DNA from: Mucilaginibacter empetricola
GTDB taxonomy: Bacteria > Bacteroidota > Bacteroidia > Sphingobacteriales > Sphingobacteriaceae
Direction of reading: 5' to 3'
Length of the DNA: 64,000 nucleotides
Assembly: GCF_024808665.1 (NCBI RefSeq)
Contig: NZ_JANUBZ010000008.1
Span: forward strand, 241,539 to 305,538
Positions 1 through 64,000 of the stretch are shown in pieces. The notes beneath the pieces were generated by a model. It saw only the letters and a program-made list of their open reading frames with translations. It was not told where the DNA came from and did no database searches. The stretch's first letter is position 1, and each line of letters begins with the position of its first letter. The position numbers were made by a program, and so were the translations under genes.

Positions 1-1
1 T

Positions 2-946
2 TTAACCGATCATCAGTATGCGGTTACAGCATCCACCCTGAGTGATATTTATATCCGTAATAATGAACCCGACAGTGCCGTTGAATTATTGATTTACGCC
101 GCAATGGCCGATATCAGGTCATCAACCAAAGAGGCCGCTGCGATGACTAACCTGGCACAGCTGCTGTACAGAAACGGCGATGTTGAAAATGCCTATATCT
201 ATATTAAACAAGCATTGGATGATGCCATTTATTATGGCGCAAGGCAACGAAAGATACAGGTTAGTGCCATATTGCCCGTAATTGCGGGTTCGCGGATCAA
301 TTCTGTTGAGGGGCAACGAAAGGTGCTGTTCTTTTATGCCTCATCGCTTACCATTTTAGCCCTTATTATAGTTGTATTTGCTGTAATCATTTATAAACAG
401 TTAAGAAAATTAAGAGCGGCCGACAAAATAATTATCGAAACCAATCATCACCTGCAGGAAAGTATCGATAAACTGAACGAAGCAAATAAGATAAAGGAAG
501 AATATATAGGTTATTATTTTAACCTTATCTCCGAATACATTAACAAACTCGATAAGTTTAAACGATCTGTTGATAATAAATTGATAACCCGAAGATTTGA
601 GGATATCAGCGTGCTGGTGAATAATATTAACCTTACCAAAGAGCGTGAGGAGCTGTTTATAAATTTCGATAAAGCCTTCCTTAAAATATTCCCCAATTTT
701 GTTGAAAGCTATAATGCGCTTTTTTACGAAGACAATCATGTGAAGCTTTTACCAAACCAATTATTGAATACTGATTTGCGTATTTTTGCATTAGTAAGGC
801 TCGGTGTTCATGATACTGAAAAGATAGCCCATATTTTGGAGTACTCTGTCAATACCATCTACAATTATAAAGCCCGCATCAAAGCCCGGTCAATTATCTC
901 AAACGACGAATTTGAAGAGGCAATAATGGCTATAAAAGCCATATAA
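2..946 (+). CDS. DUF6377-type membrane regulator (5' partial)
   Basis: The frame is open from base 2, so the gene begins upstream of the window. The visible part has TPR-like helices, then one membrane segment (VLFFYASSLTILALIIVVFA), a coiled coil, and a C-terminal region ending in an HTH-like stretch (DTEKIAHILEYSVNTIYNY). This TPR / membrane / coiled-coil / HTH order is that of DUF6377 proteins in Bacteroidota, which often sit beside susC genes and are thought to control them. Position just upstream of susC/susD fits a local sensor-regulator of the glycan locus. The family name comes from memory of the C-terminal pattern; the regulatory role is inference. Confidence 0.72.
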   Translation, partial: LTDHQYAVTASTLSDIYIRNNEPDSAVELLIYAAMADIRSSTKEAAAMTNLAQLLYRNGDVENAYIYIKQALDDAIYYGARQRKIQVSAILPVIAGSRINSVEGQRKVLFFYASSLTILALIIVVFAVIIYKQLRKLRAADKIIIETNHHLQESIDKLNEANKIKEEYIGYYFNLISEYINKLDKFKRSVDNKLITRRFEDISVLVNNINLTKEREELFINFDKAFLKIFPNFVESYNALFYEDNHVKLLPNQLLNTDLRIFALVRLGVHDTEKIAHILEYSVNTIYNYKARIKARSIISNDEFEEAIMAIKAI

Positions 947-1384
947 AAAGCTTTGTCAAATTTATATTACATTATACTGCGTTTATATTTCGCTTCTTGT
1001 TGATTTGTTTTAAATAATTGATTTGTAGTTACTTATAAATAAGTATATTCCGCATTTGTTTATATTTTGACTGTGAAATTAGCGACTTTCTTTTTTATAT
1101 CCTCTCTTTGATATGTCAATTACGGCCTGTTCAGTAGCGCTTAATAATTGACTTGTTATAAACCAAATTTTCTAAATTCTTATTGTGCCATGAAATTGAA
1201 AAGAACACCTTTTAGGTTGTTTGGGCGTATTTCTGTAGGTGACTTGCTATGCCGCAGAAATTCCAAAAAAACAAAATATCATAATACCCGCTTCCTTTCG
1301 GGCTAAATGATCTTGTAGCGTTCAATATCGCTATGTACTACTCATATAAACCAACCAATTATCAAACTCAAATTTTTAAGCATT
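947..1384. other. 438-bp intergenic region upstream of susC
   Basis: AT-rich stretch between the regulator and susC with no credible ORF. It presumably holds the susC promoter and a long 5' leader. I could not find an exact TAnnTTTG box with a well-spaced upstream TTG. A weak stem (CCCG/CGGG near 1288-1303) is too short to call a terminator. Confidence 0.4.
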
Positions 1385-4300
1385 ATGTATAAAAAACAAT
1401 TACTAAAATTATTTTTTTGCTCTTTGTTTTTACTGTGTTCATCATGGGCCATGGCTCAAAAGATCACAGTAACCGGTAAAGTTACCGACGAAAAGGGGCA
1501 AGTACTTCCGGGAGTTTCCATTGCTATAAAGCAAAAAAATACCGGAACAAATACAGACATTAACGGTAAATACTCACTGAGTGTTAACAGTAATGATGTA
1601 TTGGTTTTTTCTATGCTGGGCTATGCCAATCAGCAAATACCTGTAAATAACCAAAGCGTAATAAATGTTCAACTGGCCGAAGATAACCGCACCTTAAATG
1701 AGGTAGTTGTTATTGGTTACGGAACACAAAAGAGGAAAGATCTTACCGGGTCTATTTCATCTGTTAAGGGCGAAATTTTCAAAGATCAGCCCATTAGCAA
1801 CCCAATTGAGGCCTTACAAGGCCGTATCGCCGGCGTTAACGTAATCGAGAGTTCTGCAGCGCCCGACGCAGTTCCGCAGGTTATCATCAGGGGCGTTGCT
1901 TCATTCTATCAGCCCAATCCGCTTTACATTGTTGATGGCGTTAGGCAGTCTGACTTAAACAACGTTAACCCCCAGGACATTGCATCTATTGATGTAATGA
2001 AAGATGCAGCATCCGCTGCTATTTACGGCTCTGCAGCAGCAGGTGGTGTTATATTGGTAACCACCAAAAAGGGATCAAATGTTGGTGCTCCGCCATCTAT
2101 CAATTTTAGCGCCAGATATGGTGTTACCAACCCAAAACTGGTTCAATTGCTTAACAGTAGCGATTTTATAAAATTGCAGAATATTGTTAATCCGTCATTT
2201 TTTAAGGGTGCAACCAGAACGGATACGCTTGCTAATACCAATTGGGTTGATCAACTATACAGAAAAGGTACAGAGCAAAACTATAATATTTCCATTTCCG
2301 GTGCGTCGCCTAATGTTAACTACCTGGCTTCAGGGTTTTATAACCAGCAAACAGGTATTTTTATTAAAAACTACTCAAACATTGGTGGTTTCCGCGCTAA
2401 TACCGATTATAAATTAAGCAAATACATCACCATCGGTGAAGAAATACAAGGATCTCAGCGAATCACTTCACCTTTGGTAGGTGCTCAGGCAGATTTGCAT
2501 AATGCGCCATTCCGCACGCAGCCCATTATCCCGGTACACAATCCCGATGGATCATGGGGCACAGAGCCTCCGGGTTATGGCATACAATTTCAGGGGCCCA
2601 ATCCTTTGGGTGCTGTAGAATCGGCCAGCGCACAGGATACCAAAAACAATTTCCAGGGAAATGCTTATGCTGATATTAAATTGCCTCTTCATTTAGATTT
2701 CAGAACCACTTTTGGCTATAGCTATTATTTGGAAACAGAAGACATATTCCAAAATGCTTACAATTTTGGACCTGTTTCCTCGCCCATTAATAACCTGGCT
2801 AAATCATATGCGCAAAGCAGTCAGTTATTAAGCAACTATGTGCTTTCATATAACCAAAGTTTTGGCAAACACAACATCAGTGCTACCGCGGGTTATGAGC
2901 AAATTACTGATAAAACCAACAATATTTATTCGAATATGAGTCAGGTAGGTATAAATGGTTATTCTTATGTTCAAACATCAGCATCTTCTTTAGCACTTTC
3001 AGGCACTTATGATCCTCAAAGCTTAATACAATCGCAGTTTGCACGTGTAAACTATAACTTTAATGAGCGTTATTTTATATCTGGATCTATCAGGCAGGAT
3101 GCCAATGACGTTTCATTCGGCCCTAACAAACAAAAAGGTGTGTTTCCGGCCGTTTCGGGAGGCTGGACAATCAGCGAAGAGCCCTTCTTTAAATCAGGCA
3201 TTCCAGGTGTCAATAGTTTGAAATTACGCGGAAGTTATGGACAGTTAGGTAACAGTAATACCGGAAGTGCTTATCCTTTCAATGCACCTTATGGTCAGTT
3301 TAATATCAGTACAGGTATAGCAGGCGGCGCACAAGGTTTTGCGGCGGGCCAGCCGTTCCAGATTGCTAATACATTAAGCGGTATTCCTAACCCTAATTTA
3401 CATTGGGAAACCATTACCGAAACCAATATCGGTATTGATGGTGAGGCACTTAATGGTAAGCTTTACTTCACCGCTGAGTGGTACAACAAAAAAACAAGCG
3501 ATCTGATATACTCGCTTACATTGGCTCAAAGCAGCGGATTTACAGTGCCTTATGTAACCAATATTGGCGATGTAGATAATAAAGGGGTTGATTTAATGGC
3601 CGGATATCACGATAAAATTGGCAAGCTGGGCTTTGACGTAAGCGCTAACATCAGCTTTAACAAAAATATGGTTACCAAGCTAAGTGGTGCCGCTACAGAC
3701 GCTGTATATGGTGGTTATAACTATTACACAATGGGCGATCAGGCGTTTAACATGATGCCTAATCAGCAAATAACCATTACAAAAGCAGGCCAGCCGTTTG
3801 GTGAGTTTTATGGTTACAAAGTATTAGGTATATTCCAGACAGACGCGCAAGCTGCAAAACAATCTGTTAACGGAAACGTAGCCCATGCCGGTGACCTTGA
3901 ATTTCAGGATCTGAATGGTGACGGCAAAATTGACGCTAATGACAGACAGGTTATTGGTAACCCTAATCCTAAATTTATTTATGGCTTCAACATCCGCTTA
4001 AATTATGCCGGCTTTGATTTGGCCGCTTTATTCAATGGTGTTGGTGGTGTGCAATTGTTTAATGGTGTACAAGCTTATGAACAATCGTTATTTCAGGATG
4101 GTAATACAACCAAACAGGTGTTTAATGACTCGTTCCTTGGATCAAATGGCTTAACCAGCCAGCCGAGACTTGGAGTGCCAACAAATGGCGGATTTATCTT
4201 AGATCCAAACCAAAACTACTCTTCAGTAAACAGTTATTTCGTTCAGAGTGGCGCTTATTTAAAGCTTAAAAACTTACAGATAGGCTATACTTTCGGCAAT

Positions 4301-4513
4301 AATGTTTTAAAACAAATTGATGTCAAAACTTTAAGAGTGTTTGTAATGGCTAATAATGTATTCACTATTACAAAATACAAAGGATTGGATCCTGAGTTAG
4401 GCAGTGCCTTTACTACAGGCGGTTCAGTAAACCCAACAACACAAGGTATTGATGCCGTGACAAATTATCCGCAGGCAAGAATTTTCTCTGCAGGTTTAGA
4501 TGTTAGTTTTTAA
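1385..4513 (+). CDS. SusC/RagA-family TonB-linked outer-membrane transporter
   Basis: The 1042-residue product has a signal peptide ending near SSWAMAQ, then a carboxypeptidase-regulatory-like domain (about residues 27-100, starting ITVTGKVTDEKG). The SusC linker VVVIGYGTQKRKDLTGSI follows, then a plug domain with LYIVDGVR and DVMKDAASAAIYGSAAAGG, and a long beta-barrel ending in FSAGLDVSF. Length and motifs are normal for SusC. It forms the outer-membrane import channel with SusD, encoded 25 bp downstream. With the neighbouring GH97 enzyme the likely cargo is an alpha-glucan oligosaccharide, but substrate cannot be read from sequence. The 5' regulator probably controls expression. Confidence 0.95.
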   Translation: MYKKQLLKLFFCSLFLLCSSWAMAQKITVTGKVTDEKGQVLPGVSIAIKQKNTGTNTDINGKYSLSVNSNDVLVFSMLGYANQQIPVNNQSVINVQLAEDNRTLNEVVVIGYGTQKRKDLTGSISSVKGEIFKDQPISNPIEALQGRIAGVNVIESSAAPDAVPQVIIRGVASFYQPNPLYIVDGVRQSDLNNVNPQDIASIDVMKDAASAAIYGSAAAGGVILVTTKKGSNVGAPPSINFSARYGVTNPKLVQLLNSSDFIKLQNIVNPSFFKGATRTDTLANTNWVDQLYRKGTEQNYNISISGASPNVNYLASGFYNQQTGIFIKNYSNIGGFRANTDYKLSKYITIGEEIQGSQRITSPLVGAQADLHNAPFRTQPIIPVHNPDGSWGTEPPGYGIQFQGPNPLGAVESASAQDTKNNFQGNAYADIKLPLHLDFRTTFGYSYYLETEDIFQNAYNFGPVSSPINNLAKSYAQSSQLLSNYVLSYNQSFGKHNISATAGYEQITDKTNNIYSNMSQVGINGYSYVQTSASSLALSGTYDPQSLIQSQFARVNYNFNERYFISGSIRQDANDVSFGPNKQKGVFPAVSGGWTISEEPFFKSGIPGVNSLKLRGSYGQLGNSNTGSAYPFNAPYGQFNISTGIAGGAQGFAAGQPFQIANTLSGIPNPNLHWETITETNIGIDGEALNGKLYFTAEWYNKKTSDLIYSLTLAQSSGFTVPYVTNIGDVDNKGVDLMAGYHDKIGKLGFDVSANISFNKNMVTKLSGAATDAVYGGYNYYTMGDQAFNMMPNQQITITKAGQPFGEFYGYKVLGIFQTDAQAAKQSVNGNVAHAGDLEFQDLNGDGKIDANDRQVIGNPNPKFIYGFNIRLNYAGFDLAALFNGVGGVQLFNGVQAYEQSLFQDGNTTKQVFNDSFLGSNGLTSQPRLGVPTNGGFILDPNQNYSSVNSYFVQSGAYLKLKNLQIGYTFGNNVLKQIDVKTLRVFVMANNVFTITKYKGLDPELGSAFTTGGSVNPTTQGIDAVTNYPQARIFSAGLDVSF

Positions 4514-4538
4514 TAATAAACTTTAAAATTTTACGAAG

Positions 4539-6374
4539 ATGTTTAAGAAAAAATATATAGCAGCGCTCGCCCTAATTTTAATAGCGGGAGTGGGATGTAA
4601 AAAGGAGCCAAAAAACGCCGGCGCACCCAATGAATATAATAGTAGTACGTATCCGGCCACTGTTACTGATTTACAAAGTGTATTAGTATCATGCTACGCC
4701 AATTTGCGCGATCAGGGCATATTTGGGTTCCACTATTTACCAAAAGCATTGTCGAATTCAATGCATACGGTTAACTCAGAATATGGCGGTGATCCGGGAT
4801 GGAATGAAATGGCGGCCAATAATCTTACTGTTGGTAATGAATATCCATCAGAAACATGGGCAGCATTGTACACCGGTATAAAGAACTGTAACGTTACCAT
4901 TTATGCAGCAGGTGTTTTGCAAAAAAACAATCCATCGGCAGATAAGCAAACAATTAACCTGATCCTGGGACAGGCATACTGCCTTCGCGGATGGTATTAC
5001 ATGCAATTAGAGTGTTTATTTGGCCAGGCTTATATAACAGCCGGCGGCGTGAATGGTAACTTAATGGGCGTTCCGCTGTATACAGCTGTACCTACAAATT
5101 TAGCTCAAACACAGGTAGAACGTAGCACAGTACAAGCAACATGGGCATTAATTGTAAGTGATGAAAAACAAGCTGCAACTTTGCTTAAAGGCCAGGTATG
5201 GCCTGCTACTGATGCTGCACGTGCAACTGAGTGGGCGGCAAAGGGCCTTTTAGGTAAAGCTTATGTTTATACTCAGGATTGGGCCGATGCCGTAACTGTA
5301 TTGCAGGACGTAATTCAAAATAGTGGTAAAACATTAATGCCATATGCTACTTATCATGACGCTTTCAATGGCGATAATAAATTCAACACTGAATCATTGC
5401 TTGAACTATATATCGATCAGAATTCTATGGGTGGATATGGAATTTACAGCGGTGCTGCAAACTCTTCAACTATTGATGGATTGATATGGGCTCCAAGAAC
5501 ATTTGGTGGCTATAGTGGTACAGTTCCATTTAACGGAACTGAAGGTAATACACAAGCATTAGGCTATCCCAATGAGTTTGTTCACGATCAAAATGTGACC
5601 CGTTTTGGTTTCCCCCTACCAACTGCTTATAATCTGGTAAATAACCCTAAGTATACCGGTTCTAATCCTTCATTCCTTAACCCTGCTCAAATTCAGGATC
5701 CAGCCTATAAAGCACAGGCCTTAGCAGTAAGAGCAAATCAAACTGCCGACCCTCGCTTATTTGTTAATACACTGGAACCATGGATAGATTCTGTAAAGTA
5801 TGACGGAACCAATTTTGCATTGGTTTCAAAACCGGATGTTTACGCTTATCAGCAAAATCACTATGGTTTTAGCATGAGAAAGTATTCTCCTATTGATTAC
5901 AATGAAAATACCATTAACTCAGACAAGTGGGATTATTACCTGCTTCGTTTGGCCGACGTTTATTTGCTTTATGCAGAAGCAAGCATTGGCGCAGGTGACG
6001 GAGTAACAGGTTTGGAGTATCTAAACAAAGTTAAGCGCAGAGCATATGGTTTACCTATCAATACGGCATCAGCAATTGATTATAAATCACTAACCGACCA
6101 AACCAGCGCAGCGAATCCACTTTATCCTGACCCGGTACTTGGACATAACCCATTGTATTATGAGCGCTGGGCAGAGCTGTTTAACGAAGGCACCTGGTGG
6201 TTTGATGTATGCCGATGGAAAATAGGTGACTCTGAGGCGGCTTATTACCAATCGGCCTTAAATGCCACTCAGCCTTTAACGGCAACTTTTGTTGACAATA
6301 AATCATATGTGTGGCCTATACCTTTGTCAGAAATAAATACAAACTCAAAAATTAAGCAGAACCCTGGGTACTGA
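4539..6374 (+). CDS. SusD/RagB-family nutrient-binding lipoprotein
   Basis: 611 residues with a lipoprotein signal (lipobox IAGVGC, Cys at about residue 20). SusD-like TPR helices (WAALYTGIKNCNVTIYAAG, CLRGWYYMQLECLFGQAY) follow, and the C-terminal signature is typical (YERWAELFNEGTWWFDVCRW ... IKQNPGY). SusD caps the SusC barrel on the cell surface and binds glycan. It follows susC by 25 bp and is closed by a strong intrinsic terminator, so the pair forms one transcription unit separate from the GH97 gene downstream. Length is a little above the usual 500-600 residues. Confidence 0.95.
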   Translation: MFKKKYIAALALILIAGVGCKKEPKNAGAPNEYNSSTYPATVTDLQSVLVSCYANLRDQGIFGFHYLPKALSNSMHTVNSEYGGDPGWNEMAANNLTVGNEYPSETWAALYTGIKNCNVTIYAAGVLQKNNPSADKQTINLILGQAYCLRGWYYMQLECLFGQAYITAGGVNGNLMGVPLYTAVPTNLAQTQVERSTVQATWALIVSDEKQAATLLKGQVWPATDAARATEWAAKGLLGKAYVYTQDWADAVTVLQDVIQNSGKTLMPYATYHDAFNGDNKFNTESLLELYIDQNSMGGYGIYSGAANSSTIDGLIWAPRTFGGYSGTVPFNGTEGNTQALGYPNEFVHDQNVTRFGFPLPTAYNLVNNPKYTGSNPSFLNPAQIQDPAYKAQALAVRANQTADPRLFVNTLEPWIDSVKYDGTNFALVSKPDVYAYQQNHYGFSMRKYSPIDYNENTINSDKWDYYLLRLADVYLLYAEASIGAGDGVTGLEYLNKVKRRAYGLPINTASAIDYKSLTDQTSAANPLYPDPVLGHNPLYYERWAELFNEGTWWFDVCRWKIGDSEAAYYQSALNATQPLTATFVDNKSYVWPIPLSEINTNSKIKQNPGY

Positions 6375-6389
6375 TATAGTTGATTAATA

Positions 6390-6424
6390 AGTGTAAAGCC
6401 GGTGAGATGGCTTTACACTTTTTT
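6390..6424 (+). terminator. Intrinsic terminator after susD
   Basis: Perfect 11-bp inverted repeat AGTGTAAAGCC / GGCTTTACACT with an 8-nt loop, followed by a six-T tract. It lies 16 bp after the susD stop codon and ends the susCD transcript. Confidence 0.9.
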
Positions 6425-6807
6425 GTTTAATCATTTAATACCCCTGAAAATGTATTTGAATTACTTTCCGAAATTGCATTCAGCAAGTAAAAATCAATTC
6501 ATTTGATATTGTTTTACGTGTTTTGAAAAAGAAACCCGTTCTTTTGCATGGGTGCATCCCATCAAAACCATCACAGTATTTGCTTCAGGGGAATAATATT
6601 AGATATTATACTCGGACATCCGCGGTTTAACCGGATTAAGATGGCAAACCATCCGTAAGGAAGCAATTTGCAATAAACTCAATGAGTTTTTATAAAAGTT
6701 TCCCGGTTTAAGCAGCAATAATTACATACTTCTCAATTTAAAAGCAAAATAAATAACGCTTTGACCATTTAAAGCTGAGAAACTTTAACAGAGTAAATTA
6801 TATAATA
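6425..6807. other. Intergenic region upstream of GH97 gene
   Basis: About 380 bp without a credible ORF. It must hold the GH97 promoter, since a terminator precedes it. No exact TAnnTTTG with a good -33 box was found. Confidence 0.35.
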
Positions 6808-8946
6808 ATGAAAAGAATTTTTGTCTGTTTATTTAGCCTGGTAATTCTTGGCGCTGTAAAAGCGCAGGATAAACCGGTTATCAACGCAAGCATGAATAAG
6901 GTGAAACTGAATTTTATGCTTGATGCAGATGGTAAAGCTGCTTACAGTGTTTTTTATGGCGATAAACCAGTCATAAATAATTCTTACCTGGGCATTAAAC
7001 TGGTTGATGACAATTCATTCGACAAAGACTTTGTTCTGACAGGCTCGGAGAAAAGCAATGTTGATGAGAGCTGGCAGCCGGTTTGGGGCGAGGTAAAAAA
7101 TATTCGTAACCATTATGAACAGGTGGTGGTACATCTGAAACAAAAAACCGCTCCCGGCAGGTTGATGAATATTATTTTCAGGGTATTTGATGATGGGGTT
7201 GGATTCAGATACGAATTTCCAAAACAACCCGGTCTTAAATATTTTATCGTTGCTGATGAACTGACGGAATTTAGTTTAACCGGCGACCACAAAACTTTTT
7301 GGATCCCGGGTGATTATGATAGCAATGAATATCAGTACACTATTTCTCCTTTGAGTCAGGTGGATGCATCAGTGCTGGCAAAATCGGCAACCGACATTGC
7401 CGTACGTTTTGTACCGGATAAGTATGGTATACAAACGCCTTTGATGATGAAAACCAGCGAAGGTCTTTATATCAATATTCATGAAGCCGCCCTGTCAAAT
7501 TATACCTCTATGCAGCTGCATGTAGATACCAAAACGTTTAAGCTTACCGCCAATTTGGTGCCCGATGCTGTTGGCAATAAAGCTTACATGCTTGTCCCGT
7601 GCAGCACCCCCTGGCGAACGATTATAGTAAGCGATAAAGCCGCAGACATATTGGCATCCAAAATGATTCTTAATTTGAATGAACCTTCAAAAATTGAGAA
7701 TACATCGTGGATAAAACCGATGAAATTTGTTGGGATATGGCTGGAAATGCAAACCGGAAAAAGCACCTGGAATTATGCCGATAGGGCAGATACCCTTGGA
7801 GCCGATGGAAAGCTTATTCCAAACGGAAAACATGGGGGCAATACTGCCAATGTTAAAAGATATATTGATTTTGCTGCCAATAATGGTATTCAGGGGGTTT
7901 TAGTTGAGGGATGGAACGTTGGTTGGGAGGATTGGTTTGGAAACTGGAAAGAAAACGTTTTTGATTTCGTTACGCCTTATCCTGATTTTGATGTAGAGGC
8001 AATAACAGATTATGCTGCTTCAAAAGGCATAAAAATGATAATGCACAATGAAACCTCTGGTTCGGCCACTAATTATGAACGCCAAATGGATACTGCCTTC
8101 CGTTTTATGAATAAGTATGGCTATACATCGGTAAAAACCGGGTATGTGGGCCGTATTATTCCCCGCGGCGAGCACCATGATGGCCCTTGGATGGTGGCAC
8201 ATTACGTACGTGTGGCGCAAAAAGCTGCCCAATACCACGTAATGCTGGATGCCCATGAACCCGTTAGACCAACCGGTTTACAGCGTACCTATCCTAACTG
8301 GATGGCCTGCGAAGCAGGGCGGGGTAACGAATACAACCTTTTCAGCAGCGGCAATAACCCGGGGCATGAAACCATTATGCCATTTACCCGACTGATGGGT
8401 GGCCCGATGGATTATACGCCGGGAATTTTTAATATCAATGGATATTCTACTGTTCCGGGCAGGCAAGTGCATACTACACTGGTAAAACAGCTGGCTTTAT
8501 ATGTTACCATGTACAGCCCGTTGCAGATGGCCGCTGACATGCCTGATAGCTATGAGAAGCATATGGATGCTTTTCAGTTTATAAAAGATGTAGCAGTTGA
8601 TTGGGATGATACCAAAATTATTGAAGCCGAACCGGGTGAATATATTACCATTGCCCGCAAAGAAAAAGGCGCTGCAAACTGGTATGTAGGTGCGGTAACC
8701 AACGAAAATGGCCGGAATGCTGTTATACCGCTTGATTTTTTAGACAAGGATAAAAAGTATGTTGCAACCGTTTACGCCGATGGCGCAGATGCCGACTGGA
8801 AGCTAAATCCAGGATCATATCAAATTACTAAGTTTTTGGTAAAGGCCGGCACAAAACTAAATATCAAACTGGCAAACGGGGGCGGAGCTGCCATCAGCAT
8901 AAAACCCGCAACCACTGCCGACGATGGTTTAAAGTTTTATAAATAG
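6808..8946 (+). CDS. GH97 alpha-glucosidase (SusB-like, inverting type)
   Basis: 712 residues with a signal peptide (cut near AVKAQ). The GH97 N-terminal beta-domain (IIFRVFDDGVGFRYEFP, about residue 120-140) and the catalytic barrel are present. Visible motifs are HNETSG (about 412), VKTGYVGRIIPRGEHH, DAHEPVRPTG (about 480) and a Glu in ACEAGRGNEYN. In GH97 the inverting SusB type uses Glu residues at these positions and has Gly (VKTG) where the retaining subgroup has a nucleophilic Asp; that comparison is from memory. Predicted role: periplasmic hydrolysis of alpha-glucosidic bonds in sugars imported by the upstream SusCD pair. Exact linkage is not determined. Confidence 0.92.
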   Translation: MKRIFVCLFSLVILGAVKAQDKPVINASMNKVKLNFMLDADGKAAYSVFYGDKPVINNSYLGIKLVDDNSFDKDFVLTGSEKSNVDESWQPVWGEVKNIRNHYEQVVVHLKQKTAPGRLMNIIFRVFDDGVGFRYEFPKQPGLKYFIVADELTEFSLTGDHKTFWIPGDYDSNEYQYTISPLSQVDASVLAKSATDIAVRFVPDKYGIQTPLMMKTSEGLYINIHEAALSNYTSMQLHVDTKTFKLTANLVPDAVGNKAYMLVPCSTPWRTIIVSDKAADILASKMILNLNEPSKIENTSWIKPMKFVGIWLEMQTGKSTWNYADRADTLGADGKLIPNGKHGGNTANVKRYIDFAANNGIQGVLVEGWNVGWEDWFGNWKENVFDFVTPYPDFDVEAITDYAASKGIKMIMHNETSGSATNYERQMDTAFRFMNKYGYTSVKTGYVGRIIPRGEHHDGPWMVAHYVRVAQKAAQYHVMLDAHEPVRPTGLQRTYPNWMACEAGRGNEYNLFSSGNNPGHETIMPFTRLMGGPMDYTPGIFNINGYSTVPGRQVHTTLVKQLALYVTMYSPLQMAADMPDSYEKHMDAFQFIKDVAVDWDDTKIIEAEPGEYITIARKEKGAANWYVGAVTNENGRNAVIPLDFLDKDKKYVATVYADGADADWKLNPGSYQITKFLVKAGTKLNIKLANGGGAAISIKPATTADDGLKFYK

Positions 8947-8974
8947 ACATAATAAACCTTAAACCTTATCACAT

Positions 8975-9012
8975 TAAAAGAGCTTGCCGGTTAAACTGGC
9001 AAGCTCTCTTAG
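8975..9012. terminator. Bidirectional terminator between GH97 and DUF202 genes
   Basis: Perfect 10-bp inverted repeat AGAGCTTGCC / GGCAAGCTCT with a 9-nt loop, flanked by T/A runs on both sides. It lies between convergent genes and can serve both strands; the T tract is longer on the minus strand. Confidence 0.8.
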
Positions 9013-9067
9013 TATACAATAACATTATTCCCGCATAGTTGTGTTTCAAATAAACCTGCGACTTTAA

Positions 9068-9451
9068 TTACAACCCTGGTAAAAGGTAGACAATCAGCAA
9101 ACAACCAATAGCAAAGATGGCAAGCGTAATAAAAAGTAGTAAAGTGAAGGATGGCTTATATGATTTGCTTGTTATTTGTTTTTCGGTGACCCGGTACCGT
9201 ATATAGGCCAGCAAGGTTAAAATAACGCCTAGTGTCACCAATAAAATTCCTATTTGTGTCGAGTATCCTTTGTTAGGTAATACAGTGTCTTTGCTGTTTA
9301 ATACTAAAGCGATTTGCTTAATAAAAAGTGAAAATTTTACTACAACAAAACCAAGCCCTATTATGGCAATACTGGTTCGTATCCACGCTAAAAAAGTGCG
9401 CTCATTGGCCAAATGATCTGAAGGGTTGGCAGGTAGTTTATTGTCTTCCAT
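9068..9451 (-). CDS. DUF202 (YidH-family) small membrane protein
   Basis: 127 residues. The N-terminal hallmark LANERTFLAWIRTSIAIIG at about residues 14-32 is typical of DUF202/YidH proteins. Three hydrophobic segments follow (about 27-47, 65-84 and 101-124), giving an inner-membrane protein with a short soluble N-terminus. The function of the family is unknown. It stands alone between a terminator and the regulator gene, so no operon context helps. Family assignment is firm. Confidence 0.85.
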   Translation of the reverse strand: MEDNKLPANPSDHLANERTFLAWIRTSIAIIGLGFVVVKFSLFIKQIALVLNSKDTVLPNKGYSTQIGILLVTLGVILTLLAYIRYRVTEKQITSKSYKPSFTLLLFITLAIFAIGCLLIVYLLPGL

Positions 9452-9512
9452 TTCTACAAAGATAAAAGCTCAGCTCAAACAAAAACAGGTTCGTTTTTAC
9501 ATAGATGAGCCG

Positions 9513-10565
9513 TTAATTATAGCATTTTTTTATGGCTTTTTTTAATAGGTCGACGGCATCTTTTAGTTCAGTAGTATTTAATGATGCAAAGCCAAGCCTT
9601 ACAGCATAATTTTTAAAGTTTTTATCGTGATAATAATCAATGCCGTTACTAACGGTGAGCCCCAATTCTGCCGCATTTTCTGCCACGCGGACGGGATCAT
9701 GTTTATTAATATAATTTATCCAGATGGCAAATCCGCCTTCCGGAACTTTAAACGATACCTCGTCGGCCAAATGCTCGTGCAACAATCGGCATAATTCATC
9801 CCGCCTTTCGTGATAAAGTTTATTGGCTTTTTTAAGATGCCGGCTAATGTCACCGTTTTTTAAAAGATTAGCCATGGCTTCTTCCAGCAAATGTTCCCCC
9901 TGCCTATCAATCAATTTGCGCAGTTTGGTGGCTTGCAACAAAAAATTTGATGGAGCCACCATAAAGCCAATACGGATACCGGGTGCAATAGTTTTGCAAA
10001 AAGATCCCACATAAATTACGCTGCCGTAGTAATTAGCACTGGCCAGGGGTAGCACCGGACTGCTGGAATATTGAAAATCAAAATCATAATCGTCTTCAAT
10101 AATAGCAAATTGATATTTTTTAGCCATTTCCAGCAGCCTCATACGCCTTTCGGAGCTAAGTGTAACCGTTGTGGGTGTGTGATGATGTGGGATTACATAC
10201 AATAATCTAATCTTCTTCTTTTTACAGATGCTTTCAACTACATCTAAATCAATGCCATCATCATCAACAGGTACCAGCTCTAATTTCGCCCCGGCTTGTT
10301 CAAATATTTCATTCGCTCCCGAATAACCCGGTTCGCCAACAATAACGGTGTCATTTTTAGTCAGCAAAATTTGCGCTGTGAGATATAGCGCCATTTGTAC
10401 CCCTTTTGTTATTAAAATATCTTCTGCGCCAACGTTGAGTCCTCTGGTTTCTGATAAAAAATGGGCGAGCTCAGTTCTTAAATTTTCAGAGCCCTGCTCG
10501 GGGCCGTACATCAGGTATTTATGGGTAAATTGATAAGATGCAAACCTCCGGTATTCTCTCACCAA
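9513..10565 (-). CDS. MocR/PdxR-type regulator, aminotransferase-like part (after frameshift)
   Basis: This is the C-terminal 350 residues of a GntR/MocR-family regulator: a class I aminotransferase-like fold that binds PLP. Visible motifs: KYLMYGPEQGSENLRTELAH, the Asp-containing FAIIEDDYDFDFQYS, and VIYVGSFCKTIAPGIRIGFM with the expected PLP lysine (SFCK). The frame is open further upstream and reads NDGFPDTRIAPVELL before the start listed here, the normal MocR linker. It is out of frame with the HTH part at 10571-10996. The two halves are one gene broken by loss of one base near 10608-10612, unless the ribosome slips there. Regulatory target: probably the divergent DoxX operon. Confidence 0.85.
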   Translation of the reverse strand: MVREYRRFASYQFTHKYLMYGPEQGSENLRTELAHFLSETRGLNVGAEDILITKGVQMALYLTAQILLTKNDTVIVGEPGYSGANEIFEQAGAKLELVPVDDDGIDLDVVESICKKKKIRLLYVIPHHHTPTTVTLSSERRMRLLEMAKKYQFAIIEDDYDFDFQYSSSPVLPLASANYYGSVIYVGSFCKTIAPGIRIGFMVAPSNFLLQATKLRKLIDRQGEHLLEEAMANLLKNGDISRHLKKANKLYHERRDELCRLLHEHLADEVSFKVPEGGFAIWINYINKHDPVRVAENAAELGLTVSNGIDYYHDKNFKNYAVRLGFASLNTTELKDAVDLLKKAIKKCYN

Positions 10566-10570
10566 TAGTT

Positions 10571-10996
10571 CTACAGGCGCAATGCGGGTATCGGGGAAGC
10601 CGTCATTAAAAACAAGTTGCTTTCGGGGCCGCTTTTAAACAGGCGGCGGGTAATCATATTGTCGTTTACATAAAACGAGGTTTCGGCAGGCAAACTATGT
10701 GGCCTAACAACATCCAGTATAGGTCTTGGCGTAACATCGGGCAGCTTTTTGGCAACAAAAATGCCTTTACGCGGAACTACATCTACCCAGCTTTGCGCAT
10801 ACAATTCATCGTAAGCGGCTACTATAGTTTTCCGGTGAACTTTCATCTCTTGTGCCAGCACCCTGCTTGACGGCAACGCGGAGCCTGGCCTTAATGTGCC
10901 CTGCCTTATATGTGATATAATGCCATTAGCTATTTGCTGATATACAGCTACATGGAGGTCTTTTTTGATTTTTAATAAGTTTTCCGTTAAAATCAT
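10571..10996 (-). CDS. MocR/PdxR-type regulator, GntR HTH part (before frameshift)
   Basis: 141 residues holding the winged-helix GntR domain (QIANGIISHIRQGTLRPGSA, then LPSSRVLAQEMKVHRKTIVA, about residues 20-65) and the linker of a MocR-type regulator. The last residues (NLFLMTASPIPALRL) are out-of-frame readthrough. In the neighbouring frame the same DNA reads NDGFPDTRIAPVELL, which continues into the aminotransferase-like domain at 9513-10565. As sequenced, the HTH is cut from its effector domain. The start ATG faces the divergent promoter and the palindrome at 11022-11041, the probable operator. A one-base sequencing error in the A-run remains possible. Confidence 0.82.
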   Translation of the reverse strand: MILTENLLKIKKDLHVAVYQQIANGIISHIRQGTLRPGSALPSSRVLAQEMKVHRKTIVAAYDELYAQSWVDVVPRKGIFVAKKLPDVTPRPILDVVRPHSLPAETSFYVNDNMITRRLFKSGPESNLFLMTASPIPALRL

Positions 10997-10998
10997 AC

Positions 10999-11041
10999 TG
11001 GACTATGTTGTTTGTTGTTTCTGGACTACTAATGTAGTCCA
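10999..11041. promoter_or_regulatory. Candidate MocR operator: palindrome plus half-site
   Basis: In the 82-bp divergent gap, TGGACTAC (11022-11029) and GTAGTCCA (11034-11041) form a perfect 8-bp inverted repeat around TAAT. A further direct copy, TGGACTAT, lies at 10999-11006, 23 bp upstream. Sites made of a direct repeat plus an inverted copy are common for MocR-family dimers. The likely binder is the divergently encoded regulator. Confidence 0.65.
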
Positions 11042-11078
11042 ATGAGTTGGTAAATTAGTATCTAAATAATAAATAGTT

Positions 11079-11624
11079 ATGGAAAAGAATTCATCAGTCA
11101 AAATCATCGCTGTATATCTAAGAATAGCCATTGCAACTGCTTACCTATGGGAAGTTGCCGACCGTTTGGGTTTTCTGGGCGTTCACGGCCGGCCGCATGT
11201 AGGTTGGGGAGATTGGGCTCATTTCGTTGCTTATGCACATGATGTTATGCAATTTCTGCCATCTGCAATTATTCCTGCGCTGGCGGTTATTGCCACCATT
11301 GGCGAGGCACTTTTTGGTTTGCTGCTATTGTTTGGTTTGTTTACACGTTTTGCAGCTATTGGAAGTGGCATTTTAAGTTTCTGCTTTGCATTGGCGATGG
11401 CCATTTCTTTCGGTATAGATTCTCCGCTGGGGTATTCGGTATTTACGTTAAGTGCTGCAAGTCTCCTTTTAGCAACCTTGCCCGAATATGGCTTTAGTAT
11501 TGATGCCCTTATAAACATCGACAGAAAAATAAAAAAGGTTGGTAGTAGCGATGACTTATCAGTTGCGACTGATAATCCGCTAAGCGCGGGCGACAGAAAC
11601 TTTATTTATGCAATGTTAAAATGA
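11079..11624 (+). CDS. DoxX-family membrane protein
   Basis: 181 residues with four hydrophobic helices (about 10-30, 63-90, 92-115 and 118-138) and the DoxX pattern LRIAIATAYLWEVADRLGFL ... ATIGEALFGLLLLFGLFTRF. DoxX-like proteins are inner-membrane proteins loosely tied to thiol and oxidative stress or quinone redox; the function here is not known. First gene of a three-gene operon: its stop overlaps the ATG of the next gene by 4 bp (ATGA). Expression is probably controlled by the divergent MocR-type regulator through the palindrome 38 bp upstream. Confidence 0.85.
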   Translation: MEKNSSVKIIAVYLRIAIATAYLWEVADRLGFLGVHGRPHVGWGDWAHFVAYAHDVMQFLPSAIIPALAVIATIGEALFGLLLLFGLFTRFAAIGSGILSFCFALAMAISFGIDSPLGYSVFTLSAASLLLATLPEYGFSIDALINIDRKIKKVGSSDDLSVATDNPLSAGDRNFIYAMLK

Positions 11625-12088
11625 ATATTTCAATAAAATATAAACCGATGAAATTAAGAATGAACATTAACGAAGCCGAGCCACGCATTTATAAGGCTAT
11701 GGCAGTTGCTGATAATTATTTACCTGAATTTGATTTAGATAAGAAACTACAGGAATTAATAAGAATAAGAGTATCACAAATAAATGGCTGCGGATATTGT
11801 ATTGATTATCATACCCAGGACGCGATAAATGCAGGTGAAACTACCCAACGGCTTTTTGCACTGGCGGCATGGTGGGAAACACCATTTTTTACGGATGAAG
11901 AACGGGCGGTATTAAAATTAGCCGAAGAAGTAACCCGCATATCGGTCCATGGCGTTTCGGACGATACTTATGAAAATGCCCTGAAATTGCTTGGCAAGCA
12001 AAAGCTTGCGCAGGTCATATTCGTCACCACCACTATTAACAGCTGGAACAGAATCGCCATTTCGATGCATATGATAGCCGGCGAATAA
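11621..12088 (+). CDS. Carboxymuconolactone decarboxylase (AhpD-like) family protein
   Basis: 155 residues. The family's redox motif is clear: INGCGYCIDYHTQDAINAGE (CxxC at about residues 46-49 with the following His), then EERAVLKLAEEVTRI. CMD/AhpD proteins with CxxC..H are all-alpha peroxidase-like or redox-relay proteins. Translationally coupled to doxX (4-bp overlap). An internal ATG at 11648 (MKLRMNINEAEP) matches the usual family N-terminus and may be the real start; the upstream ATG is kept because of the overlap. Substrate unknown; a peroxide or thiol stress role is inference. Confidence 0.88.
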   Translation: MNISIKYKPMKLRMNINEAEPRIYKAMAVADNYLPEFDLDKKLQELIRIRVSQINGCGYCIDYHTQDAINAGETTQRLFALAAWWETPFFTDEERAVLKLAEEVTRISVHGVSDDTYENALKLLGKQKLAQVIFVTTTINSWNRIAISMHMIAGE

Positions 12089-12108
12089 TTTATACAGATA
12101 AACAAAAA

Positions 12109-12915
12109 ATGAACAAAGCATTAATATGTACCACCTGCGGCACCCAATACCCACCTGATAAACAGGTGCCTGAATTATGTATTATCTGTAACGATGACCG
12201 GCAGTATGTGACTGAAGATGGCCAGCATTGGACCGATATGGAGGAGCTGGAAAGAGGCCGCAGCACTAAAATTGAGGTGCTATGTGATAATTTATACAGC
12301 TTAAAAACAGAACCAGATTTTGCGCTGGCTAACCGGGCACTGTTTGTAAAATCACCTGGTGGCAACGTATTATGGGATTGTATAACGCTTCCGGATAAGA
12401 ATGCAATTGACTTTATTAACGCAAACGGAGGATTAAAAGCCATTGCATTTTCTCATCCACACTACTATAGTGCAATGAATGAATGGGCCGCTATATTTAA
12501 CTGCCCCGTTTATATTCATCATAATGATAGCCAATGGACAATGTATAAAGGGAAGCACATCACTTTATGGAATGGCAACGATTTTAAACTCTGGGATGGC
12601 ATCAGGATAGTTCATGCCGGGGGGCATTTTCCGGGGAGTTGCGTTTTGCATGTACCGTCTTTGTCTGCTAAGGGCACAGTTTTAAGCGGAGATACTTTGT
12701 ATATTGCACGAAGTAAGCGACATATTGCGGTGATGTTTAGTTATCCCAACCAGATTTTACTACCCCGAAATGAATTTGTTGCGTTTTATGAAAAATGTAA
12801 AGGACTGGAGTTTGACACCATGTATGGCGCTTTTGTTAATCAGGATTTGGTAGGAAATGCTAAGCAAATATTCAATACCTCTATGCACCGATATATAAAC
12901 AGCTATGGAATGTAG
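12109..12915 (+). CDS. MBL-fold metallohydrolase with N-terminal zinc-ribbon-like motif
   Basis: 268 residues. The N-terminus carries two Cys pairs (CTTCGTQYP and CIIC, about residues 8-26) that look like a small zinc or rubredoxin-like knuckle. The rest resembles a metallo-beta-lactamase fold: SHPHYYSAM (HxH), a second His in HAGGHFPGSC, and the metal-bridging Asp in LSGDTLYI. Third gene of the DoxX operon, 20 bp after the CMD gene. The HxHxD motif is degenerate (HPHYY), so metal content and activity are uncertain. The combination suggests a detoxification or stress operon, but no substrate can be named. Confidence 0.8.
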   Translation: MNKALICTTCGTQYPPDKQVPELCIICNDDRQYVTEDGQHWTDMEELERGRSTKIEVLCDNLYSLKTEPDFALANRALFVKSPGGNVLWDCITLPDKNAIDFINANGGLKAIAFSHPHYYSAMNEWAAIFNCPVYIHHNDSQWTMYKGKHITLWNGNDFKLWDGIRIVHAGGHFPGSCVLHVPSLSAKGTVLSGDTLYIARSKRHIAVMFSYPNQILLPRNEFVAFYEKCKGLEFDTMYGAFVNQDLVGNAKQIFNTSMHRYINSYGM

Positions 12916-12939
12916 TTTTTACTGCAACCCATAGCTGTT
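12898..12939. terminator. Probable hairpin terminator between convergent genes
   Basis: Perfect 11-bp arms AACAGCTATGG / CCATAGCTGTT with a 20-nt loop that includes the stop codon of the MBL gene. There is no strong T tract on either strand, so termination is likely but not certain. Confidence 0.45.
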
Positions 12940-12954
12940 AAATATGAATAGTAA

Positions 12955-14331
12955 TTATTCTCCTCTTTTTAAGCCAAATTTTTCAATCTTGCTATATAAG
13001 TGACTGCGCTGTATATCAATATCATCGGCTGTTTTTGAAACATTCCAGTTGTTTTTTTCCAGCTTAAACTTAATATACTCCCGTTCGGCAAAGTCTTTAT
13101 ATTCCTGAAAGTTATTAAACTGGTCAAAATCAGTTTGCTGGCTAGCAGGTACATTGGTGATAGCTGTAGGCGAAGATGGATTTGCAAATGCTTTTACATC
13201 ACTGTCGGTAATGGTTTTGTCACTTAAAATGATCAAACGCTCAACCATATTGCGTAGCTCGCGAATATTGCCGGTCCATGGTAAAGCTTTTAACGCATCC
13301 ATAGCTGATTCCGATATTTTTTTAACGGGCATGCCGTAATCATTACAAATCTCGTCCAAAAAGCTTTGGGTTAACAAGCCTATATCGTCTTTACGCTCGG
13401 TTAATGAGGGCACGTGTATTAAAATAACGCTAAGACGGTGGTATAAGTCCATCCGGAAGTTGCCTGCTTCAATTTCCTTCAACAGGTCTTTATTGGTAGC
13501 GGCAACAACACGTACATCAACCTCAATTTCCTTTTCGCCCCCAACGCGGGTAATTTTATTTTCCTGAAGCGCACGCAACACCTTGGCTTGCGTAGGGGGG
13601 CTCATATCGCCTATTTCGTCCAGAAATAAAGTACCGCCGTTTGCCGACTCAAATTTACCTATACGTTGTTTAATGGCGGATGTAAATGAGCCTTTTTCAT
13701 GGCCAAATAACTCACTTTCAATTAATTCTGATGGTATGGCAGCGCAGTTTACCTCGATTAGCGGAGCATTTGAACGATTGGATTTTTCGTGTAGCCAACG
13801 CGCTACCAGTTCTTTACCGCTACCATTTGCACCGGTTATCAAAACACGCGCATCAGTGGGAGCAACCCGTTCAATAGTTTCTTTTATTTTTAAAATTGCC
13901 TGCGAATCGCCCAAAATGGCGCGTACTTTGGCGGCTTTGCGTTTTAAAACCCTGGTTTCTGATACCAGGCTTCCCCGGTCGAGTGCATTACGAACGGTAA
14001 TAAGTAGCCTGTTCAAATCAGGTGGTTTTGAAATAAAATCAAAAGCGCCCTTTTTACTTGCCTCAACCGCCGTTTCAACTGTCCCGTGGCCCGATATCAT
14101 GATAAATGGCAGATCAGGTTTAATATAAAGACCTTCAGAAAGCACTTCCATGCCATCCATCCGGTTCATTTTTATATCGCACAGTACAAGATCGTAGGTG
14201 TTGTTTTTGATCAGTTCAAGACCATCTATCCCGTTGTCAACATCCTCTACTTCATAATCTTCATATTCTAAAATCTCACGCAAGGTGCTGCGGATAGAAC
14301 GTTCGTCATCAATAATTAAAATTTTCGCCAT
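12955..14331 (-). CDS. Sigma-54-dependent response regulator (NtrC/AtoC type)
   Basis: 458 residues. Receiver domain 1-120 (IIDDE, phospho-acceptor Asp in LVLCDIKMNRMDG, MISGHG, Lys in FISKPP). AAA+ domain about 140-370 with Walker A TGANGSGKE, a GSFTSA loop in place of canonical GAFTGA, and Walker B GGTLFLDEIGD. C-terminal Fis-type HTH (NNWNVSKTADDIDIQRSHLY). It activates sigma-54 promoters when phosphorylated. No histidine kinase lies beside it, so the partner is elsewhere. The GSFTSA variant is, as far as I recall, usual in Bacteroidota regulators of this kind. Confidence 0.93.
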   Translation of the reverse strand: MAKILIIDDERSIRSTLREILEYEDYEVEDVDNGIDGLELIKNNTYDLVLCDIKMNRMDGMEVLSEGLYIKPDLPFIMISGHGTVETAVEASKKGAFDFISKPPDLNRLLITVRNALDRGSLVSETRVLKRKAAKVRAILGDSQAILKIKETIERVAPTDARVLITGANGSGKELVARWLHEKSNRSNAPLIEVNCAAIPSELIESELFGHEKGSFTSAIKQRIGKFESANGGTLFLDEIGDMSPPTQAKVLRALQENKITRVGGEKEIEVDVRVVAATNKDLLKEIEAGNFRMDLYHRLSVILIHVPSLTERKDDIGLLTQSFLDEICNDYGMPVKKISESAMDALKALPWTGNIRELRNMVERLIILSDKTITDSDVKAFANPSSPTAITNVPASQQTDFDQFNNFQEYKDFAEREYIKFKLEKNNWNVSKTADDIDIQRSHLYSKIEKFGLKRGE

Positions 14332-14529
14332 TGTAAAAAGTTCTCAGGTATTAGATGATTTTGCTAATATACTAATTGTATAGAAAAGCAAACACTTTTT
14401 TACCCGTATGGTTTTGAATAATATTAAAATAAAATAATAATAGGGCAGTACAGCTTAGTTAGCCCCTTTTTAATTTGTAACATTTTGGTAATAAACAGCA
14501 GATTGATAGTGGATTATCAGAAAGATGTT

Positions 14530-15123
14530 TTACAATGAATAAGTTATGTAATCGAAATCCTCCATCGTATCAATATCAATACCTCCCTGGTCATAGGGAA
14601 GTATGGTTAAAATGTCTCCGTATTTTGTAAGCAGATTTTCGGCTCCCCCATTGCCATTAAGGTTAAGGAGTTCGTCAAAATAAATTTTGTCGAATAATGT
14701 AGGCATACCTATCATGTCATCATAGGCACTAGCTGCTATACCTGATTTTGTTTTCGAAAGTATCAGCATATTAAGCAGATGTGTATCTACAAAAGGCTGG
14801 TCGCAAAACATCAGGATAACAGCATTAATTGCCGGATTGATTTTTTGAATTTCATTTATTCCCGATTTTATGGACGATGATATTCCTTCGGCCCAATCAG
14901 TATTGTTAACAATATTTACTTTGGTATGGGTAATTGTCGGAGTAATAATATCTGCATTGGCGCCCACAACTACCAATATTGTTTCACATGCGGTTGACAT
15001 AGCTGTCTCAATAGCGCGCTGCAATAGGGTTTGCCCCCGGAAAATTAAATTTTGTTTGGGCTCGCCCATTCTACCGGACGAGCCTGCGGCCAGTATAATA
15101 ATGCCGGTTACCGTGTTTGTCAT
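14530..15123 (-). CDS. MocA/MobA-like nucleotidyltransferase (Mo-cofactor cytidylyltransferase type)
   Basis: 197 residues with the NTP-transferase signature ILAAGSSGRMGEPKQNL at the N-terminus, the metal-binding LMFCDQPFVD (about 104-113) and the C-terminal IDIDTMEDF. This pattern fits MocA-like enzymes that transfer CMP to molybdopterin for the xanthine dehydrogenase class. It is divergent from moaA, with a 188-bp gap holding the moaA promoter. A true MobA is encoded separately in the cluster, which supports a MocA-like rather than GMP-transferring role. Nucleotide specificity is inferred. Confidence 0.8.
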   Translation of the reverse strand: MTNTVTGIIILAAGSSGRMGEPKQNLIFRGQTLLQRAIETAMSTACETILVVVGANADIITPTITHTKVNIVNNTDWAEGISSSIKSGINEIQKINPAINAVILMFCDQPFVDTHLLNMLILSKTKSGIAASAYDDMIGMPTLFDKIYFDELLNLNGNGGAENLLTKYGDILTILPYDQGGIDIDTMEDFDYITYSL

Positions 15124-15282
15124 TTGTTAATTTATAGCCTCAATTTTTACTTTGATCAACAAATGTAAAGGTAGCTTGTTGGTATGGATGAATTATCCTT
15201 TGTGTACAAAAAATACAATTAAACAACACGCTGTACATTTGGATTGAGTATTTTTACAAAAGGAACGGCTTGCGCGTTGGTA

Positions 15283-15290
15283 TATTTTTG
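15283..15290 (+). promoter_or_regulatory. TAnnTTTG -7 box upstream of moaA
   Basis: TATTTTTG matches the Bacteroidota -7 consensus and sits 21 bp before the start codon. No good -33 element is seen at the expected spacing. Two TGTACA copies lie upstream at 15203-15208 and 15232-15237. Confidence 0.45.
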
Positions 15291-15311
15291 AATTTTATAA
15301 AGGACTGATAT

Positions 15312-16301
15312 TTGTTACTGGATAATCACGGAAGAAAAATTAATTACCTGCGGCTGGCAGTGACAGACAGATGTAATTTACGTTGCTTTTACTGCATGCC
15401 CGAGGAGGGATTGAATTGGCTGTCGCGCACGGAATTGATGTCGTACGATGAAATGTTGCAGATCTGCTCTTTACTGGTAAAAATGGGTATCGACAAAATA
15501 CGTATTACCGGTGGCGAACCATTTGTACGTAAAGATATTATGCCGTTTTTGACAGCGCTATCTAAATTGTACGGCTTAAATGAACTTACCATTACTACAA
15601 ACGGTGTTTTAACGGCACCGTATGTAAAAGAATTAAAAGCGATTGGCGTTAAGTCAGTGAACCTCAGTTTGGATACTTTGGATGCTAACAGGTTTTTCGC
15701 CATAACCAGCCGGGATGAATTTGCGAACGTAATGGCCACATTGGATGAATTATTGAAGTATAATATCGAGGTTAAGATAAACGCTGTTGTAATGGATGGT
15801 AAAAATGTGCAAGATATTATGCCGCTTGTTGAACTGACAAAGAATTTGCCGGTAAGTGTTCGTTTTATTGAGGAAATGCCTTTTAACGGAGATGCCCATA
15901 TTTATAATGGATTAAAGTGGGATCATGTGCGGATTTTGGAAGAGATTAAAAAACACTATCCCGAATTAAAAAAATTGGATGACCCGTTGTTTTCCACTTC
16001 ACATAATTACCAGGTTGCTGCATACGCAGGTACAGTAGGCATAATTGCAGCCTATTCGCGCACGTTTTGCGGCACTTGCAACCGGATACGCATAACGCCG
16101 GTTGGCGAACTAAAAACCTGCTTATATGACGGTGGGATATTAAACATAAAAGATATGATACGGCGCGGCGACAGCGTAGATATGCTAACAAAAACAATGA
16201 TGGATGCTTTTGGCACCCGGGCAAAAGATGGTTGGGAAGCCGAGGGATTGAGGCCGGCAAACAATAGTGTACATGAATCAATGGCAACTATTGGGGGTTA
16301 G
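15312..16301 (+). CDS. moaA: GTP 3',8-cyclase MoaA
   Basis: 329 residues. Radical SAM cluster motif CNLRCFYC at about residues 22-29, GGEPFV for SAM binding, and a second [4Fe-4S] site CGTCNRIRITPVGELKTCLY near the C-terminus. It ends in the conserved GG. It converts GTP to 3',8-cyclo-GTP, the first step of Mo-cofactor synthesis. The start is TTG: an in-frame stop (TGA at 15306-15308) lies just upstream, no ATG is available before the conserved N-terminus, and AAAGGA sits about 9 bp before it. First gene of moaA-moeA-moaC-mobA-moeB. Confidence 0.95.
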   Translation: MLLDNHGRKINYLRLAVTDRCNLRCFYCMPEEGLNWLSRTELMSYDEMLQICSLLVKMGIDKIRITGGEPFVRKDIMPFLTALSKLYGLNELTITTNGVLTAPYVKELKAIGVKSVNLSLDTLDANRFFAITSRDEFANVMATLDELLKYNIEVKINAVVMDGKNVQDIMPLVELTKNLPVSVRFIEEMPFNGDAHIYNGLKWDHVRILEEIKKHYPELKKLDDPLFSTSHNYQVAAYAGTVGIIAAYSRTFCGTCNRIRITPVGELKTCLYDGGILNIKDMIRRGDSVDMLTKTMMDAFGTRAKDGWEAEGLRPANNSVHESMATIGG

Positions 16302-16329
16302 GAAACTATAATAACAAGTAATTGGTAAA

Positions 16330-17523
16330 ATGATAACTGTAGAAGAGGCAGAGAAAATAATACTTGAACAGGCAACAGATTACGGGGCCGAGATTATTCC
16401 ATTTGAGCTGGCATTGGGAAGGGTATTGGCTGAAAATATTAAGGCCGATAGAGATTTGCCTCCATTTAACCGCGTAACAATGGATGGTATAGCCATACAC
16501 TATGATGCTATTGAAAACGGCATAAGTACTTTCAGAATAAAAAACACACAGGCTGCAGGCGATGAACCAGTTAATATTGATGAGCATACCGAATGCATAG
16601 AGATAATGACGGGTGCCATGTTACCTCCGTCAACAGATACAGTTATCCGGTATGAGGATCTTGAATTGAGGGCAGGTTTGGCAACACTGGTTACAAACGA
16701 CATCAAAAGGGGGCAGAACATACATTACAAGGGGAATGACAAAAAGCAGGATGATATAGTGGCTGCCTTGGGGACTTTAATCACCCCTGCAATTATTAGT
16801 CTGATAGCTTCTGTTGGGGAAACAGAGCTGAGGGTAAAGAAAATGCCACGGGTTGTTATTCTTTCTTCGGGCGATGAGTTGGTTGAAGTGAACCAAACGC
16901 CATCGCAATATCAAATAAGGCGATCAAATTGCTACACAACAAAAGCAATATTAAGTAAGCATAATTTGGATGCCGAATTGCTGCATCTGCCTGATGATAA
17001 AGGTATTATTAAAAGTCAACTAAAAACCTGTCTCGAGAAATACGATGTGCTGTTGCTTAGCGGCGGAGTATCAATGGGTAAATTTGACTATATTCCAAAG
17101 GCGTTGGAAGAGTTAAAGGTGGCAACGCTTTTTCATAAAGTACAACAACGGCCAGGCAAGCCGTTTTGGTTTGGCAAACACGAAAAAGGAAACCTTGTAT
17201 TTGCATTTCCGGGCAATCCGGTGGCTACGTTTATGTGTCTGCACCGGTATTTTTTGCCCTGGTTAAATGCGTCACTTGGTATTGAAAAAAAATTTGATTT
17301 AAAAGCTGTGTTGAATAACAGGGTAAGCTTTATTTACCCGTTGAAATATTTTATGCAGGTTAAATTGCATTATAATGAATACTGCCAGCTGATGGCAAGC
17401 CCGGTAGAAGGTAATGGATCGGGCGATTTTGCTAACCTTGTCGATACAGATGCTTTTATGGAGTTGCCCATGGAACGAAATGAATTTAAAAAAGGCGAAG
17501 TGTTTAACATATGGCCTTTCTAA
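16330..17523 (+). CDS. moeA: Molybdopterin molybdenumtransferase MoeA
   Basis: 397 residues. Motifs: FNRVTMDGIAIHYDA (about 44-58), IEIMTGAMLP, VVILSSGDELVEV, LLSGGVSMGKFDYIPKAL with the GGVSxG signature, and FAFPGNPVATFMCLHRY. It inserts molybdate into adenylylated molybdopterin in the cytoplasm. It follows moaA by 28 bp and precedes moaC by 16 bp on the same strand. Length is normal for the family. No MogA gene is seen; in this cluster adenylylation of molybdopterin must be supplied from elsewhere. Confidence 0.94.
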   Translation: MITVEEAEKIILEQATDYGAEIIPFELALGRVLAENIKADRDLPPFNRVTMDGIAIHYDAIENGISTFRIKNTQAAGDEPVNIDEHTECIEIMTGAMLPPSTDTVIRYEDLELRAGLATLVTNDIKRGQNIHYKGNDKKQDDIVAALGTLITPAIISLIASVGETELRVKKMPRVVILSSGDELVEVNQTPSQYQIRRSNCYTTKAILSKHNLDAELLHLPDDKGIIKSQLKTCLEKYDVLLLSGGVSMGKFDYIPKALEELKVATLFHKVQQRPGKPFWFGKHEKGNLVFAFPGNPVATFMCLHRYFLPWLNASLGIEKKFDLKAVLNNRVSFIYPLKYFMQVKLHYNEYCQLMASPVEGNGSGDFANLVDTDAFMELPMERNEFKKGEVFNIWPF

Positions 17524-17539
17524 CCATAAAATATAATTA

Positions 17540-18010
17540 ATGCTAAGTCATTTAGATAATGCAGGAAATCCTTTAATGGTTGATGTAAGCGGAAAGTCGG
17601 TTTCACACCGTACGGCTACAGCACGGAGTATAGTTTTTTTGCCTGCCGAGATATTGGATCACCTGGTTAGCGGCGATATTCAAACAAAAAAAGGCTCTGT
17701 ATTTCAAACCGCTATAATTGCCGGTATAATGGCTGCAAAAAAAACCGGCGACCTGATACCGCTTTGCCATCCATTGGGTTTGGATAACTGTAATGTGCAA
17801 ATCAGCATAAATAAAAATAACGAAGTAGTTATTGATTGTACCACCAGTATTACGGCCAAAACAGGGGTAGAGATGGAGGCATTGGTAGGAGCGTCCATCG
17901 CGGCGTTAACGGTTTATGATATGTGTAAGGCAATGAGTCACGATATTATTATAAAGGAAACTATGCTGATATCAAAAACAGGAGGTAAACGTGATTTCAA
18001 AAGGACATAA
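17540..18010 (+). CDS. moaC: Cyclic pyranopterin monophosphate synthase MoaC
   Basis: 156 residues with MVDVSGKSVSHRTATARS at the N-terminus, AAKKTGDLIPLCHPLGLDNC (active-site Lys and His region, about residues 68-87), GVEMEALVGASIAALTVYDM and the C-terminal KTGGKRDF. It rearranges the MoaA product to cPMP. It overlaps the next gene by 20 bp, and the strong Shine-Dalgarno of that gene lies inside the moaC 3' end, so the two are translationally coupled. Confidence 0.95.
   Translation: MLSHLDNAGNPLMVDVSGKSVSHRTATARSIVFLPAEILDHLVSGDIQTKKGSVFQTAIIAGIMAAKKTGDLIPLCHPLGLDNCNVQISINKNNEVVIDCTTSITAKTGVEMEALVGASIAALTVYDMCKAMSHDIIIKETMLISKTGGKRDFKRT
17980..17986 (+). promoter_or_regulatory. Strong Shine-Dalgarno for the MobB/MobA fusion
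   Basis: AGGAGGT ends 4 bp before GTG at 17991. Such a full Shine-Dalgarno is rare in this window and decides the non-ATG start inside the moaC coding sequence. Confidence 0.7.
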
Positions 18011-19154
18011 AAAGCACACCACTCTGCAGCGCCCTGCTTTTGGCAATTTTGGCCGTAATGAGTGGGCAATAGTCGGTGCTCCGTGTACCACCATAAAGCT
18101 TTTGGCTGACCAGGTGATCAGTACTTTATCGTCAAAATATAAGTGTGCTTATGTTGATACCACGCATAATGATGATATGGTAATACCGCCGGGCCGGTTG
18201 TCGAGTGGTGCAGCTTTTGAATATACCGACCAGGTAAATCATCAGCAGTTAAATTATGCTAAACCATTTAACCCGTTTAGGTTAAGGGAGATTTTTTCGT
18301 CAACCGATCTGGTTTTGATAAATGGTAATCATCAACCGGCGAAAGCGCAGGTAATTATTATCTACAATAACAAAAAAGCATCTCTGCAAAAAAGAATTGC
18401 GCAACTAACCAATGTGCAAATGATTATACTGGCTGACGCCGACGATGTTTTTGATTTTATAAAAGAGACTATACCCGATTGGGATAAATTGCCGATATAC
18501 AAACTCGACGAAACGGAGAAAATAATTTCGTTTTTTGAAACGCAAATGCAAAATGCCAAGCCTGTGTTAAAAGGACTGGTATTGGCAGGCGGCAAAAGCG
18601 AAAGAATGGGTTTTGATAAAGGAGCCGTTAGCTGGCATGGAAAAGAACAGCGTTATTATATGGCAGATATGCTCAAATCTGTTTGCGATGAAGTTTTTAT
18701 ATCGTGCAGAGCCGATCAACAAAGTGAAATTGATAATCAATATTCAAGCATTGCTGATACGTTTACTGGTTTGGGCCCATTTGGAGCCATATTATCTGCA
18801 TTTAGAGAAAAACCCGACAGCGCATGGCTTGTTGTGGCGTGTGATTTGCCGCTGGTTGACGAAAATACCCTAAAATATTTGACAGATAACAGGAACATAT
18901 CATCCGTTGCTACCGCCTATCAAAGCACGTTTGATGATTTCCCGGAACCATTAATTACCATTTGGGAGCCTAAAAGCTATCCTGTGCTGCTATCGTTCCT
19001 AGCTCAGGGTTATTCGTGCCCGCGTAAGGTGTTAATTAATACTGATGTTTTTTTGTTAAATGCGCCTAATCCGGATGATTTAACCAATGTAAACACACCC
19101 GAAGAACTGGATAAGATTAAACATGCACTACATAAAAAAGTAACTGTAGAATGA
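17991..19154 (+). CDS. mobA: Mo-cofactor guanylyltransferase MobA with N-terminal MobB-like domain
   Basis: 387 residues. The C-terminal half (about 187-387) is MobA: LKGLVLAGGKSERMGFDKG and CDLPLVDENT, transferring GMP to Mo-molybdopterin. The N-terminal half resembles MobB: the strand-loop WAIVGAPCTTIKLLADQVIS sits where MobB has a P-loop, followed by CAYVDTTHND and LVLINGN. The loop lacks the GxxGxGKT pattern, so GTP binding there is doubtful. GTG start is supported by AGGAGGT. It overlaps moaC (20 bp) and the next gene (4 bp, ATGA). MobA activity is well supported; the MobB-like reading is from fold pattern only. Confidence 0.85.
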   Translation: MISKGHKKHTTLQRPAFGNFGRNEWAIVGAPCTTIKLLADQVISTLSSKYKCAYVDTTHNDDMVIPPGRLSSGAAFEYTDQVNHQQLNYAKPFNPFRLREIFSSTDLVLINGNHQPAKAQVIIIYNNKKASLQKRIAQLTNVQMIILADADDVFDFIKETIPDWDKLPIYKLDETEKIISFFETQMQNAKPVLKGLVLAGGKSERMGFDKGAVSWHGKEQRYYMADMLKSVCDEVFISCRADQQSEIDNQYSSIADTFTGLGPFGAILSAFREKPDSAWLVVACDLPLVDENTLKYLTDNRNISSVATAYQSTFDDFPEPLITIWEPKSYPVLLSFLAQGYSCPRKVLINTDVFLLNAPNPDDLTNVNTPEELDKIKHALHKKVTVE

Positions 19155-20212
19155 CAGACGATTTTTTGCGATATAGTTGCCAGATGGCATTGCCCGGCTT
19201 TAATGAAAAGAAGCAGCGGTTGTTGCAACGATCCAGCGTGCTTATTGTTGGCGCGGGCGGGTTGGGTTGCCCGGCAGCGCAATACCTAACTGCCGTGGGC
19301 GTTGGCACTATAGGCATTGTTGATTTTGATACCGTTTCGATAACCAACTTGCACCGGCAAATATTATACACACCGAATGATGTGGGCAAAAAAAAGGTTT
19401 CACTTATTTGTGAACGCCTGCAAAAACAAAACCCAGGTATAAAGTTAGTGCCGCATGATGTGCGGGTAACGTCCCAAAATGTGGTGGATTTGATGTCGCA
19501 TTATGATATTATTGTGGATGGGACTGATAATTTCGATACCCGTTATTTATTGAATGATGCGGGCGTAATTCTGAATAAGCCCATTGTTTACGGGGCGATA
19601 TACCAGTTTGAAGGGCAGGTTGCTGTTTGGAATGTTGAGAACGAGAACGGACAAAAAAGTCCTAATTATCGCGATCTTTTTCCAAGTGTTGATGCAACGC
19701 AGATACCCAATTGTGCCGAAGGCGGCGTTATACCCACCCTTGCTGGCATTATAGGTTGTATGCAAGCCAATGAGGTAATTAAATATATTACCAAAACCGG
19801 CGATATATTGGCCGGGAAGATATTGATTTTTGATGCGCAAACCTTGCAGAGCCGCATTATAAAAATAGGTGAGGTTACGGGAACCCATATAAACCGCCTG
19901 GTTGAAACCATTTTTGTACCGGAGATATCTGCTGCAGACTTAAAAACTGCTATCAAGGAAGATACAGTTAATCTGATTGACGTAAGAACAACAGAAGAAC
20001 GGGATGAGTTTAATATTGGCGGACAGCATATCCCTATGGAACAACTTTATTTTCAGCTTAATGAGCTGGATAAAGAGATGAAAACCGTAATATATTGTGC
20101 ATCGGGAAAAAGAAGTGCGGAAGCAGTTAAGCTGATTAAAAAGAGATTTCCTGAAGCACCGTTTTACTCGCTTGAGGGTGGATTGAAAAGCTGGCTGGAA
20201 GCCAGTACCTAG
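19151..20212 (+). CDS. moeB: MoeB/ThiF-family adenylyltransferase with C-terminal rhodanese domain
   Basis: 353 residues. E1-like domain (about 1-240): VLIVGAGGLGCPAAQYL, VDFDTVSITNLHRQILY, VDGTDNFDTRYLLND, CAEGGVIPTLAGIIGCMQAN. A rhodanese domain (about 255-350) carries the putative persulfide Cys in VIYCASGKRSAEAVKLI. It would adenylylate and sulfurate the MoaD C-terminus. The two CxxC zinc pairs of E. coli MoeB are absent: the first position reads SPNYRDLFP. It is coupled to mobA by a 4-bp overlap and converges with moaE (4-bp overlap of the 3' ends). A role in thiamine sulfur transfer cannot be excluded, but context favours MoeB. Confidence 0.88.
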   Translation: MTDDFLRYSCQMALPGFNEKKQRLLQRSSVLIVGAGGLGCPAAQYLTAVGVGTIGIVDFDTVSITNLHRQILYTPNDVGKKKVSLICERLQKQNPGIKLVPHDVRVTSQNVVDLMSHYDIIVDGTDNFDTRYLLNDAGVILNKPIVYGAIYQFEGQVAVWNVENENGQKSPNYRDLFPSVDATQIPNCAEGGVIPTLAGIIGCMQANEVIKYITKTGDILAGKILIFDAQTLQSRIIKIGEVTGTHINRLVETIFVPEISAADLKTAIKEDTVNLIDVRTTEERDEFNIGGQHIPMEQLYFQLNELDKEMKTVIYCASGKRSAEAVKLIKKRFPEAPFYSLEGGLKSWLEAST

Positions 20213-20628
20213 GGATGTGCAGCAACCCAAACTTCACCATCTTCAAATATTTCTTTTTTCCAGATGGGAACAGTTTGTTTTAGGGTATCAATAATAAATC
20301 GACAAGCTTCAAAAGCGGCATCTCTATGGGCTGCCGAAACCGCGATAATTACAGGCACTTCGCCAACCTCCAAAATGCCGGTACGATGATGAATCAATAC
20401 TTTATATAAAGGCCATTTCTCAAAAGTCTGCTGAGCAATTTTCCCCATTTCAGCTATAGCCATTGGCTCATAGGCTTCAAATTCAAGGCGTATAACTGGT
20501 TTACCTTTGGTGGCGTTACGAACTGTTCCAATAAACACATCAATACCACCGGCTTCGGGAGACATCACCCAGTCTATAGCAGATGGAATATTTAACGACG
20601 AAGAAAATATGTTGATTTCAGTATTCAA
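20209..20628 (-). CDS. moaE: Molybdopterin synthase catalytic subunit MoaE
   Basis: 139 residues with VFIGTVRNATKGKPVIRLEF, YEPMAIAEMGKIAQ, the HRTGILEVGE stretch and the catalytic lysines in VPIWKKEIFEDGEVWVAAHP. It forms a heterotetramer with MoaD and puts two sulfurs into cPMP. It lies 20 bp downstream of moaD on the minus strand, convergent with moeB. Confidence 0.95.
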   Translation of the reverse strand: MNTEINIFSSSLNIPSAIDWVMSPEAGGIDVFIGTVRNATKGKPVIRLEFEAYEPMAIAEMGKIAQQTFEKWPLYKVLIHHRTGILEVGEVPVIIAVSAAHRDAAFEACRFIIDTLKQTVPIWKKEIFEDGEVWVAAHP

Positions 20629-20648
20629 GAGGTGATATTTTGCGTTTA

Positions 20649-20894
20649 TTAACCACCACTAACAGGTGGAATGATGGCAATCTCGTCGCGTTCGTGTATT
20701 GTATCGCCGGGTAAGGCATATTCGTTATTTACCGCAACCATATACGATGCCAGTTGTTTTAGTCTTGGATATTGATGTTCAAGCGCATATTTTAAATTGT
20801 AAACAGTTGCATCGTTATTTAACTCCAACGTAACCGATGCTTTGCCGAAAATATCCTTCGAAATACCAAATGCCAATACTTTAATATTCATCAC
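20649..20894 (-). CDS. moaD: Molybdopterin synthase sulfur carrier subunit MoaD
   Basis: 81 residues, ubiquitin-like beta-grasp small protein. It ends in EIAIIPPVSGG, the diglycine tail that MoeB adenylylates and that carries the thiocarboxylate sulfur. The MVAVNNEYALPGD stretch is typical. First gene of the moaD-moaE minus-strand unit and divergent from fdhD across a 96-bp gap. Confidence 0.93.
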   Translation of the reverse strand: MMNIKVLAFGISKDIFGKASVTLELNNDATVYNLKYALEHQYPRLKQLASYMVAVNNEYALPGDTIHERDEIAIIPPVSGG

Positions 20895-20979
20895 TCAAAA
20901 TTAAAACAAATTTGATATTATAAACTCAATAGGCTAACTATTGTTCTGTAATTAAATAAACAATGATAACTCAGATTTG

Positions 20980-20987
20980 TATATTTG
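20980..20987 (+). promoter_or_regulatory. TAnnTTTG -7 box directly before fdhD
   Basis: TATATTTG is an exact -7 consensus. It ends only 3 bp before ATG 20991, so a transcript started here would have almost no leader. The -33 region shows no clear TTG. Confidence 0.35.
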
Positions 20988-20990
20988 AGT

Positions 20991-21860
20991 ATGTGCGCCG
21001 TTTCAATTAAAAAAAGTCCGGTTATTAAAGTTAGCAATGGTCACGCTACAGATGTGATTGATTCGCTGGCTATTGAAGAACCATTGGAAATCCGGTTAGG
21101 GTATGGTCCTGATAATGATCGCAAGGGTAAAAATATTTCGGTAACCATGCGTACGCCGGGCAATGATCCTGAACTTGCTATAGGCTTTTTATTTACCGAA
21201 GGGATTATCACCCATAAAGAACAAATAGAAGCTGTTGAATGCAGTTTTATAACTTGCGCCGAAAATAAGGAGAACACAATTCTGATAAACCTAAAGCCTG
21301 GCATTGTCCCTGTTCTACAAAACACCGATAGAAATTTTTATACCACATCCAGTTGCGGTGTATGCGGCAAAGGGTCTATCAGTGCCATCAGAACGGTAAG
21401 CGTTTTTAGTCAGAAAAAAGATAACGATGCTGCGGTAAATGCCGAACTACTTTACAACCTACCAATGGTATTGGAGCAACATCAGTTAGTTTTTGCTGAT
21501 ACCGGCGGGCTGCATGCATCAGCGTTGTTTAACTTAAAAGGTGATTTACTGCTGGCAAGAGAAGATGTTGGCCGCCACAATGCGCTTGATAAACTAATTG
21601 GCGCGGCTTTTAGTGATGAACAATTACCATTAGATAACCATATTTTATTATTGAGCGGAAGGGCAAGTTTTGAGCTTGTTCAAAAGGCGGCTATGGTAGG
21701 CATACAAATTATAGTTGCTGTGGGGGCGCCATCAAGTTTGGCCGTTGAGTTGGCAGAAGAATTTAATATTACACTTGCGGGTTTCCTGAGAAATAACCGC
21801 TTTAACATTTATACCGCGGCACACCGCATTTTACTACCTGTACATGAAATTGCGAATTAA
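20991..21860 (+). CDS. fdhD: Formate dehydrogenase accessory sulfurtransferase FdhD
   Basis: About 289 residues. FdhD hallmarks: AIGFLFTEGII (about 60-70), the sulfur-carrying CxxC in TTSSCGVCGKGSI (about 115-127), TGGLHASALF, and LAREDVGRHNALDKLIGAA. It passes sulfur from a cysteine desulfurase to the Mo-cofactor of formate dehydrogenase. I take ATG 20991 (MCAVSIKK) rather than TTG 20985. The 3' end overlaps the next ORF by 17 bp, and that ORF overlaps the fdhF-like gene by 17 bp, so the three are tightly coupled. Confidence 0.93.
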   Translation: MCAVSIKKSPVIKVSNGHATDVIDSLAIEEPLEIRLGYGPDNDRKGKNISVTMRTPGNDPELAIGFLFTEGIITHKEQIEAVECSFITCAENKENTILINLKPGIVPVLQNTDRNFYTTSSCGVCGKGSISAIRTVSVFSQKKDNDAAVNAELLYNLPMVLEQHQLVFADTGGLHASALFNLKGDLLLAREDVGRHNALDKLIGAAFSDEQLPLDNHILLLSGRASFELVQKAAMVGIQIIVAVGAPSSLAVELAEEFNITLAGFLRNNRFNIYTAAHRILLPVHEIAN

Positions 21861-22212
21861 AAATAATTCAATAAGATATCGACTCACCAAGTCTGACGTT
21901 TCACAACTCGCCGAAAAGGGCTTTATACAAGATGGTGTTCACTTTGGAGCTACTACTTTAGCTTACAGCGTAAAAACGACTACTGGCGATCGGTTAACGT
22001 CAACTTTTGAAAATAATACCATTACCTTACTCATCCCTGCCGACTTTGTAAACGAATTACAGGATACCGATAGAGTAGGATTTGAAGGTACCGACAAGGG
22101 CATATTCCTGCTGGTTGAAAAAGACTTTATTTGCATGGACAAAACAGCCGAAGATCAGAGTGACAATTACCCACATCCTTTAGCCGACAAGTATTATGAG
22201 CAAAAGCAATAA
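21844..22212 (+). CDS. DUF7009-like small protein between fdhD and fdhF
   Basis: 122 residues, no signal peptide or membrane segment. It opens MKLRIKNNSIRYRLTKSDVS and has a mixed alpha/beta pattern with FENNTITLLIPADFVNEL, ending in acidic/polar residues around YPHPLADKYYE. I recall this pattern as DUF7009, a Bacteroidota family of unknown function; the name is moderately sure. Double overlap with fdhD and the fdhF-like gene (17 bp each) strongly suggests it serves the same molybdoenzyme, perhaps as an assembly or quality-control factor. Confidence 0.75.
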   Translation: MKLRIKNNSIRYRLTKSDVSQLAEKGFIQDGVHFGATTLAYSVKTTTGDRLTSTFENNTITLLIPADFVNELQDTDRVGFEGTDKGIFLLVEKDFICMDKTAEDQSDNYPHPLADKYYEQKQ

Positions 22213-24514
22213 ACAACCGGCTGCTGAGAATCCGGAAGAACTGTTGGATTTAAAGTTAACTGAACCTAAAACATGGGCGGCCGGCATTCCGGCCGTACTG
22301 ATCGCAGGCAAGGACGTTTTTGCAGAAGCCGGCCTGGTAAGGGGAATGACTGGATTGTTCCACATGAATAAAAAAGGCGGCTTTGACTGTTCAAGCTGTG
22401 CCTGGCCCGATCCAGACGATGAACGATCACCGGTTGCCGAATATTGCGAAAACGGCGCTAAAGCGTTTGCAGAAGAGGCTACAGCTAAAAAATTAGATAT
22501 CCCTTTTTTTGCAAATAACGCTGTTGCCGATCTGGCTAAATTAAACGATTATGAAATAGGGCGAAAAGGAAGAATTGCCCAGCCTGTTTATCTGCCAAAA
22601 GGTGCGACACATTATCAGCCTATAAGTTGGGATGAGGCATTTAAAAAGATCGCCCGTCACTTAAATAGTCTGCAATCGCCCAATGAGGCTGCTTTTTATA
22701 CTTCTGGTCGTACCAGCAATGAGGCATCCTTTATGTACCAGCTTTTTGTACGCGAGTTCGGTACCAATAATATGCCCGATTGTTCAAATATGTGTCACGA
22801 GTCAACAAGTGTGGCCCTGGCCGAAGCCATTGGTATAGGTAAAGGAACAGTAACTCTTAATGATTTCTATGATACGGAGGTAATTATCATTATTGGACAA
22901 AATCCGGGCACTAATCACCCAAGGATGCTGTCGGCTCTCGAGAAGGCGAAGAATAATGGCACCAAAATAATTGCCGTTAACCCGCTTAAAGAGGCCGGAT
23001 TGATGGCTTTTAAAAACCCGCAAAAAATAAAGGGAATATTAGGGTTTGACACACAATTGGCCGATTTATACCTGCAGGTTAAAATTAATGGTGATATGGC
23101 CTTAATTAAAGCAATTGAAAAATTACTTTATGATGCTGAACGGGAAAATCCAGGAAAAGTATTTGATAATGACTTTATTGGAAACAAAACTGTTGGATTT
23201 GAAGAATTTATTAAACATCTAAAGCAATACGATCCTATAAAACTGGCAGAAGAGGCAGGAGTGCCCTTCGCCGAGGTGGTTCAGGCGGCAGAAATGCTTA
23301 AAGACAAAAGCAAAATAATTATTTGCTGGGCAATGGGCGTAACGCAGCAGGTTAATGGGGTTGATACTATCAAAGAAATTGTTAATCTGGCGATATTAAA
23401 AGGTGCCATCGGGAAACCGGGTGCGGGCTTGTGTCCTGTGCGCGGGCATAGCAATGTACAAGGCAACCGTACCATGATAATTTGGGAGCACCCTAAAGAA
23501 CAGCAACTTGACAAGTTAAAGGAAGTATTTGGTTTTGAGCCACCCCGCGAAAAGGGATATGATGTTGTAGAATCAATCAAAGCAATGCACGAGGGAAAGT
23601 TAAAAGTGTTTTTTGCAATGGGAGGGAATTTTCTGTCGGCCACCCCTGATACAACATTTACTGCTGATGCCATGCGCAAGCTAAAATTAACGGTGCATGT
23701 ATCCACCAAATTAAACAGGGGCCATTTAATACACGGCGATGAGTCGATCATCCTGCCTACACTGGCAAGAAGCGATAAAGACGTAGTCAACGGCGAAGAT
23801 CAGTTTATAAGCTGCGAAAACTCCATGGGTGTGGTGCAAATGTCGAAAGGGATTTTAGAGCCGGTTTCTAAAGATCTGCTGAACGAGACACAGATAGTAT
23901 GCCGACTGGCAAAAGCCACCTTTGGAACGCGTTCTGTTATTGATTGGGATAAATATGGTGCCAGTTATGATGAAGTGAGGAATATTATAGAAAAAGTTAT
24001 TCCGGGTTTTAAGGATTATAATTTAAGAGTACGTAAACCGGGAGGCTTTTATTTGCCCAACGCGCCGCGCGAAGGTAGATTTGAAAATACAGAATTCAAT
24101 GGCAAGGCTCCTTTTACAATCACCAACCTGCCGCAACATAAGCTCGCTGATGATGAATATATGATGACCAGCATCAGAAGTCACGATCAGTTTAATACCA
24201 CCATTTATGGGCTTAATGACCGTTATCGCGGTATTCACAATGAACGCAGGATTATATTTATGAACCCAAAAGATATCGAAGCCGCTGGTTTTAAAGCAGG
24301 TGATAAAGTGGACCTTTTTAATTATTACGGTGATGTTGAACGCGTTGCCCGTCTGTTTATAATAGTGCCCTACAATATACCCGAACGTAATACGGCCACG
24401 TATTACCCCGAAACCAATGTGCTGATCCCGATAGATAGTGTAGCACTAAAAAGTAATACCCCGACTTCAAAATTAATCTTCATCAAAATAAGAAAGCATA
24501 TTCCATCTATTTAA
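22196..24514 (+). CDS. FdhF/YdeP-family molybdopterin oxidoreductase
   Basis: 772 residues. The N-terminus has GGFDCSSCAWPDPDDERSP, the reduced Cys motif of the YdeP / Fdhalpha-like group rather than a full four-Cys cluster. The cofactor region has FYTSGRTSNEASFMYQLFVR, NMCHESTSVALAEAIG, GQNPGTNHPRML, CPVRGHSNVQGNRTM, and the C-terminal domain SHDQFNTTIYGLNDRYRGIH. No twin-arginine signal, so cytoplasmic. It needs bis-MGD cofactor, which explains linkage to the moa/mob genes. Formate as substrate is not proven; YdeP-type enzymes in other bacteria have been linked to acid resistance. Confidence 0.88.
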   Translation: MSKSNKQPAAENPEELLDLKLTEPKTWAAGIPAVLIAGKDVFAEAGLVRGMTGLFHMNKKGGFDCSSCAWPDPDDERSPVAEYCENGAKAFAEEATAKKLDIPFFANNAVADLAKLNDYEIGRKGRIAQPVYLPKGATHYQPISWDEAFKKIARHLNSLQSPNEAAFYTSGRTSNEASFMYQLFVREFGTNNMPDCSNMCHESTSVALAEAIGIGKGTVTLNDFYDTEVIIIIGQNPGTNHPRMLSALEKAKNNGTKIIAVNPLKEAGLMAFKNPQKIKGILGFDTQLADLYLQVKINGDMALIKAIEKLLYDAERENPGKVFDNDFIGNKTVGFEEFIKHLKQYDPIKLAEEAGVPFAEVVQAAEMLKDKSKIIICWAMGVTQQVNGVDTIKEIVNLAILKGAIGKPGAGLCPVRGHSNVQGNRTMIIWEHPKEQQLDKLKEVFGFEPPREKGYDVVESIKAMHEGKLKVFFAMGGNFLSATPDTTFTADAMRKLKLTVHVSTKLNRGHLIHGDESIILPTLARSDKDVVNGEDQFISCENSMGVVQMSKGILEPVSKDLLNETQIVCRLAKATFGTRSVIDWDKYGASYDEVRNIIEKVIPGFKDYNLRVRKPGGFYLPNAPREGRFENTEFNGKAPFTITNLPQHKLADDEYMMTSIRSHDQFNTTIYGLNDRYRGIHNERRIIFMNPKDIEAAGFKAGDKVDLFNYYGDVERVARLFIIVPYNIPERNTATYYPETNVLIPIDSVALKSNTPTSKLIFIKIRKHIPSI

Positions 24515-25030
24515 ACAATTTCCGTTGGTTTTTAAGGCATGTCCTGTTTCGTTATTCCAATAGAAACGGAGAGACTTTTTGTAATACATCGAACTGATAG
24601 TTGGTTATTTCAATGTTAAGAAATTGTCAACGATAATAGCCTTTTTGGTGTCTATATAACGCCTATGTTATCTAAGAAAAACCATTGCGTTAAGGAATTG
24701 TAATACACTTAAAAATTCAGAATTTACACAGAATTGAAGAGGTTTCTTTGCAAAAAAAAGCCCTTCAATGAATCAAATTGCCCTTTATTTAATTCACTTT
24801 TTTGCAAAGTTTTTAGCTTGTTTTAGTGAAAGAAATCTGGCAGTAATGCCGCTTCAAAAAAAGGAAACAGCAGAGTTAAAATTCAATTTCTACAGAATTT
24901 CCCGTTCCGCAAATTTAACGCTGAGTGCCGCTTTTAGTGACAACAGTTTAAAGATTTAAGTTCACTTATCCCGCCTCCTCAAAAATAACAAATACAGCTT
25001 ATTTATTAATTCTATAACTCATAATTATTG
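24515..25030. other. 516-bp intergenic region upstream of TonB receptor
   Basis: AT-rich, with no RNA gene or strong hairpin seen. It should hold the 3' end of the fdhF transcript and the promoter of the receptor. A 63-codon frame at 24768-24959 lacks any support and is not called. Confidence 0.4.
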
Positions 25031-27925
25031 ATGAAATCAACTTTACTCATTCACAAAAAACTATACTTAATTATTTTACTGCTGATTTTCAGCAGCGCTA
25101 TTCTCAAAGCGCAAACCATTAAAGGAAATATTACCGATGCCAAAAACGGCGAAACCTTAATTGGGGCCACTGTTCATATCGAAAAAGGTACTTATCAGCA
25201 AAATACCACTGTTAAGTTGGATGGTACTTATGCGTTTAAAAATATACCTGCCGGTGAATATAAACTGCAAGTAAAATATGTAGGTTATAAAACTACCAAA
25301 GAATATACTGTTGAAGTAAAGGCAGATGAAGTTGCCGTTTTAAACGTAGCTATGGTTGATAATTCAACCGCACTTAATGAGGTTTCCATTGTTGAACATG
25401 CCAGTAAAGAAACCGACAGATCGGCAAGGAACGATGAAAGAAACGCTACGACAACGTTAAATGCTGTTTCTGCAGCGTCAATAGCTATATCTCCTGACGT
25501 TTTGGTATCAAATGTGTTAAGCCGGGTTTCGGGTATCACCATCGATAGAAATAATACAGGCGATGCCGAGCACGTGATTATTCGTGGTATGGATAAACAA
25601 TATAACACCACTTTAATAAATGGTGTTAAAATTCCAAGCCCCGATAATAAAAACAGGTATGTTCCCTTAAATATTTTTCCTGCCGACTTAATTGAGCGCA
25701 TCGAGGTTTCTAAAACACTTACGTCTGATATGGAGGCTGATGCATCAGGTGGTGTAGTGAATCTGATAATGAAATCGGCGCCTACAGGTTTAAGAATAGA
25801 GGGCAATTTTGGTACCGGTTACAGCCAGATTTTTTTTAACAGACCTTATGCCAGCTTTGACGCCAGTACAGTTAACAGCAGAGCGCCGGGCGAAATAAAT
25901 CCAGGTCAGCCGGCAACTATCAGTCAATTTCCATATCAAAACCTGTTAACCAAAACCGGCAATGCACCGCCTAATGCAACTGCAAGCTTGACTATAGGTA
26001 ACAGGTATTTAAATAATAAACTGGGTGTATTATTTTCCGGCACTTATCAGAATTTGTACCAGGGAAGTAATGATTTTGTAGTAGTTCAGGAAAATACAGT
26101 AGGACCGTCGCCAAATATCAATACGCCCAATCAGGAAACTGCTTTTCAAAGCTCATACAACCGTCAGTACTCGTCGCAGCTTAATCGCTTAGGTACCATG
26201 GCTTCAATCGACTATAAATTTGACGACAGAAACTCAATAAACTTATTTGCTACTTATTTGCAGTTAGATGAGCATAGGGTTCGTCAAGAACAGAGTTTAA
26301 CCTATGGTGGCTATTCTTACCAGGGCTATGTTGGCACCAACGGGATAGACGACTACACTGAAACGCGCACAGATTTGCAAAGTATTTTTAATGCAACCCT
26401 TAAAGGTAAGCATCAAATTACAGGTCCGTTTTCTATCGATTGGACTTTTGCAAACTCTGAGGCTACTCACAAACAGCCAGATAGAGCTGAATTTAAGACT
26501 TCTTATCAAACCAGCCCAGGGCCCGACGGTACTAATGAGCCAACCCCAGGCAGTCCAGGCAGCTCCACCTATGTAGCACCTAGTGTTGTAGATGGCCCTG
26601 TTACTGTAGGTAACGAGTCAAGAGAATGGACACATAATACTGATAAGGATATTTCTGGCTATCTGAATTTTCATTACAATATTCACATTTTTGACCGTAA
26701 AGCTACATTTTCTGTTGGTGCTATGTTAAGGCATAAAACCAGGGATAATTTTGTGGATAGCTACAGCTTACCCAATACTTATATCCCAGGTACTGACAAC
26801 GCTGAAAATTATACAACTATACCGGCTGCTCAATTTTCATTTTCTGGTGCCAACGCCTATAACGCCTACGGTTCTTCAAGCACTGACCCTGGTGTTTATA
26901 CCTTCCTTGAAAATATCCACGCCGAATATGCCATGGTGCAATATTTCGTAAGTGATCGTTTCGATTTTACAGCCGGCATAAGAACAGAGCATACCTTAGA
27001 AAGCTATGTTTCTAATTTGCCCGATATTTTCCCAGGCCAAACAGCCAGTATTACCTACAGTGATTATTTGCCAAGCATTAATGCTAAATATCAGCTAACA
27101 GATAACCAGGCTATACGCGGTGCTTATTTTGAATCGATATTACGCCCGGCATTTGCAGATTTTATTCCTTACCCTGACCAAACAGGTGATTTGCCTTATG
27201 CAACTATTGGAAATCCATATCTGCAACATACAACAATCAACAATTACGACCTGAGATATGAGTTTTTTCCAGGTGCTTTTGATGAATTTATGGCAGGTGC
27301 CTTTTATAAAAACCTGACTAACCCTATTGAGCAGGTTTTACAATCAAGTGAACAGGGCGCAACCTTATTGCTTAAGCCTGAAAACCTGGGTAATGCACAA
27401 AACTACGGAGCTGAGTTTGTAGCCAAAAAATTCTTTGGCAATGTTGGCGTTGCTGTCAACTACACCTATACTCATTCGCAAATTACTACCACAAAAGGTA
27501 TTGATGTTGAAGGAGTGGTAGGCTATCGCGACGAGACCCGTCCATTACAAGGGCAAGCCGCTAACGTTGGTAATTTCTCTTTACTCTACAAGAATCCGGC
27601 AAATGGTTTGGAAGGCCAGTTATCTCTTGCCTATACAGGCGATAGGATAGAAGCGGTGTCAAATTACTATGGTTTAGATACCTGGGAAAAGGCCTCCACT
27701 TTCCTTGATTTCTCTGCTCAAAAGACCTTCAACAAGCGCTATGTATTTTTTGTAAAAGTAAACAACATATTAAATACTCCTTACGAACTATACATCAAAC
27801 AAAACAATTCAATTGACTATGCCAGCATTATGAAATATGCCGATCAGAAAAGCCCTAATTATACTACTGTGGAGTACGATCAATTTTATGCACGGTACAG
27901 TTTAGGATTTAGGTTCAAATTTTAA
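25031..27925 (+). CDS. TonB-dependent receptor with carboxypeptidase-regulatory-like domain
   Basis: About 964 residues from ATG 25031. Signal peptide ends near AILKAQ, then a CarboxypepD-reg-like domain (TIKGNITDAKNGETLIGATV), then a plug with VLVSNVLSRVSGITIDRNNT, HVIIRGMDKQYNTTLINGVK and the DMEADASGGVVNLIM motif, then the barrel ending RYSLGFRFKF. It is not SusC-type: it lacks the SusC linker and no SusD follows. A lipoprotein gene follows 51 bp downstream and may be the surface partner. Substrate unknown; the lineage includes siderophore- and nutrient-uptake receptors. Confidence 0.9.
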   Translation: MKSTLLIHKKLYLIILLLIFSSAILKAQTIKGNITDAKNGETLIGATVHIEKGTYQQNTTVKLDGTYAFKNIPAGEYKLQVKYVGYKTTKEYTVEVKADEVAVLNVAMVDNSTALNEVSIVEHASKETDRSARNDERNATTTLNAVSAASIAISPDVLVSNVLSRVSGITIDRNNTGDAEHVIIRGMDKQYNTTLINGVKIPSPDNKNRYVPLNIFPADLIERIEVSKTLTSDMEADASGGVVNLIMKSAPTGLRIEGNFGTGYSQIFFNRPYASFDASTVNSRAPGEINPGQPATISQFPYQNLLTKTGNAPPNATASLTIGNRYLNNKLGVLFSGTYQNLYQGSNDFVVVQENTVGPSPNINTPNQETAFQSSYNRQYSSQLNRLGTMASIDYKFDDRNSINLFATYLQLDEHRVRQEQSLTYGGYSYQGYVGTNGIDDYTETRTDLQSIFNATLKGKHQITGPFSIDWTFANSEATHKQPDRAEFKTSYQTSPGPDGTNEPTPGSPGSSTYVAPSVVDGPVTVGNESREWTHNTDKDISGYLNFHYNIHIFDRKATFSVGAMLRHKTRDNFVDSYSLPNTYIPGTDNAENYTTIPAAQFSFSGANAYNAYGSSSTDPGVYTFLENIHAEYAMVQYFVSDRFDFTAGIRTEHTLESYVSNLPDIFPGQTASITYSDYLPSINAKYQLTDNQAIRGAYFESILRPAFADFIPYPDQTGDLPYATIGNPYLQHTTINNYDLRYEFFPGAFDEFMAGAFYKNLTNPIEQVLQSSEQGATLLLKPENLGNAQNYGAEFVAKKFFGNVGVAVNYTYTHSQITTTKGIDVEGVVGYRDETRPLQGQAANVGNFSLLYKNPANGLEGQLSLAYTGDRIEAVSNYYGLDTWEKASTFLDFSAQKTFNKRYVFFVKVNNILNTPYELYIKQNNSIDYASIMKYADQKSPNYTTVEYDQFYARYSLGFRFKF

Positions 27926-27976
27926 TTTTCAACAAACAAAAAGCAAATAAACAATCAATTAATTATTTCATCAATT

Positions 27977-29428
27977 ATGAAAAAACTACAGATCATTTCA
28001 TTTTGCTTGTCGGTTTTAGCGCTTGCTTCTTGCAGCAAAAGCCATGACAAAGCAGTGATATCAGTTCCACAAATTCAGATAGGACAAGCTATCAGTAACT
28101 CTGGTACCCTGGCTAAAGGTTCTTACAAAGGAACAATGTTAGCTAATCAAACCTATACAGTAGGTGGCGATATCACCATTAACGCAGGCGATACGCTTTT
28201 GATCCAAAAAGGTGTTAAACTTAACATGGCTGCAGGTGCTAACATCATTGTAAACGGCGATTTAATTATGTTAGGAACTCAAAGCGCTCCAATTACAGTT
28301 ACAGATCCGCTTAGAGTTAAAACTACCGGTCCATCTACAGTTGGTCAGGATTCGGCTTACAATGGTGGTTGGGGTGGTATCTATTGCAGCAGTTCTTCTA
28401 AACTGGTTGTACTTAAATGGACTCACTTTGATTTTGGTGGTGCTGCATTAAAAGCACTTCCATTTACTACCACTGCAGGCTTAAAAGCAGGTGCGCAGTA
28501 CATTTTCTATTTTGAAAACCCTAATGGTGCATTTATCCTTGAAGATTCATGGATTTATGGTACTCCTGATGACGTTGCACGTTTCTACGGCGGTCACGTT
28601 AACATCATGAGAAACACTATGGAGAAATTTGGTAACACAGGTGGTGATGGATTTAACCCTAAAGGAAGTACAGTTGGTAACATGGCTTATAACATGCTTA
28701 TTGGTGGTGCAACTAACGGTACAAAAACTGCCAGCGACGGAACTTCTGCAGGTGAATGCCAGTTTGCAATCTACAACAATACTTATGTTAATGATGGTTT
28801 CAGAAACACTGGTGTATTTGGCGCAAGAAGCGGATCTGTTGAGGTTGAAAACAATTCAAGAGCATTAGTTTATAATAACCTGATTGCTGATTGTGATTTT
28901 GGTGTTCGTATTGCTGGTGGCCCGGGTGGTGCAAAAGTTTACTTAGCCGATACAACTTATAATGCTTCAGATTTGATTACTCAAACTGCATACGGTTATA
29001 ACTTTAACTATGTTGATAATGCAGCAATGGCAGGTCAAATTGTACCTACCAGTGTTGCTCAGGCAGTTGTTACTCATCCAGAGGCTTCTGATATTCCTAA
29101 CATGGTGTCATTCTTCCAGTCATTAAATATCACTTATACTTTTGGTTTAGTGTACGATGGTAGCTCATTAGTAGGTAAAAACAACCCAATGTTTGTTAAC
29201 TACCCACTTCCTGCTGCTGCTGGTTTCTGGATTACCCAAGCGTCTATAGATGGATATAATTTCCACTTACAACAAGGTTCTCCTGCTGCCGGTAAAGGTA
29301 CAACATCTGCATTTACGCCTATTACACAAGGTATCCCTGTTGATCCTAACTTTGGCTCAAGCGGTATTACTGCTCCTGGTCAGGATATGGGTTGCTACCA
29401 GTTAAATGGTGGTGGTAACCAACACTAA
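27977..29428 (+). CDS. Secreted beta-helix-like lipoprotein paired with the TonB receptor
   Basis: 483 residues. Lipoprotein signal with ALASC lipobox at about residue 19. The body has repeating Gly/Asn-rich beta-strand turns typical of a right-handed parallel beta-helix (TYTVGGDITINAGDTLLIQ, GANIIVNGDLIMLGTQSAP, NNLIADCDFGVRIAGG). The codon use (regular GGT, AAC, CTT) looks smoother than its neighbours and suggests high expression. Likely an outer-membrane surface protein working with the receptor encoded 51 bp upstream; the unit ends in a very strong terminator. No catalytic residues can be named. Confidence 0.75.
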   Translation: MKKLQIISFCLSVLALASCSKSHDKAVISVPQIQIGQAISNSGTLAKGSYKGTMLANQTYTVGGDITINAGDTLLIQKGVKLNMAAGANIIVNGDLIMLGTQSAPITVTDPLRVKTTGPSTVGQDSAYNGGWGGIYCSSSSKLVVLKWTHFDFGGAALKALPFTTTAGLKAGAQYIFYFENPNGAFILEDSWIYGTPDDVARFYGGHVNIMRNTMEKFGNTGGDGFNPKGSTVGNMAYNMLIGGATNGTKTASDGTSAGECQFAIYNNTYVNDGFRNTGVFGARSGSVEVENNSRALVYNNLIADCDFGVRIAGGPGGAKVYLADTTYNASDLITQTAYGYNFNYVDNAAMAGQIVPTSVAQAVVTHPEASDIPNMVSFFQSLNITYTFGLVYDGSSLVGKNNPMFVNYPLPAAAGFWITQASIDGYNFHLQQGSPAAGKGTTSAFTPITQGIPVDPNFGSSGITAPGQDMGCYQLNGGGNQH

Positions 29429-29448
29429 TATTAATATAATACCCCTAT

Positions 29449-29497
29449 AAACAACAGACCCCGCTTTTATTATAAAAGCGGGGTCTGTTGTTTTATT
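29449..29497. terminator. Strong bidirectional intrinsic terminator
   Basis: 22-bp perfect arms beginning AAACAACAGACCCCGC, with essentially no loop beyond the central T, followed by TATTTTAT on the plus side and preceded by A-rich sequence. It lies between the lipoprotein gene and the convergent protease gene. Confidence 0.92.
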
Positions 29498-29527
29498 TTA
29501 TGACTGCCTTGAGAGTATCCGGCTAAA

Positions 29528-30757
29528 CTATATTCTGCGTTTAAGTGTGATGATCACCATATCATGCTTGTTATCATGAGCAACCTCAAGCACCAGGTTT
29601 CTATCGTTTTGCGATTTAAATATCTCGTCAATTTGTTCTAAACTCATGGCTGATGTTGGTTTTAGGTTGATGGATAGTATTTCATCGTCCTTTTCCAATC
29701 CAATAGTGTCACCAGCCGATCCGGGCTCTACGCGGCTTATAATAATATGCTTAAAATCGTCTCCACCGGCATAGTATTCCAATCCACTCATGTCATGTTC
29801 AAACGGCTCCTTATAACTGGGGCCGGGCTTCAGGTAAATTAAATTGTCATGATAGTCAAACACAACAATAAACTTCTTTAATATCCCTATACCCAAATTA
29901 CCATCCCGCTTTACACTTTCATATTTATACAATACTGAATCATTGGTGGGGAAGGAGGAAATGATGTTTTTAATTTTGTATTTGCCCAATTCAACTTCAC
30001 TTATACGGCTGATATACCCGCTGACGGGGCCATTAAATCCTATTCCCAAATTGGCTGTGATATACTTTTTGGGCAACTCATTGTTCATGTTTTCCAAAAG
30101 CAGCGGATGACCGGCGCCAAGGTCCACAATAAGTTTGTCCGTTTTTACACATCCGTCGGGCATATCTATATTTGTCACCATATAAGGCTTGTGGTCTTCA
30201 ATGGTAATGGGTATTTTTTCACCTTTGGCGTATAAGCGAGTGTCGGCTGGCCGGTAAACGGTGAGTGTGGAGTCGCTAAAATTAACTTTAACAGCCAGGT
30301 TAATGAAAAATTCATATCCTAGCAAACCCTGTATAGGCATACCTGCATAGTTTGACAAGCCGAAATTATCCTTTTGAAGGATAGCAGCTGCAACATTATA
30401 GCTAGTGAGCCCCGGAATATCTACTTTTAAAGGCGGCGTTGCATAAGCATCGTAATCATCTCCATCACCAAATCCACCTAATTTTAAAATGCGGGTTTTG
30501 CAAACATGTACGCTATCCATTAGTTGCGGATCTGTAATAATCATAAAGCCAACACCGGTGTCCATTATAAAGTTATACGGCCCTTTATTATCAATCCTTA
30601 ACTGAATGATAATCATGTTCCGTACCAACTTAAAAGGGATTTCTACCTTCTTTTTATGGCCATTGATATCAAAATACTGTGCGTTTACGGGTAGTACAAA
30701 AAAACAAACTAAACACAATAGCCAAAATACCCAATACTGAATAGTTTTAGCGTTCAT
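29528..30757 (-). CDS. Retropepsin-like aspartyl protease with PDZ domain
   Basis: 409 residues with a signal peptide (about 1-26, cut near PVNAQ). A first catalytic-type motif sits in YNFIMDTGVGFMIITDPQL (DTG) and a second, weaker one in LIVDLGAGHPLLL (DLG), as in double-lobed aspartyl-protease-like proteins of Bacteroidota. A PDZ domain follows near 330-400 (VEPGSAGDTIGLEKDDEILS). Predicted periplasmic protease or peptide-binding protein. Single gene, convergent with the lipoprotein gene. Catalysis is inferred from the two Asp motifs; the DLG copy might be inactive. Confidence 0.82.
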   Translation of the reverse strand: MNAKTIQYWVFWLLCLVCFFVLPVNAQYFDINGHKKKVEIPFKLVRNMIIIQLRIDNKGPYNFIMDTGVGFMIITDPQLMDSVHVCKTRILKLGGFGDGDDYDAYATPPLKVDIPGLTSYNVAAAILQKDNFGLSNYAGMPIQGLLGYEFFINLAVKVNFSDSTLTVYRPADTRLYAKGEKIPITIEDHKPYMVTNIDMPDGCVKTDKLIVDLGAGHPLLLENMNNELPKKYITANLGIGFNGPVSGYISRISEVELGKYKIKNIISSFPTNDSVLYKYESVKRDGNLGIGILKKFIVVFDYHDNLIYLKPGPSYKEPFEHDMSGLEYYAGGDDFKHIIISRVEPGSAGDTIGLEKDDEILSINLKPTSAMSLEQIDEIFKSQNDRNLVLEVAHDNKHDMVIITLKRRI

Positions 30758-31077
30758 AACTTTAATTTTTTGTTTAACATTTCAATCAACTGAAAATGCA
30801 AAACCCTAATTTTTTAATAGCTTATTGTATTAGAAATATGAATGGCTGCGCCTAATAATTACTTTTAATTATTAAGTTTCCATATATTTTTTTTAAATTG
30901 AGGTTCTAATTGGTGCCGGACCTTATTTTATTAAAAAGATTTTAACACTTTCATAGTATAAATTTAATCATGATTGATGGAAAATGCTATTCATAGCTTG
31001 TACAAGTTAATACAAGTTGGTACAAGCAGGGCAATCAGTTAATCTGTTCTATTTTTGTCCGAAATACGATTTAAGCG
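30758..31077. promoter_or_regulatory. Divergent control region with 10-bp tandem repeats
   Basis: 320 bp between divergent genes. TACAAG occurs at 31001, 31011 and 31021, exactly 10 bp apart, and the first copy also forms the palindrome CTTGTACAAG (30997-31006). A -7 box TATTTTTG lies at 31050-31057, but no -33 TTG is present at normal spacing, so the repeats look like an activator site facing one side of the helix. Confidence 0.55.
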
Positions 31078-32361
31078 ATGCATACCGACGAATTTTTAAT
31101 AGAAAAAACAAAACGACTGTTTGAAACCACTACCGGCTGGGGTGATAGCGAGGAGTGGACAAACCAGGACTTTGTTATTTTAAGTGAAAAGATACAAGAA
31201 CGTACAGGCGTAGCGCTTAGCCACGTAACCTTAAAAAGGGTTTGGGGCAAGGTAAAGTATGAGAGCTTACCCAATACACATACCCTTGATACTCTTGTTC
31301 AATTTTTGGGTTACCAGAATTGGCGTGATTTTAAATCGCAAAACGGGAATGGCTCTGTAAAAACGCATGTAGTTCAACCCGTATTAAACGGCTCTGAACC
31401 AAAATCGCCTTTAAAAAAGAAAGGGAGGCTACTAAAAGGTATCCTGATAGCAGTGGTGATATTGATAGCGACCGGAGCGTTCATCTACATAAAAGAATAC
31501 AAACCCGCCGTTAAAGATAATGAATACACTTTCAGTAGTAAGAAAGTAGTATCGGTGGGCTTGCCTAATACCGTTATTTTTAATTATGATGCTTCTAAAT
31601 CTCCATATGATTCGGTTGTCATCCAACAATCATGGGATAAAAAATTACAGGTAAAAGTATCAAAATATCAACATCAGCATACCTCCATTTATTACTACCC
31701 CGATTATTATAAGGCCAAGCTTATTGTGGGCAATCAGATAGTGAGTATGCATCGCCTTTTAATCAAATCAAATGGTTGGTTGCCTATAGTGCCGCAATCC
31801 CCCGTACCTGTATATTTTAGCAAGGAGGATGCGATGTCTGATGGGAAAATGACGCTGTCGGTTAAGAAATTGCAGGATCGTAATATCAAAATGCAACCCA
31901 ATCCACCAACCGTGTTTTTTACCAATGTGATGGACTTTGGGGAGATATATAGTGACAACTTTACATTTGAAACGTCGCTTAGGAACGACTATCATGAAGG
32001 AGCATCTATTTGTCAGTCCACAAAAGTATATCTGTTGTGCGAAGGAACTGCTATTTACGTGCCGCTTAGTATAAAGGGTTGTGTTTCGGATGCTGACATG
32101 TTGTTTACCAATTTCTACACTTCGGGCAAGCAGGAAGACTTATCGGCCTTTGGCGTGGATTTTAGTTCTTTTGTAAAGCTTCGTATTGAATCAAAAAACA
32201 GGAAAGCTAATATTTTTATAAATGATAAACAGGTTTATACAGTTAGTAAAGACATTATAAAGTCAAAAATAATAGGGATTTATTTTATGTTTCAGGGAAC
32301 CGGTTCTGTTGATTATGTTCAACTGACAAATGGTAAAGTGAATTATAGAGACGATTTTTAA
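31078..32361 (+). CDS. HTH-like, membrane-anchored protein with C-terminal lectin-like domain
   Basis: 427 residues, not a family I can name. The N-terminal 90 residues form a helical module (FVILSEKIQERTGVALSHVT, then LKRVWGKVKYESLPNTHTLD, then TLVQFLGYQNWRDF) that resembles a DNA-binding HTH. One membrane segment follows at about 122-140 (GILIAVVILIATGAFIYI). The remaining 280 residues are beta-rich, and the end (KLRIESKNRKANIFINDKQV ... IGIYFMFQGTGSVDYVQL) looks like a LamG/concanavalin-like sandwich. This suggests a one-component regulator with an extracytoplasmic sensor. It ends exactly where the convergent TPR gene ends. Confidence 0.65.
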   Translation: MHTDEFLIEKTKRLFETTTGWGDSEEWTNQDFVILSEKIQERTGVALSHVTLKRVWGKVKYESLPNTHTLDTLVQFLGYQNWRDFKSQNGNGSVKTHVVQPVLNGSEPKSPLKKKGRLLKGILIAVVILIATGAFIYIKEYKPAVKDNEYTFSSKKVVSVGLPNTVIFNYDASKSPYDSVVIQQSWDKKLQVKVSKYQHQHTSIYYYPDYYKAKLIVGNQIVSMHRLLIKSNGWLPIVPQSPVPVYFSKEDAMSDGKMTLSVKKLQDRNIKMQPNPPTVFFTNVMDFGEIYSDNFTFETSLRNDYHEGASICQSTKVYLLCEGTAIYVPLSIKGCVSDADMLFTNFYTSGKQEDLSAFGVDFSSFVKLRIESKNRKANIFINDKQVYTVSKDIIKSKIIGIYFMFQGTGSVDYVQLTNGKVNYRDDF

Positions 32362-34497
32362 CTATTTACAATACTTTTTTATCGCTTCAACTGCATCCTT
32401 TGAACCTAGTGCAAGTGCTTTGTTAAGGTCAGCGCATCCGTCTTTTACATTGTAACCGGCAGCGTTGGCTAAGCCGCGATTAAGCCAGCCTTCATAATTC
32501 TTATCATTCAGCTCTATAGCGGTAGAAAAATCTTTTATAGCGTCTGTTGGGTTGTTCAAATTTACTTTTGCCTTTCCCCGCAGGATATAATTGGTTTCGT
32601 CTTTTGGACTCAGCTTTACGGCTCTTCCAAAATCATTTCGCATATCGACGGTGTCAAGCGTATAACTCTCTGCAAGGCCTCGGTAAGCATAGGTTTTAAT
32701 GTTATCCGGATTAATGAGTAATACACTTATGTAATCATAAACGGCACCCTGATAGTTTTTTTGGATCATTCGCAAAGTTGCCCTGTAAAAATAAGCCTCA
32801 TCATTGTTTTGATCGCTATCCAAGGCAAGTTTAAAATACTTCTCTGCGCCGTCGTAATCCTTCAACCGAAGTTTTACGTTGCCGATATTGGCATTTGCAA
32901 TTGATCCTGATTTTTTATCGATGGTTAATCCCCTGTTAAACTCGGCTATTGCGCCTTGGCTATCTCCTAATCCAGTCATTGACTTGCCTCGTTCAACATA
33001 AAATTTCCCATTTTTCGTTTTGGCGTTTATAACCTTATTTAAAAATACCAGTGCATCTGCATATTGATGGTTATCATTTAATTCCCTGGCAAAGCGTAAT
33101 TGTCCATCCGGGTTATTGGGATCAAATTCCAGTTGCTTTTTAAAATCCTGTATTGCTCCGTTTTTATCGCCCAGCCTGCTTTTAACTTTTGCGCGGGTAG
33201 AGTAAGCGTAGGAGTTGTTTGGGTATAATTCTATTGCTTTATTTAAATCATTTAACGCACCGTCATAATCGGCCTGCATGGATTTTACTTCGCCACGTCC
33301 GCTATAAGCATCGGTGTTTTTAGGATCGGCCTTGATGGCTAAATTGAAATCGGCCAGCGCGCCAAGCGTATCCTGCACGGCTGTTTTGGCTTTAGCCCTT
33401 GTTATATAGGGATAGGCATCATTAGTATTATCATACATCACCGCCGAATCGCCATCAAGTAGGGCTTTGTGGTAATCTTTAAGAGAAATCTCTAAATCAC
33501 CGCGATTTTGAAACGCTTTTGAAAATTGATGATCGAGCTGAATGGAGTGGTTAAAATCAGCCATTGCAGCAAGTGTATCATTTAGTTTGCTTTTAGAAAC
33601 GCCCCGATATAGGTATAATTCAGCATTATTAGGATTGGTTTGAATGGCCTTGTTAAAATAATCAATAGCTTCCTGATTATCCTGCGTATTGCTGGCGGCT
33701 TTCGCTAAGTAATAATAGCCGTTGGGAATATTTGGATTGATGGCAATTGCTTTTTTATAGTCGTCAATCGCAGCTTTATAGTCCCTCAAATTAACCTTTA
33801 TATTGCCACGATAAAAAATAGCTTCTGCATTTTTCGGATTCATGCGGATAGTTGTGTTATAGTCAGCAATGGCTCCATTATAATCAGCAATAGTGCCTTT
33901 TGAATTAGCCCGGTAATAATATACATCAGCATTTGCAGGGTTAAGTTTTAGTGAAATGTCATAATCCTGTATAGCACCTTTATTATCACCAGTGTTTACT
34001 TTGGCAACGCCACGGTATTCGTACAATTCGGCATTATTGGGTGAAGATCCTATAGCGGTAGTAAAATCGGCTATTGCACCGGCGTAATCGCCCGAATTAA
34101 CTTTAGCATTGGCTCTGTAATGATATACATCTGTGGTATGTAAACCTAATTCAATCGCTTTTGAATAATCGTCAATTGCATTTTTGTATTCTTTGATATT
34201 TTGATTGGCATTTGCCCGGTAATAAAATGCTTCCGCATTGCCAGGATCAAATTCCACAACTTTTGAAAAATCTGCTACCGCGGCTGTAAAATCCTGAATA
34301 TTACCGTTGGCATTGCCACGATATAAATAAGCCTTTACATTTTTATTATTTAGTTCGATGGATTTGGTGAACGCTGCAATAGCACCTTTATAATCTTTAA
34401 CATTTGCTTTTTCGTTCCCCATTCTTAAAAACTCATCAGAAGATTGGGCGAAACACAAGTATGGCAACAGGGAAATTATAAGTAACAGTCTTTTCAT
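32362..34497 (-). CDS. Secreted protein of about 20 tandem TPR repeats
   Basis: Start taken at ATG 34497 (MKRLLLIISLLPYLCFAQSS, a good signal peptide) instead of the longer frame beginning at 34554. The mature part is almost wholly 34-residue TPR units; I count about 20 in register (for example AELYEYRGVAKVNTGDNKGA and AEAFYYRANANQNIKEYKNA). The unit ends cap in a short C-terminal helix with a Cys (KKYCK). A superhelical periplasmic scaffold for peptide or protein partners is likely; no enzyme domain is present. It abuts the previous gene tail to tail without a gap. Confidence 0.9.
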   Translation of the reverse strand: MKRLLLIISLLPYLCFAQSSDEFLRMGNEKANVKDYKGAIAAFTKSIELNNKNVKAYLYRGNANGNIQDFTAAVADFSKVVEFDPGNAEAFYYRANANQNIKEYKNAIDDYSKAIELGLHTTDVYHYRANAKVNSGDYAGAIADFTTAIGSSPNNAELYEYRGVAKVNTGDNKGAIQDYDISLKLNPANADVYYYRANSKGTIADYNGAIADYNTTIRMNPKNAEAIFYRGNIKVNLRDYKAAIDDYKKAIAINPNIPNGYYYLAKAASNTQDNQEAIDYFNKAIQTNPNNAELYLYRGVSKSKLNDTLAAMADFNHSIQLDHQFSKAFQNRGDLEISLKDYHKALLDGDSAVMYDNTNDAYPYITRAKAKTAVQDTLGALADFNLAIKADPKNTDAYSGRGEVKSMQADYDGALNDLNKAIELYPNNSYAYSTRAKVKSRLGDKNGAIQDFKKQLEFDPNNPDGQLRFARELNDNHQYADALVFLNKVINAKTKNGKFYVERGKSMTGLGDSQGAIAEFNRGLTIDKKSGSIANANIGNVKLRLKDYDGAEKYFKLALDSDQNNDEAYFYRATLRMIQKNYQGAVYDYISVLLINPDNIKTYAYRGLAESYTLDTVDMRNDFGRAVKLSPKDETNYILRGKAKVNLNNPTDAIKDFSTAIELNDKNYEGWLNRGLANAAGYNVKDGCADLNKALALGSKDAVEAIKKYCK

Positions 34498-34867
34498 GAT
34501 TTTGGTAACATCAATTAAAGGCAATAAATAAGCCAAAGATTTTGAAATGGCCACGTTATTACCCCCTGGTTAAACTGAACGGATAGTTTAGTGTACCAAG
34601 ATAGTTAAAACAAAGAAAAATCCGGTTCCATAATTATGAAATATACTGAAATAAAGGAATAAAGCTTAAATAGGAGGCATGTCCCAAGCGATAATGCAAT
34701 AATGTGGAATGAGTGGCTTTACCTCAAAATAGGGGATTAGTTTCTAAATAATGGGATTTATAATCCCCAATTTGATGATAAAAACGCCTTTGGGTATGAA
34801 ATAATTATTTTTTAAATTTATTCTACTATTTATATAGATTAAGTAGTATATTTGTTTCACTCGAAAA
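34498..34867. other. Intergenic region with an 8-bp inverted repeat
   Basis: Between the divergent TPR and micropeptide genes. GGGGATTA (34732-34739) and TAATCCCC (34761-34768) form 8-bp arms with a 21-nt loop; there is no T tract. A 69-codon minus frame across 34744-34953 has no support. Confidence 0.35.
34847..34854 (+). promoter_or_regulatory. TAnnTTTG -7 box before the Met/Cys micropeptide
   Basis: TATATTTG is an exact -7 consensus ending 13 bp before the ATG of the 30-residue peptide. No TTG was found 19-21 bp upstream. Confidence 0.5.
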
Positions 34868-34960
34868 ATGACAGTAAAGAAATTAAATATCATCAGCAAA
34901 ATAGCATCCGGTTCAAATGAGCCTATGTGTATGATGATGTGCTGTTGTTGCAAATCATAA
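34868..34960 (+). CDS. Met/Cys-rich micropeptide (30 aa)
   Basis: A short frame, ATG to TAA, below most gene-finder limits. It has a basic amphipathic start (MTVKKLNIISKIASG) and a tail in which nine consecutive codons are only Met or Cys (MCMMMCCCC), followed by KS. It has its own TATATTTG box 13 bp upstream. Possible roles: a leader peptide whose translation senses sulfur amino acids; a copper- or zinc-binding peptide; or a precursor of a modified peptide. The next full gene, 198 bp downstream, is a cysteine-free redoxin-fold protein. No terminator hairpin was seen between them, which weakens the classic-attenuator reading. No family is recognised. Confidence 0.55.
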   Translation: MTVKKLNIISKIASGSNEPMCMMMCCCCKS

Positions 34961-35028
34961 AACCGCTACTGGTCAAGGCTACATCCATCACCAAAACCTT
35001 ATCACTATATTTTCAATTCGAAATTTTT

Positions 35029-35112
35029 ATGTCTACCTATCTTAAACACATACTTACCCAATTTCATTACGAAAAGCTCTATGGATTGAGCCATTGTTGT
35101 ATGAAGCGTTAA
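35029..35112 (+). CDS. Possible second small ORF ending in Cys-Cys (27 aa)
   Basis: ATG 35029 to TAA 35112 gives a 27-residue peptide whose tail is LSHCCMKR. Like the peptide before it, it is short, has a Cys/Met cluster near the end, and closes with basic residues. No clear promoter or ribosome site is seen. It may be chance, but two small frames with Cys-rich tails in a row are notable. Confidence 0.25.
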   Translation: MSTYLKHILTQFHYEKLYGLSHCCMKR

Positions 35113-35157
35113 TACACTTATCCTCAACTTTAGTAAATAACCTTCAACTTTATAAAA

Positions 35158-35799
35158 ATGTTAGTAACAGCAAATAAATATCCATCATTTGATCTTTCGG
35201 AAATAGTGACCGACAATGATCTTTTATACAGAGCTTTTCAGCCCCTGCAGCCAGTAAAAGCAGGTAATATTGTTCCTGATTTTAATTTGAATAATGAGTA
35301 CACGCTTTGGCAACGCTTTAGTCACGGTGCGGAAACGCATGGCCCGGTTTCCATCAGGCAATTATTAAACAAACCGTTGGTAATAGCTTTTTATTCAAGA
35401 CATTGGCTTAATTACGGATTGCAGCAGTTAATTCAGCTGGATGCACTACAGGCAGAAATTAAGGCACATGGTGGGAATTTGCTTATTGTTGCCGCCGAAA
35501 AAGACGAGCAACTGAGTAAAACTGCATGGGAAAATAGCCTGTCGTTAAATTTTTATTACGATGTAGCTAACAAGATTGCCGAAGAATTTAGAGTTTATTC
35601 TGACAACGATCCGGTTTGGAACAAATTCTCAGGCATTGATACCAATGTGCCTTTGTTGGCAACTTATGTTATTAATTCATCAAGACAGGTGGTTTATGAT
35701 CATATTGATACCGATTTTACTGGTGCTTTTCCGGTAAAAGGCATTCTTTCGGCTGTATATGAATCGGCTTTGATACACAACAATAAAAAATCGGCTTAA
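35158..35799 (+). CDS. Redoxin/AhpC-TSA-fold protein without cysteines
   Basis: 213 residues, no signal peptide. The thioredoxin-fold core of peroxiredoxins is visible: KAGNIVPDFNLNNEYTLW, then KPLVIAFYSRHWLNYGLQQL at the position of the usual active-site loop, then LLIVAAEKDEQLSKTAWENS and FRVYSDNDPVW. Both usual Cys positions are other residues, and the whole protein contains no Cys at all. It therefore cannot act as a thiol peroxidase and may be a binding or chaperone protein. Its neighbours upstream are Cys-rich micropeptides. Followed 38 bp downstream by a secreted protein on the same strand. Confidence 0.72.
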   Translation: MLVTANKYPSFDLSEIVTDNDLLYRAFQPLQPVKAGNIVPDFNLNNEYTLWQRFSHGAETHGPVSIRQLLNKPLVIAFYSRHWLNYGLQQLIQLDALQAEIKAHGGNLLIVAAEKDEQLSKTAWENSLSLNFYYDVANKIAEEFRVYSDNDPVWNKFSGIDTNVPLLATYVINSSRQVVYDHIDTDFTGAFPVKGILSAVYESALIHNNKKSA

Positions 35800-35837
35800 A
35801 AGTTATAATAATTATACAGCTAATTGAAAATAACAAA

Positions 35838-36989
35838 ATGAAGATACACATACGATGGGCGCTTATTAGCCTGTTATTTTTTTGTATCCGGATACCTTTA
35901 CATGCTCAAACAACAAAGCAGTATGAATATGCGGCTATTGCAAGCAAGGATTATAAGCCAAGTTTTGTTAGCAACAATTCATCGGTAAAAGATGATAATA
36001 GTGTTGAATTAAAAGTATTAAACGATCTGGAGAATAGTTTTGACAAAAAGCCTAATCGCAAGGACCTCCTGCTGTTTTTGAGGAAAATAAATGCCGACAG
36101 TAAGTTGAGGGGTACGCGTTCGGGCTCGAAATTGTATCTGCACCTGGCATCTTCATTTGCCCGGTTAAAGCTATACCCGCTGGTAATGAAATGCTATTTT
36201 AAAACCGATTTACCAACCGACGATATTTATAAAGAAGGAAATTTTATAAAGAAAGAAAATGGCGACAGCACGGTCTTATCGACACAAAAATTAGCTGATA
36301 CATTAACAAGTGCCAAAGGAGTGCTGGCAATTAATGATGCAGATAGTTTGCTGCTGAAAACTGACAGTGGTTTGTATAATCACAATGGTAAGAATATCAA
36401 ATCAAAGCAGATAAGGGAGCACGACATTGTAAGCCCTTTTGATGACGGCAAAACAGCGGTTAGATATGCCATGCTGATTCATATACAACAGCCAGTATCG
36501 GGCAAACCCAAGATTTTTGTAAAAATTAACCAGGTTGGGCATACCTTTATTACGCTGATAAAATATAATGCCGACTCTACTTATGTGGCCCGTACATTTG
36601 GCTTTTACCCGCAAAAAGATCATTTATTATCGGCAACACCCATTTTTCCTTCAACAACTTCTGAATTTAAAAACGATAGCCTGCACGATTGGGATGAGGT
36701 GATAGGGAAGTTTATCTCTAAACACAGATTTCAAAAAATACTGGAACTGGTTAAGCAGTACGATCATACCAAATACGATTTAAATAAGAATAACTGTACA
36801 GATTTCGGCTTAAATGTAGCGGCCATAAGTGGCATCAAAATATTGAATACCTTTGGCACATGGCCTATGGGACGCGGCAATAATCCCGGCGTTGCGGGAC
36901 AAAGTGTTGTACAGGGCCGTGTGATTAATAGCGATACAGGCGATAAAAATGATCTGTTTATTTTTAATGACCTTATTCCGGCCAACTAA
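35838..36989 (+). CDS. Secreted protein with NlpC/P60-like (permuted papain) end
   Basis: 383 residues with a signal peptide (cut near PLHAQ). No family is recognised. The C-terminal 180 residues have a conserved-looking His in KINQVGHTFITLIKYNADST (about residue 236) and a Cys in KYDLNKNNCTDFGLNVAAIS (about 322), the His-then-Cys order of permuted papain-like folds. A Gly-rich tail follows (WPMGRGNNPGVAGQSVVQG). Enzyme activity is a guess. It lies 38 bp behind the redoxin-like gene, so they may be cotranscribed. Confidence 0.6.
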   Translation: MKIHIRWALISLLFFCIRIPLHAQTTKQYEYAAIASKDYKPSFVSNNSSVKDDNSVELKVLNDLENSFDKKPNRKDLLLFLRKINADSKLRGTRSGSKLYLHLASSFARLKLYPLVMKCYFKTDLPTDDIYKEGNFIKKENGDSTVLSTQKLADTLTSAKGVLAINDADSLLLKTDSGLYNHNGKNIKSKQIREHDIVSPFDDGKTAVRYAMLIHIQQPVSGKPKIFVKINQVGHTFITLIKYNADSTYVARTFGFYPQKDHLLSATPIFPSTTSEFKNDSLHDWDEVIGKFISKHRFQKILELVKQYDHTKYDLNKNNCTDFGLNVAAISGIKILNTFGTWPMGRGNNPGVAGQSVVQGRVINSDTGDKNDLFIFNDLIPAN

Positions 36990-36996
36990 AAGCCCA

Positions 36997-38118
36997 TTAC
37001 AAATTTATGATGAAGGAATCAAATAAGGTAGCTTGCCCATTTGTTGTTTCTTCGGGCGAGACAGTGTAATAATTCCCCGTCAACGTAAATTGCTCTTCGG
37101 TTTTTTCGATGGCGATTTTTAGGAAACCATGGCTGGCATCACAATATCTTTCCAAAACAACATTGTCCAGCAGTTCGCTATCATCCGGAAAAGCGGGATC
37201 GTTTAAGGAAGCTATTGCATGTAATTGGGCATAACCTCCGGCGCCTGCAACAATAAATGGCAGTACTTTACCATCGGCATATTGTTTGTTAAAGCGCTGG
37301 TAATTGTGTACATGACCGCTTAAAATTAAATCGGGTTTAACATTGGCTACTTCAAAGCAGACATCAAGAAAAGCCTGCATACGCAAGCTGGAACCGTGAT
37401 TTATATCTGCCGAATATGCAGAGTGGTGCAGACAGACAATTATTGCCTTTTTAGTTCTTTGACGTTTAGCGTTTTTCAATTCTTCAATAAACCAGTCTTT
37501 TTGTTCGGCTGTAATGGTTCCAAACCGGGGCACATTGCTGTATAAACAAATAATATTGGCCAGCGGTGTTTCCAGGGTCCAGTATATATTGGGCTGTATA
37601 TTACTTTTAAAGTTGATATCGCCCGAAAATGAAACCGGCTTTGATTCGGTATCGCAAAATACTTTTAAAAAGGCATCCAGGCTTTGGGGTTTAAGCGGAT
37701 CATTTGGGTCGACATCAGCGTCATGATTGCCGGAAATAGCAAAAATAGGGGCCGGGTAGTTTTTAAAAGGTTCAAAAAACTGCGGATAATATTCGTGTTC
37801 TTGTCCGAAATTATAAACCAGATCGCCTAAGTGGAAAAAGAATTTAGATTGATCCTGTGGTTCTGTTGTTTCATTGTATTGCCTTATCATTCCGGCAACT
37901 ACCTGGTGCTGAAAAGTTGGCAATATGATACCACCGGTATCGCCACAAACATCAAATACCATTTTATTGGCAGGTAATTGTGGTTTTATTTTTTCCAGAT
38001 TAAGGTGATAGGGATAAGCCCCGACGGGTGAGGGTAAGGGGCGGAATTTTTCCTGATCATCGACAGCAGCAACTTTAAAAACGGGTCTTTTTCTGGGATT
38101 ATTGGTAGATATGGGCAT
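36997..38118 (-). CDS. Calcineurin-like metallophosphoesterase
   Basis: 373 residues, no signal peptide. The metal-binding motifs of the superfamily are in order: DVCGDTGG (D-x-x-G-D variant, about residues 46-53), FHLGDLVYNFG (GD), FAISGNHDADV (GNHD), VCLHHSAYSA (H) and ILSGHVHNYQRF (GHxH). The fold fits purple-acid-phosphatase-like or phosphodiesterase enzymes; the substrate is unknown. Convergent with the previous gene (7-bp gap) and divergent from the Rieske oxygenase gene. Confidence 0.9.
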   Translation of the reverse strand: MPISTNNPRKRPVFKVAAVDDQEKFRPLPSPVGAYPYHLNLEKIKPQLPANKMVFDVCGDTGGIILPTFQHQVVAGMIRQYNETTEPQDQSKFFFHLGDLVYNFGQEHEYYPQFFEPFKNYPAPIFAISGNHDADVDPNDPLKPQSLDAFLKVFCDTESKPVSFSGDINFKSNIQPNIYWTLETPLANIICLYSNVPRFGTITAEQKDWFIEELKNAKRQRTKKAIIVCLHHSAYSADINHGSSLRMQAFLDVCFEVANVKPDLILSGHVHNYQRFNKQYADGKVLPFIVAGAGGYAQLHAIASLNDPAFPDDSELLDNVVLERYCDASHGFLKIAIEKTEEQFTLTGNYYTVSPEETTNGQATLFDSFIINL

Positions 38119-38280
38119 CTAAAATAGCTACAGTTTAAACGTAATGGGTTATTTAAACAAATATAGCTTTAGGATATAAATAAATGGCTAAAACTGTTTA
38201 ATTAGTAATTACAGTTTTGCGTAGCTGCAATGCTTTTATCTGAAGGTAATTAGCTAATTTACATCAATAATTCAACGCTT

Positions 38281-39369
38281 ATGCCTCGCTATTTTGTCGA
38301 TCCGGATATTTCAAAAGCACAAACTATTACTACTGACTTTTATACCAGTTCGGCAGTTTTTGAAGAATGTAAGGAGAAGATATTTGCCAATACCTGGCAG
38401 TTTATTGGCAGCGAAGAATTGGTCGAAGAAAGCGGATCGGTATATCCGTTTATATTACTGGAAAATTATCTGGACGAACCACTATTGCTAGCCAATGATA
38501 AGGATAACCGGTTAAATGTATTATCGAATGTATGCACGCACAGAGGAAATCTTGTTGCAGATAGAGCGTGTACAGCTAATAAATTAAAGTGCCGGTACCA
38601 CGGGCGCGTGTTTGGCCTTGACGGACAGTTTATTTCGATGCCAGAGTTTAAAGAAGTTAAGGATTTCCCGACGGAACGTGATAACCTTACACAACTAAGC
38701 CTGTTTAAGTGGAGTAAATGGCTTTTTACTACTGTTAATCCACAGTACAGCAGTGAGGTGTTCTTTAAAGATATGATGGAAAGAGTGAGCTGGATGCCGC
38801 TGGATAAATTCAGGTTTGACCCCAGCTTATCAAAAGTTTTTAATGTAAAAACCAATTGGGCGCTTTATTGTGAAAACTATCTGGAAGGTTTCCATATTCC
38901 TTTTGTTCATGCAGAATTAAATACGGTAATTGACTTTGGCGAATATACTACCGAGCTATTTTTTCCATACTCCAGCCTGCAAATTGGTATGGCAAAAACT
39001 AGCGATGATTGTTTTGATTTACCTGCCACATCGCCCGAGTATGGGAAAAATATAGGTGCTTATTACTTTTGGGTATTCCCCAATATGATGTTCAATTTTT
39101 ATCCATGGGGACTATCGGTAAATGTTGTTGAACCAACGGCTGTTGATGCATGCAGGGTTTCGTTCTATTCATATGTGTGGGATGAGCTAAAACTAAACAG
39201 GGGAGCAGGAGCAGGCCTGGATAAAGTGGAGATGGAAGATGAAGAAATAGTTGAAAATGTTCAGCGCGGGATACGTTCGAGGTTTTATAACTATGGTCGC
39301 TATTCGGTGACAAGGGAGCAGGGCACACACCATTTTCATCGTATTTTGGCGCAGTTTATGAATAAATAA
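38281..39369 (+). CDS. Rieske [2Fe-2S] ring-hydroxylating oxygenase, alpha subunit type
   Basis: 362 residues. Rieske cluster ligands in NVCTHRGNLVADRACTANKL followed by KCRYHGRVFGLDGQF (CxH at about 81-83 and CxxH at about 101-104). Catalytic-domain iron ligands in CENYLEGFHIPFVHAEL (two His), with the expected later Asp/Glu. This is the alpha-subunit architecture of aromatic or choline/carnitine-type mono- and dioxygenases. No beta subunit, ferredoxin or reductase is encoded nearby, so electron partners are elsewhere. Substrate cannot be told. Confidence 0.92.
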   Translation: MPRYFVDPDISKAQTITTDFYTSSAVFEECKEKIFANTWQFIGSEELVEESGSVYPFILLENYLDEPLLLANDKDNRLNVLSNVCTHRGNLVADRACTANKLKCRYHGRVFGLDGQFISMPEFKEVKDFPTERDNLTQLSLFKWSKWLFTTVNPQYSSEVFFKDMMERVSWMPLDKFRFDPSLSKVFNVKTNWALYCENYLEGFHIPFVHAELNTVIDFGEYTTELFFPYSSLQIGMAKTSDDCFDLPATSPEYGKNIGAYYFWVFPNMMFNFYPWGLSVNVVEPTAVDACRVSFYSYVWDELKLNRGAGAGLDKVEMEDEEIVENVQRGIRSRFYNYGRYSVTREQGTHHFHRILAQFMNK

Positions 39370-39536
39370 CCATTATACATTTATATATAAAATCGTTCTG
39401 GAGTAATGCTGTTGTTTACTCCATTTAAGATGTCATACAGTGACTTTATAGCTATATTTGAGTTAAATAATTCAATCACCTCTCCCTAACAAAATAGACT
39501 AAAAACGGTTAACAAATAGCACATTGTTTGATGAAA

Positions 39537-39570
39537 GTAAATTTAATAATAAATTTACATGTTTAAACAT
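39537..39570. promoter_or_regulatory. Two adjacent palindromes upstream of yceI
   Basis: GTAAATTTA / TAAATTTAC (39537-39558, 4-nt centre) is followed at once by the perfect 12-bp palindrome ATGTTTAAACAT (39559-39570). Both sit just before the -7 box of the YceI gene, in the place of the missing -33 element. They look like operator sites. Confidence 0.5.
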
Positions 39571-39579
39571 CTATTAGTA

Positions 39580-39587
39580 TATCTTTG
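39580..39587 (+). promoter_or_regulatory. TAnnTTTG -7 box of yceI
   Basis: TATCTTTG is an exact consensus, 46 bp before the ATG. No TTG at -33; the palindromes occupy that zone, so control by a factor is likely. Confidence 0.55.
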
Positions 39588-39633
39588 ACATCAATAAATA
39601 AATAACTAAAAAAACAATCAAAAAAATAACGTC

Positions 39634-40170
39634 ATGGCAACAACAACAAAATGGGTAATTGACCCAATGCACTCTGAAGTACAGTTTAAAGTAAAACACT
39701 TGGTTATTTCAACTGTAAGCGGTTTTTTTAAAAGCTTCGAAGGTACCCTTGAAACTGAAGGTGATGATTTTGAAAACGCAAGCATTTATTTTGCGTTAGA
39801 TATTGATAGCATTGATACGAATCAGACCCAAAGAGACGAACACTTAAAATCACCTGAGTTTTTTGATGCAGGTCAATTTCCTCAAATTACTTTTAAATCA
39901 ACATCATTCAAAAAAACTGATGATGATGAGTTTAAACTGGTAGGTGATTTAACTGTAAAAGGTGTAACTAAAAATGTAACGCTTGATGCTGAGTTTGGTG
40001 GTTCAACTGATGATTTTTACGGCAATACCAAAGCTGGTTTTGAGGTAACAGGTAAAATTAACCGTAAAGATTTTGGTTTAACCTGGGATGGCGTAACCGA
40101 AGCCGGTTCTGTTGTTGTGGGCGAAGACATTAAATTGCTTATTAACATTCAGTTTGCAAAACAAAAATAA
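39634..40170 (+). CDS. YceI-family lipocalin-like protein
   Basis: 178 residues with WVIDPMHSEVQFKVKHLVIS at the N-terminus and the YceI pattern SIDTNQTQRDEHLKSPEFFD, followed by FKLVGDLTVKGVTKNVTLDAEFGG. YceI proteins form a beta-barrel that binds isoprenoid or long-chain lipids. No signal peptide is visible, so it may be cytoplasmic, unlike many Gram-negative YceI proteins. Short, regular codons suggest strong expression. Single-gene unit with an ordered promoter region. Confidence 0.93.
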   Translation: MATTTKWVIDPMHSEVQFKVKHLVISTVSGFFKSFEGTLETEGDDFENASIYFALDIDSIDTNQTQRDEHLKSPEFFDAGQFPQITFKSTSFKKTDDDEFKLVGDLTVKGVTKNVTLDAEFGGSTDDFYGNTKAGFEVTGKINRKDFGLTWDGVTEAGSVVVGEDIKLLINIQFAKQK

Positions 40171-40184
40171 TTGTTGATTTGATA

Positions 40185-40269
40185 AAATTGATGGTATTAA
40201 TTTAATTCAACACCGTCAATTTGATGACAGGGAATATCAAAAGCCATTTGCGAAAGCGAATGGCTTTTT
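40185..40269 (+). terminator. Terminator hairpins after yceI
   Basis: Two hairpins: AAATTGATGGT / ACCGTCAATTT (40185-40222, one wobble) and AAAAGCCATTTGC / GCGAATGGCTTTT with a GAAA tetraloop (40239-40268), the latter running into Ts. The second is the real intrinsic terminator. Confidence 0.8.
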
Positions 40270-40304
40270 GTGTTCAATATATTGAGGTATATTTGTGATA
40301 CATC

Positions 40305-40925
40305 ATGCTTATAAAAATCTATCCCGAAAACCCTAACCCAAAAGCTATAGAACAGGTTGCTGAGGTGCTGCGTAAAGGCGGCCTCATTATTTATCCTACA
40401 GATACAGTTTATGGTTTGGGATGTGACATTACCAATCACAAAGCTATTGAGGCTATTTGTAAAATAAGAAATATTAAGCCCGATAAGGCGAATTTCTCTT
40501 TCATCTGCTATGATCTGAGTCATATTTCCGATTATATTAAGCCTATAGACAATGCTACCTTCAGGGTGTTGAAAAAGGCATTACCGGGACCATTTACTTT
40601 TATCTTTAACGCCAGTCATAATGTGCCCAAGCTGCTGAGCTCTAACAAAAAAACAGTTGGTATAAGGGTGCCTGATAATAATATAGCCCGCGAAATTGTG
40701 AAAGTATTGGGGAATCCCATACTTTCAACTTCAATAAAAGATGATGACGAGATTATTGAATATTCAACCGACCCTGAATTGATTCATGAGAAGTACGAAA
40801 ATATGGTTGACATAGTGATTGATGGGGGATACGGGGAGAATATACCATCAACAGTTGTTGATTGTACCAACGGCGATTTCGAAATTATTCGTGAAGGTAA
40901 AGGCGAGTTGGAAATGTATTTATAA
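40305..40925 (+). CDS. L-threonylcarbamoyladenylate synthase family protein (Sua5/YciO/YrdC)
   Basis: 206 residues. YrdC-fold motifs: [20 protein letters not shown] (about 24-43), then the KxR-type stretch [32 protein letters not shown] and [15 protein letters not shown]. The enzyme forms threonylcarbamoyl-AMP for the t6A modification of tRNAs that read ANN codons. The 206-residue single-domain length and the N-terminal [13 protein letters not shown] fit the YciO branch, for which the activity is less certain than for TsaC. Follows a terminator, so it is its own unit. Confidence 0.88.
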
Positions 40926-40938
40926 AACCGGGGCAGTT

Positions 40939-43026
40939 TTAGGCTGATGGTGCCAAATTTTCTTTACTTTTTTTTACTAACCTGAATATCTTTTCATATA
41001 ATTCCCTGGTGTCAAACGGCTTGGATATAAAATCATTCATGCCTATTTCTATGCAATGCTCGTATTCGCCCTTAATAGTATGGGCGGACATAGCCATGAT
41101 GGGGATGTCTTTCTTGTTATCGCTTAACTCACGTATTTTGCGGGTGGCCTCATAACCATCCATCTCCGGCATTTGCAGGTCCATCAAAATGATATCAAAA
41201 TCATTGTTTTTATGTTTTTCAAGGGCTATTAGCCCATTTTCAGCCACGTCGGTATCAAAGCCTTGCTTTTTTAGCACCTTTATTACCAACATCTGGTTGA
41301 TCAGGTTATCTTCTACAACCAAAATGTGAATACCTTTACCCTTTTGAATCGTGATTTGTGTTGGTTCCGGAGCAACAAAAGCCACTTTGCCCTTAGCCTT
41401 CAAAAATGAAAGTTTAAAATGAAAGTCTGATCCAAAACCTGGTTTGCTATTCACAAAGATTTCGCCGTTCTGCAATTTTACCAGCTGTTTAACAATACTC
41501 AAACCCAGTCCAGATCCACCGAATTTACGGGCCGTATCATTGGTGGCCTGTTCAAAGCTCTCGAATATTTTTTCCTGTTTTTCAAGTGGTATGCCTATGC
41601 CGGTATCTTTAACCCCGAAGTCGAGCAAAATGTTATCCTGGGTATCAGTAACGCAGGTTACATTGATATTTATTTCTCCTCTTTCTGTGAATTTGATGGC
41701 ATTTGAAACCAGATTTAATAATATTTGATTGAGTCTCACAGAATCGCCTACAACCATCTCGGGTATTTTATCATCTATGTGGTGCTTTAAATCAATGCCT
41801 TTTTGCTTTGACTTGGGCTCCATCATTAATATGGTGGTATGTACAATATCCCTTAAGTTAAATGGCGTATTTTCGAAAATAATTTTGCCGGCCTCCATTC
41901 TCGAAAAGTCGAGAATATCATTCAAAATAACCAAAAGGTCATCGCCCGATTTAATGATGATGTGGATAAACTCCTGCTGTTCTTTTGTTTCAAGCGATTC
42001 TTCTAACAATTTAGCAAAACCGAGAATAGCATTCATCGGCGTGCGTATCTCATGACTCATTTTAGCCAGGAAAAGCTGTTTTGTTTTTTCAGATGCTTCG
42101 GCTCTTTCTTTCTCTTTTTTAAGTTTTTCTTCGGTCTCTTTAAGCTCAAGTATATTACGCGTATTGTGCTCAAGCGTATCAATCATCTGGTTAAACGAGG
42201 TCGCCAGAATGCCAATTTCATCGCGCGAATAAACTTTAACTCTTGTTTCTAACGAGCCTTCGCTAATAAGTTTGGAGCCGTCAATTATAGCTTTAATTCC
42301 TTTTTCAATGCTGCGACTAACAGAAACAGTTATTAGTATACTGGTGGAGCCGATTGTAAGTGACAAGGTGAGCAGTATACGCAATACAATACTTTCCAGC
42401 CACCTGGAACCTTCGCCAAGGGTAAACGAAAAATCATCTTCTAGTTTGGTAAGGTTTATGTTTATACTTTCGGCTTTATCCAGTTCTTTATCAATGTCAT
42501 CCTGCGTAAATGTTTTTGAAAGTATCATGCTATGCAGTTTATCACTGATAGCAATTAATTGTTCCATTGTTGTTTCAGCCTGGCCCCAAATAATAATTAC
42601 CTTATGTAAATAGTAAACATTGTGAAAGCGCATGAGCAGACTAATCATTCCGTCTACATCAACCGGTTCGTTGCGTCCTTCTATAAAACCCTGACGGGCA
42701 ATGTTTAAATCAGGTTTGGGTTTAAGCAGCTCAAGGCGGGTTTTATTGTCGCCAAAAGGAACTTTTAAAAAATTACGGAAATCCTGGTAATCTTTTTCAT
42801 TATGCGAATGCGCGTATACCTGCAGGCTGTAGATGGCGTCTTTTTGTGCCTTTGACCACAATCCTTCGCCATTTACAAATGACCTGACGGAGGTTAGCGT
42901 GCTTACAGAAAACCATAAGGTGCATAATTCCACAGTAACTAATAAAGCCATTATACCAACAGTGAAATACAATTTCCTGGCGATGGATATGTCTTTTAGC
43001 CTCTTCTGCAAGAAAGGAATTAGCAT
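40939..43026 (-). CDS. Hybrid sensor histidine kinase / response regulator
   Basis: 695 residues. First membrane segment about 18-40 and a second about 215-235 bracket a periplasmic helical sensor. A HAMP domain (to about 290), a short coiled coil, HisKA with the phospho-acceptor in KMSHEIRTPMNAILGFAKLL, and an ATPase domain (NLVSNAIKFTERG, DTGIGI, GGSGLGLSIVKQL) follow. A C-terminal receiver has its Asp in DIILMDLQMPEMDGYEATRK. No separate output regulator is adjacent. The sensor may be four-helix-bundle-like; the ligand is unknown. Confidence 0.94.
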   Translation of the reverse strand: MLIPFLQKRLKDISIARKLYFTVGIMALLVTVELCTLWFSVSTLTSVRSFVNGEGLWSKAQKDAIYSLQVYAHSHNEKDYQDFRNFLKVPFGDNKTRLELLKPKPDLNIARQGFIEGRNEPVDVDGMISLLMRFHNVYYLHKVIIIWGQAETTMEQLIAISDKLHSMILSKTFTQDDIDKELDKAESININLTKLEDDFSFTLGEGSRWLESIVLRILLTLSLTIGSTSILITVSVSRSIEKGIKAIIDGSKLISEGSLETRVKVYSRDEIGILATSFNQMIDTLEHNTRNILELKETEEKLKKEKERAEASEKTKQLFLAKMSHEIRTPMNAILGFAKLLEESLETKEQQEFIHIIIKSGDDLLVILNDILDFSRMEAGKIIFENTPFNLRDIVHTTILMMEPKSKQKGIDLKHHIDDKIPEMVVGDSVRLNQILLNLVSNAIKFTERGEININVTCVTDTQDNILLDFGVKDTGIGIPLEKQEKIFESFEQATNDTARKFGGSGLGLSIVKQLVKLQNGEIFVNSKPGFGSDFHFKLSFLKAKGKVAFVAPEPTQITIQKGKGIHILVVEDNLINQMLVIKVLKKQGFDTDVAENGLIALEKHKNNDFDIILMDLQMPEMDGYEATRKIRELSDNKKDIPIMAMSAHTIKGEYEHCIEIGMNDFISKPFDTRELYEKIFRLVKKSKENLAPSA

Positions 43027-43341
43027 CTTAGAAGGTTTTAGGTATAAAATTAATATTTATAATGAATTATACGAAGGTTGTTAATTAATAGTTTATTGAA
43101 AAGTGATTTTATTAATACTTGTTTTTGCAATAAAATCAGTTATTTAACAAGGGTTTGAATAGCACAAAGAAATCTATTGGTAATTGATTTTTACCAATAC
43201 TTAATAGTGCTATAGTAAAATGAAAACAATTTCCGTGCTACATTGTAGCATGCAGAGGCACAGCGGCATAATGAGCTGCCGATTTGGGTAGAAGGAATGA
43301 ATTATAAAAGGCGTGTTTGCCTTGGGTGACCTAAAGGTATA
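43027..43341. other. 315-bp gap between trpA and the histidine kinase gene
   Basis: No ORF. It carries a tight hairpin TGCTAC-ATT-GTAGCA (43236-43250) and a weak CGGCA/TGCCG stem (43263-43280). No clear T-tract terminator for the trp operon could be placed. Kinase promoter presumably in the AT-rich part near 43030-43150. Confidence 0.35.
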
Positions 43342-44115
43342 TTAACTCGGCCTTATAGATTGAATAAATTCTGGGATCTTATCTAAATAATTTTCTGTTC
43401 CTAATAACTTTACAAAGGCACTGCCCACAATCGCTCCTCGTGCATATTCCGTGGCTTTATTGAATGATTTGTTATCAGAAATACCAAAGCCAATTATAGC
43501 AGGATTGTTTAGCCGCATGGCTTTAATGCGTTTGTAATAGTCTTCAATATTAACAGACACCTGCAGGTTTCCCCCGGTTATTGATGATGATGAAAGAAGG
43601 TAAATAAAGCTGTTACTTAACCCATCTATCTTACTGATGCGATCATCGGATGTTTGGGGTGTAACGAGGAAAATATTGCTCAAATTATTTGTTTTAAAAT
43701 GGCCGGCATATAACGTTTCGTACTCATACATAGGCAAATCTGGTACAATAACACCATCGATACCTATCTCGGCGGCTTTTTTACAGAAGTTTTCCACACC
43801 ATATTGAACCATTGGATTTACATAACCCATTAACAAAACAGGGATGGTTACTCTTTTGCGTAATTCGGCCAGTTGTTCAAATAAAAGGTGCAAATTCATG
43901 CCATTTTCCAATGCTATTTCTGAACTATGCTGGATGGTTGGGCCATCAGCAACAGGATCGGAGTAGGGGAAACCAATTTCCAAAAAATCGACGCCGGCTT
44001 TTTCTAGAGCTTCCGCAATATCTACCGTGGTGTTAATTTCAGGATATCCTGCTGTGAAGTATATCGATAATAAATTATCCTTTTTTGAATTGAAAAGTTG
44101 GTTTAAACGGTTCAT
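43342..44115 (-). CDS. trpA: Tryptophan synthase alpha subunit TrpA
   Basis: 257 residues. Catalytic Glu in DFLEIGFPYSDPVADGPTIQ (about residues 43-62) and Asp in GVIVPDLPMYEYE (about 126), plus the phosphate-binding end (AIIGFGISDNKSF, GAIVGSAFVKLL). It splits indole-3-glycerol phosphate to indole, which tunnels to TrpB. Last gene of trpD-trpF-trpB-trpA; 41 bp separate it from trpB. Confidence 0.96.
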   Translation of the reverse strand: MNRLNQLFNSKKDNLLSIYFTAGYPEINTTVDIAEALEKAGVDFLEIGFPYSDPVADGPTIQHSSEIALENGMNLHLLFEQLAELRKRVTIPVLLMGYVNPMVQYGVENFCKKAAEIGIDGVIVPDLPMYEYETLYAGHFKTNNLSNIFLVTPQTSDDRISKIDGLSNSFIYLLSSSSITGGNLQVSVNIEDYYKRIKAMRLNNPAIIGFGISDNKSFNKATEYARGAIVGSAFVKLLGTENYLDKIPEFIQSIRPS

Positions 44116-44156
44116 TGTTGAGCTTATGGTTGATAGTTTGTAACCAAACTTTGATG

Positions 44157-45338
44157 TTAAAAATTAAAATATTTAATATAAGTGTCCAGATCTTTGTCGC
44201 CGCGACCAGAAATGCAGACCACCACGTTATCATCTTTTTTAAATTGCATTTTTTCTAATTGAGCAAGTGCGTGGGCGGTTTCAATAGCCGGAATAATACC
44301 CTCCAATTGAGAGCAAAGTAAACCGGCCTGCATGGCTTCATCATCAGTAATACTTACATATTGCGCCCGTTTTACTTTATATAGATGAGCATGTTGAGGG
44401 CCTATTCCCGGATAATCCAAACCCGCAGAAACAGAATAAGGTTCAACTACCTGTCCATCGTCTGTTTGCATTAATATGGTACGGCTACCATGTAAAACGC
44501 CTTCGCGACCCAGGAACGTTGTTGCGGCCGAGTGCCCGCTGTTAACACCTTTACCTGCCGCTTCAACGGCAACCAGTTTTACACTTTCATCATCCAGAAA
44601 ATGATAAAACATACCCATGGCGTTACTGCCACCACCAACACAAGCCATTATGTATTGCGGTAAATCACTCCCTGTTTTTTCCAGTAATTGTTTTTTGGTT
44701 TCGGCAGATATAATTGATTGAAACCGTGCTACCATATCCGGATAAGGGTAAGGGCCAACTACAGAGCCTATGATGTAATGCGTATCAACCGGATTGCCTA
44801 TCCAATCGCGTAGGGCTTCGTTGGTAGCATCTTTTAAAGTTTTACTGCCCGAAGTAGCCGGTACCACTTTGGCGCCCAGCATTTTCATGCGCGAAACATT
44901 GGGTGCCTGGCGGGCCATATCAATTTCGCCCATATAAACTACACACTCAATGCCCATTAAAGCACAAACGGTTGCTGTTGCAACGCCGTGCTGGCCAGCA
45001 CCTGTTTCTGCTATGATCCGTTTTTTACCCAAACGTTTTGCCAATAGTATTTGCCCTATGGCATTATTAATCTTGTGTGAGCCTGTATGGTTTAAATCCT
45101 CGCGTTTAAAAAAGATATTAGCACCATATTTTTCAGAATATCTTTTAGCGTGATATAAGGGTGATGGCCGCCCTACATAGTCTTTCAGGAGATTATCAAA
45201 CTCAGCCTTAAAACCTGCATCATTTATAATAGCTAAATATTGCTGGCGTAATTCTTCAACGTTTGGATATAGCATCTCTGGAATATAAGCTCCTCCAAAA
45301 TCTCCGTAATAACCATGTTCATTTACTCCGTAATTCAT
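44157..45338 (-). CDS. trpB: Tryptophan synthase beta subunit TrpB
   Basis: 393 residues. The PLP lysine lies in [20 protein letters not shown] (about 82-101), with the glycine-rich phosphate loop in [17 protein letters not shown] and the catalytic-region [13 protein letters not shown]. It joins indole to serine to give tryptophan. Normal TrpB1-type length. Its ATG overlaps the trpF stop by one base (TAATG), so translation is coupled. Confidence 0.97.
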
Positions 45339-45964
45339 TAGTCTATGTTTTGTTTAATGATGTTAAATGCTGTTTCTAACTTTTTTATATCTTTTATTCC
45401 TGGCGATAGCTCAAATTTGCTATTCAAATCAACGCCATAAAATTGAGGGTGGTAAATGCTTTTTACGGCTTCTATATTATCTAAACTTAAACCGCCGCTT
45501 AAAAAAAATGGAATTTCCATTTCGTATTTATCGAGCACATTCCAGTCGAACGTAATGCCCGAACCACCGTGTGCCTTTGTTTTAGTATCAAAAAGAAATA
45601 AATCGACCTTGTTTTTATACTTATCTAATCGTTTAAAATCAAAATCGTTATCTATACCGAATGCTTTGATAACGATCGCTTTATCTCGAAGCGATTTGCA
45701 AAATGCAGGTGTTTCATCTCCATGCAGCTGCACAAAATCAAAATCGTACTGATCAATTAAATTATTTATCGTTTTTGCATCTGCATTCACAAATACTGCT
45801 GTTTTGTTGATGTGCGATGGGATTGCTTTAAGCGCATCTAATGATAAATCCCCCACAAACCTCGGCGAGTCGCCATAAAATATAAACCCCACATAATCTG
45901 GATTTAAAGCCGCCACTTCACTTATATTTTCAGGGTCTCTTAATCCGCAAACCTTTATCTTCAT
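45338..45964 (-). CDS. trpF: Phosphoribosylanthranilate isomerase TrpF
   Basis: About 208 residues from ATG 45964. N-terminal [13 protein letters not shown] holds the catalytic Cys, and [26 protein letters not shown] and the Asp-bearing [19 protein letters not shown] follow. It isomerises phosphoribosylanthranilate to CdRP. The frame extends 4 codons upstream to a TTG, but ATG 45964 matches the conserved N-terminus and starts one base after the trpD stop. A TrpC gene, usually found between trpD and trpF, is missing here. Confidence 0.94.
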
Positions 45965-45965
45965 G

Positions 45966-46955
45966 TTAGTTTTCAACTAAAGTTTTAAAGCTTTTAAGTG
46001 CTTTTTTACTGGTAAGCGATTCTTCTGCTTCGTAAAAACTATCGGCAAAGCTTTTTGCTGGCGTAATAGTTTTTATAGCTAAAGCGGCATTGCATAAAAC
46101 AACATTGTTTTGTGCCGCAGTGGCGTTACCGTTCAATACAGTCATAAAAATATCTGCTGACTCTTTTACACTATTGCCTCCCAGTATTTGACTTGGCTCC
46201 AATAGTTCAAAGCCTAATGCCTCAATGTTATTTATTTTTTCGCCTTCGGCAGAAAAGGTTTTAAAATCGCAGGTTAATGAAACCTCGTCGTAACCATCCA
46301 AGGCGTTTACTATAGTATAACGCGCTTTTGATTTTTGATACAGATAGGCATAAACTCTTGCCAGTTCCAGGTTAAACACACCCACCAGCTGATTTTGGGG
46401 CTTTGCAGGGTTTACCAGGGGGCCCAGCATATTGAAGAATGTTTTAACGCCCAGTTCTTTGCGGATAGGCGCAACAGTTTTCATGGCCGGATGGAATAAA
46501 GGCGCATGCAGAAAGCAAATATTGGCATCATTAATACTGGTTTTTAGTTTATCAGTATCATTAGTAAACTGATAGCCCAAAAACTCCATTACGTTTGACG
46601 AACCACAGCCTGATGAAACGCCATAATTACCATGTTTGGCCACTTTATACCCTGCACCAGCGACTACAAAAGATGCGAGGGTTGATATGTTAAAAGTATC
46701 TTTCCCATCGCCACCGGTACCGCAAAGGTCGATTAATTCGTCAGTTTCCAGGTCAATGGGTAAACATAGCTCCAACATCGCATCGCGAAATCCTTCCAGT
46801 TCGGTCACCGTAATGCTGCGCATGCAATAGGCTGTCATAAAAGCCGCCATTTGCGAGTTGTTATACTTGCCTTGCGCAATAGCTGTCAAAATTTCTTTTG
46901 ATTGCTCGCGGGTGAATGTTTTGTGTTCAAAAAGATGATTTAATATTTTTTTCAT
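45966..46955 (-). CDS. trpD: Anthranilate phosphoribosyltransferase TrpD
   Basis: About 329 residues from ATG 46955 (MKKILNHLFEHKTFT); the longer frame to 46982 runs into the attenuator hairpin and is not used. Motifs: DLCGTGGDGKDTFNISTLAS (PRPP site, about 73-92), KHGNYGVSSGCGSSNVMEFL, and LGPLVNPAKPQNQLVGVF. It joins anthranilate to PRPP. First structural gene after the trp leader, so the attenuator controls the block trpD-F-B-A. Confidence 0.95.
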   Translation of the reverse strand: MKKILNHLFEHKTFTREQSKEILTAIAQGKYNNSQMAAFMTAYCMRSITVTELEGFRDAMLELCLPIDLETDELIDLCGTGGDGKDTFNISTLASFVVAGAGYKVAKHGNYGVSSGCGSSNVMEFLGYQFTNDTDKLKTSINDANICFLHAPLFHPAMKTVAPIRKELGVKTFFNMLGPLVNPAKPQNQLVGVFNLELARVYAYLYQKSKARYTIVNALDGYDEVSLTCDFKTFSAEGEKINNIEALGFELLEPSQILGGNSVKESADIFMTVLNGNATAAQNNVVLCNAALAIKTITPAKSFADSFYEAEESLTSKKALKSFKTLVEN

Positions 46956-46965
46956 AACCGGGTAT

Positions 46966-46995
46966 AAAAAAAGGGTTACCAAATTGGCAACCCTT
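46966..46995 (-). terminator. Tryptophan attenuator (intrinsic terminator before trpD)
   Basis: On the minus strand AAGGGTTGCC / GGTAACCCTT (10 bp, one G-U) with a 5-nt loop, followed by seven Ts, ends 11 bp before the trpD ATG. It lies 41 nt after the stop of a leader peptide with three Trp codons. A GGCAA run just after that peptide can pair with TTGCC of the left arm and act as antiterminator. Confidence 0.88.
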
Positions 46996-47035
46996 CTGAA
47001 TATGTTAAAAAAACAAAAATGGAATTGCCTTACGA

Positions 47036-47077
47036 TTACTCGTTAAGCCACCACCAATTGTTGTTTAATACTTTCAT
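47036..47077 (-). CDS. trpL: trp leader peptide (13 aa, WWW)
   Basis: Minus-strand ATG 47077 to TAA 47036 encodes MKVLNNNWWWLNE, with TGG TGG TGG in a row. Ribosome stalling here when Trp-tRNA is scarce would free the downstream RNA to form an antiterminator and let RNA polymerase pass the terminator at 46966-46995. Sequence after the stop (TTAACGA / TCGTAA around it, then GGCAA) offers the expected alternative pairings. Too short for standard gene finders. Confidence 0.85.
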   Translation of the reverse strand: MKVLNNNWWWLNE

Positions 47078-47092
47078 TTCGTGTTTATGGCA

Positions 47093-47124
47093 CAAATATG
47101 GAAATAGTTTTTACTAAAAGCAAA
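47093..47124 (-). promoter_or_regulatory. trp operon promoter
   Basis: Minus strand: TTTG (47124-47121), 20 bp, then CATATTTG (47100-47093), one base off the TAnnTTTG -7 consensus. Spacing is right for the Bacteroidota housekeeping sigma factor. The start would fall about 10 bp before the leader-peptide ATG. Confidence 0.6.
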
Positions 47125-47218
47125 CAGAATGATATTTTTACATAATAACTTAATTAAGCATATGGTTGATTGGCTGAATAATTGTTAAATTACTTAGCTT
47201 TCCCGGCATCTACACGCT

Positions 47219-48169
47219 ATGTCTATACACCAACAAAAAATAAATCCAGAAGATGACTTAGGTTTTGGCCCGCAGCCGGTGATCAAAAATAAGCCATTGA
47301 TCAATAAAGACGGTACGCCTAACGTAAAACGGGTTGGCTTGCCATTTTTTAATACCGCTAACAACTACCACAACTTAATTACAATGAGCTGGACCCGGTT
47401 CTGGATTTTGGTGGTTAGCGGTTACCTGGTTCTTAATGTGTTTTTCGCCTTTATTTATATGCTGTGCGGGCCGGGGAGCCTGGATGGTATATCCGGCACT
47501 AACACCTTTCACCGTTTTATGGACGCCTTGTTTTTTTCGGCGCAAACCATATCAACAGTGGGATATGGACATATTAGTCCGCGGGGAATGGCGTCCAATA
47601 GCATCGCAGCTTTAGAATCGATGATGGGTTTGCTGGCTTTTGCTTTGGCCACGGGTTTATTATATGGCCGTTTTTCGCGGCCATCGGCACAAATTTCGTT
47701 TAGTAAAAATATTTTGATAGCGCCGTATCTTGAAAACGGCAGGGGCTTAATGTTCAGACTGGCAAACCTGCGTCGCAATTTGCTTATTGACCTGGATATT
47801 GAGATTATGTTCTCTTTTAATGAGACGGTTGATGGAAAAGCGCTCCGCAGATTTTATCCCTTGAAACTGGAGCGGCGTAAAGTAAGCGTGTTGAGCTTAA
47901 ACTGGACAGTAGTACACCCTTTGGACGCAAATAGCCCACTGGTTGATATGACTAAAGATGACCTGGAAAATTCTGAAGCCGGTTTTACTATTTTACTGAG
48001 GGCTTTTGATGATACCTTTTCGCAAACGGTGCACGCACGTACATCATATCAATACGATGACATTATTTGGGGTGCCAAATTTAAGCCAATTTTTAAGCGG
48101 GATGCCAATGGCAGTATAGAGCTCGATTTAAGTAAGATAAATGACCATGAATTGGTGGAAATAATATAG
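47219..48169 (+). CDS. Inward-rectifier (KirBac-type) potassium channel
   Basis: 316 residues. Slide helix and first membrane span around 55-85, a pore helix with the selectivity filter in SAQTISTVGYGHISPRGMA (TVGYG), a second span about 125-147, and a C-terminal IRK-type beta domain (RLANLRRNLLIDLDIEIMFS ... VVHPLDANSPLVDMT). Two-span prokaryotic Kir channels have this layout. It sits divergent from the trp operon and ends before a good terminator. Gating ligand unknown. Confidence 0.93.
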   Translation: MSIHQQKINPEDDLGFGPQPVIKNKPLINKDGTPNVKRVGLPFFNTANNYHNLITMSWTRFWILVVSGYLVLNVFFAFIYMLCGPGSLDGISGTNTFHRFMDALFFSAQTISTVGYGHISPRGMASNSIAALESMMGLLAFALATGLLYGRFSRPSAQISFSKNILIAPYLENGRGLMFRLANLRRNLLIDLDIEIMFSFNETVDGKALRRFYPLKLERRKVSVLSLNWTVVHPLDANSPLVDMTKDDLENSEAGFTILLRAFDDTFSQTVHARTSYQYDDIIWGAKFKPIFKRDANGSIELDLSKINDHELVEII

Positions 48170-48174
48170 CAACC

Positions 48175-48203
48175 GTTTCGGGGCGATTAAACCCCGAAAC
48201 AGC
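48175..48203. terminator. Terminator between Kir channel and SDR genes
   Basis: Perfect 9-bp arms GTTTCGGGG / CCCCGAAAC with an 8-nt loop, between convergent genes. The T tract is weak on both sides. Confidence 0.65.
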
Positions 48204-48210
48204 GTTTAAT

Positions 48211-49026
48211 TTATTTCAATAAAGAATTTTTCTCTTTTGCGAAGGTTTTATAAACCATGTTATCCAAAAAGCCAGGTAAAAATTTGCTTAAAAAAACTAC
48301 CAGTTTACCTTGTCCGGTCATAATCAGGGTTCTTTTTCTGTTTTCTACGCCATCCGCTATAATTTTAGCCACTTCGTCGGACGTCATCATTTTTTCTTCG
48401 TGAAGTGTGCTTTCGCCTTGTTGGGTGCCATTTTTATCCAAAGCAGTATTCCGGATGTTTGAGGCTGTAAAGCCAGGGCAGGCCGTTAAAATATGGATGC
48501 CATTTTTTAGATTTTCAACCCTTAATGCATCCAGGAAACCATTCATTGCATATTTGGAGGCCGAATAGCCTGTGCGGCCGGGTAACCCTTTATAGCCGGC
48601 AATAGATGAAACGCCTACAATACTTCCCTTTGTTTTTAAAATTTCGGGCAATGCATACTTGGTGCAATACACGGTTCCCCAAAAGTTTACATCCATAACT
48701 GATTTTAGCACATCAACATCAGCATCATTAAATAATGCACGCATAGATATGCCTGCGTTATTAATTAATACATCAATACGGCCGTAAGTGGTAAGGGTTT
48801 GTTTAATTAAGTGTTCACAGTCTTCCTGTTGGGTAACATCACACTGAACGGCGATAGCTTTTACACTGTATTGTTTCTCGATACTTTCCGTAAGCTCGCA
48901 CAGCGTAACAAATTGACGGGCCGCCAAAACAAGTTGAGCACCACGTTTAGCAAACTCTATAGCAAGCGATTTGCCAATGCCTGAAGAAGCCCCGGTGATG
49001 ATTACAATTTTATCATTTAACTTCAT
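48211..49026 (-). CDS. Short-chain dehydrogenase/reductase
   Basis: 271 residues. NAD(P) site IVIITGASSGIGKSLAIEFA, NNAGISMRA, Ser in SSIAGYKGLPGRTGYSASKY and the catalytic YxxxK (YSASK). Classical SDR length. Substrate not readable. Its start overlaps the end of the glycosyltransferase gene by 14 bp, so recR-GT2-SDR form a minus-strand unit. Confidence 0.92.
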   Translation of the reverse strand: MKLNDKIVIITGASSGIGKSLAIEFAKRGAQLVLAARQFVTLCELTESIEKQYSVKAIAVQCDVTQQEDCEHLIKQTLTTYGRIDVLINNAGISMRALFNDADVDVLKSVMDVNFWGTVYCTKYALPEILKTKGSIVGVSSIAGYKGLPGRTGYSASKYAMNGFLDALRVENLKNGIHILTACPGFTASNIRNTALDKNGTQQGESTLHEEKMMTSDEVAKIIADGVENRKRTLIMTGQGKLVVFLSKFLPGFLDNMVYKTFAKEKNSLLK

Positions 49027-49846
49027 AGTTTGAAGGGAATAGCTGAGGGATGCCGTGAACTTTTATTTCGGGCATCCTTATTAAATATTTGAAGGCGAAT
49101 ATAACCATTGCGCCGTAAAAATATTTAATGTAATTCCAGCTAAATTTCTTCAGTTGCTTGCTTTCAAAATTGATAAAATATGTTTTTGGGAAGTAATAAT
49201 TTTTAAAACCGGCATGGCGCATTCGGTATGAAAGATCGATATTATAGCCATTCATTAAAAAGCGCTCGTCAAATAGCCCTATTTCGTTAAATACTGCTTT
49301 GCGTAAAAACATACAATCACTATTCAGAATATCAATTTCGGCTATCTGAAATTCCTCTACCCAGTCTTTGCGGTTACGATCGTACAGACGAGTTTTTGAT
49401 AAAAATTTGGCGAAACCAGTAAGTTTTAAAAATGTGCCCCACAAAACGTCCAAACCGTGTATAGATTCGGGTAAAAAACGCCCCTGCGGATTTAACATTC
49501 TAACGGAAAGACCACCCGCTTGGGTATGCTCGTCCATAAAGGCAATCATCTTTTCTAAAGAGTCTTTGCCGCTTATTATATCCGCACCGACTAGTAAAAC
49601 ATACTCTCCTGTACACAATTGTAATGCTTGGTTATTTGCTTTTGAGATGCCTGTATAGGTTTCGTTAGTAATTAGCCTGGCTTCAGGAAAGTCATTAGCT
49701 ACCATTTCGCGGGATTTATCTGTAGATGCATTGTCTACAATAAATAGCTCGTAATCAATGTCTTTACAAGCTCCGGTAAAAGAAGTAAGCGCTTGTTTTA
49801 ACAATGTGCAAGCATTGTGATTAACTACAACTACAGATAATTTCAT
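49013..49846 (-). CDS. Family 2 glycosyltransferase
   Basis: 277 residues. GT-A fold start KLSVVVVNHNACTLLKQAL, the nucleotide-sugar motif FIVDNASTDKSREM, NNQALQLCTGEYVLLVGAD with a DxD-like position (GAD), and GLFDERFLMNGYNIDLSYRM typical of rhamnosyltransferase-like GT2s. One hydrophobic patch near the C-terminus (YFYGAMVIFAFKYL) may touch the membrane. Lies 2 bp after recR. Confidence 0.9.
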   Translation of the reverse strand: MKLSVVVVNHNACTLLKQALTSFTGACKDIDYELFIVDNASTDKSREMVANDFPEARLITNETYTGISKANNQALQLCTGEYVLLVGADIISGKDSLEKMIAFMDEHTQAGGLSVRMLNPQGRFLPESIHGLDVLWGTFLKLTGFAKFLSKTRLYDRNRKDWVEEFQIAEIDILNSDCMFLRKAVFNEIGLFDERFLMNGYNIDLSYRMRHAGFKNYYFPKTYFINFESKQLKKFSWNYIKYFYGAMVIFAFKYLIRMPEIKVHGIPQLFPSNYEVK

Positions 49847-49848
49847 AA

Positions 49849-50466
49849 CTACTTTGATAATGAATTAATGTACGGAACACGTGTAGTGATAGATCTCCCC
49901 AGGGTAATCTCATCTACGTACTCTAATTCACCACCAAAAGCTATGCCACGAGCAATTGTTGAAATGGTTATTTCAAAAGATTTTAAACGTTTGTGTAAAT
50001 AAAACAAGGTAGTATCGCCTTCCATAGTGGCGCTTAATGCAAAAATAATTTCCTGCACATCGCCCGCTTTCAGTCGTTCTATCAAAGAATCAACTTGCAG
50101 ATCTGATGGGCCAACGCCATCCATGGGTGAAATTAAACCACCTAAAACATGGTAAACGCCGTTGTATTGATTGGTGTTTTCAATAGCCATAACGTCGCGG
50201 GTATCTTCTACCACACAAATAGTAGCATGATCGCGTTTGGGTGAGGCACATATCTGGCAAACCGAATGATCGGAAATATTTAAGCAAACCTGACAAAACT
50301 GAATTTCGTTAAGTAGTTTGCTGATAGATGCGCTAAATCTTTCCACATCATTTTTATCCTGATTGAGCAGGTGCAGTACCAACCGAAGAGCGGTTTTTTG
50401 ACCAACGCCGGGTAATTTAGCAAATTCGGCTACCGCATCTTCCAACAACTTAGATGAAAAGTTCAT
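49849..50466 (-). CDS. recR: Recombination protein RecR
   Basis: 205 residues. HhH region [20 protein letters not shown], a four-Cys zinc finger CQVC...CQIC (about 57-72), and a Toprim domain ([38 protein letters not shown]). It acts with RecF/RecO to load RecA. Gene order recR-GT2-SDR shows no functional link. Confidence 0.96.
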
Positions 50467-50639
50467 TTTTCAAAGATAAGGAATAGTGATGAAGTGCGGA
50501 AAGTTAGCGTTGATCGATGTTTGTTTGTAATGAAATTATTTTGTTTAATAAAGGACTATACATAACTTGTCGGCAGCTATTTAACGTAAAACATCTCACC
50601 GGACCTACCGATTTACGGAATCCGGCCTAAAATAAAAAC

Positions 50640-52154
50640 ATGTCTCCCGGAATATTACTTTCATTCATTATCGGTTACTTTTTGGTATTGCTGGTTATAT
50701 CCTGGTTAACCTCACGTAAAGCATCAGATAATGACACTTTTTTTATAGCCAACCGAAATTCAAAATGGTATTTGGTGGCTTTTGGGATGATTGGAACTGC
50801 GCTGAGCGGTGTTACCTTTATTTCGGTTCCCGGAAAAGTTGGCGCAGCAACAGGCGATCAGTTTGAATATTTTCAGTTTGTTTTGGGTAACGCAGCGGGG
50901 TTTATAGTAATAGCGCTGGTTTTATTGCCTTTGTATTACCGATTGCAGCTTACATCTATTTATAGCTATATTGAGGGTGTTTTAGGTAGATGGAGCTATA
51001 AAACGGCAGCGGGTATATTTTTAATAAGCCGTATTATAGGTTCGGCATTCCGGCTTTATCTGGTAGTTATTGTATTGCAAAAGTTTATTTTTGATAGTTA
51101 CCATATTCCCTTTGCCGTTACCGGTTTAATATGCCTGGTGCTTATATGGTCATATACTTTTAAGGGCGGCTTAAAAACTATTATCATTACCGATAGCTTA
51201 CAAACGCTGTTTTTGGTATCGTCGGTATTTTTATCTATCTACTTTATATGCCAAAGTTTGCATTACAATATTTTTGAAGCTGCCGATGCTATCAAGAATA
51301 GCAGCTATTCCAAAATATTCTTCTTCAATGATTTTTTAACCAACAAGTTTCACTTTGCCAAAGCTTTTTGGGGTGGTTTGTTTATCACAGTAGCAATGAC
51401 GGGCCTTGACCAGGACCTGATGCAAAAAAACCTGAGCCTGAAAAATATCCGCGAAGCAAAAAAAAATATGTTCAGTTTTACGGCAGTTTTTGTGGTGATC
51501 AATATTTTCTTTTTAAGTGTAGGTGCCTTACTTTACCTGTATGCCGCACGCTATGGTATTAAAGTAGAGAAAACAGACTATCTATACCCAACTATCGCCC
51601 TAAAATATCTTGGAGTTATACCCGCAATGGTATTTATGCTGGGATTAACAGCAGCAACCTTTGCCACAACAGATTCTGCCTTAACCGCATTAACCACTTC
51701 TTTTTGTGTGGATTTTTTGGGTTTCGGCAAAAACAAGGATGTAAACAGCAAAAAAATGGTTAACACCCGGCATTATGTTCACATTGCTTTTTCGGGTTGT
51801 ATGTTCTTAACCATCATCATATTTAACTCTATTAATGATGGGGCGGTTGTAAGCGCCATATTTAAGGTTGCATCGTATACTTACGGGCCTTTATTGGGTT
51901 TATATTCGTTTGGTTTATTGATGAGCAGCAGACAGGTAAATGATAAGCTGGTGCCATTTATATGCTTGGTATCGCCGGCTATTTGCTATTATTTAAGCAC
52001 ACACTCGGCGCAGTTATTGGGCGGGTATGTTTTTGATAACGAACTGATAATAGTTAACGGTTTAATTACATTTGGTGGATTGCTGCTGACATCGAAGAAA
52101 TCTGAAAGACGGACAGACCAAAAATCCGTAAGTTTTAATGAAGCGGGAATATAG
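50640..52154 (+). CDS. Sodium:solute symporter family transporter
   Basis: 504 residues with about 13 hydrophobic spans. SSS-family signatures: NSKWYLVAFGMIGTALSGVT (SG in span 2), GFIVIALVLLPLYYRLQLTS, IVVLQKF and VWSYTFKGGLKTIIITD-like TM6 text, and GLTAATFATTDSALTALTTS (sodium-site Ser/Thr in span 8). It imports a solute with Na+; the substrate, possibly a sugar, amino acid or nucleoside, is unclear. Confidence 0.9.
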   Translation: MSPGILLSFIIGYFLVLLVISWLTSRKASDNDTFFIANRNSKWYLVAFGMIGTALSGVTFISVPGKVGAATGDQFEYFQFVLGNAAGFIVIALVLLPLYYRLQLTSIYSYIEGVLGRWSYKTAAGIFLISRIIGSAFRLYLVVIVLQKFIFDSYHIPFAVTGLICLVLIWSYTFKGGLKTIIITDSLQTLFLVSSVFLSIYFICQSLHYNIFEAADAIKNSSYSKIFFFNDFLTNKFHFAKAFWGGLFITVAMTGLDQDLMQKNLSLKNIREAKKNMFSFTAVFVVINIFFLSVGALLYLYAARYGIKVEKTDYLYPTIALKYLGVIPAMVFMLGLTAATFATTDSALTALTTSFCVDFLGFGKNKDVNSKKMVNTRHYVHIAFSGCMFLTIIIFNSINDGAVVSAIFKVASYTYGPLLGLYSFGLLMSSRQVNDKLVPFICLVSPAICYYLSTHSAQLLGGYVFDNELIIVNGLITFGGLLLTSKKSERRTDQKSVSFNEAGI

Positions 52155-52214
52155 TATTTTTGAAAATTAATTAACATCTCCGGATATTACCGACATTCGG
52201 ATTAATAAAATGAT

Positions 52215-52922
52215 ATGACAGGTGAAGATAAAATAAGACAAGCATTTGAGAATAAGAATTGGCAGGAAATAAAAGTTACCGACTCCTGGCAGATATTTAA
52301 AATAATGGCCGAATTTGTTGACGGCTTTGAGAAGCTGGCTAAAATAGGCCCATGTGTTTCTATATTTGGTTCGGCACGTACAAAAAATGACAACAAATAT
52401 TATAAGCTGGCAGAAGACGCAGCCCGGTTATTAACCGAAAGGGGATATGGTGTGATTTCTGGTGGCGGCCCTGGTGTAATGGAAGCTGCAAACAAGGGCG
52501 CTTACGAAGCCGGCGGTAAATCAGTAGGTCTAAACATTGAATTGCCGTTTGAGCAATTCCACAATAAATATATCGACAGGGATAAGATACTGGAGTTTGA
52601 TTACTTTTTTATCCGCAAGGTAATGTTTATGAAATACTCACAGGGTTTTATTATTCTGCCGGGAGGTTTTGGAACGATGGATGAATCATTTGAGGCTATT
52701 ACACTGATCCAAACAGGTAAAATTGCGCGTTTCCCGATTGTTTTTGTTGGGGTTGATTACTGGAAAGGCCTTTTTAACTGGGTAGAAGAAAAGATGCTTA
52801 ATGAAGAGCATAATATACACCCGGATGATCTAAACCTTTACCGCGTGGTTGATACCGCCGAAGAAGCCGCAGAACACATTTTCAGATTCTACGACAAATA
52901 TGTATTAAAACCGAATTTTTAA
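52215..52922 (+). CDS. LOG-family Rossmann-fold protein (TIGR00730 type)
   Basis: 235 residues. Lysine-decarboxylase-like/LOG signatures GVISGGGPGVMEAANKGAYE (about 78-97) and FIILPGGFGTMDESFEAITL (PGGxGTxxE). The family hydrolyses cytokinin or other nucleoside 5'-monophosphates to base and ribose phosphate. It is 40 residues longer at the N-terminus than minimal LOG proteins. Separated from the symporter by 60 bp. Confidence 0.9.
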   Translation: MTGEDKIRQAFENKNWQEIKVTDSWQIFKIMAEFVDGFEKLAKIGPCVSIFGSARTKNDNKYYKLAEDAARLLTERGYGVISGGGPGVMEAANKGAYEAGGKSVGLNIELPFEQFHNKYIDRDKILEFDYFFIRKVMFMKYSQGFIILPGGFGTMDESFEAITLIQTGKIARFPIVFVGVDYWKGLFNWVEEKMLNEEHNIHPDDLNLYRVVDTAEEAAEHIFRFYDKYVLKPNF

Positions 52923-52949
52923 AAAGTATAGCTCTTTCAAAAGCATATT

Positions 52950-52998
52950 AAATAAGCAGGTACAGACATTTTATAGTGTTTTACCTGCTTATTAATTT
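52950..52998 (+). terminator. Hairpin terminator after LOG gene
   Basis: 12-bp perfect arms AATAAGCAGGTA / TACCTGCTTATT with a 19-nt loop; followed by AATTTTATT, a moderate T-rich end. Confidence 0.65.
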
Positions 52999-53042
52999 TA
53001 TTGGGTCAAAACTTTTTAGCTAAATGGTTATTTCTCTTCAAT

Positions 53043-54257
53043 ATGGCAAAATCTAAACAATCAGCAGCACTTGGTTTTATTTTTATAACCATTTTTATTG
53101 ATGTGCTGGGATTGGGAATTATTATTCCTGTTTTGCCAAAACTACTGCAAACATTAGGGCATATTGATGTACGTGAGGCTTCCAGGTATAACGGTCTGTT
53201 AACCTTTGTATACGCTTCCATGCAGCTGATATTTGCAAGTATTATGGGTAACCTGAGCGACCGGTTTGGCCGCAGGCCTATTTTGCTCATTTCACTTTTT
53301 GGCTTTGGTATTGATTATATGGTGATGGCTTTTGCGCCAACTATTTTATGGCTGTTTGTTGGGCGTACCATAGCTGGTATTTGCGGTGCCAGCACATCTA
53401 CCGCTACTGCATACATTGCCGATGTAAGTACTGGTGATAAAAGAGCCGCTAATTTTGGATTAGTAGGCGCTGCATCTGCAGTGGGATTGATATTCGGGAT
53501 TGCACTTGGTGCGTATCTTTCGGCCATTAATTTAAGATTGCCATTTATAGCAGCAGGTGCTTTTGCATTTAGTAATGGGCTCTACGGCCTGTTTGTTTTA
53601 CCCGAATCATTAACGCCCGAGCATCGTCGGAAATTTGAATGGAAGCGCGCCAATCCATTTTTATCCTTGCTCAGAATCTATCAAAAACAACCTGCCCTGG
53701 CAAGTTTATTGGGTGCAACCGCTATAGTTTATATTGCTCAAAAAGCAGTGGAATACCTGCTTTCGTTTTTTGTATACGAAAAGTTTAACTGGACCCCAGC
53801 CAGTGTTGGTACCCTGGGGATATTTGTAGGCTTGGTTTTGGTTGGCATACAGGGAGGACTCATTAGGTATACGGTGCCTAAATTTGGTCAGCAAAAAAAT
53901 ATTATAGCAGGGCTGATCTTTTACGCCATTGGATTAACATTGATAGCATTTGCCAGCCAGGGCTGGATGCTTTATTTGTTTATGATTCCATATTGTTTAG
54001 GAGGATTATCAGGCCCGGCATTACAAGGCATAGCAAGCGCCAAGGTTGCCAAAAACGAACAGGGAGAATTGCAAGGCGCCTTTGCTATTTTGAACAGCAT
54101 AAGCCTGATAATTGGACCGCTGTTGTTTAGCTACGTGTTTTTCTTTTTTACAAAAAAAACATCATCTGTCTATTTTCCGGGTGCCCCGTATCTTCTGGGG
54201 GCTATACTGATGCTTATCAGCACTGTTATTACTGTCCGGAGTTTTAAAAAAGCCTGA
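53043..54257 (+). CDS. MFS transporter, TetA/TCR-like
   Basis: About 404 residues from ATG 53043 (MAKSKQSAALGF); the longer frame starting at 53001 adds a non-conserved stretch. Twelve predicted spans. Motif A GNLSDRFGRRPILLISLFGF between spans 2 and 3, and FIFITIFIDVLGLGIIIPVL in span 1 with the drug-efflux Asp. TCR-type tetracycline/multidrug exporters look like this. Substrate not determined. The gene ends base-to-base with the convergent DUF502 gene. Confidence 0.9.
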   Translation: MAKSKQSAALGFIFITIFIDVLGLGIIIPVLPKLLQTLGHIDVREASRYNGLLTFVYASMQLIFASIMGNLSDRFGRRPILLISLFGFGIDYMVMAFAPTILWLFVGRTIAGICGASTSTATAYIADVSTGDKRAANFGLVGAASAVGLIFGIALGAYLSAINLRLPFIAAGAFAFSNGLYGLFVLPESLTPEHRRKFEWKRANPFLSLLRIYQKQPALASLLGATAIVYIAQKAVEYLLSFFVYEKFNWTPASVGTLGIFVGLVLVGIQGGLIRYTVPKFGQQKNIIAGLIFYAIGLTLIAFASQGWMLYLFMIPYCLGGLSGPALQGIASAKVAKNEQGELQGAFAILNSISLIIGPLLFSYVFFFFTKKTSSVYFPGAPYLLGAILMLISTVITVRSFKKA

Positions 54258-54854
54258 TCAGTTTAGCCCGCTTACCCCGCCGGATATTACAAATTTCATC
54301 ATATCAGCAGCGCTTTTATCAATGTGTTTAACCTTGTCTGATGATATGATAACTACCTGTCCTGCGAATGAATAGGAGTAGGGGAAGTAAACCGCCACTT
54401 CACCAGGCAGGTTCAAAGTAGATAAATCCTTTTGAACAAGGAAGCCTATCTTCTTTAAGCCAAATTCATTAACTTCAACCAAAACCGGTTCGTTGAATTT
54501 TTTTTCCTCGCCTACAAAAGCTTCTGTTAAATCTTTTATGGATGAGTACAGGAATTTAAAAAGGGGTAAACGATTGAGCCAGCGGTTAAACCAGCGCTTA
54601 AAAGGCTCGGTAATAACATTGGTTACCAATATACCGGCTATAAAAATAACCAGCAGCACATTTAAAATGCCAAGTCCGGGAATATATACCGGTTTCCCTG
54701 TTTTTGAACCTGGCCAAAAGATATCACTTAAATTAAGGGCATTGTCAATGCTTCTAACTGCCCAAAATATAAGGAACAATGCTGCGCCCATCGGTACAAC
54801 TACTAATAGCCCTTTTACAAAATAATTTAACAAGGCTCCGGCTATCTTTTTCAT
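54258..54854 (-). CDS. DUF502-family membrane protein
   Basis: 198 residues. Two membrane spans (about 8-30, LLNYFVKGLLVVVPMGAALF, and about 60-82) and the family stretch NRLPLFKFLYSSIKDLTEAF followed by FNEPVLVEVNEFGLKKIGFL and VAVYFPYSYSFAGQVVII. Function of DUF502 is unknown. 13 bp downstream of the MurF-Alr gene on the same strand, so probably cotranscribed. Confidence 0.88.
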   Translation of the reverse strand: MKKIAGALLNYFVKGLLVVVPMGAALFLIFWAVRSIDNALNLSDIFWPGSKTGKPVYIPGLGILNVLLVIFIAGILVTNVITEPFKRWFNRWLNRLPLFKFLYSSIKDLTEAFVGEEKKFNEPVLVEVNEFGLKKIGFLVQKDLSTLNLPGEVAVYFPYSYSFAGQVVIISSDKVKHIDKSAADMMKFVISGGVSGLN

Positions 54855-54867
54855 AGGGTATTATAAT

Positions 54868-57330
54868 TTACTCATAAAAGTACACTCTTTTCACCCTTTG
54901 CGAAACATTTGTTAGTATTTCGTAGGGGATGGTGCCAATTTGGGCGGCAAGCTCTTCAATTCGTAACTGGTCATTAAATACAATTACTTCGTCGCCTTCC
55001 TTAACATCGGTTCCCGATACATCCAGCATGCACATATCCATAGTAATATTGCCTACTGTTGGCGCCTTAACACCCTTAATGAGCATTTTGCCAACACCAT
55101 TACCAAAGGAACGCAAATAACCGTCGGCATAGCCAATACGGACGGTAGCAATTTTGCCGTCTTTTGCCAACTTGCCACTGCGGCTATAGCTTATTGTTTC
55201 ACCTGCTTTAATTTTCTTTACCTGCGAGACACTAGTTTTTAAACTTGCAATGGGTTGTAAGCCACCTTCTGATGCCTTTACAGCAGCATCAACACCGTAT
55301 AAGCCTATTCCAAGCCTTACCATATCATAATGTGCATTTGGCCAGCGGATGATGCCCGAAGTATTACAAATATGTTTAATTACCTTATAGCCCAAGGTTT
55401 TTTCTATTTGCTTAAAAGCTTTTTCGAAGTTTTTGATTTGCTTCGAAGTAAAATCATCATGCTGGCTGGCTTCACTAGCCGCCAGGTGCGAAAATACCGA
55501 CTGCACATGGATGTATGGATTTTTTTCCAACAAATCACACAAAGTTTCAATCTCAAAATTTTCAAAACCCAACCGGTGCATGCCGGTATCAATTTTAAAA
55601 TGCACCGGATAACTCAATACATTTTTATCCTGGGCATATTTAATGTAATCGTCAAATAAGCCAAAACTATAAATAACAGGCTCCAGTTTATATTCCACCA
55701 ACTTATCAAATGCTGATTGCTCTGGATTTAGCACCATTATCGGCAAGGTAATGCCGGTGGCTCTTAGCGCAACACCTTCGTCAATATAGGCTACAGCCAG
55801 GTAATCAACCTTGTTGTATTGCAGCATATTGGCTACCTCAAACGTACCGCTGCCGTATGAAAACGCTTTTACCATGGCCATTACCTTGGTGCCGGGTTTC
55901 AATTTATGGCGATAGTAGTTAAGATTATTCAGTAAGGCATTCAGGTTAATTTCCAAAATGGTTTCATGTGCCTTTTGCACCAATGCGCGACTAATACGTT
56001 CAAACTCAAAACTGCGCGAACCTTTTATCAGGATAGTTTCTTCCTTAAAGTTTAGCGCTCTTAAGTTTTGAAGCATTAATGAAGTGTCGCTATAAAAATG
56101 CTTTTCTGGTACGTTAAAAAGGTCCTGATGTGCCAGCAAAGCTTCGCCGATGCCAACAAACTTGTCGACCTTTTTCAGAGTCACCATATCGGCAACCTGT
56201 TTATACAAAACATCAGGCTGTAAACCAGATTGGAAAATATCTGATAAAATGAGCGTTTTTTTATTATGCTGATTTTGCTGATTCAAAAAATTTAAGGCAA
56301 TTTCTAACGATTGAAAATCAGAGTTGTACGAATCATCAATAACCGAACAATCATTAATGCCGGTTTTTAGTTCCAGGCGCATGCTTACGGCGTTGAGGCG
56401 CTCAATACGTTTGTCGGCCTCTACCGCGCTATAGTCCATGGCCAGCATTACGGCCCAGCAAACAATGGCATTTTCAACAGAAGCTTCGTCCTGAAACGGG
56501 ATGAGGCATTCAATTTCGCGCCCTTTATATTTGGCACGCAGGTAAAAGTTCCTGGAGATTACCGTTTCACTAAAAACATATAAATCGGCTTGTTTAAATT
56601 TGGTACTCCACGAAAAACGGGTTTCAGCTTTAATGTAATCTTTATAGTCAATCAGCTGATCGTAATTGTGAATCAGCAGTCTGCAATTTTTAAACAGCAG
56701 CAGTTTTTCAATCACCTTTTGATGCCTGCTTTCAAAGCCTTCGTCGTGGGCGGGGCCGATATGGGTTAGCACGCCGATAGAAGGTTTGATGATGGCTTCC
56801 AGCTTGTTCATTTCGCTGATTGTGGAGATACCGGCTTCAAAAATACCCAGGTTGTTGGTTTCATTAATCTGCCAAACCGAAAGCGGCACCCCAATTTGCG
56901 AGTTATAGCTTTTAGGGTTACGCACCACATTTTTATCGACACACAGCAATTGATACAGCCACTCTTTAACAATGGTTTTGCCGTTGCTGCCGGTAATGCC
57001 AATCACTTCCAGATCAAAACGATTGCGGTGATAGGCGGCCAGTGTTTGCAGCGCGCCCAGCACATCGTCAACAATCAGGAAATTAGCTTCAGGCACTTTA
57101 ATTTCCGGACCTTGTTTTACCACAAAGTTGCGTACACCCGCGGCGTAGGCTTCGGCAATAAATTCATGGCCGTTTCTGCGTCCGCTTAGGGCAAAAAAGA
57201 GGCCTTCTGACGGGTTACTGATGCGGCGGCTGTCTGTTAACAGGGTACTGATGGTATATTCGTGCCTGATGTTTCCGGTGGCCTGAATGATGCGCTGAAT
57301 ATCTGAAATGGAGTATTGATTACTGGGCAT
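54868..57330 (-). CDS. Bifunctional MurF ligase / alanine racemase
   Basis: 820 residues. N-terminal MurF half (1 to about 450): Mur ligase ATP loop VIGITGSNGKTIVKEWLYQL, the Glu/His region in FEAGISTISEMNKLEAIIKP and the C-terminal DSYNSDFQSLEIAL. C-terminal alanine racemase (about 455-820): PLP lysine in KVMAMVKAFSYGSGTFEVAN, plus YAVAY-type barrel strands, HIKIDTGMHRLGF-like text and VRLGIGLYGVDAAV. It makes D-Ala and then joins D-Ala-D-Ala to UDP-MurNAc-tripeptide, as expected for Bacteroidota, where the fusion is common. Several Mur residues cannot be checked without alignment; whether the MurF half is active is assumed. Confidence 0.92.
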   Translation of the reverse strand: MPSNQYSISDIQRIIQATGNIRHEYTISTLLTDSRRISNPSEGLFFALSGRRNGHEFIAEAYAAGVRNFVVKQGPEIKVPEANFLIVDDVLGALQTLAAYHRNRFDLEVIGITGSNGKTIVKEWLYQLLCVDKNVVRNPKSYNSQIGVPLSVWQINETNNLGIFEAGISTISEMNKLEAIIKPSIGVLTHIGPAHDEGFESRHQKVIEKLLLFKNCRLLIHNYDQLIDYKDYIKAETRFSWSTKFKQADLYVFSETVISRNFYLRAKYKGREIECLIPFQDEASVENAIVCWAVMLAMDYSAVEADKRIERLNAVSMRLELKTGINDCSVIDDSYNSDFQSLEIALNFLNQQNQHNKKTLILSDIFQSGLQPDVLYKQVADMVTLKKVDKFVGIGEALLAHQDLFNVPEKHFYSDTSLMLQNLRALNFKEETILIKGSRSFEFERISRALVQKAHETILEINLNALLNNLNYYRHKLKPGTKVMAMVKAFSYGSGTFEVANMLQYNKVDYLAVAYIDEGVALRATGITLPIMVLNPEQSAFDKLVEYKLEPVIYSFGLFDDYIKYAQDKNVLSYPVHFKIDTGMHRLGFENFEIETLCDLLEKNPYIHVQSVFSHLAASEASQHDDFTSKQIKNFEKAFKQIEKTLGYKVIKHICNTSGIIRWPNAHYDMVRLGIGLYGVDAAVKASEGGLQPIASLKTSVSQVKKIKAGETISYSRSGKLAKDGKIATVRIGYADGYLRSFGNGVGKMLIKGVKAPTVGNITMDMCMLDVSGTDVKEGDEVIVFNDQLRIEELAAQIGTIPYEILTNVSQRVKRVYFYE

Positions 57331-57387
57331 GGTACGAAATTGCTTATATTTCTGTAGATAGAAGAATTTTTAACGAATTTTGGTTTG

Positions 57388-57870
57388 ATGGATTATCCAA
57401 AAACAAATAAAATTTTTACCGAAACCGCTGCACAAGTCAAAGCCGAGAGTTATTGCGCCTACCAGGAGCGCTCGCAGCAGGAAGTGAGGGATAAGTTATA
57501 TGAATGGGGATTGCACAGCCTGGCGGTAGAAAATATTATTAGCAGGTTGATTGGCGATAATTTTTTGAACGAAGAACGTTTTGCAAAAGCTTACGCAACC
57601 GGAAAATTTAAACAAAAGGGGTGGGGCAAACAGAAGATAAAGCAGGGACTAAAATTGAAACGCGTGCCCGATGTTTTAATAAAAAAGGCCTTGCTGATGA
57701 TAGACGGCGACGAATATTTACCGATGTTGCAGAAGATTTTAAGCAAAAAGGCCACATTGGTAAATGAGAAAGACGCCTATAAACGCAAATACAAATTGCG
57801 GCAATATGCTTTGAGCCGCGGATATGAAAACGACCTGATTGCTGATGTTTTGAAATCCAGTGACTTATAA
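57388..57870 (+). CDS. recX: RecX-family regulator of RecA
   Basis: About 160 residues from ATG 57388. Three-helix RecX repeats: AESYCAYQERSQQEVRDKLY, LIGDNFLNEERFAKAYATGK, FKQKGWGKQKIKQGLKLKRV. It modulates RecA filaments. Divergent from murF-alr (57-bp gap); followed by a 111-bp gap to the tRNA genes. Confidence 0.9.
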   Translation: MDYPKTNKIFTETAAQVKAESYCAYQERSQQEVRDKLYEWGLHSLAVENIISRLIGDNFLNEERFAKAYATGKFKQKGWGKQKIKQGLKLKRVPDVLIKKALLMIDGDEYLPMLQKILSKKATLVNEKDAYKRKYKLRQYALSRGYENDLIADVLKSSDL

Positions 57871-57931
57871 ACTATTTAAAAAAAAAGTAAAATTATTCCT
57901 TGCAGAATATTCTTTTCTGTCTATATTTGCA

Positions 57932-57939
57932 CTCCGCAA
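57932..57939 (+). promoter_or_regulatory. -7 box of the tRNA-Gly gene
   Basis: TATATTTG, exact TAnnTTTG match, 42 bp before the tRNA. No -33 TTG at 19-21 bp spacing. Confidence 0.5.
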
Positions 57940-57981
57940 GCGAAAAGGACATAGAAGGAAAGTAAAAGCGGAAAAACCAAT

Positions 57982-58054
<73 letters not shown>

Positions 58055-58135
58055 CAAATCCCTTTCAAAAGAAGGGATTTATTGTTAAAAGGTTTAAACC
58101 AGATGCAATATCGGGATGACTTTTTAAAATCACCT

Positions 58136-58220
58136 GCTCAGATGGTGGAACTGGTAGACACGCAGGACTTAAAATCCTGTTCCCGTAAACGGAGTGCGGG
58201 TTCGATTCCCGCTCTGAGTA
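58136..58220 (+). tRNA. tRNA-Leu (UAA)
   Basis: 85-nt class II tRNA: acceptor GCTCAGA/TCTGAGT, anticodon loop CTTAAAA (anticodon TAA), long variable arm around TTCCCGTAAACGGAG, T-loop TTCGATT. Discriminator A. The serine recombinase gene on the other strand reads through this tRNA and stops in its acceptor stem, marking the element's insertion edge. Confidence 0.97.
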
Positions 58221-59760
58221 CTGAACGGGAAAGACGATTAGACAATCGCTCTTTCCCGTTTTTATTTCCCCCTAACTTACTGTTAATCATATATATTAAC
58301 ATCGCTACTTCATTGATTCGGGCGGTTCGATAACTTTTGCCATCAAATTGCAGTTTTTCCCGATATATCGAACCCAGGATGGTTCTTTTCATAATCGCGT
58401 TCCCGTCCTCATACAAGCTTTCGAGCCTGGAAAGCGCCTTTACAGCCTTTAAAACCATATTGTCGATACTCGCAGTGTTCGATTTCTGTATCTTCATCTC
58501 CGAAAGGGCTGCTTCCAGCCTTTTTAGCTTGTCGTCACACTCTTTCTTCATCATGGCATAATCTTCCGGCTCCAGCTTTTCATCAAATAACATTTCCCTT
58601 GCGGTGGACATCCGATTTTGGATTACCATTATTTGATCGGTGATATACTTGGGTCCATCTAATGCGCCGTTTCTAAATGTTTTATAGACATCGATAACCA
58701 CCTCCTTATACAATTCTGCCATACCAGGTTTCGGAATGAACTTCACTAACTCTTGTATCACTAACTTATTCAATTCATCGGCTTTATAACGGCATCCGCA
58801 ACCATATACATGCTGTGCGTGGTAATAATAATAAAAGCCGCCTTTTCTACCCCTTGACGCGCTGGCCGTTAACTGACGGTTGCAGGTTGCACATTCGATA
58901 AACCCCTGCAAAGGCAAACACTCATTTACTTTTACTGCCTGAAGTCGCAAAACTTTGGTGCGCCCTTTTAAAACATCCTGGACACGGTAAAACAAATCTT
59001 CGGAAATAATTGGTTCATGCAAGCCCTTTACCCATTGTTCTTCCTCATCTTTATACGCTTTAACCACGATTTTACCACAATAGACCGGGTTTCTGACTTC
59101 CCGGTAGAACATCATCCGGCTTATCATAAATCCATTTTTATTGGCCATCTTCCTGATTTGGTCGGGCGCAAAGGTGCCGTCCGCTATCATGTCAAATATC
59201 CAACGTACATGTTTCGCTTCATCTTCGTTGATAGCAATGTATTTGCTGCCATCTTCCCGCGTTTTATTATTATATCCAACTGGAGCTACACCCATATACC
59301 GCCCCTCTTTTCTGGCCCTACGCATCCCATGTTTAACATTTAGCGCCCTACGGTCGTTTTCAACCTCCGGCGTAGCCAGGTAAAACGCCAACATAATTTT
59401 ACTTTCGGGTATCTCCATATTTAAGGGCTGCTCAATGGCTTGCGGTTCTAAATTCAGCCCTCTTAAAGTAGCAATCATTTGATAGGCATCGGCGGCATTA
59501 CGGCTGAACCTATCCCACTTGGTAAATAAAACAAGGCCTGGTATGCCTTTGGTCTTTAATTTCTTTACCTCGAACAAATATTTTTGCCACTCTGGCCGGT
59601 TAAATGTTTTAGCCGAATGATCTTCAAAAATTACCTTCCGAACCATAATGCCATTCATCTCACAATAGCGGTGTAATTGCTCGTTTTGATCCCTTTGCGA
59701 ATATCCCTTATCCGCCTGCTCATCGGTACTTACACGAATATATAAATCAGCACTTCTCAT
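58138..59760 (-). CDS. Serine recombinase of the integrated element
   Basis: 540 residues. Resolvase catalytic domain with the nucleophile Ser in LYIRVSTDEQADKGYSQRDQ and the Arg in FTKWDRFSRNAADAYQ; a recombinase domain (GRYMGVAPVGYNN, VRWIFDMIADG); a zinc ribbon CATCNRQLTASASRGRKGG ... GCGCRY; and a coiled coil. It would integrate and excise the element. The last 40 or so residues (KERLSNRLSRSVLRAG, then the tRNA antisense) are translated from the tRNA-Leu terminator and tRNA-Leu itself, and the stop TGA is formed by the tRNA acceptor stem. The native C-terminus may differ in the excised form. Confidence 0.92.
   Translation of the reverse strand: MRSADLYIRVSTDEQADKGYSQRDQNEQLHRYCEMNGIMVRKVIFEDHSAKTFNRPEWQKYLFEVKKLKTKGIPGLVLFTKWDRFSRNAADAYQMIATLRGLNLEPQAIEQPLNMEIPESKIMLAFYLATPEVENDRRALNVKHGMRRARKEGRYMGVAPVGYNNKTREDGSKYIAINEDEAKHVRWIFDMIADGTFAPDQIRKMANKNGFMISRMMFYREVRNPVYCGKIVVKAYKDEEEQWVKGLHEPIISEDLFYRVQDVLKGRTKVLRLQAVKVNECLPLQGFIECATCNRQLTASASRGRKGGFYYYYHAQHVYGCGCRYKADELNKLVIQELVKFIPKPGMAELYKEVVIDVYKTFRNGALDGPKYITDQIMVIQNRMSTAREMLFDEKLEPEDYAMMKKECDDKLKRLEAALSEMKIQKSNTASIDNMVLKAVKALSRLESLYEDGNAIMKRTILGSIYREKLQFDGKSYRTARINEVAMLIYMINSKLGGNKNGKERLSNRLSRSVLRAGIEPALRLREQDFKSCVSTSSTI
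58224..58267 (+). terminator. Terminator of the tRNA transcript
   Basis: AACGGGAAAGACGATT pairs with AATCG-C-TCTTTCCCGTT (one bulged C, loop AGAC), then TTTTTATTT. It lies right behind tRNA-Leu and inside the antisense end of the recombinase frame. Confidence 0.85.
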
Positions 59761-59768
59761 ACATCAAA

Positions 59769-59921
59769 TTATAATTTTATATAGTGTTCCACGCTTAATT
59801 TAGCGATTTTATACATGAAATCCAAGATTAATTTGGCTTCGGCTATAGTAACTGTTGTACCATGCTGTTTGAGAATTTCGACCGCTTTTTCAGGAGTAAT
59901 AGTGCGTCTTTGAGTAATCAT
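59769..59921 (-). CDS. 50-residue recombinase-associated protein
   Basis: Minus-strand ATG 59921 to TAA 59769, missed by length filters. Product opens MITQRRTITPEKAVEILKQH and has GTTVTIAEAKLILDFMYKIA near the end; two helices, no Cys. It ends 8 bp before the recombinase ATG. I recall near-identical small ORFs next to recombinase genes in Bacteroidota, but cannot name a function. A directionality factor or small DNA-binding partner would fit. Confidence 0.72.
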   Translation of the reverse strand: MITQRRTITPEKAVEILKQHGTTVTIAEAKLILDFMYKIAKLSVEHYIKL

Positions 59922-60055
59922 ATTGCCTTCTTGTTAATTAAAAAAAGCAAATGTGAGCACGCTTTTTATATTAAAAACCACCTTCCAACATACCGTAAGT
60001 CAAAAATAAAAACCACAAGGATTATTCAATACCTTTACTTAAAACAATTTTATAT

Positions 60056-60595
60056 ATGCCGATTTACGATCTTAACGATATTAGTTTTTTACAACATGAT
60101 ATAGACAACAATTTAAATACAATAGGTAGTTTGTATGAAATAAAATTTAAAACTATTGGCGGCGAATATTACCCTAAAACTATTGTTTCAAAAGAAAATT
60201 ATTGGACTTCGGATGCTTGTAAAACCGCCTTCAATAACATGGTTCCCGTTGCCAAGAGTTTATTGAAAGATATGTATGCCGTTTTGGAGAATTATTTTAA
60301 AGCCAAAAATGGTTCATTTAATAAAAATGATAAACACAATTTTGAAAATCAATACATCCATTTAAAGGAACTCAGGCTAATCAATAATAAATTCAAGCAT
60401 TACACGGATTCCGGTGCAGAAATAACGCTAACAGAAATGGTTATCATGGAGTCCGATGGTCACCATATTGATATGCTTTGCAATTTTACCTACAAAGACG
60501 GCAGTTTCGTGGCGCTTAGGTTGGCAGATCTCATAGATGCTTATTTAACGATACTTGAAGACCAAAAGGTAATTTCCATACATCGTGAGAACTGA
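60056..60595 (+). CDS. Unknown cargo protein, partner of DUF4238 gene
   Basis: 179 residues, no signal or membrane segment. Helical pattern with KTAFNNMVPVAKSLLKDMYA, then HNFENQYIHLKELRLINNKF, and a beta-rich end (EITLTEMVIMESDGHHIDML). No family recognised. It is oppositely oriented to the recombinase and 23 bp upstream of the DUF4238 gene, so they likely form one cargo operon. Lower GC than the mob genes that follow. Confidence 0.6.
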   Translation: MPIYDLNDISFLQHDIDNNLNTIGSLYEIKFKTIGGEYYPKTIVSKENYWTSDACKTAFNNMVPVAKSLLKDMYAVLENYFKAKNGSFNKNDKHNFENQYIHLKELRLINNKFKHYTDSGAEITLTEMVIMESDGHHIDMLCNFTYKDGSFVALRLADLIDAYLTILEDQKVISIHREN

Positions 60596-60618
60596 TAAAA
60601 CTATCATCTAACAAGAAA

Positions 60619-61728
60619 ATGAGCATACCCAAGCATCAGCATTTTATTCCGAGGGCGTATTTAAAAAACTTTGCTGTCAATCAGGGCGATAAATTTTTGG
60701 TTGAGGCCAAATTGAGAGACGAAAGCGCAACGAAGAAAGATTTAATAAGCATCAAAGATATTTGCGTAAATAAAAACCTATATACGTTACCCAACAAAAC
60801 GGGTGATGAAAAATATGCATTAGAAAATTATTATGCCGATGAAATAGACAAGGTATATCCCGAAGTTTATGATTGGCTGGTTAACCCTCAAGTTGTCAAA
60901 ATCACCCCTGAACAAAGAATGAAGATTGTGATGACAACCATGAGCCTGTTCTTCAGAACTCCTAAATTTTTAAATAGTAATCAGCGCACAATCAACGCTT
61001 TATTAAACTATGCTATAAACAATGCCCAGGACAAAGACGGAAATATCAAATTCAAATTCAGAGAATACAATTTAGACTTTAACATCAAGGATATTGAGGA
61101 AGTGCGTAACAACTTAAAAATAGATAATAAGTCAAAATTCTTACAGGGACATTTAAAAGACTGGCACGATTTTGTAAGTTTTAAACTCAAATCTGCTATA
61201 TCAGTTTACAAGATTTATGAGGAAACTGAACTAATAACTTCAGATAACCCCGTTATCATGCACAGCGTAGAGAATAATCCCTTTGATTTATTTGACCCAA
61301 CCAATATCATTTCACTGCCCTTAGATAATAAACACTACCTGACAATTTTTCCTAATACAGAAGAAGTTATGTTAGATACAATCCATAGGACAGACCGCGA
61401 TAAATGGTTTGCCTTAACTACCAATATCCAGGTAGAAAAAAACTGTGAAGATTGGATATTAGGCAAGCCTAATTCCGTTATAGCACATTTGGCCGACCAA
61501 ATTAAGTATAATGAGGAAAATGCTGAAAACTTACAAGCTGTTGCCGATATAAAACAAAGAGGTGAAGATGGTATGGAATTGCTTGCTGTAATGCAAGAGT
61601 TTGGTTTTGTACACATAAAGGTCGCTGAAAAAGTTAAAGAAATGCTAAAGCAAAAAATCCATCGGGACGATCTTGAAATACAAAAGATAGCAAAAAGACT
61701 TAATCAATTTGGGTTTGCCACAGACTAA
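60619..61728 (+). CDS. DUF4238-family protein
   Basis: 369 residues. It opens with the DUF4238 signature MSIPKHQHFIPRAYLKNFAV and continues with HQ/FIPR-type helix, then TMSLFFRTPKFLNSNQRTIN, FLQGHLKDWHDFVSFKLKSA, and ITSDNPVIMHSVEN followed by ISLPLDNKHYLTIFPN. DUF4238 proteins are widespread, often in mobile or defence-like settings, with unknown activity. It sits in the cargo of the element with the 179-residue gene. Confidence 0.85.
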   Translation: MSIPKHQHFIPRAYLKNFAVNQGDKFLVEAKLRDESATKKDLISIKDICVNKNLYTLPNKTGDEKYALENYYADEIDKVYPEVYDWLVNPQVVKITPEQRMKIVMTTMSLFFRTPKFLNSNQRTINALLNYAINNAQDKDGNIKFKFREYNLDFNIKDIEEVRNNLKIDNKSKFLQGHLKDWHDFVSFKLKSAISVYKIYEETELITSDNPVIMHSVENNPFDLFDPTNIISLPLDNKHYLTIFPNTEEVMLDTIHRTDRDKWFALTTNIQVEKNCEDWILGKPNSVIAHLADQIKYNEENAENLQAVADIKQRGEDGMELLAVMQEFGFVHIKVAEKVKEMLKQKIHRDDLEIQKIAKRLNQFGFATD

Positions 61729-61734
61729 CCTAAC

Positions 61735-61784
61735 GTGATATTAAACAATATCACATACCGTATGCCCAACGTGTGAAACACGTT
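61735..61784. repeat. Three small inverted repeats after the cargo operon
   Basis: GTGATATT-AAAC-AATATCAC (61735-61754), CATA-CCG-TATG (61754-61764) and AACGTGT-GAA-ACACGTT (61768-61784) follow each other within 50 bp, just past the DUF4238 stop. No T tract. Possible terminator or protein-binding zone at the boundary between cargo and mobilization modules. Confidence 0.4.
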
Positions 61785-61825
61785 TAATTACCCTCCCCAC
61801 CTTTGGCTTTTTAAATAGCAAAGCC

Positions 61826-62002
61826 ATGAACACCACCAAATCCAACGGCCTGAAAGGCCACCCTTTTAACGGGCAATATCAACCCACGATCAAACGCGTC
61901 CGGCAACAGCCCCGTACAAAAATCCGGCAACTCTTACGCGCTTTTATCCCGCTGGAATTGCGGGGGACCGAAAAGCCCCGGCAACAATCCGGTCAACCAT
62001 GA
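61826..62002 (+). CDS. Small basic ORF upstream of mobC (58 aa)
   Basis: ATG 61826 to TGA 62002. Product is Arg/Gln/Pro-rich (MNTTKSNGLKGHPFNGQYQP, then TIKRVRQQPRTKIRQLLRAF). Base composition matches the GC-richer mob genes, which supports coding. Basic charge suggests DNA binding, possibly in the relaxosome. No family named. Confidence 0.45.
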   Translation: MNTTKSNGLKGHPFNGQYQPTIKRVRQQPRTKIRQLLRAFIPLELRGTEKPRQQSGQP

Positions 62003-62098
62003 CCGGCACCTAACAAGGATTTATAAGCCATTATTAAGCATTAACCAAAGTTCCAGGCAGCTTCGGAGTAGCAGCATCGGCCCATCGCGGGATGGGAG

Positions 62099-62163
62099 CA
62101 AGAAGTATTTTTGTCCACAAAAATATTCTTGCCGCCCTTGTGGTCGGGACTTCGCTCGGAACT
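62099..62163 (+). other. Candidate oriT region
   Basis: Before mobC: a long hairpin CAAGAAgTATTTTTGT-CC-ACAAAAATATTCTTG (62099-62131, one bulge), then GACTTCGC ... GCGAAGTC (8-bp arms). Inverted repeats next to mobC and a relaxase gene are where an origin of transfer is expected. The nick site cannot be placed. Confidence 0.4.
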
Positions 62164-62198
62164 CGCGAAGTCTTGGAACTCATTAAAAGGTATTATTT

Positions 62199-62609
62199 AT
62201 GTCCCGGAAAAAGGCAAGCAATCAGGACAGCTTATTAAGCCATCCAATACGGACAAGGGTGACAGAAGCCACCTTTAAAAAACTGGAAAAGCTACAATCC
62301 GAAAGCGATTGTCAGAGCGTGGGTGAAGTGGCACGAAAAATATTATCCGGCGAAAAGCTGAACCTATTCTACCGCGACATTTCCTTAAATGCCCCTATGG
62401 AAGAAATGGCGCTGATCCGAAAAGAACTGAAAGCCATCGGTATCAATATCAATCAGCAGACCAAACACTTTCATACGAGCAAAAGCGATGCGGAACGCGC
62501 CTTTTATGTGAACCGGACAGCAGCATTGTACCAGCGAACGGAAGCCAAAGTGGACAGGTTGCTTATGATTATTTCCCAACTGGCGCAAAAGTGGTTACCA
62601 AGATCGTGA
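62199..62609 (+). CDS. mobC: MobC-type mobilization relaxosome protein
   Basis: 136 residues. Ribbon-helix-helix start (HPIRTRVTEATFKKLEKLQS) and the Bacteroidota MobC stretch MEEMALIRKELKAIGININQ, then RTEAKVDRLLMIISQL. It helps the relaxase bind oriT. It overlaps the relaxase gene by 19 bp, so the two are translationally coupled. Confidence 0.85.
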   Translation: MSRKKASNQDSLLSHPIRTRVTEATFKKLEKLQSESDCQSVGEVARKILSGEKLNLFYRDISLNAPMEEMALIRKELKAIGININQQTKHFHTSKSDAERAFYVNRTAALYQRTEAKVDRLLMIISQLAQKWLPRS

Positions 62610-63859
62610 GCGGTAAAAGTATCAAAGGTGCGCTGCACTATAACGAGGATAAAGTAGCCAATGGTGAAGCCTCATTATTAATGGCCAGCGGCTTTGCCGC
62701 CGATGTGCAGGATATGAATATAGCGCAAAAAAACCAGCGTTTTGAAAACCTCACCATGCTCAACGGCCATGTCAAAACGAACGCGCTGCACATTACTTTG
62801 AATTTTGACAGCAGCGATAAGCTGACCGGGCAGCAATACCAGCAGATCGCTTCGGCCTTTATGGAGCGGATCGGGTTTGGCAACCAACCGTATCTCGTTT
62901 ACCGGCACCACGATGCCGCGCACCCACATTTGCATGTCGTCACCACCAATATCAGGCCGGACGGGCAGCGCATGGACACGCACAATATCGGGCGCACCCT
63001 GGCACTGGATGCGCGCCGGGAACTGGAAGCAGAATTTAAACTGACCAAAGCCGAGGGCAGGCAATTCAGCGATGTATTGGGTATTAAGGCGGCAGACCCC
63101 GAAAAGGCAAACTACGGCAAAGCGCCGACCAAGCATACCATTACCAATATTGTTAATGCAGTTACCCGATCTTATAAATTCACGTCATTAAACGAGTATA
63201 ATGCCATTCTCAAACAATTCAACGTGGTAGCTGACCGGGGCAATGAAAATACGGTGATGTTTCAGAAAGGCGGACTGATCTATTCCCTACTGGATAAAAA
63301 CGGTGAAAAGGTTGGCATACCGATCAAAGCCAGTTCCATTTATGGCAAACCCACCTTAGCGAACCTGGAAAAGAAATTTGAAAAGGGCAAGGAGGGCCGA
63401 AAGCCGTTTAAGGAAGATGTTAAACAGCGTATCGATGGCGTATTCAACAATTACGAACAGATCAGTAAGGGCACATTCATAGAAGAACTGCAAAAGCAGC
63501 AACTCAATATAACCTTTCACCAGAATGTGCAGGGACAAACTTACGGTGCCACTTTCGTGGACAATAAAAACAAAACGGTGTTCAAAGGCAGCGATCTGGG
63601 CAAGAACTATACGGCCAAATCCATCACCGAACGGTTAAGTAGCCAGGACAAAAAGATCAAGCCGGAAAAGAAAACCTATTTAAAGCCGAAACCGCAGGGC
63701 AATCACCTGTCCAAGTCCGGGACAGCTAAAACGTATATCAAACCGCCCGATACGACCGACTACCTAAAGATTGCTTTAACCAAAGGCAGGCCGGACGGCG
63801 GGCCACCACCGACACCGCCCAAAAAGAAGAAAAAGAAAATACGCGGGGTACATTTTTAA
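62591..63859 (+). CDS. Relaxase / mobilization nuclease
   Basis: 422 residues from GTG 62591, inside the mobC end. Catalytic-type Tyr in IKGALHYNEDKVANGEASLL and the metal-binding HUH-type motif in YRHHDAAHPHLHVVTTNIRP (about 101-120). The C-terminal half is Lys-rich, ending KKKKKKIRGVHF. It would nick oriT and lead transfer of the element. Full length for a Bacteroides-type mobilization protein. The GTG start is set by the coupling; no ATG matches the conserved N-terminus. Confidence 0.9.
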   Translation: MVTKIVSGKSIKGALHYNEDKVANGEASLLMASGFAADVQDMNIAQKNQRFENLTMLNGHVKTNALHITLNFDSSDKLTGQQYQQIASAFMERIGFGNQPYLVYRHHDAAHPHLHVVTTNIRPDGQRMDTHNIGRTLALDARRELEAEFKLTKAEGRQFSDVLGIKAADPEKANYGKAPTKHTITNIVNAVTRSYKFTSLNEYNAILKQFNVVADRGNENTVMFQKGGLIYSLLDKNGEKVGIPIKASSIYGKPTLANLEKKFEKGKEGRKPFKEDVKQRIDGVFNNYEQISKGTFIEELQKQQLNITFHQNVQGQTYGATFVDNKNKTVFKGSDLGKNYTAKSITERLSSQDKKIKPEKKTYLKPKPQGNHLSKSGTAKTYIKPPDTTDYLKIALTKGRPDGGPPPTPPKKKKKKIRGVHF

Positions 63860-63950
63860 TCAACCAATTACTTAACAAAAACATTAAAAAGTCCTCCCTA
63901 CCGGGCTACAGTGTGTACACAAATAGGAAGAAAAGTTGGAATTTAGGGGA

Positions 63951-64000
63951 ATGAAAGATCCAATCAATTCGAACCCGGATTTTAAAGGAGCATTTGGAGA
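63951..64000 (+). CDS. Start of the next element gene (3' partial)
   Basis: ATG 63951 opens a frame reading MKDPINSNPDFKGAFG to the window end. The position behind the relaxase fits a third mobilization gene. Too short to classify. Confidence 0.4.
   Translation, partial: MKDPINSNPDFKGAFG

Follow-up and report, generated by a model that had tools for sequence, protein, structure and literature searches.

The redoxin locus and its promoter region

The window, that is the whole stretch of 64,000 nucleotides of Mucilaginibacter empetricola DNA analysed here, carries a gene for a redoxin-fold protein that is preceded by two short open reading frames (sORF1 and sORF2), a promoter box and a palindromic site:

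34823..34846, + strand: palindromic operator-like site, CTACT-N14-AGTAG, directly adjoining the promoter box
34847..34854, + strand: promoter box TATATTTG, 13 nt 5' of the sORF1 ATG
34868..34960, + strand: sORF1, predicted leader peptide MTVKKLNIISKIASGSNEPMCMMMCCCCKS, 30 codons
34925..34951, + strand: MCMMMCCCC, nine consecutive Met/Cys codons, proposed cysteine-supply sensor
34961..35020, + strand: C-rich, G-poor stretch (C 30%, G 10%) directly after the sORF1 stop, candidate Rho loading site
35029..35112, + strand: sORF2, MSTYLKHILTQFHYEKLYGLSHCCMKR, predicted second leader peptide with a YGL..C tail (YGL..CC in the window)
35158..35799, + strand: redoxin-fold protein (AhpC-TSA), no Cys, Met as start only

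The 30-codon frame and the exact TATATTTG box 13 bp upstream of it had been described in the first-pass annotation, and both are present; of its statement that the frame ends in nine Met/Cys codons, the run stands and the terminal position does not, as Lys-Ser lies between MCMMMCCCC and the stop codon. The window thus reads CCCC-KS-stop, and its relatives mostly have CCC or CCCC at the stop. We take TATATTTG to be a Bacteroidota -7-type promoter box, and its 13-nt distance from the ATG implies that the sORF1 transcript would have a very short 5' leader or none. The next gene had been read as a redoxin fold without cysteine, in agreement with the predicted protein's match to the AhpC-TSA profile above cut-off (PF00578, E 1.2e-13) and with its complete lack of Cys, the peroxidatic cysteine of peroxiredoxins (AhpC/TSA) included. 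The lack of Met beyond the start and the existence of sORF2 are additions to that description. A PDB sequence search with the redoxin gave no match at E 0.01, and we know of no place for the protein in cysteine synthesis.

In the GTDB collection, 27 stretches contain the operator pattern ACTAN5ATAGAN5TAGTATATTTG, 25 from Mucilaginibacter and two from Bacteroidetes MAGs, and a related pattern with one mismatch allowed was located 44 times, in 42 of the 149 genomes searched for the genus (reversed control, 5). The pattern is specific only in forms that include its centre or the full box: within the window genome, searches with one to two mismatches stayed below the reversed control (91 vs 280 forward; 98 vs 272). 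CTACTA and TATAGA..TAGTAG elements are common to promoters of the redoxin, sulfate-assimilation (cys) and SusC classes at differing positions, and the two Rrf2 proteins of the window genome, one encoded near the cys operon and the other behind a transporter cluster, are candidate operator binders.

Conservation of the two leader peptides

When the 149 genomes of the genus were searched for the redoxin, 96 had a match at E 1e-20, with 100 places among the matches listed. In the best 30 loci a TAnnTTTG box (exactly TATATTTG in 29), an operator-like site and a sORF 27-36 codons long are present without exception; the sORF has a Cys-rich tail, in many cases MMCMCCCC-stop. A family-level search of 151 genomes (matches at E 1e-40 in 12) added nine loci, of which eight have a Cys-bearing tail, including 4/4 from two other genera (exception, L142). 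Among 20 diverged loci with 26-44% redoxin identity, a Cys-tail sORF was found in 19 (not in L360), 11 of these with a box recognised by script. The conservation that the first-pass annotation had proposed as a check is therefore evident: a sORF with a Cys-bearing tail lies upstream of the redoxin in 57/59 loci counted, at redoxin identities down to 26%, a count that includes L144, whose sole sORF is YGL-type with a single terminal Cys, and that covers 55 of the 100 listed places in the genus; outside it, two further places (G109, G115) also have the sORF. As a chance level, at most 4/153 other ORFs (177 less 24) have a Cys-tail sORF without a box at a distance of up to 400 nt.

The conserved part of sORF1 is its tail. 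The N-terminus is not conserved and the number and spacing of the Cys codons vary among loci, but three consecutive Cys codons are kept in 29/31 loci and their third positions span seven of the eight possible combinations; codon-position counts within the CCC or YGL codons by which sORFs were picked are fixed by the picking and do not constitute a coding test. sORF1 would in this way have the clustered codons for the sensed amino acid that belong to the translational side of an amino-acid attenuator.

The second sORF follows the spacing of the first. In 26 of 31 loci at least about 195 nt separate the end of sORF1 from the redoxin, and 25 of these 26 have a sORF2 with a YGL..C tail, L057 being the only long-spacing locus without one. 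Across the closest 31 loci the last sORF ends 46-83 nt 5' of the redoxin start in 30. YGL-type sORFs are present in 32/59 loci (25 of the 31-locus set together with L138, L144, L343, L344, L345, L347 and L361). The tail is ungapped in the DNA alignment and stands out, with varied third positions; the 21 aligned versions had been picked for YGL, so that the invariance is not independent and the codon-position counts of 21/0/81 prove little. A degenerate YGL-tail pattern matched in 48/301 genomes. As a family-wide element the tail was discarded: only 10 of the 30 loci read are convincing and all of them are redoxin-linked (nine in this genus, one in another), most of the other loci read lying inside longer frames or lacking an ATG start. 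As an observation apart, one genome has a fluoride riboswitch near the redoxin locus (RF01734, 46.7 bits; L061, 1347-1409, minus strand).

Sister leaders and sulfur-free targets

In the window genome a TATATTTG box and MRATYFRSKKTTMYCCMYSNV also precede a sulfate-assimilation operon that begins with sulfite reductase and includes two genes of the PAPS-reductase family (predicted Cys/Met leader peptide, L187 4045-4110; operon, 4193-11559; G000:C9). Sulfite reductase is present in 39/41 genomes, and among the 30 loci read 20 have, before the operon, a sORF with a box and a Cys-bearing tail; a recognised Cys sORF is absent from the other 10, in four of which the nearest box lies just 50-80 nt 5' of the gene, as if leaderless. 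The alignment of 19 of these leaders (the 20 less L209) shows in 19/19 a conserved stem, GCCYCTT...AAGRGG(C/U), with a U-run behind it; its seven core pairs are intact throughout and three outer or loop-side pairs are broken in one to three leaders. The cys-operon leader is thus built like an attenuator, with a predicted intrinsic terminator of textbook form.

Runs of the TGTTGTTGC type give 65 CCC-stop matches in the window genome and 22 in the reversed control. In-frame CCC-stop sORFs starting with ATG number 12; one, the leader MKAFLLSHSSSSKLSGAFQVRMMCCLCCCC of a SusC/SusD pair, has a TAnnTTTG box. Another, MRMHLATKVMCCCCCC, precedes a gene for a PhyH-family dioxygenase and lies behind a related palindrome, CTACTAAATCTATAGATATAGTAT (L155, site near 3984, G000:C4:319983), with no canonical TAnnTTTG box within the reach of our script. 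Similar Cys tails thus precede unrelated genes, namely those for sulfite reductase, SusC and PhyH. In other genomes the operator pattern lies before a thioredoxin-fold gene (sORF tail YFYCCC), near which a gene matches the YeiH sulfate-exporter family below cut-off, before a gene that we take to be ECF-sigma-like (tail MYMCC), and between divergent genes of which one is presumably cysE-like, with no Cys-run sORF there.

The redoxins contain very few sulfur residues. Cys is absent from 35 of 39 of them and from 15 of the 20 diverged ones, and all 59 together contain 28 sulfur residues in about 12,416 (11 in 8,242 for the 39 loci, 17 in about 4,174 for the diverged 20). The 120 listed of 350 homologues in the database contain 58 in 25,859, with 75/120 at zero; for comparison, Cys makes up 0.94% and Met 2.03% on average (about 3% together) in 47 long ORFs of the window. 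The SusC-type TonB receptor behind MKAFLLSHSSSSKLSGAFQVRMMCCLCCCC has a similar composition:

L312 (G000:C7:244000-253000), 3342-6473, minus strand: SusC-type TonB receptor, 1043 residues, no Met/Cys after the start, boxed leader MKAFLLSHSSSSKLSGAFQVRMMCCLCCCC

This receptor is likely part of a sulfur-starvation uptake system. A search with it gave 38 matched places, of which 30 were read. At 58% identity or more, a Cys-tail sORF is found in 18/18 loci, the window genome's own included, with a box in 14 by script, and the 18 proteins (L323, L324 and L328 incomplete) contain 10 sulfur residues in about 18,257; two other SusC-like ORFs of the window have 1.04% and 1.15%. Among 12 SusC proteins at 43-50% identity, an unboxed Cys-tail sORF precedes four; of the eight that have none, L334 contains seven sulfur residues, L340 ten and each of the other six a single one. 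L142 and L360, the two redoxins that lack a sORF, are also sulfur-poor, with one residue each. Depletion therefore does not need such a leader. A leader, in turn, does not always go with depletion: sulfur residues make up 1.5-4.6% of the cys-operon enzymes, PhyH has 4 Met in 268 residues and SusD 3 in 494.

A common scan of 193 ORFs of at least 200 aa from 38 sources, in which zero sulfur was no selection criterion, contained 20 ORFs without sulfur residues, all of them behind a boxed Cys-tail sORF (19 redoxins, one SusC); as 34 of the 38 sources came from operator patterns (27 + six + one, a few of them overlapping), redoxins are over-represented in it. A boxed Cys-tail sORF precedes 24 of the 193, and besides the 20 these are sulfite reductase, the cysE-like gene (weak sORF), the thioredoxin-fold gene and a redoxin with one sulfur residue.

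Some further observations concern the same protein families. An FGE-type protein is encoded upstream of SusC in L329 (PF03781, E 2.2e-84), which may point to sulfate-ester scavenging; GldK, to which there is a below-cut-off match, shares the domain. An upstream element of about AACAACGAAACAGGGATCGATTGGCGTTGAGCCTGTTTC, diverged in L335, is common to the sulfur-poor SusC genes without a Cys-tail sORF in L329-L335; its distance to the SusC start varies, it looks like a structured RNA, and Rfam gave no match for it in L329, L333 or L335. In the window, a YceI-family protein (39634-40170) has a single Met/Cys after its start (0.56%).

Cysteine sensing and the output of the redoxin leader

The recurrence of the Cys tail, the sister elements and the composition of the targets lead us to suggest that sORF1 is most probably a leader peptide that senses cysteine supply and controls the redoxin within a sulfur-starvation regulon. 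Of the roles offered in the first-pass annotation, a sulfur-amino-acid-sensing leader is the one that holds up, given a kept Cys tail behind a variable N-terminus, a sulfate-assimilation sister with a terminator, and targets stripped of Met and Cys. In this model (i) transcription would start just 3' of the TATATTTG box and be subject to an operator akin to the one at other sulfur genes, (ii) with cysteinyl-tRNA plentiful, the ribosome would clear the Cys codons, stop and leave, (iii) the C-rich, unstructured RNA after the stop would then be exposed and Rho would terminate transcription before the redoxin, and (iv) with cysteine short, the ribosome would stall on the Cys run by the stop and shield the C-rich stretch, so that transcription would proceed into sORF2 and the redoxin. 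The redoxin, like the SusC behind the sister leader, has a composition that may have been purged of Met and Cys for synthesis without sulfur. A sORF of this kind also stands before the sulfate-assimilation operon, and there it leads into what has the anatomy of an intrinsic terminator. Cys codons do not account for the YGL of sORF2, which we speculate could be a second checkpoint, either Cys-dependent or acting through the nascent peptide.

The output step of the redoxin leader is a proposal, no terminator or conserved fold having been found there. A scan of the + strand from sORF1 to the redoxin found no intrinsic terminator, as had been noted before; the fold of the leader RNA is no better than that of shuffles (z -0.22), no conserved RNA fold was found in the aligned redoxin leaders, the alternative terminator and antiterminator structures of an amino-acid attenuator were not found in the redoxin leader, and Rfam at gathering scores gave no match in the leader of the window or in those of 15 loci searched. 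The missing terminator had been taken to argue against simple attenuation; it does not count against attenuation of the Rho type. In the 30 closest loci, C makes up 24.6% and G 8.2% of the 60 nt that follow the sORF stop. In a wider set of 56 leaders the stretch behind the first Cys-tail sORF averages 23.4% C vs 10.9% G, with more C than G in 52 and no C excess in four, and the corresponding values are 16.3% C vs 14.6% G in 24 ordinary leaders of the window, 11.7% vs 19.0% upstream of the operator, 15.2% vs 15.6% after the redoxin stop and, as a weaker excess, 23.2% vs 14.6% in 16 SusC leaders. C-rich, G-poor RNA is the composition expected at a Rho loading site, and the stretch after the sORF stop is the reason why, within the sensing model, we tentatively favor Rho-dependent attenuation as the output of the redoxin leader, at a little short of an even chance. 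In TnaC-type control a stalled ribosome blocks Rho. The logic proposed here is alike in that a ribosome held at the leader stop would hide a Rho site, and differs in that the stall would come from a lack of cysteinyl-tRNA, the action of Rho being a proposal.

Alternatively, ribosomes on sORF1 and sORF2 may govern initiation at the redoxin, by re-initiation or by release of the start site, with no termination involved. Such translational control would fit a leader without an intrinsic terminator and a last sORF that ends so close to the redoxin start in 30/31 loci; as there is no conserved structure able to mask that start and the sister cys leader carries a terminator, we regard it as possible but rather doubtful. 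The peptides could also act themselves, as metal-binding or thiol/redox peptides working with the redoxin. Their Cys/Met-rich tails invite this reading, as does the sORF2 tail kept in 25/26 long-spacing loci over varied third codon positions, but the unconserved N-terminus of sORF1, the varying number and spacing of its Cys and the similar tails before genes as unrelated as those for sulfite reductase, SusC and PhyH make it improbable.

A precursor of a modified peptide natural product (RiPP) would likewise be short, with a variable body and a Cys-rich C-terminus. RiPP leaders are conserved for enzyme docking, whereas the N-terminus is the very part of sORF1 that varies, and the few neighbours scanned (a metallophosphatase, a Rieske oxygenase, YceI and two without a family) include no known maturation enzyme, so that we consider a precursor role for sORF1 or sORF2 very unlikely. 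The metal-binding peptide and the modified-peptide precursor put forward in the first-pass annotation were both set aside for want of a conserved recognition leader and of maturation genes among these neighbours. The joint role that it had held plausible for peptide and redoxin would rather be that of a regulator and its target. That a TGN repeat of low complexity arose by chance and has no function is hardly credible: TGTTGTTGC-type runs do occur in excess of the reversed control, but their recurrence in 57/59 loci and their placement behind operator and box refute it.

Mycobacterial polycysteine leaderless sORFs reportedly act as cysteine-responsive attenuators (Canestrari et al. 2020, Mol Microbiol). 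The redoxin leader resembles these sORFs, as far as the available portion of the mycobacterial work goes, in having a short ORF at the transcript start, a C-terminal Cys cluster and a place upstream of sulfur-related genes; it belongs to another phylum, with no sequence relation claimed. The operator palindrome, sORF2, the distance of about 200 nt from sORF1 to the gene and the Met/Cys-free target are features of the redoxin leader that the same portion does not ascribe to the mycobacterial sORFs. Clustered Cys codons in mycobacterial uORFs are described in the accessible text of PMC4633059, and that of PMC8632094 describes in Rhodobacterales a uORFC-8-2 motif before cysS, with tandem Cys codons, as a proposed sensor of charged tRNA-Cys. 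According to the latter text (PMC8632094), uORFC-8-2 combines two stems with an intrinsic terminator; none was found in the redoxin leader, and the Mucilaginibacter cys leader has a terminator. Closer by, leader-peptide attenuation before amino-acid operons has been inferred in Flavobacterium psychrophilum, in the excerpted report (PMC9723704).

Near-total depletion in a gene behind a Cys-codon leader sets the redoxin apart from sulfur sparing as it is described in the available part of the Rhodococcus work and from that of phycocyanin. Cyanobacterial phycocyanin has a sulfur-poor form. In Rhodococcus IGTS8 a sulfur-sparing response has been described, in which proteins of sulfur limitation are poor in Cys and Met (PMC8557817, in part), and sulfur starvation raises antioxidant enzymes in Pseudomonas, according to the accessible part of PMC12581299. 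In the literature searched we found no report joining Mucilaginibacter with a leader peptide and none linking a translational cysteine sensor to sulfur-free targets. Cys-codon leaders are known elsewhere; the setting in Bacteroidota, the tandem sORFs and the sulfur-free targets distinguish the present case, and the finding extends beyond a lone micropeptide.

In its widest form, which we put forward as a conjecture, less likely than not to hold in full, the model is that Mucilaginibacter, a genus of soil bacteria, has a dedicated sulfur-starvation programme in which Cys-run leader ORFs stand before genes purged of Met and Cys, encoding a redoxin free of a catalytic Cys and an outer-membrane SusC receptor, with lack of cysteine as the on-switch; the redoxin leader would be two-stage, sORF2 being a new YGL..C arrest peptide that acts after the codon sensor of sORF1, and Rho would be the terminator. 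Such a programme would link the sensing of cysteine by translation with target proteins whose sequences have evolved free of sulfur. Because one genome carries both the redoxin and the cys leader, Rho-based and hairpin-based attenuation could be compared there in a natural test behind the same codon sensor, and the Cys-run leader tail may be an easy marker by which genes of sulfur starvation can be found in Bacteroidota, among them the Cys-free redoxin and outer-membrane uptake systems that are not yet annotated.
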